Assembly: GCA_024711025.1 (NCBI GenBank)
Contig: JANJTP010000019.1
Location: 74,005-117,448, forward strand
Length of the DNA stretch: 43,444 nt
Source: Solirubrobacteraceae bacterium
GTDB taxonomy: Bacteria; Actinomycetota; Thermoleophilia; Solirubrobacterales; Solirubrobacteraceae
Direction: 5' to 3'
The notes under the pieces were generated by a model. It made no database searches. It was not told where the DNA came from and saw nothing but the letters and a program-made list of their open reading frames with translations. The translations under genes were made by a program, and so were the position numbers. Numbering within the stretch: position 1 is the stretch's first letter; each line of letters begins with the position of its first letter. Positions 1 through 43,444 of this stretch are shown in pieces.

Positions 1-822
1 GGGCTGGCGGTCGTCGCGGCGTTCGAGCTGCTGTCCGCGCTCGACGGTCGGCGCGTGCTCGCCGGCGTGGAGAGCGCCCTCGCACCGCTGCGCACGGCCG
101 GGCGAGCGGGGGGCGTGCCGGCGGACGGCGAGCGGCGGCGGCTCGTCTTGACCGCCGCGGCGGTCGCCTGCGGCGCGGGCTGGCTGGTCGCCGGAGCTCT
201 CGGAGCGGGGCTGCTCGGGCTGCTCGGGCCGCCGGCGGCGGTCGCGCTCGTAGCTTTGCGGCGTGCCCGTTGGCGCGCGGCGATGGCACGCGGAGCCGCC
301 CCTGCGGCGCTCGCCCTCGCGGACGCGCTCGCGGGCGGACACGCGGTCAGCGGTGCGCTCGAGGTCGCGGCGCGCGACGGTGCGCTGCCGCGCGCCGCGC
401 GGGTGGCGCTCGGCTCGGCGGCGGGTGCGATCGCCGTCGGCGAGCCGCTGCCCGCGGCGCTCGGGCACCTCGCGGACAGAACCGGACCGGGAGGCTGGCG
501 CGCGATCGTCGCTGCGATCCTCGTCCAGCGCGAGACCGGCGGCGACCTGGCGCGGCTGCTGCGCGAGCTGGCCGACGGGCTCGCCCGACAGGCTCGCGCG
601 GAGGCGAACGCTCGAGGAGCCAGCGCGCAGGCGCGCTTGACCGCGCGAATCGTCGTGCTGCTGCCGGCTGCGGCGCTCGCGCTGCTTGCGATCGCGGCCC
701 CGGACGCACTCGGTGCGATCGCGGCGAGCCCCGCGGCGCTGCTGCTTGCGACCGCCGCCGTCGTGCTGCAGGCGTTGGCGCTGCTCGCCGTGTGGGCGAT
801 CGCGCGTGGGGTCGAGCGTTGA
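1..822 (+). CDS. TadB-like type II secretion/Flp pilus assembly membrane protein (5' partial)
   Basis: Inner-membrane platform protein of the type II secretion F (T2SF) superfamily, of the sort that works with the TadA ATPase to assemble Tad/Flp pili. The reading frame is open from base 1, so the true start probably lies upstream; the first in-window start codon is GTG at 55. The visible part begins with the end of a hydrophobic stretch, then a basic linker, a second hydrophobic segment (roughly residues 38-75 counted from GTG 55), the cytoplasmic helical T2SF domain, and a C-terminal pair of hydrophobic segments. A helix with QRETGGDLARLL is typical of the T2SF fold. The stop overlaps the TTG start of the next T2SF gene, the usual tadB-tadC pairing. 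Family placement is good; pilus versus other secretion role is inferred from the pairing. Confidence 0.75.
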   Translation, partial: GLAVVAAFELLSALDGRRVLAGVESALAPLRTAGRAGGVPADGERRRLVLTAAAVACGAGWLVAGALGAGLLGLLGPPAAVALVALRRARWRAAMARGAAPAALALADALAGGHAVSGALEVAARDGALPRAARVALGSAAGAIAVGEPLPAALGHLADRTGPGGWRAIVAAILVQRETGGDLARLLRELADGLARQARAEANARGASAQARLTARIVVLLPAAALALLAIAAPDALGAIAASPAALLLATAAVVLQALALLAVWAIARGVER

Positions 823-1667
823 CGGGTGGCGCGGTCGCCGCCGGCGTGGCGGCGGCGGCGGGCCTGCTGGCGCTCGTCGACTGCCTGCCGGCGCTGCGCC
901 GCGCGCGACGATGGCGCGCGGGTCGCCCACGAGCGCGCCGTGGCGCGTCCGATGGCCTCACCCGCCGGATCGGCGGGCTGGGACGGCGACTTCGCGCTCC
1001 GCGGGCGCCGCGGGACCTCGACGCCCGTCTCGCCGCGGCCGGCGCTCCGGCGGGGCTCGGGGCGGACGACGTGATGGCGCTCAAGTGCGCCCTCGGAGCG
1101 GCCTGCGCCCTGGCCGCGGTGGTCGTCGGGGACGTGGGCGCGCGCGCCGTGGTGGCGCTCGGCGGGATATTCGCCTGCGTCGGCTTCCTCGCGCCCGACG
1201 CCGCTTTGCTGATGCGCGCGGCCTCGCGCGCTCGCGCCGTGCGCGCCGAGGCGCCCGACGTGCTGGATCGCCTTCGACTCGCCGCCGAGGCAGGGCTCTC
1301 GCCGTCGCGCGCCAGCGCGCGCGCCGCCGGAGTCGGCGGCGGGCCGCTGTGCGTCGAGCTTCGTGCGCTGGTCGCCGCCCGTGCGCTCGGCGTTCCCGGG
1401 CCCCAAGCGCTGGCGAGGCTGCGGTCTCGCTGCCCCCAGCCGGAGGTCGAGGCGCTGGCGGCCGCGATCAGCCGCTGTGAGCGCCACGGCGCGCCGCTGG
1501 CGCCGGCGCTTGCGGCCCTCGCGGAGTCGGCGCGTGCGGAGCGCGTGAGCCGGCTGCTCGAGCGGGCGCAGCGAGCCGCGCCGAAGATCCAGCTCGTCGT
1601 GGCGCTGCTGCTCGTGCCGGCCGCGCTACTGATGGTCGCCGCCGGACTGCTCGCGAACCTGCGCTAG
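819..1667 (+). CDS. TadC-like type II secretion/Flp pilus assembly membrane protein
   Basis: Second T2SF-family membrane protein, partner of the TadB-like protein just upstream. I chose TTG at 819 because it gives a 4-nt TTGA overlap with the upstream stop and begins just before the first hydrophobic helix; the product is 282 aa. Order of parts: N-terminal membrane helix, a very basic linker (about residues 25-65), a DARLAAAGAP segment typical of TadC linkers, two membrane helices (about 85-130), the T2SF helical domain (EAPDVLDRLRLAAEAG), and a C-terminal helix ending LLANLR. TadB and TadC form the inner-membrane base of the Tad machine. The ATPase (tadA), if present, would lie before the window. 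The gene is followed by a convergent lipoprotein gene after 96 nt. Confidence 0.75.
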   Translation: MTGGAVAAGVAAAAGLLALVDCLPALRRARRWRAGRPRARRGASDGLTRRIGGLGRRLRAPRAPRDLDARLAAAGAPAGLGADDVMALKCALGAACALAAVVVGDVGARAVVALGGIFACVGFLAPDAALLMRAASRARAVRAEAPDVLDRLRLAAEAGLSPSRASARAAGVGGGPLCVELRALVAARALGVPGPQALARLRSRCPQPEVEALAAAISRCERHGAPLAPALAALAESARAERVSRLLERAQRAAPKIQLVVALLLVPAALLMVAAGLLANLR

Positions 1668-1763
1668 CCGTTGTGCCCGGTGACCTCCCGAGCGCGGTCG
1701 ATGGAAGGGCGGTGCCGAGGGGCTGTGTTGCCGTCCCGCGTGGTTGCGGGGCCGATCGCGCCG

Positions 1764-3380
1764 CTACGACCCGCGGACGCCGACGACGAGCGTCTGGCTG
1801 CGCGCGTCGCCCCGGCGACCGCCGCCGCCTGCGGCCTGGGTCATCCTGCGCAGCACCCCGGCGGTCCGTACGGCTTCGGGATCGCCGGCGCCGAGGTTCT
1901 CGATCAGGTCGGCTACCTGCCCCAGGTCGACGTACAGCGACGGGCGCTGCCCATCCCCGAGTCGGGGAGCGATGGACTCGAAGCCCGCACTGTCGCCCAG
2001 CCTTCCGTCGGGCTTCAGAGCGCTGCGCAGGGCGCGCTTGCCGACCGCCAGCACGAAGCGGTCGCCGGCGGCGGCGAGGTAGAGCCGCACCGGCAGGTCG
2101 CCGCCCGAGATCGAGACCCCGCGGTCGACTCCGGAGATCGCGAGCCGCCGGACGGAGGAGCCCTTGACGAGCCGCGGCAGCACCCGCTCGAGCCGGTGCA
2201 CGGCGGCGCGCATGCGCGCCGGGCGCTGGGCGTCGACGACGAGCCCGCCGCCGAGGTCGCCGAGGCCCGTGCCCTCGAGGAAGATCGCGCCGTTGCCCAT
2301 CCACGAGAGCAGGTCCCGCCGCAGGTCGAGCCCGGTCGCCGCGCGGAGCTGGGCCAGCAGGGCGTCGACGCCGACCTTGCCGAGCCCGCCGCCGCCGGCG
2401 GCTTGAGCCAACGCCTGCTCGACGGAGCCGCCCACGTCGCCGGCTGCCGCGCCGAGCCAGGCGCCGGCCGGCAGCGCGGCGAGCGCGTCGGCGGCGCTCG
2501 CCTGCGCCTGCGCGTCGCCATCGCCCCGCGGACCGCCGGTGGCGGCCGACCGCAGGCGTAGGCCGTCGACGTCCGCGGTCAACGCGAACGCGACGGTCTG
2601 CGCGCCCTCGCCGGCGAGCGAGCGCAGCAGCTGGACGACGTCCGGCCGCCCGCCGGCACGGGCGGCATCGGCGACGAGCGCGCCCACGTCCGCATAGCCG
2701 TGGGCGATCCCCTCGTCGGGCACGCGGTCCTGGGCGCGCTCGAAGGACTCGGAGTCCTCCAGGGCGCGCCCGTCCTCGACCGCGTCGATCGCCTGGCGAA
2801 CGGCGTCGAGGCTGCCGAAGACGACGAGGCTCTCGTCCTCGATCACCGCGCCGGCGCTGTCGCCGCGCTTCGAGCGGCGCAGCTCGATGCCGCGGTGCTC
2901 GCCGGACTCGGGAAGCTCCTTCGAGCGGGCGAGCGCGTCCCTCGCCCTGCCGTTGTCGCGGCTCGCCACGACGAGCAGCGCGTCGGGAGCTGGCTTGCCG
3001 GACGCCGCCGAGACCGGCGGAAGCGCGATCGCGACGCGGTCACCGAGCCACGGCTCGACGTCCTTGCCGAAGTCGAGCCCGTCCGGCCCGTCCGGGCTGC
3101 GCTCCAGCGCGCGGGCGATCGTCCCGCCCGGATCGGCGGTGTCGAGCAGCGCCTTCGCGACTCGCTCGGCGTTCGCCTTCTGTGCGCCCTCGGGGCGAAC
3201 CGTCGCGATCACGTAGAGCGGGGCCTTGGCCGGCACGGCCTTCGCGGGGTCGGCGCCCGCGTCGCCGCCTGAGCCGCCGCAGGCGCTGAGCAGCGCAACC
3301 GTGCCGAGCAGGGCACCGAGCAGCGCGCAGGGCGGGAGAGCCGGCAGGAGGCGGCTGGGGCGGGACGGGGAGTAGCGCAT
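1764..3380 (-). CDS. DUF3352-type lipoprotein
   Basis: Predicted cell-surface lipoprotein of 538 aa. The N terminus has basic residues, a hydrophobic stretch and a lipobox ending LLSAC, with Cys34 as the likely lipidation site, followed by a Gly/Ser linker. The rest resembles the DUF3352 family: PLYVIATVRPEG near residue 55, then DVEPWLGDRVAIAL, and a later repeat of the same theme with LLSWMGNGAIFLEG. The family, common in high-GC soil actinobacteria, has no established function that I know of. ATG at 3380 sits 9 nt behind a TAGGAT box, which suggests a leaderless transcript. It is transcribed away from mraZ and towards the tad genes. Biochemical role unknown. Confidence 0.75.
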   Translation of the reverse strand: MRYSPSRPSRLLPALPPCALLGALLGTVALLSACGGSGGDAGADPAKAVPAKAPLYVIATVRPEGAQKANAERVAKALLDTADPGGTIARALERSPDGPDGLDFGKDVEPWLGDRVAIALPPVSAASGKPAPDALLVVASRDNGRARDALARSKELPESGEHRGIELRRSKRGDSAGAVIEDESLVVFGSLDAVRQAIDAVEDGRALEDSESFERAQDRVPDEGIAHGYADVGALVADAARAGGRPDVVQLLRSLAGEGAQTVAFALTADVDGLRLRSAATGGPRGDGDAQAQASAADALAALPAGAWLGAAAGDVGGSVEQALAQAAGGGGLGKVGVDALLAQLRAATGLDLRRDLLSWMGNGAIFLEGTGLGDLGGGLVVDAQRPARMRAAVHRLERVLPRLVKGSSVRRLAISGVDRGVSISGGDLPVRLYLAAAGDRFVLAVGKRALRSALKPDGRLGDSAGFESIAPRLGDGQRPSLYVDLGQVADLIENLGAGDPEAVRTAGVLRRMTQAAGGGGRRGDARSQTLVVGVRGS

Positions 3381-3389
3381 GAGCGGCTG

Positions 3390-3395
3390 ATCCTA
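3390..3395 (-). promoter_or_regulatory. -10 box of the DUF3352 lipoprotein gene (leaderless type)
   Basis: On the minus strand TAGGAT lies 9 nt before the ATG at 3380. This spacing would place the transcription start at or within a base or two of the start codon. No Shine-Dalgarno sequence lies in between. The -35 region is not convincing. Confidence 0.5.
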
Positions 3396-3426
3396 TGAGG
3401 CGCGTGAGCGGCTGACCCCCCGCGAC

Positions 3427-3682
3427 GGCGCGAAGCGCGTCAGGTGCACGGAAGCGGCGCGACCCGAGGCGCGCGCTCACCGGATGACACGGCGCGAAGC
3501 ACGTCGGGTGGACGGAAGCGGCGCGACCCGACGCACGCGCTCACTGGATGACACGGCGCGAAGCGCGTCGGGTGCACGGAAGCGGCGCCACCCGAGGCGC
3601 GCGCTCACCGGATGACACGGCGCGAAGCACGTCGGGTGGACGGAAGCGGCGCGACCGCGGCCGGAGACGCCCCGGGCCTGCA
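3427..3682. repeat. 64-bp tandem repeat array, 4 units
   Basis: Units begin with GGCGCGAAGC at 3427, 3491, 3555 and 3619, exactly 64 bp apart. Units 1 and 3 share variants (GCGCGTC, GTGCACGG) while units 2 and 4 share others (GCACGTC, GTGGACGG), so the array looks like a 128-bp duplication of a two-unit block. The fourth unit diverges after about 40 bp. The array fills much of the 585-nt gap between the divergent lipoprotein and mraZ genes. I see no plausible gene in it: frames through it are open only because of high GC. Confidence 0.9.
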
Positions 3683-3849
3683 CGACCGCCTGCGTCCGAT
3701 CGTGCTGCAACGCAGCTTGCGCCCGCGTGCGAGCCCTTCCCACCGCGCCCCACGCGGCGGATGCCCCGTCAACAGGCGCGATTCGGGCTCACGAACGCGC
3801 CGCAGTGGACGACTGATGGAGTCGGGTGGGAAAAAATGTGCGTGCAGAG

Positions 3850-3878
3850 TTGTCCAGTGGGTGGAAGTGGGGTACCGT
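3850..3878 (+). promoter_or_regulatory. mraZ/dcw promoter with MraZ boxes in the spacer
   Basis: TTGTCC (3850-3855), a 17-nt spacer and TACCGT (3873-3878) form a good sigma70-type promoter. Within the spacer, GTGGG occurs at 3857-3861 and 3867-3871, exactly 10 bp apart; a third GTGGG followed by A-rich DNA is at 3826-3830. MraZ (the first gene) is known to repress its own operon by binding short TGGG-type direct repeats spaced 10 bp, so autorepression by promoter occlusion is the natural reading. It would drive the start of the dcw cluster. Confidence 0.65.
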
Positions 3879-3890
3879 GCTGCACGCGGA

Positions 3891-3958
3891 CCGGGGTGGA
3901 GGAGCTCCTCCCACTCCTCCACCCCGGCCCGCACCAACCACTCGCCCGGATCGGCGAG
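3891..3958 (+). promoter_or_regulatory. mraZ 5' UTR hairpins
   Basis: A perfect 14-bp inverted repeat, CCGGGGTGGAGGAG at 3891-3904 and its complement at 3914-3927, encloses a 9-nt loop. It starts about 12 nt after the -10 box, so it should lie near the 5' end of the mRNA. A second, smaller hairpin (CTCGCC 3941-3946 with GGCGAG 3953-3958) ends 7 nt before the mraZ ATG, where a ribosome binding site would be. No U-tract follows either hairpin. Possible roles are mRNA stabilisation, premature termination or translational control; none can be decided from the sequence. Confidence 0.6.
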
Positions 3959-3965
3959 CCACGCG

Positions 3966-4397
3966 ATGGCCTTCCGCGGCACCTTCGACCACACGCTCGA
4001 CGCCAAGAACCGGCTCACGGTCCCGTCGAAGTTCCGCGCCTCGTTGAGCGACGGAGTCGTCGTCGCGAAGGGAGTCGAGCGCTGCGTCGCCGTCTGGACC
4101 CCCGGGGCGTACGACGCCTTCGTCGCCGCGGCGCTGGCCGGCCTCAACCCGCTCTCGCCGCAGGCACGCGACCTTCAGCGCTACTTCTCGGCGAACGCCG
4201 TCGAGACCGAGCTCGACGCGGCGGGGCGGATCATGGTCCCGGGGTTCCTGCTCGAGCACGGCGGCCTGGGCAAGGAGGTCGTCGTGACGGGGGCCGGCCC
4301 GTGCCTCGAGATCTGGGATCGCGCGAGCTGGGCGGCCGAGAACGAGCGGCTCGCCGGCGAGGTAATCGACATCACGGCGTCGCTGGGCGGAGCATGA
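3966..4397 (+). CDS. mraZ: Transcriptional regulator MraZ
   Basis: First gene of the dcw cluster, 143 aa, the usual MraZ length. MraZ is a ring-forming AbrB-fold DNA-binding protein that represses its own operon and binds TGGG-type direct repeats; matching repeats lie in the promoter at 3857-3871. ATG at 3966 gives the canonical start MAFRGTFDHTLDAKNRLTVP. The two SpoVT/AbrB-like halves are visible: DAKNRLTVPSKFR near residue 11 and ETELDAAGRIMVPGFLLEHG near residue 80. Its stop overlaps the ATG of rsmH. Family identity is firm. Confidence 0.95.
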   Translation: MAFRGTFDHTLDAKNRLTVPSKFRASLSDGVVVAKGVERCVAVWTPGAYDAFVAAALAGLNPLSPQARDLQRYFSANAVETELDAAGRIMVPGFLLEHGGLGKEVVVTGAGPCLEIWDRASWAAENERLAGEVIDITASLGGA

Positions 4398-5365
4398 TCG
4401 GGGCGACGATGACCGAGCACGTGCCCGTCCTGGCGGCCGAGCTGATCGCGGTCCTGGACCCGCAGCCGGGGGAGACCGCCGTCGACGCGACGTTCGGCGC
4501 GGGGGGACATGCGCGACTCGTCGCCGAGCGGCTCGGCCCAGACGGCCTGCTGGTCGCGATCGACCGCGACCCCGAGGCGGCCGATCGCTTCTCGGACTTC
4601 GCCGCGCAGGCCCCGTGCCGCACGCGCTTCGTCCACGCGCCGTTCGCGCAGGCGCTCGCCGATCTCGGCGAGGAGGGCCTGCGCGCCGACCTCGTCTACC
4701 TCGACCTCGGGCTCTCCTCGATGCAGGTCGACACGCCCGAGCGCGGCTTCTCGTACGCGACCGACGCGCCGCTCGACATGCGGATGGACCCCGGCGAGGG
4801 CTTCACCGCCGCCGACGCCGTCGCGCACTGGGACGAGCGCCGGCTCACGCGCACGCTGCGTGAGTACGGAGAGGAGCGCTACGCGCGCCGGATCGCTCGC
4901 GCAATCGTGCGCGAGCGCGAGCGCCGGCCGATCGAGACGACCGGCGAGCTGGTCGAGGTCGTCGCGGGGGCGATCCCCACCCCGGCGCGCTTCGCCTCGG
5001 GGCATCCGGCCAAGCGGGTCTTCCAGGCGCTGCGCATCGCCGTCAACGACGAGCTCGCCCAGATCGACGCCGCGCTGCCGCGAGCCTGGAACCTGCTGCG
5101 CGAAGGTGGCCGATTCGCAGGGCTTTCGTTCCACTCGCTGGAGGACCGGCGCGTGAAGCGCTTCCTCGCCGACCTCGCGCGCGGATGCATCTGCCCGCCG
5201 GATCTGCCGGTCTGCGCCTGTGGGCGCGAGCCGCAGGCGGAGCTGCTCGCGCGGGGCGGGATCGTCCCCGGCGAGGTCGAGGTCACCGCCAATCCGCGTT
5301 CGCGCTCGGCCCGCCTGCGCGCGGCCCGCAAGCTGGCTGCCTCGGACGGAGAGGCAGATCGATGA
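4394..5365 (+). CDS. rsmH: 16S rRNA (cytosine1402-N4)-methyltransferase RsmH
   Basis: SAM-dependent enzyme (formerly MraW) that methylates N4 of C1402 in the 16S rRNA decoding centre. The protein shows HVPVLAAELIAVLDP, the SAM motif DATFGAGGHARL, the DLGLSSMQVD motif, GHPAKRVFQALRIAVNDEL and GRFAGLSFHSLEDRRVKRF, all typical of the family; a Cys-rich stretch (CICPPDLPVCAC) follows. The start at 4394 overlaps the mraZ stop (ATGA) and gives 323 aa. ATG 4409 (318 aa), with GGGG 5 nt upstream and the family-typical MTEHVPVL, is equally plausible. A 10-codon mini-ORF links its stop to ftsL. Confidence 0.95.
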   Translation: MIGATMTEHVPVLAAELIAVLDPQPGETAVDATFGAGGHARLVAERLGPDGLLVAIDRDPEAADRFSDFAAQAPCRTRFVHAPFAQALADLGEEGLRADLVYLDLGLSSMQVDTPERGFSYATDAPLDMRMDPGEGFTAADAVAHWDERRLTRTLREYGEERYARRIARAIVRERERRPIETTGELVEVVAGAIPTPARFASGHPAKRVFQALRIAVNDELAQIDAALPRAWNLLREGGRFAGLSFHSLEDRRVKRFLADLARGCICPPDLPVCACGREPQAELLARGGIVPGEVEVTANPRSRSARLRAARKLAASDGEADR

Positions 5366-5394
5366 GAGCCCCGATCGGGAGCCGATCCGCATGA
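5362..5394 (+). other. 10-codon mini-ORF bridging rsmH and ftsL
   Basis: ATG at 5362 overlaps the rsmH stop (ATGA), and after ten codons its TGA (5392-5394) overlaps the ftsL ATG at 5391 (again ATGA). The encoded peptide, MRAPIGSRSA, has no recognisable feature. It may carry ribosomes across the gap by termination-reinitiation, coupling ftsL translation to rsmH. In a high-GC genome this could be chance, but both overlaps are exact. Confidence 0.35.
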
Positions 5395-6149
5395 CCCCGC
5401 CGCCCGCCGCCACGACCGCCGGTCGCATCGGCCGCCGCGCCGCGCCGTCACGGGGCACCGTGCCGCGCCGTCGTGGAGCGCCCCCGCCGCGCCGCCGCAT
5501 CGGCGCGCTCGCGGCGCTTCCGGCGCCGGCCCCGGCGCTGCCGCGGATCGCGCCTCCGTCGCGAGGCGGCGCGCTCAGGCTCGGCTCGGCCGTCGCCGAC
5601 CGGCTGCGTGGCCGTGCCCTGATCTTCGCCCTGGCCGCTGCGCTGCTGGGCCTCGTGTTCCTGCAGATCTCGCTGCTCAAGCTCAACACGTCGATCAGCG
5701 CCAACGTCGAGCGCGCGCAGTCGCTCGAGCGCGGCAACGCGACCAAGCGCGCGCTGATCTCGCGGCTCGACGCGGGGCAGAGGATCCAGGAGGTCGCCGG
5801 ACAGCTCGGGATGGTCATGCCCGGAGCGGGCGCCGTCTGCTACCTGCGCGCCGTCGGGGGCGGAGGCTGCTCGGGCGGCGACCCGGCGGCGGCAGCCGGC
5901 GCGCTGGACACGTCGGCGTCTACTGCGCCGACGACCAGCATCGCGGAGGCTGCGGCGCCCGACCTCACCCCGGGCGACGCGGCCGGCGGGCAGGGGGCTT
6001 CCGCGGGGCAGGAGGCTCCCGCGGCGCAGGCCCCCGCGGCGCAGGCTCCCGCGGCGCAGCAGGCGCCCCAGGCGCCGACGACCGAGACCCCGGCTCCGTC
6101 GCCGCCCGCCCAGGGCGCCGGCGGCGGCTTGGCCGCGACCGGGGGATAG
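5391..6149 (+). CDS. ftsL: FtsL-like division protein (septum formation initiator family)
   Basis: Bitopic membrane protein in the ftsL position between rsmH and ftsI; FtsL acts with FtsQ and FtsB/DivIC to activate the FtsW-FtsI septal synthase. From ATG 5391 it is 252 aa: a basic, proline-rich cytoplasmic N terminus (about residues 1-78), one membrane helix (ALIFALAAALLGLVFLQISL, about 79-98), a heptad-like coiled coil (about 100-140, ANVERAQSLERGN onward), then about 100 residues of Ala/Pro/Gln-rich sequence with QAPAAQAPAAQAPAAQQ. FtsL is normally only 90-150 aa, so both extensions are unusual; the Ala/Pro tail may span the wall. Sequence conservation is low, so the name rests on topology, coiled coil and position. 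Confidence 0.8.
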   Translation: MTPPPAATTAGRIGRRAAPSRGTVPRRRGAPPPRRRIGALAALPAPAPALPRIAPPSRGGALRLGSAVADRLRGRALIFALAAALLGLVFLQISLLKLNTSISANVERAQSLERGNATKRALISRLDAGQRIQEVAGQLGMVMPGAGAVCYLRAVGGGGCSGGDPAAAAGALDTSASTAPTTSIAEAAAPDLTPGDAAGGQGASAGQEAPAAQAPAAQAPAAQQAPQAPTTETPAPSPPAQGAGGGLAATGG

Positions 6150-6152
6150 CGG

Positions 6153-7814
6153 GTGGCGCTGGTCGAACGCCGCATCGGCCTTCTGTTCGCCTTCTTCCTC
6201 GGCCTGCTCGCGGTGGCCGCCGTGCGCGCCGGCTACCTGGCGACGGTGAAGGGCGACGGCCTGGCGAGCGCCGCGACCTCGCAGCAGATCGCGACCCAGC
6301 CGGTGCCCGCCCGCCGCGGGTCGATCGTCGACCGTCACGACACGCCCCTCGCGACTTCGGAGCCGGCCGACGACGTCTCGGCGACGCCCTACCTCGTCAA
6401 GGACCCGGTGAAGAGCGGCGAGCGCCTCGCGCCGCTGCTGGGCAAGACGCCCGCCGAGGTGACCCGGCAGCTGGCGCGGCGCGACACCGGCTTCGTCTAC
6501 CTCGCCCGGCGCGTTCCGGCCGAGACCGCCGACAAGATCAGGGCGCTGGGGATCGAGGGGATTGATCTGACTCCCGGGTCGCTGCGCACCTACCCGCGCG
6601 GGATGCTCGCCTCCCAGGTGGTCGGCGCCGTCGGCATCGACGGCGACGGCCTGTTCGGCCTGGAGTACTCCCAGGACCGGCTCCTCAGCGGCGTCGACGG
6701 CGAGCGGCGCACCGTGTTCGACGGCGGTCGCGAGGCGATCGACGTGCAGGACGTCAAGAAGGCCGTGCCTGGGCGCCAGCTTCGGCTGACGCTGGACGCC
6801 GAGCTCCAGCAGCGCACCGAGGAGGTGCTCCAGGGCGTCGGCGAGGCCTACCGCCCGAAGGGCGCCAGCGCGATCGTGATGGACCCGCGCGACGGCGACG
6901 TGCTGGCGATGGCCAACTGGCCGCGGATCGATCCCGCGAGTCCGGGCTCGGCGCCGTCCTGGGCGCTGCAGAACCGTGCGGTCGGCTTCACCTACGAGCC
7001 GGGATCGACGTTCAAGGCGTTCACCGTCGCCGGGGCGCTGGAGGAGCAGGAGGTCACGCCGCGCACGACCTTCAACCTGCCGCCGCAGATCCAGGTCGCC
7101 GACCGGACGATCGGCGAGGCCCACGAGCGAGGCTGGCTGACGCTCGACACGGCCGGGATCCTCGCCCAGTCGAGCAACGTGGGCACGATCATGATCGGCA
7201 AGCGCCTCGGCGACCGGCGCTTCGACCGCTGGGTGCGCGCGTTCGGCTTCGGCCGGCCGACCGGCATCGACCTCCCCGGCGAGGAGCGGGGCATGGTGCT
7301 GCCCGTGGACCGGTACTCGGGCTCGTCGATGGGCAACCTGCCGATCGGTCAGGGCGAGCTCGTCACGCCGATCCAGATGGCTTCCGCGTACTCGGCGATC
7401 GCCAACGGAGGCATCCTCAGGGAGCCGCGGATCGTCGATGCGGTCGACGGCCGGGCCGTCCCGATGAAGCCCGGACGGCGCGTGATCTCGAGTAGAACCG
7501 CGGCCGAGGTGCGGGCGATGCTCGAAGGGGTCTTCGCCCCGGGCGGCACGGCGAGCGAGGTCTCGATCCCCGGCTACGCGCTGGCCGGCAAGACGGGAAC
7601 GGCCAACAAGATCGACCCGGCGACCGGCGCCTACTCCGAGGAGCGCTACGTCGCCTCGTTCGTGGGCATGGCGCCGGCCGCACACCCGCAGCTGCTGGTC
7701 TCGATCCTCGTCGACGAGCCGCAGGGCGCGATCTACGGCGGCGAGGTCGCGGCACCTGCGTTCGAGAAGATCGCGGCGTTCGCGCTGCCCTATCTGCGGA
7801 TCGCCCCGCGGTAG
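6153..7814 (+). CDS. ftsI: Peptidoglycan D,D-transpeptidase FtsI (class B PBP)
   Basis: Septal penicillin-binding protein that cross-links peptidoglycan at the division site together with FtsW. GTG at 6153 lies 3 nt after the ftsL stop; the product is 553 aa. It has an N-terminal membrane anchor (about residues 8-27), the pedestal domain starting at PVPARRGSIVDRHDTPLATS, and a C-terminal transpeptidase domain with all three catalytic motifs: S285-T-F-K288, S340-S-N342 and K480-T-G482. No PASTA domains follow. Also typical are GEAYRPKGASAIVMDPRDG and GFGRPTGIDLPGE. Length and motifs fit a complete, active enzyme. Confidence 0.95.
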   Translation: MALVERRIGLLFAFFLGLLAVAAVRAGYLATVKGDGLASAATSQQIATQPVPARRGSIVDRHDTPLATSEPADDVSATPYLVKDPVKSGERLAPLLGKTPAEVTRQLARRDTGFVYLARRVPAETADKIRALGIEGIDLTPGSLRTYPRGMLASQVVGAVGIDGDGLFGLEYSQDRLLSGVDGERRTVFDGGREAIDVQDVKKAVPGRQLRLTLDAELQQRTEEVLQGVGEAYRPKGASAIVMDPRDGDVLAMANWPRIDPASPGSAPSWALQNRAVGFTYEPGSTFKAFTVAGALEEQEVTPRTTFNLPPQIQVADRTIGEAHERGWLTLDTAGILAQSSNVGTIMIGKRLGDRRFDRWVRAFGFGRPTGIDLPGEERGMVLPVDRYSGSSMGNLPIGQGELVTPIQMASAYSAIANGGILREPRIVDAVDGRAVPMKPGRRVISSRTAAEVRAMLEGVFAPGGTASEVSIPGYALAGKTGTANKIDPATGAYSEERYVASFVGMAPAAHPQLLVSILVDEPQGAIYGGEVAAPAFEKIAAFALPYLRIAPR

Positions 7815-7843
7815 CCGGAGCGAGCCGTGTCGGAGCCGCGGGT

Positions 7844-7849
7844 TACCCT
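7844..7849 (+). promoter_or_regulatory. -10 box of murE (leaderless type)
   Basis: TACCCT lies 7 nt before ATG 7857. It supports ATG 7857 rather than the in-frame GTG at 7827 as the murE start, because the box would lie inside the longer reading. This would be an internal dcw promoter. Confidence 0.45.
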
Positions 7850-7856
7850 GCCGGCG

Positions 7857-9284
7857 ATGCGACTGCGGGAGCTCTTCGGGGAAGCGGCAGGTGCCGCCCC
7901 CGACGCCGACGTGACGTCGCTGGCCTACGACGACCGCAAGGTCGTGCCCGGGACCGCGTTCTTCTGCGTGCCCGGCCACACGCGCGACGGCCACGACTTC
8001 GCCGCGGAGGCCGTCCGCCGCGGCGCCGCTGCGCTCGTCGTCCAGCGCCCGCTCGGCCTCGGCGTGCCAGAGGTGCCGGTCGACGACGTGCGCGTCGCGA
8101 TGCCCCTCGCGGCGGCTCGCCTGAACGGCGATCCGACGGCGCGGCTGCTGATGGTCGGCGTCACCGGGACCAACGGGAAGACGACGACCGCGTACCTCGT
8201 GCGATCGCTGCTCGAGGCGGGGGGGATCCCCACCGGCCTGGTCGGCACGGTCGAGCAGATCGTCGGCGGCAGGCGATCGGCGGCGGTCCGCACCACCCCG
8301 GAGGCGATCGACCTCCAGTCGACGTTCGCCGCGATGCTCGCGGCGGGGGACCGCGCGTGCGTGATGGAGGTCTCCTCGCATGCGCTGGAGCTGCATCGCG
8401 CGGACGCGATCCACTGGGACGTCGCGATCTTCACGAACCTCACGCAGGATCACCTGGACTTCCACCCCTCGATGGAGGCGTACTTCCTCGCCAAGCGCAG
8501 GCTGTTCGAGGCCGCCCCGCGCGCGCGGATCGCGAACGTCGACGACCCGTACGGCCGCCGGCTGGCGGTCGAGCTGCCGGGCGCGGTCACGGTCGGGCTC
8601 GACAGCCCGGACGCGACGCTACGCGCCACAGAGGTTCGCGGCGACAACTCGGGCTCGGACTTCAGCGCCGGCGGGTGCCGATGGCGCGTCCCGCTGCCCG
8701 GCCCGTTCAACGTCCTCAACGCGCTGTGCGCGATCGCCGTGGCCCGCGCGGTCGGCATCGACGACGAGACCGGCCGGGCCGCGCTGCGGGGGGCCGAGCG
8801 CGCCCCCGGCAGGTTCGAGCCGGTCGACGAGGGCCAGGCCTTCGCCGTCCTGGTCGATTACGCGCACACGCCCGACTCGCTGCGCGGCGTCCTGCGCGCC
8901 GCCCGGGAGCTGTGCGGTGGGCGCGTCATCGTCGTCTTCGGGGCGGGCGGCGACCGCGACCGCGGCAAGCGCGCGCAGATGGGCGAGGTCGCCGCGCGCG
9001 AGGCCGACCTTGCGATCGTGACGTCCGACAACCCGCGCTCGGAGCCGCCGGGGGCGATCATCGACGAGATCCTGGCCGGCCTGCGCACGGGAGGCGCGAA
9101 GGGCGAGGCGATCGAGGACCGCCGTGCGGCCATCGCACGGGCCGTCGAGCTGGCGAGGCCCGGAGATGCCGTCGTGATCGCCGGCAAGGGACACGAGCAC
9201 GTCCAGGAGCTGGCCGGTGGCGTGAGCGTCCCGTTCGACGACCGCGAGGTGGCGCGCGAGGCGCTGCGGACGGTGCTCGCCTGA
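7857..9284 (+). CDS. murE: UDP-N-acetylmuramoyl-L-alanyl-D-glutamate--2,6-diaminopimelate ligase MurE
   Basis: Cytoplasmic Mur ligase that adds the third amino acid to UDP-MurNAc-L-Ala-D-Glu using ATP. The product is 475 aa from ATG 7857, chosen because MRLRELFGE matches family N termini and a TACCCT box lies 7 nt upstream; GTG 7827 would add 10 residues. The ATP loop GTNGKTTT is at residues 104-111. EVSSHALELHR and HTPDSLRGVLRA are typical. D391-N-P-R394 is the signature that selects meso-diaminopimelate rather than lysine, so the organism should have DAP-type peptidoglycan. The stop overlaps the murF start (TGATG). Confidence 0.95.
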   Translation: MRLRELFGEAAGAAPDADVTSLAYDDRKVVPGTAFFCVPGHTRDGHDFAAEAVRRGAAALVVQRPLGLGVPEVPVDDVRVAMPLAAARLNGDPTARLLMVGVTGTNGKTTTAYLVRSLLEAGGIPTGLVGTVEQIVGGRRSAAVRTTPEAIDLQSTFAAMLAAGDRACVMEVSSHALELHRADAIHWDVAIFTNLTQDHLDFHPSMEAYFLAKRRLFEAAPRARIANVDDPYGRRLAVELPGAVTVGLDSPDATLRATEVRGDNSGSDFSAGGCRWRVPLPGPFNVLNALCAIAVARAVGIDDETGRAALRGAERAPGRFEPVDEGQAFAVLVDYAHTPDSLRGVLRAARELCGGRVIVVFGAGGDRDRGKRAQMGEVAAREADLAIVTSDNPRSEPPGAIIDEILAGLRTGGAKGEAIEDRRAAIARAVELARPGDAVVIAGKGHEHVQELAGGVSVPFDDREVAREALRTVLA

Positions 9285-10627
9285 TGCGCGGGTGGGACGC
9301 GGCGCGCGTCGCCCGCGAGGCCGGCGCACGGCTCGGCGAGCCGGCGCGGCGACGCAGCGACGGCCCGCCGGGGCCGGGCAGGGCCGTCGTCGACTCGCGC
9401 GCGGCCGGGCCGGGAGACCTCTTCGTCGGCCTGCGCGGCGAGCGCGCCGACGGCGGACGGTTCGCGCCGCAGGCGATCGCCGACGGCGCCTGGGGGGCGC
9501 TCGTCGATCCGTCCGCCGCCGACGGGGCGCGGGAGGCGGCCGTCGCGGCGGGCGCGGCGCTCCTCGTCGCCGACGATCCGCTGGGCGCGCTGCAGCGCCT
9601 CGCGACGGCGTGGCGGCGCGAGCTCGGCTGCCCGGTCGTCGGCATCACCGGGTCGACCGGCAAGACGTCGACCAAGGACATCCTGCGCGGGATGCTCGAC
9701 CCCCACCTGCGCGTCGTCGCGACCGACGAGAACCTCAACACCGATATCGGCCTGCCGCTGACGATCCTCGGCGCTCCGGCGGGCAGCGAGGCCCTCGTCC
9801 TGGAGATGGCGATGCGCGGGCGCCGGCAGATCGCCGAGCTGGCCGCGATCGCCGAGCCGGACGTCGGGGTGGTCGTGAACGTCGGACCGGTCCACCTCGA
9901 GCTGCTCGGGTCGCTGGAGGCGATCGCCGAGACGAAGGCCGAGCTGATCCGCGACCTTCCGGCGCACGGCACCGCGATCGTCCCCGCCGACGAGCCGCTG
10001 CTTGCGAGCCACCGCCGCGACGACATCCGCACCGTGACGTTCGGCCCCGGCGGCGACGTCGACGAGCTGCCGGAGGGGCTCGACCTGCCGTTCGGCTCGG
10101 CGCACATGCGACGCAACGCGCTCGCGGCGCTCGCCGCCGCGCGAGCGATCGGCGTCGAGCCGCGCGGCGCCGTGCGCGTCGCCCTGTCACGCCTGCGCGG
10201 CGAGCGCCTGGCGCTCGCCGACGGGATCGTGATCGTCAACGACTGCTACAACGCGAACCCGATGTCGATGCGCGCCGCACTCGACGACCTCGCCGAGACG
10301 GCGCCGGCCCGTCGCGTCGCGGTGCTCGGCGACATGCTCGAGCTGGGCCCCTCGCAGCTCGGCCACCACGAGCAGCTCGGCCGTCAGGCACGGGCCGCCG
10401 GAGTCGGGCTGCTGGTCACGGTCGGCCCGCTCGCCGCGCACGCCGCCGAGGCCTTCGGCTCCGGCTCCCAAGCCGTGCCCGACGCCGCGACCGCCGCCCG
10501 TCTGGTCGATCGACTGCTCGAGCCGCGGGACACGGTGCTGGTCAAGGGCTCGCGGGGCGTCGGCCTCGAGGTCGTCGCCGAGGCGCTGCTGGCGGCGCGC
10601 GGGGAGGGCCAGTGGGCGAGGTCCTGA
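9284..10627 (+). CDS. murF: UDP-N-acetylmuramoyl-tripeptide--D-alanyl-D-alanine ligase MurF
   Basis: Mur ligase that completes the UDP-MurNAc pentapeptide by adding D-Ala-D-Ala. ATG 9284 overlaps the murE stop; 447 aa. The N-terminal domain has VVDSRAAGPGDLFVGLRGERADGGRF, the ATP loop GSTGKTST is at residues 123-130, and TDENLNTDIGLPLTIL, NDCYNANPMSMRAAL and VLGDMLELG are MurF hallmarks. It overlaps mraY by 16 nt. Complete, nothing odd. Confidence 0.95.
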   Translation: MRGWDAARVAREAGARLGEPARRRSDGPPGPGRAVVDSRAAGPGDLFVGLRGERADGGRFAPQAIADGAWGALVDPSAADGAREAAVAAGAALLVADDPLGALQRLATAWRRELGCPVVGITGSTGKTSTKDILRGMLDPHLRVVATDENLNTDIGLPLTILGAPAGSEALVLEMAMRGRRQIAELAAIAEPDVGVVVNVGPVHLELLGSLEAIAETKAELIRDLPAHGTAIVPADEPLLASHRRDDIRTVTFGPGGDVDELPEGLDLPFGSAHMRRNALAALAAARAIGVEPRGAVRVALSRLRGERLALADGIVIVNDCYNANPMSMRAALDDLAETAPARRVAVLGDMLELGPSQLGHHEQLGRQARAAGVGLLVTVGPLAAHAAEAFGSGSQAVPDAATAARLVDRLLEPRDTVLVKGSRGVGLEVVAEALLAARGEGQWARS

Positions 10628-11580
10628 TCGGCGGCACGGCGGCGCTGCTGCTCTGCGTCTTCCTCTCGCCGCGCTTCATCGCGTTCATGCGCGATCGCCA
10701 GTTCGGCCAGCACATCCGCGAGGAGGGGCCCGCCGGCCATCACTCCAAAGCCGGGACGCCGACGATGGGCGGCGTGGTGATCGTCCTCGCGATCACCGTG
10801 CCCTTCCTGATCCTCGGCGACCTCGACGCGCGGGCCGTGGGCGTCTTCGGGACGATGCTCGCCTGCGCCGGCGTCGGCTTCGCCGACGACTACGTGAAGA
10901 TCGTCAAGCGCCGCTCGCTCGGCCTGCGCGGGCGAACCAAGCTCGTCGTGACGGTGCTGATCTCGCTCGCCCTGTGGTGGCTGGCGACGCAGCACGCCGG
11001 CATCACGGCGACCGTCCGCCTGCGCTTCGTCGACGCGAGCCTCGACCTCGGGCCGCTCTTCCCGGTGCTCGTCTACCTGGTGATCGCGGGCACGACGAAC
11101 GGCGTGAACCTCACCGACGGCCTCGACGGGCTGGCGGCCGGCTGCGCCGGGATCGTGATGCTCGCCTACATCGGCATCACGTTCATCACCACCGGCGCGG
11201 AGGACCTCGCGCTGCTGAGCGCGTGCGTCGTCGGCGCCTGCGTCGGCTTCCTCTGGTTCAACGCGTTTCCGGCGACGATCTTCATGGGTGACACGGGGTC
11301 GCTGGGCCTCGGCGGCGCGATCGGCGCGATGGCGATCATGACGAACACCGAGTTCCTGCTGATCCTGCTCGGCGGGATCTTCGTGATCGAGGCGCTGAGC
11401 GTGATGATCCAGGTGCTCGCCTTCCAGACGATGCGAAGGCGGCTCTTCCTGATGGCCCCGATCCACCACCACTTCGAGATCCTCGGCTGGTCGGAGACGA
11501 AGATCATCCTGCGCTTCTGGATCATCGCGACGGTCTGCGCGGCGATCGGCTTCACCCTCTACCAGGCCTCGATCTCGTAG
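10612..11580 (+). CDS. mraY: Phospho-N-acetylmuramoyl-pentapeptide-transferase MraY
   Basis: Integral membrane enzyme that transfers phospho-MurNAc-pentapeptide to undecaprenyl phosphate, making lipid I. GTG 10612 has GGGGAGGG just upstream and starts inside the murF 3' end; 322 aa with about ten membrane helices. Visible motifs: HHSKAGTPTMGG (near residue 43), the catalytic FADDYVK, TNGVNLTDGLDGLA, FMGDTGSLGLGG and the APIHHHFE loop. Its TAG stop is part of the TAGCGT box before murD. Confidence 0.95.
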   Translation: MGEVLIGGTAALLLCVFLSPRFIAFMRDRQFGQHIREEGPAGHHSKAGTPTMGGVVIVLAITVPFLILGDLDARAVGVFGTMLACAGVGFADDYVKIVKRRSLGLRGRTKLVVTVLISLALWWLATQHAGITATVRLRFVDASLDLGPLFPVLVYLVIAGTTNGVNLTDGLDGLAAGCAGIVMLAYIGITFITTGAEDLALLSACVVGACVGFLWFNAFPATIFMGDTGSLGLGGAIGAMAIMTNTEFLLILLGGIFVIEALSVMIQVLAFQTMRRRLFLMAPIHHHFEILGWSETKIILRFWIIATVCAAIGFTLYQASIS

Positions 11581-11583
11581 CGT
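11578..11583 (+). promoter_or_regulatory. -10 box of murD overlapping the mraY stop codon
   Basis: TAGCGT begins with the TAG stop codon of mraY and lies 7 nt before the murD GTG at 11591. The spacing suits a leaderless murD transcript, and no Shine-Dalgarno sequence is evident. The same hexamer with the same stop-codon overlap recurs before murC. Confidence 0.45.
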
Positions 11584-11590
11584 CAGGGGC

Positions 11591-12919
11591 GTGCGACCGC
11601 ACCGTCCGCCGCTTCCGCCCGGCCCCTGGCTGGTAGTCGGCCTGCGCCGCTCCGGCGCCGCCGCCGCACGCGCGCTCTGGCAGCGCGGCGAGCCGGTCGT
11701 CTGCATCGATGCCGGCGACCCGCCCGAGGCCCGCGAGCTGCGCAGCGAGGGGTTCGAGGTCTGGACCGACGTCGACGGCGTCGCCGAGCTGCACCGGGCG
11801 CGCGCCGTCGTCAAGTCGCCCGGCGTGCCGCGCCAGGCACCGGTGATCGCGCAGGCGCACGAGCGCGGCCTTGCGGTCATCGGCGAGCTGGAGCTCGGCT
11901 GGCGGCTGCTCGAGGTGCCGTTCGTCGCCGTCACGGGAACCAACGGCAAGACGACGACCGCCGAGCTGCTCGGCGCGATCTGGCGGGCCGCCGGACGCGA
12001 CGTCGCGGTCGCCGGCAACGTCGGAACCGCCGTCAGCTCGCTCGTCGGATCGCCGGCGCCCGCGGCGACCGTCGTCTGCGAAGCGAGCTCGTTCCAGCTC
12101 GAGGACTCGCTCGCGTTCGCTCCGGAGGTCGCGCTGCTGCTCAACCTCGCGCCCGACCACCTCGACCGCCACGGCACGTTCGACGCCTACCGGGCCGCGA
12201 AGCTGCGGCTCTTCGCGCACCAGGGCCCGGACGACGTGGCCGTCGGCCCGCGCGATCTGCTGGCGCTGGCGGGCGGCCGCGCGCGGCGCGTCACGACCGG
12301 CGGGCGCGAGGACGACGATCTCGCGCTGCGCGGCGGCGAGCTCCTCTGGCGGGGGAGGCCGCTGATGGCGCTCGCCGAGCTGCGCCTGCGCGGGGCGCAC
12401 AACGCGCAGAACGCGATGGGAGCGGCCGCCGCGGCGCTGGCGTTCGGCGTCGAGTGCGAGGCGGTCGCCGAGGCGCTGCGGACGTTCGCCGGCGTCGAGC
12501 ACCGGCTCGAGGAGGTCGCCGAGCTCGGCGGCGTGCTGTGGGTCAACGACTCGAAGGCGACGAACATCGCCTCGACGATCGTCGCGCTCGATGCCGTCGA
12601 GCGCCCCGTGCACCTGATCCTCGGCGGGCAGGCGAAGGGCCAGGACTTCGGCGCGCTGCGCGAGGCGATCGATGAGCGGGTGCGCGCCTGCTACCTCATC
12701 GGGGAGGACGCGGAGCCGATCGCGTCGAGCCTCGAGGACGTTCTCCCGCTGGTGCGTTGCGGCGATCTCGCGACGGCCGTCGCGGTGGCCGGCGACGCTG
12801 CCGAGCCCGGCGATGCGGTGCTGCTCTCGCCGGCCTGCGCGAGCTTCGACCAGCACGCGAGCTTCGAGGCGCGCGGCGCGAGCTTCAAGGCGCTCGTCGC
12901 CCGCCGCGCGGCGGGCTGA
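11591..12919 (+). CDS. murD: UDP-N-acetylmuramoylalanine--D-glutamate ligase MurD
   Basis: Mur ligase adding D-glutamate to UDP-MurNAc-L-Ala. GTG 11591 follows the mraY stop by 10 nt; 442 aa. Features: N-terminal nucleotide-fold start LVVGLRRSGAAAARALW, VVKSPGVP, the ATP loop GTNGKTTT at residues 116-123, EASSFQLEDS, LNLAPDHLDRHGTFDAYRAAK, GVEHRLEEVAELGGVLWVNDSKATN and LLSPACASFDQHASFEARG near the end, all MurD-specific. Complete. Confidence 0.95.
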   Translation: MRPHRPPLPPGPWLVVGLRRSGAAAARALWQRGEPVVCIDAGDPPEARELRSEGFEVWTDVDGVAELHRARAVVKSPGVPRQAPVIAQAHERGLAVIGELELGWRLLEVPFVAVTGTNGKTTTAELLGAIWRAAGRDVAVAGNVGTAVSSLVGSPAPAATVVCEASSFQLEDSLAFAPEVALLLNLAPDHLDRHGTFDAYRAAKLRLFAHQGPDDVAVGPRDLLALAGGRARRVTTGGREDDDLALRGGELLWRGRPLMALAELRLRGAHNAQNAMGAAAAALAFGVECEAVAEALRTFAGVEHRLEEVAELGGVLWVNDSKATNIASTIVALDAVERPVHLILGGQAKGQDFGALREAIDERVRACYLIGEDAEPIASSLEDVLPLVRCGDLATAVAVAGDAAEPGDAVLLSPACASFDQHASFEARGASFKALVARRAAG

Positions 12920-12955
12920 ACAGGAGAACGCCGCTCGGCGGCGAAGCGATGCCCG

Positions 12956-14236
12956 ATGGGTCGCGTCGCCGCCGCTCGCCCGCCCGAGCCCGCCCGCGCG
13001 GCGAGCCGTGGCCGCACCCGCCGGACCGAGGAGGAGGTGCTGCTCACCGCCGTCCTCTGCCTGCTCGCCTTCGGCGCCGTGATGGTCTACAGCGCCTCGT
13101 CGGCGAGCACCGTGATCCGGACGAGCGGCGACGGGACCGGCTACCTCGTCAAGTACGTGGCGTACGGAGCGGCGGGCTTCGTCGTCCTGCGGCTGCTCGC
13201 GCGCATGCGCCTCCAGCTCGTTCTCGCGGCGACCGGGCCGTTGCTCGCGGCCGCGCTCGCCTGCCTCCTGCTGGTCAAGGTCCCGGGCATCGGCGTGAGC
13301 GCCAACGGCGCACGGCGCTGGCTGGGCGTCGGGCCCCTGCAATTCCAGCCCAGCGAGGTCGCCAAGCTGGCGCTGATCCTCTACGCCGCGCGATTCCTGG
13401 CCGAGCGGCCGCGGCGGATCCGCCGGCTCGCCGACCTCGCGCCGCTCGGGCTGGTCGCCGCGACCGCCGTCGCACTGATCGCCTCTCAGCCCGATCTCGG
13501 GACGTCGCTCGTCATCTGCTTCACGCTCGGGGCGATGCTCGCCGCCGCGGGCCTGCCGATGCGCTGGCTCGGCGGCCTGGCGACGGCCGGCAGCGCGATC
13601 GTCCTGCTCTACGCGCTCAGCGCGCCCTACCGGCGCGCGCGCCTGACCTCCTTCCTCAACCCGTGGGACCACGCGGGCGACGCCGGCTTCCAGGCCGTCC
13701 AGGGGCAGATAGCGCTGGGCTCGGGCGGCATCTTCGGCCGCGGTCTCGGCGAGTCGGTGCAGAAGATCCTCTACCTGCCGGAGGCCCACACCGACTTCAT
13801 CCTCGCCGTGATCGGCGAGGAGATCGGGCTCATCGGAATCCTCGGCCTGCTCGCCCTCTTCGTGCTCGTCGCGTGGGCCGGCCTGCGGATCGCCCAGCAG
13901 GCCCGCGGGCGCTACGCGGCGCTGCTGGCCGCCGGAGTGACGTCGCTGATCATCTCCCAGGCCACGCTCAACGTCTTCGTCGTCCTGGGCATCGCGCCGC
14001 TGACCGGCGTTCCGCTCCCGTTCATCTCGTACGGTTCGACGAGCCTCGTCACGCTGCTGGCGGGCGTCGGACTGCTGCTGAACGTGGCGCGCGGCGGCTC
14101 GGTGCACCTGCGCGCCGTCGACTCGCCCGATGCGCGACGATCCCGAGCCGATGCCGAGCACATTCCTCATCGCGGCCGGGGGGACGGCGGGGCACGTCGT
14201 GCCGGCGCTGGCGGTCGCAGACGCGCTGCGGGCTGA
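12956..14236 (+). CDS. ftsW: Peptidoglycan glycosyltransferase FtsW (SEDS family)
   Basis: Multi-pass membrane glycosyltransferase that polymerises lipid II at the septum with FtsI. ATG 12956; CAGGAG lies further upstream, near 12921. 426 aa with a basic N terminus and about ten membrane helices. SEDS hallmarks: VMVYSASSAS, GARRWLGVGPLQFQPSEVAKLALI, SQPDLGTSLV, ARLTSFLNPWDHAGDAGFQAVQGQIALGSGG is the conserved periplasmic loop (given in part), LPEAHTDFILAVIGEE, and GVPLPFISYGSTSL. After the last helix the frame continues about 40 residues as an Arg/Gly-rich tail whose last 86 nt lie inside murG. Confidence 0.93.
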   Translation: MGRVAAARPPEPARAASRGRTRRTEEEVLLTAVLCLLAFGAVMVYSASSASTVIRTSGDGTGYLVKYVAYGAAGFVVLRLLARMRLQLVLAATGPLLAAALACLLLVKVPGIGVSANGARRWLGVGPLQFQPSEVAKLALILYAARFLAERPRRIRRLADLAPLGLVAATAVALIASQPDLGTSLVICFTLGAMLAAAGLPMRWLGGLATAGSAIVLLYALSAPYRRARLTSFLNPWDHAGDAGFQAVQGQIALGSGGIFGRGLGESVQKILYLPEAHTDFILAVIGEEIGLIGILGLLALFVLVAWAGLRIAQQARGRYAALLAAGVTSLIISQATLNVFVVLGIAPLTGVPLPFISYGSTSLVTLLAGVGLLLNVARGGSVHLRAVDSPDARRSRADAEHIPHRGRGDGGARRAGAGGRRRAAG

Positions 14237-15212
14237 GGGCGGGCGCGTCGTCTTCGTCGGCGGCGAGCGAGCCGAGCGCGAGCTGGTTCCGGCCGCGGGC
14301 TACGAGCTGCGCCGGCTCGACGTGGCCGGCCTCGATCGTCGCAACCCGCTGAAGGCCGCACGCGCCGTTTGGAAGGCGGCGCTCGCGCTGCGCGCCGCCG
14401 GCCGGATCCTCGACGACGTGAGGCCGGCGGCGGTGCTCGGCGGCGGCGGCTACGTCGCCGGGCCGGTCGGCCTCGCGGCCGTCCGTCGCGGCATCCCGCT
14501 CGTCCTCACCGAGGCCGACAGCCACCTGGGGCTTGCCAACCGCCTGCTCGCGGGGCGCGCTCGCCGGGTGTGCCTGGCGTTCCCGATCGCGGGGCGCGAC
14601 GGCGAGCGCTACCTCGTCACGGGCCGGCCGATCGCCGCGCCGAGCGCCGACCGCGAAGCCTCGCGGGCGCGGTTCGGCATGTCGCCGACCGACACCGTGC
14701 TGCTGATCTTCGGCGGCTCGCTCGGGGCGCGCTCGATCAACGAGGCCGCCGTCGGCGCGTTCGGGGCAGTCGATCCCGGCTTCAAGGTGCTGCACGCCGC
14801 CGGCGAGCGTGACCTGCCGACGCTGCGCGACCGCGACCTCGGTCCCCACTACGACCTGCGCGGCTACGTCGATCGCTTCGGCGACGCGCTCGCCGCCGCC
14901 GATCTCGTGATAGCGAGGGCGGGCGGCTCGATCTTCGAGATCGCCGCCGCGGGGCTGCCGGCGATCCTCGTCCCGTTCCCGCACGCCGCGGGCGACCACC
15001 AGGCCGAGAACGCCCGTTGGATGGAGCGCGCCGGTGCCGCGCTCGTCCTGCGCGACGGAGAGCTGAGCGCCGAGCTGCTCGGCGCCGAGGCGCGGGCGCT
15101 GCTCGGCGACCCCGCGCGCCTGCGGGCGATGGCGGACGCGGCGCGGCGCATCGCCAGGCCCGATGCCGCGTGGCGGGTCGCCGGCGAGCTGCGCCTGGCG
15201 GCGGGCCGCTAG
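14151..15212 (+). CDS. murG: Undecaprenyldiphospho-muramoylpentapeptide GlcNAc transferase MurG
   Basis: Membrane-associated GT28 glycosyltransferase that adds GlcNAc to lipid I to give lipid II. I chose ATG 14151 because MPSTFLIAAGGTAGHV places the glycine loop at the normal distance from the N terminus (353 aa); ATG 14130 would add seven residues. Motifs: GGTAGHVVPALAVADAL (the GGTAGH variant of the first loop is usual in actinobacteria), GGGGYVAGPVGLAA, FGGSLGARSINEA and VIARAGGSIFEIAAAGLPAILVPFPHAAGDHQ in the donor-binding half. It starts inside the 3' end of ftsW. Its TAG stop forms part of the murC -10 box. Confidence 0.93.
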   Translation: MPSTFLIAAGGTAGHVVPALAVADALRAEGGRVVFVGGERAERELVPAAGYELRRLDVAGLDRRNPLKAARAVWKAALALRAAGRILDDVRPAAVLGGGGYVAGPVGLAAVRRGIPLVLTEADSHLGLANRLLAGRARRVCLAFPIAGRDGERYLVTGRPIAAPSADREASRARFGMSPTDTVLLIFGGSLGARSINEAAVGAFGAVDPGFKVLHAAGERDLPTLRDRDLGPHYDLRGYVDRFGDALAAADLVIARAGGSIFEIAAAGLPAILVPFPHAAGDHQAENARWMERAGAALVLRDGELSAELLGAEARALLGDPARLRAMADAARRIARPDAAWRVAGELRLAAGR

Positions 15213-15215
15213 CGT
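15210..15215 (+). promoter_or_regulatory. -10 box of murC overlapping the murG stop codon
   Basis: TAGCGT starts with the TAG stop of murG and ends 8 nt before the murC ATG at 15224. It is the same hexamer and arrangement as before murD. No ribosome binding site is seen between the box and the ATG. Confidence 0.45.
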
Positions 15216-15223
15216 CCGCGTCG

Positions 15224-16558
15224 ATGGACGACCCGAGGCCCTGGAGCGACCGGCGCCTGCACCTCGTCGGGATCGGCGGAGCGGGGATGAGCGGCTACGC
15301 GACGGTCGCCGCGCAGCTCGGCGCCGCGGTCAGCGGCTCGGACCGGGCGCCCGGACCCGGGCTCGACCGGCTGCGCGCGATCGGCATCGACGCGCGTGCC
15401 GGCCACGATCCGGTGAACGTGCCGGCCGGCGACGATGTCGAGGTCGTCCTCTCGTCGGCGATCGCGCCGGACAACCCGGAGGTCGAGGCGGCGCGCGGGC
15501 GCGGGCTGCGCGTCGTGGGGCGCGCCGTCCTGCTGGGCGAGCTGACCGGCCTGCGACGCACGATCGCGGTGGCCGGGGCCCACGGCAAGACGACGACCGC
15601 GAGCATGGTCGCCCACGTGCTGCTCGGCTGCGGCCGCCGGCCCGGCTACCTGATCGGCGGCGAGCTGCGCACGACGGGGCGCGGGGCCGACTGGGGCGAT
15701 GACCCGTGGCTCGTCGTCGAAGCCGACGAGTCCGATCGCTCGATGCTCTCGCTGCACGTCGAGACGGCGGTCGTGACGAACGTCGAGCTCGACCACCACG
15801 CGACCTACGCCTCGCTCGGCGAGCTGCGGGCCGCGTTCGCCGCGTTGCTGGCGAGCCCCGCGCACGCGATCGTGCTCGATCGGCCCGAGCTGCTGGCGCT
15901 GCGCGGCGATCGCGAGGTGCTCGCCTACGAGGCCGACGGGGTCGAGCTGGAGCCGGGCGGCTCGCGGATGCGCTGGCGCGGGATCGACGTGCGACTGGGC
16001 GTGCCGGGCCTGCACAACGCGCGCAACGCGGTCGCCGCGCTGGAGGCCGCGCGGATCGCCGGCGTCGAGCCGGAGGCCGGCGCCGCGGCGATCGCCTCGT
16101 TCGCCGGGGCCGGCCGGCGCTTCGAGCGGCTCGGGACGACCGCCGGCGGCGCGCTGGTGATCGACGACTACGCCCATCACCCCACCGAGGTCGCCGCGAC
16201 GATCGCCGCGGCGCGGACGCTCGGGCCGCGCCGGCTGGTCGCGGCCTTCCAGCCGCACCTCTACTCGCGCACGCGGCAGCTGGCGGGCGCGTTCGGGCGG
16301 GCGCTGGCGGGCGCCGACCTCGCCTGCGTGCTCGACGTGTATCCCGCGCGCGAGCGCGCCGTGGACTTCCCGGGCGTCGACGGGCGGCTCGTCGCCGCGG
16401 CCGTCGTCGACGCGGCTCCCGGCCGCGAGGTGCTGTGGCTGCCGGGCTTCGCGGAGGCCGAGCGCGTGCTCGCCGGCCGCCTGCACGGCGACGACCTGCT
16501 GCTCGTGCTCGGGGCGGGGAACGTGCGCGAGCTCGGCGAGCGGCTCGTCGTGCGCTGA
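15224..16558 (+). CDS. murC: UDP-N-acetylmuramate--L-alanine ligase MurC
   Basis: First Mur ligase of the pathway, adding L-Ala to UDP-MurNAc. ATG 15224; 444 aa. N-terminal HLVGIGGAGMSGYA (residues 13-26), SSAIAPDNPEV, ATP loop GAHGKTTT at residues 118-125, VVEADESDRSML, NVELDHH, YAHHPTEVAATI and FQPHLYSRTRQL are all characteristic. In many bacteria murB follows murC; here ftsQ follows directly. The last 11 codons plus the stop form the first unit of a 35-bp tandem array that runs on into the intergenic region. Confidence 0.95.
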   Translation: MDDPRPWSDRRLHLVGIGGAGMSGYATVAAQLGAAVSGSDRAPGPGLDRLRAIGIDARAGHDPVNVPAGDDVEVVLSSAIAPDNPEVEAARGRGLRVVGRAVLLGELTGLRRTIAVAGAHGKTTTASMVAHVLLGCGRRPGYLIGGELRTTGRGADWGDDPWLVVEADESDRSMLSLHVETAVVTNVELDHHATYASLGELRAAFAALLASPAHAIVLDRPELLALRGDREVLAYEADGVELEPGGSRMRWRGIDVRLGVPGLHNARNAVAALEAARIAGVEPEAGAAAIASFAGAGRRFERLGTTAGGALVIDDYAHHPTEVAATIAAARTLGPRRLVAAFQPHLYSRTRQLAGAFGRALAGADLACVLDVYPARERAVDFPGVDGRLVAAAVVDAAPGREVLWLPGFAEAERVLAGRLHGDDLLLVLGAGNVRELGERLVVR

Positions 16559-16690
16559 GCCGGGCGAGGGCGAGCGGCTTGCCCGTGCGCTGAGCCAGGC
16601 GTCGGCGAGCGGCTCGCCCGTGCGCTGAGCCGGGCGAGCTCGGCGAGCGGCTCGTCCGTGCGCTGAGCCGGGCGAGCTCGGCAGGAGCGG
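16526..16690. repeat. 35-bp tandem array seeded by the murC 3' end
   Basis: The segment ending GTGCGCTGAGC recurs at 35, 35 and 38 bp intervals: units 16526-16560 (inside murC, including its stop), 16561-16595, 16596-16630, 16631-16668, and a partial fifth unit to about 16690. All share CGAGCGGCT and GTGCGCTGAGC. It fills the murC-ftsQ gap (158 nt) up to the ftsQ ribosome binding site. Confidence 0.88.
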
Positions 16691-16716
16691 TTCCGGCTGC
16701 GTCGAAGGAGCGCCTG

Positions 16717-17586
16717 ATGACCGCGCGCTCAGCTGCTCCGCGCCTGCCCGTTGCACGCCGCCTGCCGCGACCCTCGTGGGGCCTGCTGGCGATCGTCGTG
16801 GCGCTCGCCGCAGCGGTCGGGGGCGGCTGGCTCTGGCTGCGCGACTCGCCGCTCGTGCGAGTCGAGCGTGTGAGCGTCAGCGGAGCGAACGGCTTCGGGG
16901 CGGCCGCCGTACGTGGCGCGCTCGAGGCCGCCGCGCGCGACATGACGACGCTCAACGTCGACGTCGACGCGCTGCGCTCGGCGGTCGCGCGCTACCCGCT
17001 CGTCGCGGACGTCGAGGCTCATCCGGACCCGCCGCACGGGCTGCGGATCGTCGTGCGCGAGCGCAGACCGGTCGGCGTCATCGCCGCGGCCGGCTCGGCC
17101 GTCGTCGTCGCGGACGACGGCCGGCTGCTGCGCGGCGTGCCGGCCGAGGGGCTGCCGACGATCGTCGCCCGCGTGCCGCCCGGCGGCAGCCGCGTCGCCG
17201 ATCGCCCGACGCGCGCGAAGGTGGCGCTCCTGGCCGCGGCGCCGCGCGCGATCCGTCGCCGCGTCACGCGCGTGACGATGGGCCCCTACGGGCTGATGGC
17301 GATCGTCCAGGACGGGCCGCGGCTGCGGTTCGGCTCCGCCCAGCGCCTGCGCGCGAAGTGGCTCGCGGCGCTTCGCGTGATGTCCGAGCCGGGCGCGGCG
17401 CAGGCGACGTACATCGACCTGCGCGTCCCGGAGCGGCCCGCCGCCGGCGGCCTCAGCGAGGCGCAGGGGGGCGCCCCGCAGACGGCTGTCTCGTCGCTCG
17501 ACCCGGCATCCGTCGCCTCGGAGGATCCGGGGATCCCGCCGCACGACCAGCAGGCTGAGGTACCCACCGGCGCCACGACGCCTTAG
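16717..17586 (+). CDS. ftsQ: Cell division protein FtsQ (POTRA domain)
   Basis: Bitopic division protein that, with FtsL and FtsB/DivIC, links the early ring to FtsW-FtsI. ATG 16717 has AAGGAG 7-8 nt upstream. 289 aa: short basic cytoplasmic segment, membrane helix at about residues 21-41 (WGLLAIVVALAAAVGGGWLWL), then the POTRA domain from VRVERVSVSGANGF to about residue 115 with VRERRPVGVI, then the FtsQ beta domain, and a disordered tail rich in Pro, Ala and Gln. Position between murC and ftsZ agrees. Confidence 0.92.
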   Translation: MTARSAAPRLPVARRLPRPSWGLLAIVVALAAAVGGGWLWLRDSPLVRVERVSVSGANGFGAAAVRGALEAAARDMTTLNVDVDALRSAVARYPLVADVEAHPDPPHGLRIVVRERRPVGVIAAAGSAVVVADDGRLLRGVPAEGLPTIVARVPPGGSRVADRPTRAKVALLAAAPRAIRRRVTRVTMGPYGLMAIVQDGPRLRFGSAQRLRAKWLAALRVMSEPGAAQATYIDLRVPERPAAGGLSEAQGGAPQTAVSSLDPASVASEDPGIPPHDQQAEVPTGATTP

Positions 17587-17592
17587 CTAAGC

Positions 17593-17672
17593 CTCGACTT
17601 CGGATCGAGTGTTCTGAAGGGGCAAACCCTCGCCTCCCAATCGAGGGTTCCTGCTGGTGCAACGATTGTTGC
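17593..17672 (+). terminator. Cluster of three hairpins between ftsQ and ftsZ
   Basis: Three inverted repeats follow each other: CTCGA 17593-17597 with TCGAG 17605-17609; AACCCTCG 17625-17632 with CGAGGGTT 17642-17649 (8 bp, 9-nt loop); GCAAC 17659-17663 with GTTGC 17668-17672. This stretch is less GC-rich than its surroundings. They lie just upstream of the ftsZ promoter, so the likely role is to reduce read-through from ftsQ. No long U-tract is present. Confidence 0.45.
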
Positions 17673-17687
17673 GACGCTAGCCTCGCG

Positions 17688-17717
17688 TTGACACCCTTGG
17701 ATGCCGATGCATACGGT
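17688..17717 (+). promoter_or_regulatory. ftsZ promoter
   Basis: TTGACA (17688-17693), an 18-nt spacer and TACGGT (17712-17717). This is the only perfect TTGACA -35 that I noticed at a promoter in the window. It leaves a 5' UTR of about 60 nt before ATG 17786, with GAAGG at about 17768. A dedicated strong ftsZ promoter would let FtsZ be made at a higher level than the other division proteins. Confidence 0.75.
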
Positions 17718-17785
17718 GCTGCGGCCTCCGGGCGACGGCCGACGGCCAAAAGTCTCAATTCCAACTCGAAGGTCGGACCATTCGC

Positions 17786-18883
17786 ATGATGGAAAGCAGC
17801 GGCACCTATCTCGCGGTCATCAAGGTCGTCGGCGTCGGCGGAGGCGGCACGAACGCGGTCAACAGGATGGTCGACGCCGGTTTGCGGGGAGTCGAGTTCA
17901 TCGCCGCCAACACCGATGCCCAGGCGCTGCAGATGTGCGACGCCGACATCAAGCTCAACATCGGCCACGACCTGACGAAGGGGCTCGGCGCCGGCGCCAA
18001 CCCCGAGATCGGCTTCGGCGCGGCGGCGGAGTCTCGCGACGACATCAAGGAGGCGCTGAAGGGCGCCGACATGGTCTTCGTCACGGCCGGCGAAGGCGGC
18101 GGCACCGGCACGGGTGCGGCACCGGTGATCGCCGAGATCGCCAAGAACGAGATCGGCGCGCTGACTGTGGGCGTCGTCACGCGCCCGTTCGAGTTCGAAG
18201 GCTCGCAGCGCATGCGCCAGGCGGAGGACGGCATCGGGCGCCTACGCGACGTCGTCGACACGCTGATCGTGATCCCCAACGAGCGCCTGCTGTCCACCGT
18301 GGAGCGGCGTACGACGATCCTCGAGGCGTTCCGCGAGGCGGACAACGTCCTGCGCCAGGGCGTTCAGGGCATCACGGACCTGATCACCATTCCGGGCCTC
18401 ATCAACCTCGACTTCGCCGACGTGCGGACGATCATGACCGATGCCGGCAGCGCGCTGATGGGCGTGGGCGCCAACACCGGCGAGCAGCGAGCCGTCGAGG
18501 CCGCCAAGGCGGCCATCGAGAGCCCGCTCCTCGAGGACTCGATCGAGGGCGCCACGGGCATCCTCCTGAACATCACGGGCGGGCGCGACCTCGGGCTGTT
18601 CGAGGTCAACGACGCCGCCGAGATCGTCCACAACGCCGCCGATCCGAACGCCAACATCATCTTCGGTGCGGTGATCGACGAGGCGATGGGCGACGAGATC
18701 AGGGTCACCGTCATCGCCACCGGCTTCGACCACGGGCGCACGCGCGGCCGCGTCGCGCGCGAGGAGACCCGGCGCAGCGCCGAGCGCTCGACTCGCGAGC
18801 GCACGCCGCGCGTGGGGCGCACCGAGCGCTCCGACCTCGAGATCGGCGACGACGAGCTCGACATCCCCGCCTTCCTTCGGTAG
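17786..18883 (+). CDS. ftsZ: Cell division GTPase FtsZ
   Basis: Tubulin-like GTPase that forms the cytokinetic ring. ATG 17786 (a second ATG follows at once); 365 aa. The N terminus [21 protein letters not shown], the tubulin signature GGGTGTG at residues 104-110, [18 protein letters not shown], and the synergy-loop segment [11 protein letters not shown] are intact. A short variable linker rich in Arg and Glu leads to the C-terminal peptide [10 protein letters not shown] (356-365), which binds partner proteins. It has its own promoter and a candidate terminator at 18887-18926. Confidence 0.97.
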
Positions 18884-18886
18884 TCC

Positions 18887-18926
18887 CGGCCGCGTGCGCC
18901 GCGCGTCTCGCGCGAGCGAGCGGCCG
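18887..18926 (+). terminator. Candidate ftsZ terminator
   Basis: CGGCCGC (18887-18893) pairs with GCGGCCG (18920-18926), and inside it GCGCG (18901-18905) pairs with CGCGC (18909-18913). It begins 4 nt after the ftsZ stop. There is no U-tract, which is common for terminators in high-GC actinobacteria. The same GGCCGC stem appears in hairpins at 35276-35292 and 35526-35543. Confidence 0.5.
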
Positions 18927-19059
18927 CGCCGGACGCCCGCGCTCCCGCGGTCGCTCGCCGGAGCGCCCGCGTTCCCGCAGTCGCCTGTGCCGGCTCGCCG
19001 GATCGGCCGCGAGCGCGACCTGAAGGTCTGCGCGTCGAGCCTTAGTGGGGCCGGTTCGC

Positions 19060-19065
19060 TACCGT
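19060..19065 (+). promoter_or_regulatory. -10 box of gcvT (leaderless type)
   Basis: TACCGT lies 8 nt before ATG 19074. A leaderless gcvT transcript would leave no room for a glycine riboswitch. The -35 region is weak. Confidence 0.5.
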
Positions 19066-19073
19066 GGGCCGCG

Positions 19074-20150
19074 ATGCCCGACGTCGCCGAGCTGCGCCGC
19101 ACGCCGCTGCACGATCGCCACGTCGCCGCCGGCGCGCGGCTCGTGCCGTTCTCCGGATGGGAGATGCCCGTCCAGTACGAGGGGATCCGCGAGGAGCACG
19201 CCGCGGTGCGGGAGGGGGCCGGCGTCTTCGACGTCTCGCACATGGGTCAGGTCGAGACGCGCGGACCGCAGGCCGAGGCCTTCCTGCAGCGGGCGCTGTC
19301 CAACGACGTCTCGGCGATCGCCGTCGGGGGGGCGCAGTACGCCGTCCTGTGCCGCGAGGACGGCGGCATCGTCGATGACCTCTTCACCTACCGGCTCGCG
19401 CCCGACCGCTACCTGACCGTCACGAACGCCGCCAACCACGAGAAGGACCTCGCCCGGCTGCGCGGCCTCGCGGCCGACTTCGACGTCGAGCTTCGCGACG
19501 CGGCCGGCGACTGGGCGATGCTCGCCGTCCAGGGCCCTCGCAGTCGAGATCACGTGCAGGCGATCGCCGACGCCCCGCTGCCGGCGCGGATGGAGATCGC
19601 GACGCGCGTGCTCGCCGGTCACACCTGCCTCGTCGCGGGCACGGGGTACACCGGCGAGGACGGGGTCGAGATCCTCTGCTCGCCGGACGGGGCCGGCGCC
19701 GTCTGGGACGCCGTCGTCCTCCGGGGTGCCACGCCGGCCGGGCTCGGCGCGCGCGACACGCTGCGCCTGGAGGTCTGCTACCCGCTCTACGGCAACGACC
19801 TGATGGAGAGCCGCGGCCCGATCGAGGCGGGACTCGGCTGGTGCTGCAAGGAGGAGACCGGATTCGTCGGCGCGCCGGCGGTGCGCGCGGTGCGCGAGGC
19901 CGGTCCGGCGGAGCGCCTGGTGGCGTTCGAGATGACCGGGAGGGGCATCGCGCGCCAGGGAAACCCCGTCATCGGTGGCGGCGAGGTCACCAGCGGGACG
20001 ATGTCGCCCTCGCTCGGCATCGGCATCGGCATGGCCTACGTGCCGACGGAGCGCTCGAAGCCCGGCACGGAGATGGCGATCGACGTGCGCGGCACGCAGC
20101 GCCCGGCCGTCGTCGCCGCCAAGCCGCTCTATCGCGGGCCCGACGCGTAG
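19074..20150 (+). CDS. gcvT: Glycine cleavage system T protein (aminomethyltransferase)
   Basis: Takes the aminomethyl group from lipoyl-GcvH and transfers the methylene to tetrahydrofolate, releasing ammonia. ATG 19074, 358 aa. Typical sequence: [26 protein letters not shown] (quoted in part as [10 protein letters not shown]), [63 protein letters not shown] and the C-terminal beta domain with [20 protein letters not shown]. First gene of a four-gene gcv operon; gcvH follows after 37 nt. Confidence 0.95.
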
Positions 20151-20187
20151 GATCGCCCGCTACCCGCGAAGCGCGCAAGGAGACGAC

Positions 20188-20574
20188 ATGGCCGACGCCT
20201 CTTACCCCGACAACCTCAAGTACCACCCGGAGCACGACTGGGCGCTGATCGACGGCGACGTCGCCACGTTCGGCGTCACGTGGTACGCGCAGGACGCCCT
20301 CGGAGAGGTCGTCTTCTTCGATCCGCCGGAGGTCGGCACGACCGTCACGGCCGGGGAGCCGTACACGGAGGTCGAGTCGGTCAAGGCGGTCAGCGAGGTC
20401 GTCGCGCCCCTCTCGGGCGAGATCGTCGAGGTCAACGCCGCGCTGGGCGACGCGCCGGAGGCGATCAACGACGACCCGTACGGCGAGGGCTGGATGGTCA
20501 AGGTCCGCCTCAGCGACTCCTCCGAGGTCGGCGCCCTGATCGACGCGGCGGCTTACGAGGCGATGCTCGCCTGA
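20188..20574 (+). CDS. gcvH: Glycine cleavage system H protein
   Basis: Small lipoyl carrier that shuttles the aminomethyl intermediate between the P, T and L proteins. ATG 20188 with AAGGAG 5 nt upstream; 128 aa. The lipoyl-lysine motif EVESVKAVSEV puts the modified lysine at K66. GVTWYAQDALGEVVFF and NDDPYGEGWMVKV are family hallmarks. The L protein (lipoamide dehydrogenase) and lipoylation genes are not in the window. Confidence 0.96.
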   Translation: MADASYPDNLKYHPEHDWALIDGDVATFGVTWYAQDALGEVVFFDPPEVGTTVTAGEPYTEVESVKAVSEVVAPLSGEIVEVNAALGDAPEAINDDPYGEGWMVKVRLSDSSEVGALIDAAAYEAMLA

Positions 20575-20612
20575 GAGGGCGGACGGGCTACGTACGACAG
20601 CGAGGGAGCAGC

Positions 20613-22013
20613 GTGAGCAGATACACCGCCGTGACGCCGCAGGATCGTGCTGCGATGCTCGAGGCGATCGGCGCGCGGTCGGTCGAGGAGCTGTTCGCCG
20701 CGATCCCGCCGGCGATCCGCCTCGAGCGCGAGCTCGAGCTGCCGGGCGGCATGCCCGAGCAGGACGTGTACGCGCACCTGCGCGAGCTCGCCGAGCGCAA
20801 CACGTCCGCCGAGGACGAGATCAGCTTCCTCGGCGCGGGCATGTACGACCACTACGTCCCGGCGCTGATCGACATGCTCCTCGGCCGGTCGGAGTTCCTC
20901 ACGCCGTACACGCCCTATCAGCCCGAGATCAGTCAGGGCGGACTGCAGGCGATGTTCGAGTACCAGACCGCGATCAGCGAGCTGACGGGGCTGCCGGTCG
21001 CGAACGCCTCGGTCTACGACGGCCCGAGCGCCGTGGCGGCGGCCTGCTACCTCGCGCATCTGGCGAACGGGCGCTCGCGAGTCGTCGTCTCGCGCGCGGT
21101 CCACCCGCAGAGCCGCGAGACGCTGCGCACGCTGAGCCACGGCTACGGGACGCAGGTCGTCGAGGTGCCGCTCAGGAACGGGCGCACCGACCCGGACACG
21201 TGGGAAGAGGCGATCGACGGGGACGTCGCCGCGGTCGTCTTCCAGCAGCCGAACTTCCTCGGCGCGGTCGAGGACGCCGCGGCACTCGCCGCCGCCGCCA
21301 AGCGCTCCGGCGCGGTCGTCGTCGGCTCGTACGACCCGATCCCGATGGGCATCCTCGCCTCGCCGGGCGAGTGCGGCGTGGACGTCGCGGTCGGCGAGGG
21401 CCAGACGCTCGGCAACCGGCTGGACTTCGGCGGCCCGTCGTTCGGCTTCTTCGCGGCGACGGAGGCTCACCTGCGGCGGATGCCCGGCCGGATCGCCGGC
21501 GAGACACGAGACGTCGACGGCCGGCGCGGCTTCGTGCTGACGCTGCAGACGCGCGAGCAGCACATCCGCCGCGAGAAGGCCACGTCGAACATCTGCACCG
21601 CGCAGGCGCTCAACGCGCTCGCCGGCGTCGTCTACCTCGGCTGGCTCGGTCGCGCGGGCCTCGTCGAGCTCGGCGAGCTGCTGCTGCAGCGGACCGCGTA
21701 CCTGCGCGACTCGCTGGCCGCCCTCGACGGCGTCAGCCTGCTGCACGAGCAGCCGGTGGTCCGCGAGCTCGCCGTCGAGCTCGACGTCGACGGCACGGCC
21801 GGCGTGCGCCGCGTGATCGGCCGCTGCCAGGACGCCGGCATCAACCCCGGCTACCCGCTCGGCGCCGACTACGAGGAGCACCCGACGGGCCTGTTGGTGG
21901 CGATCACCGAGCAGCGCACGCGCAAGCACATCGATCGTCTGGCGGCGGTGCTCGCCGAGGCGATCTCAGCCGAGCAGGCCGGCTGCGGGACTCGCGAGGA
22001 GGCGCACGCATGA
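20613..22013 (+). CDS. gcvPA: Glycine dehydrogenase (decarboxylating) subunit 1
   Basis: N-terminal half of the split P protein, the PLP enzyme that decarboxylates glycine. GTG 20613 has GAGGGAG upstream; 466 aa, the usual subunit-1 length. RYTAVTPQDRAAMLEAIGARSVEELFAAIP is the typical start (here in part: VTPQDRAAMLEAIG), followed by LGAGMYDHYVPALI, TPYTPYQPEISQGGLQAMFEYQT and TREQHIRREKATSNICTAQ. The two-subunit form is found in many Gram-positives and thermophiles, whereas well-studied actinobacteria such as mycobacteria have a single long gcvP. Overlaps gcvPB by 4 nt. Confidence 0.94.
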   Translation: MSRYTAVTPQDRAAMLEAIGARSVEELFAAIPPAIRLERELELPGGMPEQDVYAHLRELAERNTSAEDEISFLGAGMYDHYVPALIDMLLGRSEFLTPYTPYQPEISQGGLQAMFEYQTAISELTGLPVANASVYDGPSAVAAACYLAHLANGRSRVVVSRAVHPQSRETLRTLSHGYGTQVVEVPLRNGRTDPDTWEEAIDGDVAAVVFQQPNFLGAVEDAAALAAAAKRSGAVVVGSYDPIPMGILASPGECGVDVAVGEGQTLGNRLDFGGPSFGFFAATEAHLRRMPGRIAGETRDVDGRRGFVLTLQTREQHIRREKATSNICTAQALNALAGVVYLGWLGRAGLVELGELLLQRTAYLRDSLAALDGVSLLHEQPVVRELAVELDVDGTAGVRRVIGRCQDAGINPGYPLGADYEEHPTGLLVAITEQRTRKHIDRLAAVLAEAISAEQAGCGTREEAHA

Positions 22014-23557
22014 GCCGCGAGCCGAGCAGCGAGACGTCGGCCGCGGTCGTCGCGAGCCGGGAGGGCGCGACGCCGATGCAGCGCGACGCCGCCGTGACGA
22101 TCTTCGAGAAGGGGGCGCCGGGCCGGCGGGCGTTCGACTGCCCGGCTCCGGGGGTGCCCGAGCGCGACCCGCTCGAGCTGCTGCCCGCCTCGCTGCGCCG
22201 CGGCGAGCCGGCGCGGCTGCCGGAGGTCTCCGAGCCCGAGCTGGTGCGCCACTACGTGCGTCTCAGCCGGCGTAACTTCGACCTCGACAGCGGCTTCTAC
22301 CCGCTGGGGTCGTGCACGATGAAGCACAACCCGAGGCTGCACGAGCGGGTCGCCGCCCTGCCCGGCCACGCCCGGCTGCACCCGCTCCAGGACCCGGGGC
22401 GTGCGCAGGGCGCGCTCGAGCTTATGTGGGGCCTCGAGCGGGCGCTCGGCGAGATCGCCGGCCTGCCGTACGTCTCGCTGCAGCCCGCGGCCGGCTCGCA
22501 GGGCGAGCTCGCCGGAGTCCTGCTGACGCGCGCCTACCACGAGGCGCAGGGCAGCCGGCGCACGAAGGTGCTGACGCCGGACAGCGCCCACGGCACGAAC
22601 CCGGCCACCGTGACGATGGCGGGGTACGAGGTCGTCAAGGTCGCCACGAACGCCGACGGCGGCGTCGACATCGACGACCTGCGGGCGAAGGTCGACGAGC
22701 AGGTCGCCTGCCTGATGCTGACCAACCCGAACACGCTGGGGATCTTCGACCCGGCGATCGAGCAGATCGCGGCGCTCGTCCACGAGGTCGGCGCGACGCT
22801 CTACTACGACGGCGCGAACCTCAACGCGATCATGGGCAAGACGCGGCCCGGCGACATGGGGTTCGACATCGTGCACTTCAACCTCCACAAGTCGTTCACC
22901 CAGCCGCACGGCGGCGGCGGCCCGGGCGCCGGGCCGATCGCGGTCAGCGAGCGCATCGAGCCGTTCCTGCCGGCGCCGGTGATCACGCGCAGCGAGACCG
23001 CCGACGGTCCGCGCTTCGATCTCGACCACGACCGGCCGCGCTCGATCGGTCGGCTGCGCGGCTTCCAGGGCAACTACGGCGTCTTCGTGCGCTCGTACGC
23101 CTACATCCGCTCGCTCGGCGCCGAGGGGCTGCGCGAGGCCAGCGAGATCGCCGTGCTCAACGCCAACTACCTGCTGGCGCGGCTGCGCGAGCTGTGCGGT
23201 GATGACCTGCCGCTCGCGTTCGGCGAGCGCTGCATGCACGAGTTCGTGCTGTCGGCGACGCCGCTCAAGCGCGAGACCGGCGTCCGCACGCTCGACATCG
23301 CCAAGCGCCTGCTCGACCACGGCTTCCACCCGCCGACCGTCTACTTCCCGCTGCTCGTCGACGAGGCGCTGCTGATCGAGCCGACCGAGACCGAGACGCG
23401 CGAGACGCTCGACGAGTTCGCGCAGGCGCTCGCGGCGATCGTCGGCGAGGCGCGCGAGGACCCGCAGGTCGCGCAGAGCGCCCCGTACACGACGCCCGTG
23501 CGCCGGCTCGACGAGGCCGCCGCGGCCAAGCGCCCGGTCATCCGCCAGGCGCTCTAG
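22010..23557 (+). CDS. gcvPB: Glycine dehydrogenase (decarboxylating) subunit 2
   Basis: C-terminal, PLP-binding half of the split P protein. ATG 22010 overlaps the gcvPA stop (ATGA) and has GAGGAGG about 7 nt upstream; 515 aa. The PLP lysine lies in NLHKSFTQPHGGGGPG as K294. Also typical are YPLGSCTMKHNPR, HGTNPATVTMAGY, TNPNTLGIFDP and the C-terminal MHEFVLSATPLKRETGVRTLD. It is somewhat longer at the N terminus (about 30 residues, Ser/Thr/Ala-rich) than I would expect. Last gene of the gcv operon. Confidence 0.95.
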   Translation: MSREPSSETSAAVVASREGATPMQRDAAVTIFEKGAPGRRAFDCPAPGVPERDPLELLPASLRRGEPARLPEVSEPELVRHYVRLSRRNFDLDSGFYPLGSCTMKHNPRLHERVAALPGHARLHPLQDPGRAQGALELMWGLERALGEIAGLPYVSLQPAAGSQGELAGVLLTRAYHEAQGSRRTKVLTPDSAHGTNPATVTMAGYEVVKVATNADGGVDIDDLRAKVDEQVACLMLTNPNTLGIFDPAIEQIAALVHEVGATLYYDGANLNAIMGKTRPGDMGFDIVHFNLHKSFTQPHGGGGPGAGPIAVSERIEPFLPAPVITRSETADGPRFDLDHDRPRSIGRLRGFQGNYGVFVRSYAYIRSLGAEGLREASEIAVLNANYLLARLRELCGDDLPLAFGERCMHEFVLSATPLKRETGVRTLDIAKRLLDHGFHPPTVYFPLLVDEALLIEPTETETRETLDEFAQALAAIVGEAREDPQVAQSAPYTTPVRRLDEAAAAKRPVIRQAL

Positions 23558-23677
23558 CCGCGAGCGCCCGGCGGGCGCTCGCCGCTGGCACGGGCGAACA
23601 GGGCCGCGGGCGCGGCGGGCCCCGGGTCGCCGCGGGCCCGGCGTCGCCGCCGGCCAGGGTCGAGGGCCGGGCTGCCC

Positions 23678-26230
23678 TCAGCGCTGTCGCGGGCAGGAGC
23701 GGAAGGAGACGCTGCGTCGCAGCGGCTCACCGTCGCTCGTGCGCGCGAGGATCCGCAGCGTCCAGCGGCCGTGCGGAAGCGAGCGAACGCGGACGACGCC
23801 ACTCGCGCGTCCCCCGCGGCCGCGCACGCGGAGCGCGCGACGCCGGCCGGCGCGCACGACCGCGCTCGACAGGTGCTCGCCGGGCGGTGCCACGAGCCGC
23901 AGGCGCAGCGATCGAGAACGCAGGCAGCGGCGGGCTGACGGCAGGCCGCGGACGCGCAGCGCCCGGGCGGCGGCCGTGCTCGGTGCGGCGGGCGCGGGCT
24001 CCGACACGGGCTGCGGCGGCGGCTCGGCCGGCAGCTCGTCCGCCCCGGCGACCACGAGCGCGAAGTCCTGGTCGGTGGCGTCGCCGACGCCCGGGATGCC
24101 GTCGCCGGGGAGGTTCGCGGCGCGGACGCGCACGGTCACGGGGCCGATGCCGGGCGGCAGCACGATCGTCTCGAGGTTGTTGAGCCGGTCGGCCGTGCCG
24201 CCGGGCGGCGTCAGCCCGCCGGGGGCCGGGACGTTGCCGCGGTAGATCGAGCCCGTCGGCGTCTGGACCTCGAGGTCGAGGTCGTTGACGAGCGGGGAGA
24301 CGGCGGCCAGCGAGATCGGGGGAGGGTCGGTCCAGGCAAGCGTCAGCGTCACCGGTGCCGCCGGGTCGCGCGGCGCCATCCGCCAGCTCACGCTCGCGCC
24401 GGTCTCGCCCAGCACGTCGCGCTGGTCACGCAGCCAGCGCTCGCGCGGGTCGGCGCCGCGCAGCCGTGCCAGGCCCCAGCCCTGCGCGGGGCCCGGCCAT
24501 GCGCCGGCATCGGCGACCGGCAGTCGCTGGGCTCCGCCTACGAGCATCGCCTTGAGCATCGCCGGGGAGGGCGGCGGCGCCCCGGTGCGCGTCAGCGCCC
24601 GGCGGGCGACGGCGGCCAGGCCGGCGACGACCGGGGCGGCATGCGAGGTGCCGCTGCTCGCGACGCTGAACGGGCCGAGCACGCCGCAGACCGCGTCGCC
24701 GGTCCACGGCGGCGTGCCGATCTGCGAGCGGGCCCCGAGCACGTGCGTCCCCGGCGCTACGAGGTCCGGCTTGATCCGCCCGTCGGCCGTCGGGCCGCGC
24801 GAGGAGAAAGGCGCGACCTGCTGCGGGTCGTTCGCGCCGTCGTCGGAGTCGGCGGGACCGCACCAGAGCGACGGGTCAAGCGATCGCACGCTCTCGCTGG
24901 CGCCGACGGAGATGACGTTCTTCGCCGTCGCAGGGGTCGTGATCGTCCCGTCGGCGGCGCCGTCGTTGCCGGCCGCGACGACGTATGCGAGCTCCTGGTT
25001 GCCCGGGACGTCCGGCCGGGCGTCGCGCACGAGGCCGTCGAAGAGCGCGGCGAGGTCGTCGTAGGCGGCGCCCGGCCCGACCGGGTTGCCGTCGCCGTCG
25101 ACGCTCGTATCGGCGCCCCACGAGGCGTTGGCGATCCGCGCGCCGCCGGCGTGGGCGGCGCGCGCCATCTCCACGAGCTGCGCGTCGCTCGAGAGCCCGA
25201 ACAGCCCGTCGCAGCGGAAGATCGTCGAGCCGCCGATCAGCGCTCCGGGCGCGGTCCCGAGCATCGTGGAGTAGCCGCCGGGGTCGGCTTCGCCGCCGGC
25301 GCCGGCGGCGATGCTCGCGTTCAGCGTGCCGTGGCCGCCGCAGCCCTGCGGCGGGTCGTCGGGGCCGGTCAGCTTGTGCACGTAGGCCAGGCGGTCGGCT
25401 GCGGCGGGGTCGCCGCCGACGAAGAACGCCGGGTGGGAGGGTGGATCGGCGCCGGTGTCGAGCGCGTCGTCGGAGATGTCGATCGCGAAGTCGAACGGGC
25501 GCAGCGGGTCGGGCACGACCCGGTCGAGCGCGGCGAGGTAGCCGGGCGCGGAGAGCGCGCCCGCGGCGACGATCACGCCCTGGCGCTCGTCCAGCAGCTC
25601 GGGGCGCGCGGTGGGCGCGACGGAGACGACTTCGGAGTCGGCCGCGAGCTCGTCGAGCGCGGCCGCGTCGATCGTCCGCGTCAGACGGTCGCCGTCGACC
25701 GTCTGGACGCTGACGAGCACGCGGCCGGTCGCGGGGAGGCCGGGCGCGAGCTTGTCCGCGCGGCGCAGCCGCGCCGTCCCGGCAACCTCGGGCGCGCGGG
25801 CGACGTACGCGTCGAGGCGCTCGCGCGCCGCGCCGGCGGCTCGAACGAGATAGGCGTTCTCCGGCAGGTAGCCGGCGATCTGCGCACCGGTCGCCTCGAG
25901 GGCGGCGCGCCACTCGTCGCGGACCCTGCCGCGGAACTGGACGGCTACGAGCAGCGGGGCGCGGCCGGCCAGGGCGCCGGGAGCGCTCTCGGCGGGCCGG
26001 GCGAGGCGCTCCCCGAGCAGCACCGGAGGATGCGGCCCGTGCCGTGCCGCGTCTGCGGCGCGCACGGCGCCCTCGGCTCCCGCTGCGCCGGGGGAGCGAG
26101 CGGCGCTCGCGGCGCTCGCCGGGGCGGCGCCGACCGTCGCGGCCAGCGCCGCAACCACCGCGAGCAGTGCGCACCGCGCGCCCGGCCCGCGGCGCGGCGA
26201 CCGCGAGTGGCTGTCGGGGGATGCGGGCAC
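23678..26230 (-). CDS. Secreted subtilisin-like serine protease (S8 family)
   Basis: Exported endopeptidase of 850 aa starting with GTG at 26230 (GGGAAGG upstream). A signal peptide is visible at residues 18-40 (ALLAVVAALAATVGAAPASA). An N-terminal region to about residue 240 may be a propeptide or inhibitor-like domain. The S8 triad can be assigned: Asp254 (ISDDALDTG), His300 (GGHGT) and Ser529 (SSGTSHAAP), with oxyanion Asn422 (AAGND). After the catalytic domain comes a beta-sandwich (LTLAWTDPP, VNDLDLEVQTPTG, NNLETIVLPPG) like that of KP-43-type subtilases, then a basic C-terminal domain (about 755-850) with two Cys. Lies divergently to trpS and convergently to gcvPB. Confidence 0.88.
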   Translation of the reverse strand: MPASPDSHSRSPRRGPGARCALLAVVAALAATVGAAPASAASAARSPGAAGAEGAVRAADAARHGPHPPVLLGERLARPAESAPGALAGRAPLLVAVQFRGRVRDEWRAALEATGAQIAGYLPENAYLVRAAGAARERLDAYVARAPEVAGTARLRRADKLAPGLPATGRVLVSVQTVDGDRLTRTIDAAALDELAADSEVVSVAPTARPELLDERQGVIVAAGALSAPGYLAALDRVVPDPLRPFDFAIDISDDALDTGADPPSHPAFFVGGDPAAADRLAYVHKLTGPDDPPQGCGGHGTLNASIAAGAGGEADPGGYSTMLGTAPGALIGGSTIFRCDGLFGLSSDAQLVEMARAAHAGGARIANASWGADTSVDGDGNPVGPGAAYDDLAALFDGLVRDARPDVPGNQELAYVVAAGNDGAADGTITTPATAKNVISVGASESVRSLDPSLWCGPADSDDGANDPQQVAPFSSRGPTADGRIKPDLVAPGTHVLGARSQIGTPPWTGDAVCGVLGPFSVASSGTSHAAPVVAGLAAVARRALTRTGAPPPSPAMLKAMLVGGAQRLPVADAGAWPGPAQGWGLARLRGADPRERWLRDQRDVLGETGASVSWRMAPRDPAAPVTLTLAWTDPPPISLAAVSPLVNDLDLEVQTPTGSIYRGNVPAPGGLTPPGGTADRLNNLETIVLPPGIGPVTVRVRAANLPGDGIPGVGDATDQDFALVVAGADELPAEPPPQPVSEPAPAAPSTAAARALRVRGLPSARRCLRSRSLRLRLVAPPGEHLSSAVVRAGRRRALRVRGRGGRASGVVRVRSLPHGRWTLRILARTSDGEPLRRSVSFRSCPRQR

Positions 26231-26291
26231 GGCTGCAGCCTTCCCGTTATCGACAGCCTCCCGCGCGCGCTTGAGCGCGGTCCGCGTCGGC

Positions 26292-26297
26292 TAGCCT
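26292..26297 (+). promoter_or_regulatory. -10 box of trpS (leaderless type)
   Basis: TAGCCT lies 9 nt before ATG 26307. TTGAGC about 15 nt upstream may act as a -35. The 76-nt divergent region leaves no room for a T-box leader. Confidence 0.5.
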
Positions 26298-26306
26298 GGC
26301 CGCCGC

Positions 26307-27326
26307 ATGCGCATCTTCTCCGGCATCCAGCCCACAGGTCGCAAGCACCTGGGCAACTACATCGGCGCGATCCGCCAGTACGTCGGGGGCCAGGAGCGCG
26401 CCGCCGCCGCCGGCGACGTCGCGATCTACTGCATCGTCGACCTGCACGCGACGACGGTCCAGTACGACCCCGCGGTTCTGCGCGAGCGCCTCTACGACAC
26501 GACGGCGATCCTGCTCGCCGCCGGCCTCGACCCCGAGCGGTGCATCCTCTTCCGCCAGGGCGACGTGCCGGAGCACACCGAGCTGTGCTGGCTGCTGTGC
26601 TCGGTCACGGCGCTCGGCGAGCTGAGCAGGATGCACCAGTTCCGCGACAAATCGGTCGCGCAGCGCGAGCTCGTCTCAGCCGGCCTTCTCTTCTACCCGG
26701 TCCTCCAGGCGGCCGACGTGCTCGCATACCGCGCCGTCGAGGTGCCGGTCGGCGAGGACCAGCGCGAGCACCTGGAGCTGATGCGCGACGTCGCGACGCG
26801 CTTCAACGCGCGCTTCGGCGGCGGTCGCGACATCCTCGTCGTGCCGGAGCACCGCATCCCGGCCGTCGGCGCCCGGATCATGGATCTGCAGGACCCGACG
26901 CGCAAGATGTCGACCACCGGCTCCAGCGAGGAGGGCACCGTCTACGTGCTCGACGAGCCGGGCGCGATCGAGAAGAAGATGCGCCGGGCCGTCACGGACT
27001 CCGACGATCCGCCGGCGATCCGTCGCGGAGACGACAAGCCCGGCGTCACGAACCTGATCGACATCCTTGCCGCGTGCAGCGCCCGCACGCCTGAGGAGGT
27101 CGTCGCCTCGCTGGCCGACGCGCGCGGCTACGGCGACCTGAAGGCCGCGGCGGCCGCGGCGGTCGTCGAGGAGCTGCGGCCGGTGCGCGAGCGCTTCGCC
27201 GAGCTGCGGCCCGACGAGCGGCTGCTCGAGCAGACCCTCGCGGCGGGCGCGGAGCAGGCCCGCGCGCTCGCCGGTGCGACGCTCTCGGAGGTGCGCGAGG
27301 CGATGGGCGTGGGGCCGCCGCGATAG
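26307..27326 (+). CDS. trpS: Tryptophanyl-tRNA synthetase
   Basis: Class I aminoacyl-tRNA synthetase that charges tRNA-Trp. ATG 26307; 339 aa, a normal bacterial TrpRS length. N-terminal FSGIQPTGRKHLGNYIGAI contains the HIGH-type motif H14-L-G-N17, and the KMSKS-type motif is K200-M-S-T-T204. Further hallmarks: PVGEDQREHLELMRDVATRFN and DKPGVTNLIDILAA. Its stop is followed 4 nt later by the GTG of the MFS gene. Confidence 0.96.
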   Translation: MRIFSGIQPTGRKHLGNYIGAIRQYVGGQERAAAAGDVAIYCIVDLHATTVQYDPAVLRERLYDTTAILLAAGLDPERCILFRQGDVPEHTELCWLLCSVTALGELSRMHQFRDKSVAQRELVSAGLLFYPVLQAADVLAYRAVEVPVGEDQREHLELMRDVATRFNARFGGGRDILVVPEHRIPAVGARIMDLQDPTRKMSTTGSSEEGTVYVLDEPGAIEKKMRRAVTDSDDPPAIRRGDDKPGVTNLIDILAACSARTPEEVVASLADARGYGDLKAAAAAAVVEELRPVRERFAELRPDERLLEQTLAAGAEQARALAGATLSEVREAMGVGPPR

Positions 27327-27330
27327 CCGC

Positions 27331-28503
27331 GTGCCGCGTCGCCTGCTTGCGCTCGTCGGACTCGTCGTCCTCGTCGACACGATGCTCTACGGCGCGCTCG
27401 CGCCGATGCTCCCTGCCTTCGAGCACGAGCTGGCCCTGAGCAAGTCGCAGGCCGGCGTGCTCGTCGGCGCCTATCCGCTCGGCACGCTGCTCGGCACGCT
27501 GCCGTCCGGCCTGCTCGTCGCCCGGCGGGGGCCGCGGGCGGTGCTGCTCTGGGGGCTGCTCGTGATGAGCCTCGGCGGTGCCGGCTTCGCGCTGGCGCAG
27601 ACGCTGGCGCTGCTCGACGTCGCGCGGTTCGCCCACGGCGTCGGGGCGGCGATGAGCTGGACCGCCGGTCTGGCGTGGCTCGTGCGCGTCGCGCCGAGCG
27701 AGCGTCGCGGCGAGACGATCGGACTGGCGATCGGGGCGGCGATCTTCGGGGCCCAGTTCGGGCCCGTGGTCGGGGTGGGGGCCGAGTCGATCGGCCGCGC
27801 GCCCGTGTTCCTGGTCGTCGCCGGCCTGGGGCTGCTGCTGGCCGTCGGCGCTCGCGGCTTCGGGGATCCGCCGGCCGCCCCGACGGCGACGCGCTCGCCG
27901 CTGGCGCTGACGCGCGACCGGTCGTTCCTCGTCGCCGTATGGCTGACGATGCTGCCCTCGCTGGTGTTCGGCTCGATCGAGGTGCTCGTCCCGCTGCGCC
28001 TGGACGAGCTCGGCGCCGGAGTGGTCGCGATCGGGGCGGCGTTCGTCGCCGCCGCGATCGCCGAGGCGCTCGTCAGCCCGCTCGTCGGCCGCATCGCCGA
28101 CCGGCGCGGAACGCGGCCGGTCGTGCGCATCGGGACGCTCGCCGGTGCGGTTGCGGTGGCGCTGCTGACGCTGCCGGGGCGCCCGTTGGCGCTCGCCGCG
28201 GTGCTGGTGCTCGTTGCCGCCGCGCTGGGGATGCTGTGGGCGCCTGGGGGGCGTCTGGCGTCGCTGCGAGCCGACGACCTGGGAGTCGACCAGGGCTGGG
28301 CGTTCGCCCTCAACAACGCCGGCTTCTCAGCCGGCATCGGCATCGGCGCCGTCGCCGGAGGCGGGCTCGGCCAGGTCGCCGGCGACGGCCTGCCCTACGC
28401 GCTCGGCGCGCTGGGGCTGGCGCTGACCGGGACGCTGATGCTCCGCCGCTCCGGCGTGAGGGCGTTGGCCGACGATGCGCGGCAGCCCGCCCGGTCGGCG
28501 TGA
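27331..28503 (+). CDS. Major facilitator superfamily transporter
   Basis: Twelve-helix-type membrane transporter, 390 aa from GTG 27331. The first helix is ALVGLVVLVDTMLYGALAPMLPAF; the loop 2-3 motif of MFS drug/H+ antiporters is visible as PSGLLVARRGPRAVLLWG, and its second-half counterpart as LVGRIADRRGTRPVVR. A proline/glycine-rich helix 5 (GAAIFGAQFGPVVGVG) suggests an exporter of the DHA1 type. The substrate cannot be told. It probably shares a transcript with trpS. The last 15 codons are the first unit of a 44-bp tandem array. Confidence 0.85.
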   Translation: MPRRLLALVGLVVLVDTMLYGALAPMLPAFEHELALSKSQAGVLVGAYPLGTLLGTLPSGLLVARRGPRAVLLWGLLVMSLGGAGFALAQTLALLDVARFAHGVGAAMSWTAGLAWLVRVAPSERRGETIGLAIGAAIFGAQFGPVVGVGAESIGRAPVFLVVAGLGLLLAVGARGFGDPPAAPTATRSPLALTRDRSFLVAVWLTMLPSLVFGSIEVLVPLRLDELGAGVVAIGAAFVAAAIAEALVSPLVGRIADRRGTRPVVRIGTLAGAVAVALLTLPGRPLALAAVLVLVAAALGMLWAPGGRLASLRADDLGVDQGWAFALNNAGFSAGIGIGAVAGGGLGQVAGDGLPYALGALGLALTGTLMLRRSGVRALADDARQPARSA

Positions 28504-28631
28504 GGGCGTTGGCCGGCGATGTGTTGTGGCTCGCCCGGTCGGGGTGAGGGTGTTGGCCGGCGATGTGTTGTGGCTCGCCCGGTTGGGGTGAGGGTGTTGG
28601 CCGGCGGCGTGCGGTGGTCCGCGGGGGCCGG
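28456..28631. repeat. 44-bp tandem array seeded by the MFS gene 3' end
   Basis: Units starting GTGAGGG at 28456, 28500, 28544 and 28588, exactly 44 bp apart. The first lies inside the coding sequence; the gene's TGA stop is at bases 2-4 of the second. Units 2 and 3 differ at about two positions, while units 1 and 4 are more diverged in their second halves. The array ends about 40 nt before the scpA start. Confidence 0.92.
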
Positions 28632-28658
28632 CCGGGCGGGGTCATCCGGGGCGCCCGC

Positions 28659-28664
28659 TACGGT
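28659..28664 (+). promoter_or_regulatory. -10 box of scpA (leaderless type)
   Basis: TACGGT lies 7 nt before the GTG at 28672. The alternative in-frame GTG at 28663 overlaps the box, which argues for 28672 as the start. Confidence 0.5.
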
Positions 28665-28671
28665 GCCAACC

Positions 28672-29490
28672 GTGATCGCCGCCGAGCTCGAGCTCGACCT
28701 CGAGGTCTTCACGGGGCCCTTCGACCTGCTGCTGACGCTCGTGCTGCGCGAGGAGGTCGACCTGCTCGAGGTGGAGCTCGCCGACGTCGTCGTGACCTAC
28801 CTCGACGTGCTCGAGGCTCGCGGCGAGCTCGACCTCGAGATCGCGACCGAGTTCCTCGTGCTGATCGCGGCCCTCTTGGAGCTCAAGTCGCGGCTGATGC
28901 TGCCGCGCGGCGCGGACGAGGATCTCGACGAGCTCGAGCCGGGCGAGGCGGCGGAGGAGCTCCTGGCCCGGATGCTCGAGGCGCGCCGCTACCGGCAGGC
29001 GGCAGAGCACCTCGAGGGTCGGCTCGCAGCCGAGCGCGGGCACCGCTTCCGCGCCGCGCCGCTGCCGGCCTTCCTGCGCCGCGTGCGGCTCGATGCCAGC
29101 GAGGCCGCCTACGAGCCCGCGCGGCTCGGTGCGGCGCTCGGCGGGCTGCTGCGGATGCCCGCGCCGCTCGACCTTCGCCACGTGTCGACGCCGCACGTCG
29201 CCGTCGCCGAGCGCCTTCGCCACCTGCGAGCGCTGCTGCGCCGGGGGCCCGTGTCGTTCGACGAGGCGGTCGCCGGCGCCGATCGCATGACCGTCGCGGT
29301 GACGCTGTTCGCGCTGCTCGAGCTCTACAAGCAGGGCGAGGCGACGTGGACGCAGCACGAGCCGTTCGGCCCGATCGCCGTCGCGCCGCTGACGGCCGAC
29401 ATGGCGCACGCCCACGACGTCGAGCACGGCGGGGGACACGGCCGGCCGTCGCACGCGCATCGCCTGCGCGGCGTCGAGGAGGCGGCGTGA
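28672..29490 (+). CDS. scpA: Segregation and condensation protein A
   Basis: Kleisin subunit of the SMC-ScpAB condensin that organises the chromosome. GTG 28672 follows a TACGGT box by 7 nt; 272 aa. The N terminus LEVFTGPFDLLLTLVLREEVDLLEVELADVV (hallmark GPFDLLL) and the segment EIATEFLVLIAALLELKSRLMLP are classic kleisin sequence; the C-terminal winged helix includes VAVTLFALLELYKQGEATW. A His-rich tail (AHAHDVEHGGGHG) is unusual. Overlaps scpB by 4 nt (GTGA). Confidence 0.95.
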   Translation: MIAAELELDLEVFTGPFDLLLTLVLREEVDLLEVELADVVVTYLDVLEARGELDLEIATEFLVLIAALLELKSRLMLPRGADEDLDELEPGEAAEELLARMLEARRYRQAAEHLEGRLAAERGHRFRAAPLPAFLRRVRLDASEAAYEPARLGAALGGLLRMPAPLDLRHVSTPHVAVAERLRHLRALLRRGPVSFDEAVAGADRMTVAVTLFALLELYKQGEATWTQHEPFGPIAVAPLTADMAHAHDVEHGGGHGRPSHAHRLRGVEEAA

Positions 29491-30617
29491 GCCCTCTGGC
29501 GCGAGCGCTCGAGGCGCTGCTCTTCCTCAGCGCCGAGCCGGTCGCGCTGGCCGACCTCGCCGAGGCGGCGGAGGCGCCCGAGGAAGAGGTCGCGGCGGCG
29601 CTCGCGGAGCTCGGCGCCGCGTCGGCTCCCGGCGAGCGCGGGATCGTGCTGCGCGAGCTCGCCGGCGGCTGGACGCTCGCCAGCGCGCCCGAGCACGACG
29701 AGGCCGCCAGGCGCCTGCTCGCCCGGCCTCGCACGCCGCCGTTGACGGCCGCCCAGGCCGAGACGCTCGCGATCGTCGCCTACCTGCAGCCGGTCTCGCG
29801 GCCGGAGATCACGCGGATCCGCGGTGTCAGCGCAGACTCGGCAAGCGCGACGCTGCTCGAGCGGGGGCTGATCGAGGAGGCCGGTCGCTCGCAGTTCGGC
29901 GCCGTCCTCTACCGCACGACGGCGCTGTTCCTCAAGCTGTTCGGCCTGCGCGCACTCGACGATCTGCCCGACCCCGGTCAGTGGGATCCGACGCCGGAGG
30001 AGGAGGGCGAGCTTCGCGAGCGGCTGCTGAAGGCCGGCGAGGCTCGCCTGGGAGGAGTGTCGGCGCCGGCGCAGCCGGCCTTCCCCGCAGGCCCGTCGAC
30101 GCTCGACGAGGAGGGGCCGGCGGACGGGGCTGGGGCAGGAGATGCGACCGACGCGGCCGCGGAGCCGGCTGCGGGCGCGGAGCCGGCTGCGGGCGCGGGG
30201 GATGCGGTCGGGGCTCCGGTTGAGGTGGCTGCCGGCGCGGCCGATCCCGGCCTGGCGGCGGTGGACGTGGCTGCGGCGGGGAATGTGGTCGTGGCGCCGG
30301 TGGGTCTGGATGCGGGCGCAGCCGATCCCGGTCTGGCGACGGTGGACGTGGCTGCGGCGGGGAATGTGGTCGTGGCGCCGGTGGGTCTGGATGCGGGCGC
30401 AGCCGATCCCGGTCTGGCGGCGGTGGACGTGGCTGCGGCGGGGAATGCGGTCGTGGCGCGGGTGGATCTGGATGCGGGCGCGGCCGATCCCGGCCTGGCG
30501 GCGGTGGACGTGGCTGCGGCGGGTATTGTGGTCGTGGCGCCGGCGGCAGCGGTGGCGGCGGCGCCGCCGCAACGGATCGTGGCAGTCGACGCGATCCGGC
30601 CGTCGCACGCCGTCTGA
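29487..30617 (+). CDS. scpB: Segregation and condensation protein B with repeat-expanded tail
   Basis: Winged-helix partner of ScpA in condensin. GTG 29487 overlaps the scpA stop. The conserved part is residues 1-190: LARALEALLFLSAEPV, a first winged helix, then LTAAQAETLAIVAYLQPVSRPEI, ITRIRGVSADSASATLLERGLIEE, and YRTTALFLKLFGLRALDDLP. The normal family length is about 180-230 aa; here 376 aa, because an acidic Ala/Glu-rich linker and four copies of a 27-residue Ala/Val/Gly-rich repeat (AADPGLAAVDVAAAG...) follow. Because 81 is a multiple of 3, the repeats keep the frame open. The tail is unlikely to matter for condensin. Confidence 0.94.
   Translation: MSPLARALEALLFLSAEPVALADLAEAAEAPEEEVAAALAELGAASAPGERGIVLRELAGGWTLASAPEHDEAARRLLARPRTPPLTAAQAETLAIVAYLQPVSRPEITRIRGVSADSASATLLERGLIEEAGRSQFGAVLYRTTALFLKLFGLRALDDLPDPGQWDPTPEEEGELRERLLKAGEARLGGVSAPAQPAFPAGPSTLDEEGPADGAGAGDATDAAAEPAAGAEPAAGAGDAVGAPVEVAAGAADPGLAAVDVAAAGNVVVAPVGLDAGAADPGLATVDVAAAGNVVVAPVGLDAGAADPGLAAVDVAAAGNAVVARVDLDAGAADPGLAAVDVAAAGIVVVAPAAAVAAAPPQRIVAVDAIRPSHAV
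30240..30545 (+). repeat. 81-bp in-frame tandem repeat in the scpB 3' region
   Basis: GCCGATCCCGG recurs at 30240, 30321, 30402 and 30483, exactly 81 bp apart. Each unit encodes 27 residues on the theme ADPGLAAVDVAAAGNVVVA followed by a short variable part. Units 2 and 3 are almost identical; the fourth diverges after about 60 bp. Confidence 0.95.
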
Positions 30618-30683
30618 CGCTCGCGTTCGACGATCGCCCCGCTCGGCCCTGGCGGTCTCGGTTGCACGGGCGGCTCGGGTCGC

Positions 30684-30702
30684 GTGCCCGCATGCCGGGC
30701 AC
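30684..30702 (+). terminator. Candidate scpAB terminator
   Basis: GTGCCCG (30684-30690) pairs perfectly with CGGGCAC (30696-30702) around a 5-nt loop CATGC, 66 nt after the scpB stop. A second hairpin, CGCCGG 30705-30710 with CCGGCG 30718-30723, follows directly. No U-tract. Confidence 0.5.
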
Positions 30703-30742
30703 ATCGCCGGCGCACGTCCGGCGCGTGCCCTCACGCCTCCGT

Positions 30743-30758
30743 GTTAGGCTGCCCTAAC
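30743..30758 (+). promoter_or_regulatory. GTTAGG-N4-CCTAAC palindrome before the cupin gene (possible DtxR/IdeR-like operator)
   Basis: GTTAGG (30743-30748) and CCTAAC (30753-30758) form a perfect inverted repeat. The core TTAGGCTGCCCTAA differs at two positions from the TTAGGCTAACCTAA part of the IdeR/DtxR iron-box consensus. The overlapping TAGGCT (30745-30750) could be the -10 box, so a bound repressor would cover the promoter. A strong ribosome binding site, GGAGG at 30774-30778, follows. Metal dependence is a guess. Confidence 0.45.
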
Positions 30759-30783
30759 GATTTTTCACACTACGGAGGTAGAA

Positions 30784-31227
30784 ATGGTCGGCGTCGGAAC
30801 GGTACCGGGTGTGTCGACGGAAGCAGCCGATGCCGGCACGAGCGCCGTCGAGCGCTTGGAGATCGGTCGCGGGGATCGCCGCCGGGCGCCTCTTCCGGGT
30901 GGGCCCGACGTCGAGATCCTGATCGGTGCTCAGGAGGGCCGGCCGATCGGCGTGCTCCACGTCACCGTTCCCCCGGGAGGCGTCATGCCCGCCCACGAGC
31001 ACGGCGCCTCCGAGGTGCTGCTGATCTCGCTCGGCGGCGAGGCGAGAGTTGTCGACGCGCAGGACGGCGCCGTCACCGAGCTGGCTCCCGGAGCGCTGGC
31101 CACGATCCCCGTCGGTCGTCGCGTGAGCCTGGAGAACCCCGGCTCGCAGCCGGCACGGCTGCTCGTGGTGCTCACTCCGCCCGACTTCGCCGAGCAGCTC
31201 ACGAGCTGGCCGTCCGCGACGGGCTGA
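30784..31227 (+). CDS. Cupin-domain protein
   Basis: Small single-domain cupin, 147 aa, ATG 30784 with GGAGG 5 nt upstream, one of the few strong ribosome binding sites in this region. The cupin barrel runs from about residue 45 to 135: motif 1 is PAHEHGASEVLLISLGGEA (metal-ligand type His-X-His and Glu), and motif 2 is LAPGALATIPVGRRVSLEN, in which the usual second histidine region has no His, so metal binding may be incomplete. Substrate and role unknown. A palindrome that may be an operator covers its promoter. It sits between scpB and rlmN, where rluB is usually found. Confidence 0.75.
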   Translation: MVGVGTVPGVSTEAADAGTSAVERLEIGRGDRRRAPLPGGPDVEILIGAQEGRPIGVLHVTVPPGGVMPAHEHGASEVLLISLGGEARVVDAQDGAVTELAPGALATIPVGRRVSLENPGSQPARLLVVLTPPDFAEQLTSWPSATG

Positions 31228-31299
31228 CCCACCGGCAGCGGATCTGGTCGGGCTCGATCGTCCTTGCTCGATTCCGGCTGCACTAACTCCTGTATAGCG

Positions 31300-31316
31300 G
31301 TGGTTACTGCAGCCAC
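31300..31316 (+). terminator. Candidate cupin terminator
   Basis: GTGGTT (31300-31305) pairs with AGCCAC (31311-31316), including one G-U pair, around ACTGC, and is followed by TTCTC. It lies in a locally less GC-rich stretch 70 nt after the cupin stop. Confidence 0.4.
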
Positions 31317-31328
31317 TTCTCGGCTGGC

Positions 31329-31540
31329 CTCGCCGGTCCGGCCCGCCGGCCCGTCTCGCCGGTCCGGCCCCGCCTCGTCGGTCCGGCCCGGCCGGCCCGG
31401 CCGGCTCGCCTCGCCGGCCCGGCCCGGCCCGCCCGGCTCGCCCGGCCCGTCTCGCCGGCCCGGCCCCGCCTCGCCGGCCCGGCCCGGCTCGCCGGCCCGG
31501 CCCCGCCTCGCCGGTTCGGCCCAGCCGGCCCGCCCGGCCC
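31329..31540. repeat. CCGG-rich degenerate minisatellite
   Basis: An irregular array based on about 19 bp, CTCGCCGGCCCGGCCCCGC, with many indels; it fills most of the 329-nt gap between the convergent cupin and rlmN genes. Strongly C-biased on the plus strand. I see no gene in it. The remainder of the gap holds only the hairpin at 31300-31316. Confidence 0.85.
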
Positions 31541-31556
31541 TACCCGCGACCTCTCC

Positions 31557-32546
<990 letters not shown>

Positions 32547-32559
32547 GGCGCTCGTCTCC

Positions 32560-32565
32560 TATGGT
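32560..32565 (+). promoter_or_regulatory. -10 box of rluB (leaderless type)
   Basis: TATGGT lies 9 nt before ATG 32575, in the 28-nt gap between the divergent starts of rlmN and rluB. On the other strand the same DNA reads CATAGGAGA, offering rlmN an AGGAG ribosome binding site. Confidence 0.5.
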
Positions 32566-32574
32566 GACAGCGCA

Positions 32575-33297
32575 ATGCGCCTCGCCAAGCACCTCGCCCA
32601 CGCGGGGGTCGCCTCCCGCCGCGCCGCCGAGCGGCTGATCGCCGACGGCCGTGTGACGGTCGACGGGCTCGTCGCGGCCGATCCCGCGCGGGACGTCAGC
32701 GGCGCGGAGCGGATCGAGGTCGACGGCGAGCCGATCGGCCGACCCAAGCGCGAGCGCGTCGTCTATGCGCTGAACAAGCCCGCGGGCGTCGTGTCGACCG
32801 CGAGCGACACGCACGGCCGCCTGACCGTCGTCGAGCTCGCGCGGTCCGCCGGCGCGCCGCAGGGGCGGCGCCTCTACCCCGTGGGGCGGCTCGATGCCGA
32901 CAGCACCGGCCTGATCCTGCTGACCGACGACGGCGAGCTCGCCCATCGGCTCACGCACCCCAGCTTCGAGGTGACCAAGACCTACCGCGTGCGGATCGGC
33001 GGGGCGCGCATCGGCGACGGGGCGCTGCGCGCGCTGCGCGCCGGCGTCGAGCTCGAGGACGGGCGCACGGCGCCTGCCCGCGTGCGTCGCGTCGGCTCCG
33101 GCGAGCTCGAGCTCGTGCTGCGCGAGGGACGAAAGCGCCAGGTGCGGCGCATGTGCGAGGCGGTCGGCCATCCCGTGCTGCGCCTGCGGCGGGTCGGCAT
33201 CGGCCCGCTGGAGCTCGGCGGGCTCGCCGAGGGGCGCACTCGACGGCTGACGCCCGCCGAGGTCGACGCCCTGCGTCGGGCGGCCAAGGTGGCATGA
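32575..33297 (+). CDS. rluB: 23S rRNA pseudouridine synthase RluB/RsuA family
   Basis: Isomerises uridine to pseudouridine in rRNA. ATG 32575; 240 aa. An N-terminal S4 RNA-binding domain (MRLAKHLAHAGVASRRAAE, residues 1-55) is followed by the RsuA/RluB/E/F catalytic domain with YALNKPAGVVST and the catalytic Asp107 in GRLDADSTGLILLT, then REGRKRQVRRMCEAVGHPV. In many Gram-positives the gene follows scpAB directly; here the cupin and rlmN genes intervene. The exact target uridine (RluB 2605 type) is inferred. Its stop overlaps the aroH start. Confidence 0.92.
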   Translation: MRLAKHLAHAGVASRRAAERLIADGRVTVDGLVAADPARDVSGAERIEVDGEPIGRPKRERVVYALNKPAGVVSTASDTHGRLTVVELARSAGAPQGRRLYPVGRLDADSTGLILLTDDGELAHRLTHPSFEVTKTYRVRIGGARIGDGALRALRAGVELEDGRTAPARVRRVGSGELELVLREGRKRQVRRMCEAVGHPVLRLRRVGIGPLELGGLAEGRTRRLTPAEVDALRRAAKVA

Positions 33298-33674
33298 TGC
33301 CCCCCTCGATGCGCCTGCACGCCCTGCGGGGGGCCACAACCGTCGAGCGGAACGACCGTGAGCAGATCCTCGCCGCGACCGAGGAGCTGATGGCTGAGCT
33401 GCTTGCGCGCAACGAGCTCGTCCCCGACGACGTCGTGAGCTGCATCTTCACGATGACCGAGGACCTCGACGCGGAGTTCCCCGCCGTCGCCGCGCGCGCG
33501 ATCGGCTTCGATCGCGTCCCGCTGCTCTGCGTCCGCGAGATCGACGTCCCGGGCGCGATGCCGCGGGTGATTCGCGTGCTCGTCCAGTATCACGCCGGCG
33601 AGGGGCATCGCGCGCGCCACGTCTACCTGAGAGAGGCGCGGGCGCTGCGCACGGACCTCGAGGCCGCGCAGTAG
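33297..33674 (+). CDS. aroH: Chorismate mutase, AroH type
   Basis: Trimeric AroH-fold enzyme that converts chorismate to prephenate, the entry to Phe and Tyr. 125 aa from ATG 33297; ATG 33294 and 33309 are also possible, the last matching the family N terminus best. All active-site residues known from the Bacillus subtilis enzyme can be aligned: Arg in LRGATTVE, Cys and Glu in PLLCVREIDV, Arg in RVIRVLV and Tyr in RHVYL. Most well-studied actinobacteria use an AroQ-fold mutase, so the AroH fold is worth noting. Followed after 16 nt by a cupin gene. Confidence 0.93.
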   Translation: MPPSMRLHALRGATTVERNDREQILAATEELMAELLARNELVPDDVVSCIFTMTEDLDAEFPAVAARAIGFDRVPLLCVREIDVPGAMPRVIRVLVQYHAGEGHRARHVYLREARALRTDLEAAQ

Positions 33675-33690
33675 CCCGGGAGGCGACGAG

Positions 33691-34149
33691 GTGTCCGGCG
33701 AGCAGCCACCGGCGCGCGGCGAGCAGCCGCAGGAGACGCGCGCGCCGATCACGGGCGACGGCTGGGCCGCCGCGAACCTGCACGCGCTCGGCGAGGGCTA
33801 CGGCTTTCGCAAGATCCGCTCCGCCCTGGGCGTGACCGCGTTCGGCGTCAACGCGCTGGTCCTGCCGCCGCGCTTCGAGGCGAGCCCGCACTTTCACGAG
33901 GAGCAGGAGGAGCTCTACCTCGTGCACCAGGGGCTCGTCGAGATCGAGCTTGGCGACGGCGCGATCGTCCGGCTCACGCCGGGCGGCGTCGCGAGGGTCG
34001 ACCCGTCGACCGTGCGCCGGCTGCGCAACGTCGGCTACGAGGACGCCGTCGTCGTCATCGTCGGCGGCAAGGGCGGCTACGTGGGCCGCGACGGGCGGCT
34101 GCCGGAGGGCGTCGAGCGCGGCGGGCGGCCGATCGACGATTCGTCCTGA
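33691..34149 (+). CDS. Cupin-domain protein in the aromatic amino acid block
   Basis: Single-domain cupin of 152 aa from GTG 33691 (GGGAGG 6 nt upstream). Barrel motif 1 is ASPHFHEEQEELYLVHQGLVEIEL-like (HFHEEQEELYLV), with the His-X-His and Glu metal ligands; motif 2 is LTPGGVARVDPSTVRRLRN, with no obvious fourth ligand. The N-terminal 20 residues are polar and probably disordered. It lies 16 nt after aroH and 12 nt before hisC, so it is likely cotranscribed with them. No function can be given. Confidence 0.75.
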   Translation: MSGEQPPARGEQPQETRAPITGDGWAAANLHALGEGYGFRKIRSALGVTAFGVNALVLPPRFEASPHFHEEQEELYLVHQGLVEIELGDGAIVRLTPGGVARVDPSTVRRLRNVGYEDAVVVIVGGKGGYVGRDGRLPEGVERGGRPIDDSS

Positions 34150-34161
34150 TTGACTAGCGGC

Positions 34162-35262
34162 GTGGCGATCGAGTTCAGCGAGCGCGTCAGGCGCATCCCC
34201 GTCTACCCGGCCGCGGCCGGCTACGCGCTGCCGGAGGAGGTCGCTCACCTCGCATCCAACGAGTCGCCCGATCCGCCGCTGCCGGCGGTCGTCGAGGCGA
34301 TCGAGCGCGTGCTTCGCGGGCTCAATCGTTACCCCGACCCGAAGGGCGCGGCGCTGCGCTCGGCGCTCGGCGATCGCTACGGCGTGCCCGCGACGCGGAT
34401 CGCGCTCGGCAACGGCTCGGTCGACCTGCTGCTCGCGCTCGGCGACGCACTGCTCGAGCCCGGGGCGGAGGTCGTCTACGCGTGGCCGTCGTTCTCGGTC
34501 TACCCGCACCTCGAGGCGGCGTCCGGAGCGCGGGGGGTGCGGGTGGCGCTGAACAAGCGCGACGAGCACGACCTCGAGCGGATGCTCGAGGAGATCACCG
34601 TCGCGACGCGACTGGTGATCGTCAACAACCCGAACAACCCGACCGGCACCGCCCTCCCGCTGGCCGACCTGCGGGAGTTCGTGGAGCGTGTTCCGCGCCA
34701 CGTCTGCGTCGTGCTCGACGAGGCCTACTGCGAGTTCTCGACGCTCGACGACCCCGACGCGTCGGTCGACCTGCTGCGCCGGCACGCCAACCTCGTGCTG
34801 CTGCGCACGTTCAGCAAGGTCGGCGGGCTCGCCGGCCTGCGCGTCGGATTTGCCCTCTGCGGCAGCGCCGAGGTCGTGGGCGCCGTCGATCTGGTGCGCC
34901 AGCCGTTCTTCTGCAGTGCCGTAGCGCAGGCGGCTGCGATCGAGGCGCTGCGCCATCAGGACGCGATCGCCGCGCGCGTCGAGCGCACGGTGCTCGCGCG
35001 GGTCCAGGTAACCGACGGGCTTCGTGCGCTGGGGATCGAGCCGATCGCCTCGCAGGCCAACTTCGTCTGGTTCGCGCTGCCGACCTCGCCCGAGGGCTCG
35101 CCGCACGAGGTGGAGGGCCGCGTCGTCGCCGGCCTCGCCGAGCGCGGGATCCTCGTCCGATCGGGCAGCGCGCTCGGTCGCGAGGGGTGGCTGCGCGTCT
35201 CGTTCGGCACTCCGGCCGAGAACGCGCGCTTCCTCGCCGCGCTCGGCGACCTCTTGCCCTGA
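34162..35262 (+). CDS. hisC: HisC-family aminotransferase (histidinol-phosphate or aromatic aminotransferase)
   Basis: PLP fold-type I aminotransferase, 366 aa from GTG 34162; TTG 34150 is the alternative. Motifs: LASNESPDPPLPAV, LNRYPDPKGAALRSAL, LGNGSVDLLLAL, NNPNNPTGTALP, VVLDEAYCEF and the PLP-lysine motif TFSKVGGLAGLRVGF. By sequence it is HisC-like. No other his gene is nearby; it lies between chorismate mutase and DAHP synthase. HisC homologues in actinobacteria (Pat) act as phenylalanine/aromatic aminotransferases, so transamination of phenylpyruvate or 4-hydroxyphenylpyruvate is a likely, perhaps additional, role. A hairpin follows at 35276-35292. Confidence 0.88.
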   Translation: MAIEFSERVRRIPVYPAAAGYALPEEVAHLASNESPDPPLPAVVEAIERVLRGLNRYPDPKGAALRSALGDRYGVPATRIALGNGSVDLLLALGDALLEPGAEVVYAWPSFSVYPHLEAASGARGVRVALNKRDEHDLERMLEEITVATRLVIVNNPNNPTGTALPLADLREFVERVPRHVCVVLDEAYCEFSTLDDPDASVDLLRRHANLVLLRTFSKVGGLAGLRVGFALCGSAEVVGAVDLVRQPFFCSAVAQAAAIEALRHQDAIAARVERTVLARVQVTDGLRALGIEPIASQANFVWFALPTSPEGSPHEVEGRVVAGLAERGILVRSGSALGREGWLRVSFGTPAENARFLAALGDLLP

Positions 35263-35275
35263 GCCCGGGGACGGC

Positions 35276-35292
35276 GGCCGCCGGTCGCGGCC
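35276..35292 (+). terminator. Candidate hisC terminator
   Basis: GGCCGC (35276-35281) pairs with GCGGCC (35287-35292) around CGGTC, 13 nt after the hisC stop. An almost identical hairpin lies in the aroF leader at 35526-35543. No U-tract. Confidence 0.5.
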
Positions 35293-35346
35293 CGAACGCG
35301 CGCGGCTTCCGGTGGCGCGCCGAACTGTGCTTCAATCAGGGCTCGG

Positions 35347-35463
35347 ATGCGCCGCGAACCCGACCATGCCACGTGCACCTGCGTCGTCGGCGCGCCGTCG
35401 GGCTTCGGCTTCGCCTATCCGGGCTTCGGCTTCGCCTATCGCTGCGGCTGGCGATTTAGCTAG
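35347..35463 (+). CDS. Aromatic-rich leader peptide upstream of aroF (putative attenuator)
   Basis: A 38-codon ORF, ATG 35347 to TAG 35461-35463, in the 325-nt gap before aroF. Residues 20-37 read FGFAYPGFGFAYRCGWRF: Phe at 20, 22, 27, 29 and 37, Tyr at 24 and 31, Trp at 35. The first half (residues 1-19) has none. Such clustering of the end-product amino acids of a pathway, directly upstream of its first enzyme and directly followed by hairpins, is the layout of ribosome-mediated attenuation (as for trp and pheA leaders). FGFAY occurs twice through a 21-bp repeat (35401-35421 and 35422-35442). TTCAAT (35331-35336) is a weak -10 candidate. Not supported by any search. Confidence 0.7.
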   Translation: MRREPDHATCTCVVGAPSGFGFAYPGFGFAYRCGWRFS

Positions 35464-35543
35464 GCGTTCGGCCGGTCCCCTGGGACCTCCGCACAGGGCC
35501 TCCGGGCCGAGCGCCGAGACTCATCCGGCCGCCGTCGCGGCCG
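35463..35543 (+). promoter_or_regulatory. Hairpin region of the putative aroF attenuator
   Basis: GGCGTTCGGCC (35463-35473, starting at the last base of the leader stop codon) can pair over 11 bp, one G-U, with GGCCGAGCGCC (35505-35515). Inside lies GGTCCC (35474-35479) with GGGACC (35482-35487). Downstream, CGGCCGC (35526-35532) pairs with GCGGCCG (35537-35543) around CGTC. A ribosome at the end of the leader would mask the first arm. The first two are therefore sensitive to where the ribosome stalls; which hairpin terminates is not clear, since none has a U-tract. The remaining stretch to aroF holds GAGAAGGAAG and GAAGGA, the ribosome binding region. Confidence 0.55.
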
Positions 35544-35587
35544 CCACCAGTCGGAGCAGCACGTAGCGAGAAGGAAGTGATGAAGGA

Positions 35588-36633
<1,046 letters not shown>

Positions 36634-36637
<4 letters not shown>

Positions 36638-37683
36638 TCCTCGCGGTCATCGGCACCGGCCTCATCGGGGGCTCGCTCGGCCTTGCCGCCCGCAGCCGGC
36701 TCGACGCGCACGTGCGCGGCACGGGGCGGGGCGGGCCGCGGGGGGTCGAGCTGGGTGCGCTCGACGAGGCCTGCGGCGATATCGCGGCCGCGGTCGACGG
36801 CGCCGACGTCGCGGTCGTCTGCGCGCCGGTCGACGTCCTGCCGGCCGTCACGCGCGAGGTGCTGTCCCTCGCGCCGCCGGGCTGCGCGGTGACGGACGTC
36901 GGCTCGACCAAGCAGGCCGTCGTCGCCGCCGCGCAGGGCGACGAGCGGTTCGTCGGCGGCCATCCGCTCGCCGGCGCCGAGGTCGCCGGCGTCGAGCACG
37001 CGCGCGAGGATCTGTTCGACGACGCCACGTGGTACCTGACCCCGCGGCCGTCGACCAGCGGCGTCCTGCTCGAGCGCGTCCACCGGCTCGTGACGGGGGT
37101 CGGAGCGCGGCCGCTCGTCGTCGATCCCGACGACCACGATCGGGCGATGGCGGCCGTCTCGCACCTCCCGCACGTGCTCGCGAACGTGCTCGTCGCCCAG
37201 GCCGCCGGCGCGCTCGGCGGCGAGCGGGTCCCCGCGACCGGCCCGAGCTTCCGCGACGCGACGCGCGTCGCGGGGGCCAACCCGAGGATCTGGACCGGCA
37301 TCTACAAGGCCAACCGCGAGGCGTTGCTGGAGCAGGTCGACGGCGCGCTGGAGCAGCTGGCCCGCGCCCGGGAGCTGCTGGCATCGGGCGACGAGCCCGC
37401 GCTGGACGCCTGGCAGCGGGCCGCGGGCGAGGACCGCCGGATGCTGCTCGAGGCGGGGCTCGCCGGTGGGCCCGTCCGCGAGCTGCGCGTCGCGGTTCCC
37501 AACCGGCCCGGCGTGATCGCCGACATCGCCCTGACGCTCGGGCGGTCCGGCGTCAACATCGCCGACATGTCGCTGACCCCCTCGCCGGACGGCACCCGCG
37601 GCCTCGTCGCGCTGTGGATCGCCGAGCGGCAGGCCGACCGCGCCACGACGCTGCTGGCCGAGCTGGGGACCCCGGTCCTGTGA
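36634..37683 (+). CDS. tyrA: Prephenate dehydrogenase with ACT domain
   Basis: Oxidatively decarboxylates prephenate to 4-hydroxyphenylpyruvate on the way to tyrosine. TTG 36634 overlaps the aroF stop (TTGA) and gives 349 aa starting just before the NAD-binding GTGLIGGSLG loop (residues 7-16). Further motifs: DVGSTKQAVV, GGHPLAGAEVAGVEHAREDLF, VDPDDHDRAMAAVSHLPHVLA and TRVAGANPRIWTGI. A C-terminal ACT domain (residues 283-349, LRVAVPNRPGVIADIA) suggests allosteric control, probably by Tyr. Overlaps aroA by 4 nt, so aroF-tyrA-aroA form one translationally coupled operon. Confidence 0.94.
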
Positions 37684-38987
37684 GCACCGTGCGCGTCGAG
37701 CCGGGCGGCCCGCTCAAGGGCGAGCTCACGGCGCCCTCCGACAAGTCGATCTCGCACCGTATCGCGCTGCTCGGCGCGATGGCCGGCGAGCCGGTACGGG
37801 TGCATAACTACCTCGATGCGGCCGACACGCGCTCGACGCTCTCGGCTGTGCGGGCGCTCGGCGCGCGGGTCGAGGAGCACGCCCCAGGCGAGCTCGTCAT
37901 CCACGGGGTCGGCCTGCGCGGCGCGCGGCCGCCGGGCGGACCGATCGACGTCGGGAACGCCGGGACCCTGATGCGGTTGCTCCCCGGGTGGCTGGCGGCA
38001 CAGGAGGGGCGGAGCTTCACGCTCGACGGCGACGAGTCGATTCGCCGCCGCCCGGTCGACCGCGTCGCCGAGCCGCTGCGCCGGATGGGCGCGCGCATCG
38101 AGGCTCGCGAGGGTCGGCTGCCGCCGTTCACGATCCACGGCGAGCGCCTGCGGCCGATCGCCTACGAGCTTCCGGTCGCCAGCGCGCAGGTCAAGTCGTG
38201 CATCCTGCTCGCCGGCCTCGGCGCAGAGGGCGAGACGACGGTGATCGAGCCCGAGCCGAGCCGCGACCACACCGAGCGGCTGCTCGCTCGCGCCGGCGTG
38301 CTGCTGCGACGCGCGGGGCCGGTGCTGGGCGTGACCGGCACGGGCGAGCTGAGGCTGCCGGGCGAGCTGACCGTCCCGGCCGACCTCTCGTCGGCGGCCT
38401 TCGCGATCGCGGCCGCGATCCTCGTGCCGGGATCGCGGCTCCTGGTGCGCGACTGCGGCGTCAACTGGACGCGCACCGGCTTTCTGCAGATCGTCCGGCG
38501 GATGGGGGCGAGCGTCGTCGCCGACCTCGAGCTGCCGCCGACCGGCGGCGCGATCCCCGCCGACGAGCCGGTGAGCGACGTCGAGGTTGCCGCCGGGCCG
38601 CTGTGCGGCACCGTCGTCGAGCCGCACGAGGTGCCGCTGGCGATCGACGAGCTCGCGCTCGTGGGGCTGCTCGGCTGCTTCGCCGACGGCGAGACCGTCG
38701 TCCGCGGAGCGCAGGAGTTGCGCGTCAAGGAGTCCGATCGGATCGCGGCGGTCGTCGACGGGCTGAACGGCCTCGGCGGCGATCTGGAGGCGACCGCGGA
38801 CGGCTTCGTCGTGCGCGGCGTCGGCGGGCTGCGCGGCGGGCGGATCGCCTCCGGCGGCGACCACCGCACCGCGATGCTCGGCGCGGTCGCCGGGCTGGCC
38901 TCGCGCGAGGGCGTCGAGGTTGCGGGCATGGACGCCGCGGCGGTGTCCTACCCTGGCTTCCTGGACGACTTGGCGCGGCTGCGGTAG
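37680..38987 (+). CDS. aroA: 3-phosphoshikimate 1-carboxyvinyltransferase (EPSP synthase)
   Basis: Sixth shikimate enzyme, joining PEP to shikimate 3-phosphate. GTG 37680 overlaps the tyrA stop; 435 aa. PSDKSISHR (K22) binds the phosphate, GNAGTLMRLL (residues 92-101) is the PEP-binding segment, SAQVKSCILLAGL, DHTERLL, DLSSAAFAIAAAILVPGS, and ELRVKESDRIAAV and GDHRTAML are all in place. The conserved RRRPV segment has Val where most enzymes have Met (RPM). ftsH follows after 32 nt. Confidence 0.96.
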   Translation: MSTVRVEPGGPLKGELTAPSDKSISHRIALLGAMAGEPVRVHNYLDAADTRSTLSAVRALGARVEEHAPGELVIHGVGLRGARPPGGPIDVGNAGTLMRLLPGWLAAQEGRSFTLDGDESIRRRPVDRVAEPLRRMGARIEAREGRLPPFTIHGERLRPIAYELPVASAQVKSCILLAGLGAEGETTVIEPEPSRDHTERLLARAGVLLRRAGPVLGVTGTGELRLPGELTVPADLSSAAFAIAAAILVPGSRLLVRDCGVNWTRTGFLQIVRRMGASVVADLELPPTGGAIPADEPVSDVEVAAGPLCGTVVEPHEVPLAIDELALVGLLGCFADGETVVRGAQELRVKESDRIAAVVDGLNGLGGDLEATADGFVVRGVGGLRGGRIASGGDHRTAMLGAVAGLASREGVEVAGMDAAAVSYPGFLDDLARLR

Positions 38988-39019
38988 CGGCGCCGCCGGG
39001 CCGGCCAGCGGACGAGCAG

Positions 39020-41164
<2,145 letters not shown>

Positions 41165-41218
41165 GCGAGCGGTCGCGCCGTCCCACGGCGATCGCGGTGC
41201 GCCCGTCGCCGCGGGCGG

Positions 41219-43141
41219 CTACGCGAGCCGCTGCGCGATCACGCCGGCGATCCGCCGCGCGCAGGCCATGATCGTCAGCATCGGGTTTGCCTTGACGGAC
41301 GTGGGGAAGATGCTCGCGTCGGCGATGTAGAGCCCCGGCACGTCGTGGCACTCGCCGCTCGGGGCGACGACCGAGCGCCGCGGGTCGGCGCCCATGCGCG
41401 CCGTGCCCATCGGGTGGAACCCCTCCAGGCGCAGGGCGCTCACCGGGATGCCGTCGCGCTCGAGCGCCCCCTGCTCCCCGGGGCGCAGCGTCGGGAGCCC
41501 CGCGACCTGTGGGTATACCTCGCGCGCGCCGGCCGCGAAGTGGATGTCGGCGGCGCGGGCGATGCCGAAGCGCAGCGCCGCCGCGTCGTCGCGGCGCAGC
41601 CGGTAGCTCGCCCGCAGCGTCCCGCCGCGCAGGCGCACGCGCCCCTCCGAGCGCTCGGAGAGGTGCACGCCGATGATCGCGAGCCGGTCGAACGCTTCGA
41701 GGCGCTCCATCAGCTCGGCGCCGACGCCGGGCAGCAGGTGCGCGCTGAACGCGAGCGGCGTGAACGTCGCCTCCAGGAAGAGGCCGCGGCTCAGCCACTC
41801 GTCGACCTGCCAGCTCTGCATCACGCCGTCCCAGCCGCGCACGGGCTCCTCGAACCGGGCCCCGACCCAGCAGGCCGGATGGATCCGCAGCCGGCGGCCG
41901 ACCTCGCCGGAGCCGTTGGCGATGCCCTGGCGCAGCAGCAGCTCGGGTGTGCCCAGCGCGCCGCCGGCGAGCACGACGGCCCGCGCGCGTAGCTCGTAGC
42001 GTTGGCCCGCTGCTTCGATCCGGCCGGCGATGCCGACGGCTCGGCCGCGCTCGAGCAGCACCTCCTGGACCTGCACCCCGGCATGGATGCGGGCGCCGGC
42101 GGCGACCGCCCGCGGCAGCTCGGAGACGTGCATCGCGCGCTTGGCGTCGCGCGGGCAGCCGGTCGGGCAGCTCGCGCAGCGGCGCAGCGGCGGGGCGTTG
42201 CGTGTGATCGGGCCGTTGGACGCGCCGATCGCCTCGGCTCCGGCACGGCAAAGGGCCGCGTTGCGGCCGGCCGTCGCCGGGTCGACCGCCGTTACGCCGA
42301 GCGCGCGCTCGACCGCCTCGAGCTCGCCGTCCAGCTCGGTCGCCCAGCCGATGCCGTGGTCCTCGCGCCAGCTCACGAGCACGTCGCCGGGCGGCCGCAG
42401 GCACGTTCCCGAGTTGACGACGGTCGTGCCGCCGACGCAGCGCCCGACCGGGACCGGGATCGGCGGCCGGCCGTCGCAGATCGTCAGCCCGGCGTCGCGG
42501 TAGAGGGCGGGCAGCGCCGCCAGCGGGTCGCCGGCGAAGCTCGCGACGTCGTGCAGCTCGCCCTGCTCGAGCACGACGACGTCGAGCCCGGCCTCGGCGA
42601 GCGCGCGCGCCGCCGCGGCCCCGCCCGCGCCGGAGCCGACGATCGCGACGTCGCAGCGCTCGACATCGTCCGGCGGCGCGAGCGTCGCCGGGCCCAGCCG
42701 CGGCGGCTCGGGCTCCGCGCCGCACTTCAGCGGGTTGTCGTCGGCCGGCTCGCAGCCGGCCTCGACGCCGAGCGCCGCGAGCACGCGCGGGTCGCGCGCG
42801 TACGCGACGCAGACGAGCCCCTTCACGAGCGCCGTCAGCTCGCGCGCAGGGGCCAAGCGGCTCTCCGCCAGCCGCGCGATCCGCGCCGCGCCCCGCTCAG
42901 GCCCGACCCGTGAGAGGCGCCGCGGGAACGTCGACCACTCGAGCGCCCGCAGCGCGAGCCGGACGATCGCGCGCGTGCGGCTCGGCACCGCGGCGAGCAG
43001 CGACTCGACGGCGGGCGCGACGTCGACGCCGCCATCGAGCACCGCCCCCGGCAGCGGCCCACCGGGCGGCAGCAGCGCCGCGGAGAACGCGTGCAGGGTG
43101 GAGCGCTCCGGCGCCGCGAGGCCCGGTGCGCGCCCCTTCAG
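41219..43141 (-). CDS. GMC-family FAD-dependent oxidoreductase with N-terminal helical domain
   Basis: Flavoprotein of the glucose-methanol-choline/cholesterol-oxidase superfamily. The upstream frame is open much further but becomes Arg-rich because it overlaps the neighbouring gene, so the start must be near 43141: CTG 43141 overlaps the neighbour's stop (CTGA); the first GTG, 43042, would remove part of a domain. From 43141: a helical domain like gluconate 2-dehydrogenase subunit 3 (PERSTLHAFSAALLPPGG..., about residues 9-140), the FAD loop VAIVGSGAGGAAAARALAEAG, GRCVGGTTVVNSGTCLRPP, a Cys-rich CASCPTGCPRDAKRAM, GGALGTPELLL and the C-terminal GFHPMGTARMG and ADASIFPTSVKANPMLTIM. Substrate unknown; probably an alcohol or sterol. 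Confidence 0.85.
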   Translation of the reverse strand: MKGRAPGLAAPERSTLHAFSAALLPPGGPLPGAVLDGGVDVAPAVESLLAAVPSRTRAIVRLALRALEWSTFPRRLSRVGPERGAARIARLAESRLAPARELTALVKGLVCVAYARDPRVLAALGVEAGCEPADDNPLKCGAEPEPPRLGPATLAPPDDVERCDVAIVGSGAGGAAAARALAEAGLDVVVLEQGELHDVASFAGDPLAALPALYRDAGLTICDGRPPIPVPVGRCVGGTTVVNSGTCLRPPGDVLVSWREDHGIGWATELDGELEAVERALGVTAVDPATAGRNAALCRAGAEAIGASNGPITRNAPPLRRCASCPTGCPRDAKRAMHVSELPRAVAAGARIHAGVQVQEVLLERGRAVGIAGRIEAAGQRYELRARAVVLAGGALGTPELLLRQGIANGSGEVGRRLRIHPACWVGARFEEPVRGWDGVMQSWQVDEWLSRGLFLEATFTPLAFSAHLLPGVGAELMERLEAFDRLAIIGVHLSERSEGRVRLRGGTLRASYRLRRDDAAALRFGIARAADIHFAAGAREVYPQVAGLPTLRPGEQGALERDGIPVSALRLEGFHPMGTARMGADPRRSVVAPSGECHDVPGLYIADASIFPTSVKANPMLTIMACARRIAGVIAQRLA

Positions 43142-43444
43142 CCGGGCGCGCGCGGCTCGACGCGGCCGGCGAGCGCCCAGCACCACAGCGCGACGGCGAC
43201 CAGCGCGCCGTCGACGAGGAAGTTCAAGAGGTAGGCGAAGACGTCGTCGTCGAAGAGGAAGTAGGCACCGGCCGCGAGCGATGAGGCCGCCTTGCCGGCG
43301 GCGAGCACGAGCAGCATCGGGCGAAAGCGCGCGACGTCGAACGAGACGACGAGCGCGAGCCCGGCGATCACCGTCATGTAGGCGAAGCCGAGCGCGAGCC
43401 ACAGGCGCTGGTCGGTGCGAGGGCCCGGGTCGAATCCGCCGATC
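43138..43444 (-). CDS. Membrane protein of unknown function (5' partial)
   Basis: The frame is open to the window edge, so the gene starts outside; the first in-window ATG is at 43377 (79 aa). About 101 codons are visible: GGFDPGPRTDQRLWLALGF, then three to four hydrophobic segments (TVIAGLALVVSFDVA, MLLVLAAGKAASSLAAGAYFLF, AYLLNFLVDGALVAVALWCWAL) and a short basic end. The sequence suggests a small integral membrane protein of four helices or so. Its stop overlaps the CTG proposed as the GMC oxidoreductase start, so the two are likely cotranscribed. I do not recognise the family. Confidence 0.65.
   Translation of the reverse strand, partial: IGGFDPGPRTDQRLWLALGFAYMTVIAGLALVVSFDVARFRPMLLVLAAGKAASSLAAGAYFLFDDDVFAYLLNFLVDGALVAVALWCWALAGRVEPRAPG

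What the first reader, a model, noticed from the sequence alone, without database searches (positions are those of the whole stretch)
35347..35543. Unannotated Phe/Tyr/Trp-rich leader ORF and hairpins upstream of aroF: a candidate aromatic amino acid attenuator
Seen: a 38-codon ORF (35347-35463) with 5 Phe, 2 Tyr and 1 Trp, all within the last 19 residues (FGFAYPGFGFAYRCGWRF then Ser and stop), followed without a gap by an 11-bp stem (35463-35473 with 35505-35515), a nested 6-bp stem and a GC hairpin at 35526-35543, then aroF-tyrA-aroA with 4-nt overlaps. Known: leader peptides rich in the end-product amino acid control trp, phe and his operons by ribosome stalling. Inference: this leader senses charging of three tRNAs at once and controls the first enzyme of the shikimate pathway. 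The Ala/Gly-rich proteome of this genome makes such a cluster of Phe and Tyr unlikely by chance. The mechanism is not settled: the 2:3-type stem and the last hairpin are not clearly mutually exclusive, so a stalled ribosome may instead melt the 35463-35515 stem directly.
Basis: partly seen in the sequence, partly recalled or inferred. Interest (0 to 1): 0.88.

Follow-up and report, generated by a model that had tools for sequence, protein, structure and literature searches.

The report
Leader peptide controlling aromatic amino-acid synthesis
Just before the gene for the first enzyme of aromatic amino-acid synthesis, a whole order of soil bacteria (Solirubrobacterales) keeps a tiny gene whose last codons call for tyrosine, tryptophan and phenylalanine and run straight into an RNA hairpin, which is very probably a ribosome-read gauge of all three amino acids, built differently from the textbook attenuators.

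Summary
The 38-codon ORF (35347-35463), the stem starting in its stop codon (35463-35473/35505-35515) and the aroF-tyrA-aroA operon are there. It is not chance: 136 non-redundant relatives, all from the order Solirubrobacterales as far as found, have the same element upstream of DAHP synthase. All end W-R-F-X-stop (one R-R-F); 135/136 hold Tyr, Phe and Trp codons within 16 codons. Aromatic codons are enriched in frame only. The core TGGCGATTT[AC]N[CT]TAGGCG is near-invariant, including the rare codons CGA and TTT. The stem covaries. An extended -10 box sits 13-21 nt before the uORF start in most, so the leader is probably near-leaderless. The DAHPS behind the element was swapped between type I-beta and type I-alpha at one locus.

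Most likely ribosome position sets whether the single stem forms, with Rho-dependent termination as the off state (inferred). Known relatives in kind: C. glutamicum aroR, trpL/pheL. New variant of a known kind.

The parts
35328..35336 (+). predicted extended -10 promoter element TG-C-TTCAAT, hexamer 16 nt before the uORF ATG (predicted start of transcription about 35342-35345)
   Evidence: In 91/136 relatives a TGnTACAA-type box lies before an in-frame uORF start, mostly 13-21 nt, against 1/136 for reversed sequence; the window copy is a weaker version (TTCAAT).
35347..35463 (+). leader ORF, 38 codons, MRREPDHATCTCVVGAPSGFGFAYPGFGFAYRCGWRFS-stop; near-leaderless if the predicted promoter is right
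   Evidence: conserved C-terminal aromatic run and WRF-X-stop in 136 relatives
35401..35442 (+). two 21-nt direct repeats encoding GFGFAYP / GFGFAYR: the aromatic regulatory codons of this copy (a local duplication, not conserved as such)
   Evidence: sequence read directly; relatives have other arrangements such as YAYAYAW
35449..35466 (+). near-invariant core TGGCGATTTAGCTAGGCG: codons Trp-Arg(CGA)-Phe(TTT)-Ser, TAG stop and first bases of the stem
   Evidence: positions 1-18 invariant or nearly so in 136 sequences except position 11 and rare changes at 1, 10, 12 and 18; one copy per genome, near zero for reversed pattern
35463..35473 (+). 5' arm of stem P1, starts with the last base of the stop codon
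   Evidence: RNAalifold and pair counts: 6 of 11 pairs with changes on both sides, slid controls far lower; 101/122 better than all 20 shuffles
35505..35515 (+). 3' arm of stem P1
   Evidence: duplex test 101/135 better than all 20 shuffles
35568..35577 (+). predicted Shine-Dalgarno region of aroF, not sequestered by P1
   Evidence: sequence; predicted accessibility of the SD region unchanged by P1 state in 65/74 relatives
35588..36637 (+). aroF, type I-beta DAHP synthase with N-terminal ferredoxin-like domain: the regulated gene
   Evidence: TIGR01361, NF006421 above cut-off; PF00793 + PF18152
36634..37683 (+). tyrA, prephenate dehydrogenase with ACT domain, overlaps aroF by 4 nt
   Evidence: PF02153, PF20463, PF01842
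37683..38987 (+). aroA, EPSP synthase (third gene; true start may be the GTG a few bases earlier)
   Evidence: PF00275

Best explanation
A ribosome-mediated attenuator of the DAHP synthase operon. Supported by comparison: a short, probably near-leaderless uORF ends in codons for Tyr/Phe/Trp, then W-R-F-X-stop, and a single covarying stem P1 begins inside the stop codon at a fixed distance from the invariant Trp codon. Inferred: when any of the three aromatic aminoacyl-tRNAs is scarce, the ribosome halts on an aromatic codon up to and including that Trp; its leading edge then stops just short of P1, so P1 folds and the operon is transcribed. When all are plentiful the ribosome runs through to the stop codon, lies over the 5' arm of P1 and keeps it open; the C-rich, terminator-less leader behind it is then the likely entry point for Rho, and transcription ends early. 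The frozen rare codons CGA and TTT probably set a programmed slow step next to P1. The sign of P1 (on) and the use of Rho are inference, not shown.
For: uORF end conserved in 136 non-redundant sequences; aromatics 14-54% at codons -9 to -1 in frame versus mostly 0-6% in other frames; all three aromatics in 135/136. Rare codons favoured: TAT 46% of Tyr codons in the leaders against 4% in 41 aroF genes; TTT in the core 136/136 against 2%; CGA 136/136 against 6% (the search pattern fixed CGATTT, but one-mismatch searches found no other codon there). P1 covaries and is the only conserved helix. Promoter-like box just upstream of the uORF. Every core match in the order with enough flank precedes a DAHPS, of two different subfamilies, at the same hisC/tyrA locus. 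No aromatic-rich uORF with this core upstream of DAHPS homologues of another order of the class or of other Actinomycetota. C>G in the leader (uORF 41:27, after P1 37:29) where the DNA upstream is G>C, as expected of, but not specific to, Rho sites. Precedent: aroR attenuator of C. glutamicum aroF responds to Phe limitation (PMC11802643).
Against: No expression data. No terminator, U-tract or second hairpin found, so the off state is hypothetical. The frozen nucleotide core is more constrained than codon choice alone should need. The Phe codon at +2 would place a stalled ribosome over the base of P1, opposite in effect to the Trp codon. A possible second promoter between P1 and aroF (GTANNNT box in 31/74, control 7) would bypass the element. 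Most sister species of the same genus sampled lack it.
Confidence: 0.66

Rival explanations
1. Nascent-chain arrest of the TnaC type: the peptide ...W-R-F-X held at the stop codon senses a free aromatic amino acid (or a release-factor effect), and the arrested ribosome over P1 decides transcription or mRNA fate.
For: W-R-F sits at fixed distance from the stop codon in 135/136 and aromatics crowd the residues that would lie in the exit tunnel; P1 starts in the stop codon.
Against: Synonymous positions of CGA and TTT are frozen, which a peptide signal does not need; the residues further up vary in number and order; the last residue varies (S/I/T/R).
Confidence: 0.13
2. Translational attenuation as in mycobacterial poly-Cys uORFs: P1 or a linked structure hides the aroF ribosome-binding site and a stalled ribosome frees it.
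For: Near-leaderless uORF architecture as in those mycobacterial systems (Canestrari 2020 as cited in PMC13236596).
Against: Predicted accessibility of the SD region hardly differs with P1 formed or blocked: 65/74 unchanged, medians 0.56 and 0.57; P1 ends a median of 82 nt before the ATG; neither arm nor the core pairs with the region after P1.
Confidence: 0.07
3. The frozen core plus P1 is a binding site for a protein or small RNA (or an RNase cleavage site) and the uORF mainly keeps ribosomes on it; the aromatic codons fine-tune.
For: Core is frozen at nucleotide level, including wobble positions, and pairs with nothing in cis; GAUUU fits the general RNase E preference (own knowledge).
Against: In-frame aromatic enrichment and TAT preference need no such site; core does not resemble boxA of the rRNA operons of these genomes (GGTCTTTGAAAAC); no Rfam family matches.
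Confidence: 0.1
4. Chance ORF or remnant coding sequence; no regulatory role.
For: GC-rich genomes are full of spurious ORFs.
Against: 136 relatives, covarying stem, promoter-like box, in-frame aromatic codons, one copy per genome.
Confidence: 0.01

Closest known systems
aroR leader peptide of the aroF operon, Corynebacterium glutamicum (Neshat et al. 2014, as described in PMC11802643; first reported in PMC4046766)
   Same: Actinomycetota; short leader ORF with aromatic codons upstream of a DAHP synthase gene; attenuation by stalling under Phe limitation reported.
   Different: Its leader holds Phe-Tyr-Phe and no Trp is reported; Tyr had no effect there. The Solirubrobacterales element has all three aromatics, a frozen 18-nt core and a single stem. 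The core was not found outside the order in a 396-genome phylum sample. Homology not tested residue by residue.
trpL and pheL attenuators of Enterobacteria (classical ribosome-mediated transcription attenuation)
   Same: Regulatory codons for the end product near the end of a leader ORF; ribosome position relative to a stem after the stop codon.
   Different: No 1:2 hairpin, no 3:4 terminator, no U-tract; three amino acids rather than one; nucleotide core frozen.
uORFC-13-1 motif upstream of aroF in Acholeplasma (PMC8632094)
   Same: Candidate uORF attenuator with Phe codons before aroF.
   Different: Different phylum, next to an intrinsic terminator, other sequence and structure.
Leaderless poly-Cys uORF attenuators of mycobacteria (Canestrari et al. 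2020, cited in PMC13236596)
   Same: Leaderless or near-leaderless uORF in an actinobacterium, with regulatory codons (own knowledge of that paper, which was not held).
   Different: There the downstream ribosome-binding site is hidden; here prediction shows no such effect.
ilvB-II motif of Corynebacterium (PMC10272879) and actinobacterial trp/ilv/leu/cys leaders (PMC1262725)
   Same: Conserved uORF attenuators in Actinomycetota.
   Different: Other amino acids; the 2005 survey found no conserved RNA structure upstream of phenylalanine or tyrosine operons in Actinobacteria.

Membership tests
Ribosome-mediated attenuators (general kind) | short translated leader ORF rich in codons of the end product, upstream of the biosynthetic gene | tested here: met
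   135/136 leaders with all three aromatics, in frame only; translation itself not shown
Ribosome-mediated attenuators (general kind) | conserved RNA structure placed so that ribosome position decides its folding | tested here: met
   P1 starts in the stop codon, fixed spacing from the Trp codon, covaries
Ribosome-mediated attenuators (general kind) | expression responds to charging of the cognate tRNAs | not testable with these tools
   needs expression data or a reporter
Classical trpL/pheL-type transcription attenuator | mutually exclusive antiterminator and terminator stems | tested here: not met
   neither arm of P1 has another conserved partner up- or downstream
Classical trpL/pheL-type transcription attenuator | intrinsic terminator with U-tract | tested here: not met
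   no terminator-like site in the window; no T enrichment after P1; TTTT within 60 nt in 15/122
Translational attenuator (poly-Cys uORF type) | near-leaderless uORF | tested here: inconclusive
   extended -10 box, mostly 13-21 nt before the start codon, in 91/136; transcription start not mapped
Translational attenuator (poly-Cys uORF type) | structure that hides the downstream Shine-Dalgarno | tested here: not met
   65/74 unchanged; prediction only
C. glutamicum aroR attenuator | common descent (shared sequence of leader and stem) | tested here: inconclusive
   core/stem model finds only the window's order among 396 phylum genomes, with strict filters; aroR sequence itself not aligned
T-box or known riboswitch | match to an Rfam family | tested here: not met
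   no match with E up to 1
TnaC-type arrest peptide | ligand-dependent stalling at the stop codon | not testable with these tools
   needs in vitro translation or toeprinting
boxA/Nus-factor site | similarity to boxA of the rRNA operons of the same lineage | tested here: not met
   rrn boxA here is GGTCTTTGAAAACT, unlike GCGATTTANCTAG

The most novel reading that the evidence does not exclude
A single-stem attenuator without terminator or hidden ribosome-binding site, reading the charge of three tRNAs at once: a frozen Trp-Arg(CGA)-Phe(TTT)-X-stop module acts as a fixed ruler and pause site at the foot of the stem, and the module has outlived replacement of the enzyme it controls by a different DAHP synthase subfamily.
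Probability: 0.35. Interest if true: 0.8.

Novelty: new variant of a known kind. Interest (0 to 1): 0.62.

Why it matters
It gives an order of little-studied soil actinobacteria, with more than 100 species carrying the element, a predicted control point for the shikimate pathway. It would be one leader integrating Tyr, Phe and Trp supply at the shared first step, where E. coli uses three separate enzymes and repressors. The frozen nucleotide core is a ready-made handle on an open question: how attenuators work in high-GC actinobacteria that lack U-tract terminators. Its persistence while the DAHP synthase behind it was exchanged shows regulation conserved above gene identity.

Tried and rejected
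Alternative partners for P1 arms and for the core in the uORF, the loop and the downstream region, tested against dinucleotide shuffles: none. SD sequestration: no consistent effect. Programmed frameshift past the stop: distance from core to aroF ATG is in no constant phase (distances, read by eye). boxA-like Nus site: rejected from rRNA operon leaders. Complementarity of the core to the 16S rRNA locus: 6-8 nt only, taken as chance. The local hairpin TGGC/GCTA inside the core seen in single folds is broken by the common AGC-to-ATC/ACC changes, so rejected. tRNA-like reading of GGCGATTTAGCT: considered, no partner for an acceptor stem, not pursued. Exact or one-mismatch core matches in Weissella, Gemmatimonadaceae, Robiginitomaculum, a Fimbriimonadales bin and G210 (L212, L174, L148, L210, L087) have no DAHPS beside them and are taken as chance. 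Bias noted: the 3' arm of P1 in the covariation alignment was chosen by complementarity, so the shuffles and the slid control carry the weight; and the 136 sequences were collected with CGATTT fixed, so invariance of those bases rests on the one-mismatch search and (looser pattern), while the covariance model found one TTC variant (L266).

Full report
What is there. The window is G000:C41:74005-117448 of a 3.1 Mb actinobacterial genome. The gene order is chorismate mutase, cupin protein, hisC-type aminotransferase, [element], DAHP synthase (type I-beta), prephenate dehydrogenase, EPSP synthase. No Rfam family matches.

Conservation. AroF was sought in 146 genomes of the family and the upstream DNA of the hits read. 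Most have a short ORF there ending in a run such as YAYAYAW-RFS-stop, followed by TGGCGATTTAGCTAGGCGCTCGG and a GC-rich stem. A pattern for the core (one mismatch allowed) was found in 131 of 399 genomes of the class, nearly always once per genome, nearly all in the window's order, with almost no hits for the reversed pattern; in the own genome the only close match is the one in question. A covariance model of core plus stem hit 11 of 396 genomes of the phylum, all in the same order. DAHPS homologues from another order of the class and from other Actinomycetota have no aromatic-rich uORF ending in this core.

The leader is read in frame. In 136 non-redundant sequences, aromatic residues make up 14-54% at each of the nine codons before the invariant Trp, against mostly 0-6% in the other two frames (one position 15%). 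Within the last 16 codons 135 of 136 have Tyr, Phe and Trp, median five aromatics. Codon choice is skewed to rare codons: TAT is 46% of leader Tyr codons but 4% in 41 aroF genes; the core Phe is TTT (2% in aroF), the core Arg CGA (6% in aroF). The 136 were collected with CGATTT fixed, but the one-mismatch search found no other base there; one divergent copy with TTC turned up by covariance model. The last sense codon varies: Ser 96, Ile 25, Thr 10, Arg 5. The core is therefore under selection both as codons and as nucleotides.

The stem. RNAalifold on a MAFFT alignment of 42 diverse sequences predicts one helix, P1; pair 20-89 has 17 sequences changed on both sides, and the structure beats slid versions by a wide margin (93.7% against 32-43% of cells paired; covariation score 0.257 against at most 0.099). 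P1 duplex energy averages -22.1 against -15.5 kcal/mol for shuffles. The loop is variable in length (24-90 nt) and sequence. Tests of every other pairing a classical attenuator needs were negative, there is no U-tract after P1, and the aroF Shine-Dalgarno is equally accessible with P1 formed or blocked in 65 of 74 relatives.

Promoter. TGCTACAA-type boxes are strongly enriched upstream of the uORF. Scored with a matrix, 91 of 136 have one before an in-frame start, most 13-21 nt from hexamer to start codon, against 1 of 136 in reversed sequence. Transcription would then start 0-9 nt before the uORF (general knowledge of -10 spacing). The window has TGC-TTCAAT at 35328-35336, 16 nt before the ATG.

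Gene swap. In many members the gene behind the element is not type I-beta (TIGR01361) but type I-alpha DAHPS (TIGR00034). The neighbours hisC and tyrA are the same. G017 carries both in tandem behind one element: a type I-beta gene without its N-terminal domain, then type I-alpha, then tyrA. The element has been kept while the enzyme was exchanged.

How it probably works. A ribosome with the invariant Trp codon in its A site has its leading edge about one base short of P1 (ribosome footprint from general knowledge), so stalls there or on the upstream Tyr/Phe/Trp codons leave P1 free; a ribosome at the stop codon covers the 5' arm. For a biosynthetic operon the expected sign is P1 = on. With no terminator, Rho is the most likely agent of the off state: the leader is C-rich and G-poor relative to the DNA upstream. 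These last steps are inference. A weak point is the Phe codon at +2, where a stalled ribosome would already invade P1.

Relation to known systems. An aromatic leader peptide (aroR, Phe-Tyr-Phe) before C. glutamicum aroF is known and responds to Phe limitation (PMC4046766, PMC11802643); an Acholeplasma aroF uORF motif has been proposed (PMC8632094). A 2005 survey of Actinobacteria found no conserved RNA structure before phenylalanine or tyrosine operons (PMC1262725). No paper describing this element was found in seven full-text searches of an open-access library, which is not proof of absence. I file it as a new variant of the ribosome-mediated attenuator kind, not as a member of the classical trpL type, since defining features of that type were tested and not met.

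Noticed in passing
G017, locus L317 (element at 496; DAHPS genes about 603-2512): Two DAHP synthases of different subfamilies in tandem behind one element, the type I-beta copy lacking its N-terminal domain: looks like an intermediate of gene replacement.
   Followed up: partly
L101, L102, L130 and several family hits that begin at query residues 54-87: Type I-beta DAHPS without the N-terminal ferredoxin-like (allosteric) domain; in L101, L102 and L130 the leader element is retained.
   Followed up: no
between P1 and aroF, 29-42 nt before the aroF ATG in relatives (e.g. L053, L061, L091): A GTANNNT box, often followed by TTYCCAGG, in 31/74 relatives (reversed control 7): possibly a second promoter that would bypass the leader.
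   Followed up: partly
genus g1 relatives G033-G048 (e.g. L011-L018, L022): Most same-genus genomes sampled, smaller than the window's, have no element; aroF follows another gene closely. The leader seems to have been lost with genome reduction.
   Followed up: partly
L266 (G150), 1414-1516: Divergent copy TGGCGATTCGTCTAG (W-R-F-V-stop) whose downstream gene looks like tyrA, with no DAHPS in between.
   Followed up: partly
window 33267-35262: Chorismate mutase (type I), a cupin protein and a hisC-like aminotransferase precede the element, so most of the aromatic branch is clustered here.
   Followed up: partly
window 35401-35442: Near-exact 21-nt tandem duplication coding GFGFAYP/GFGFAYR; in this species the aromatic codons were multiplied by duplication.
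   Followed up: no
loops of P1 in L117-L123: In some type I-alpha members the P1 loop is short, unstructured and pyrimidine-rich, like a Rho-loading stretch.
   Followed up: no
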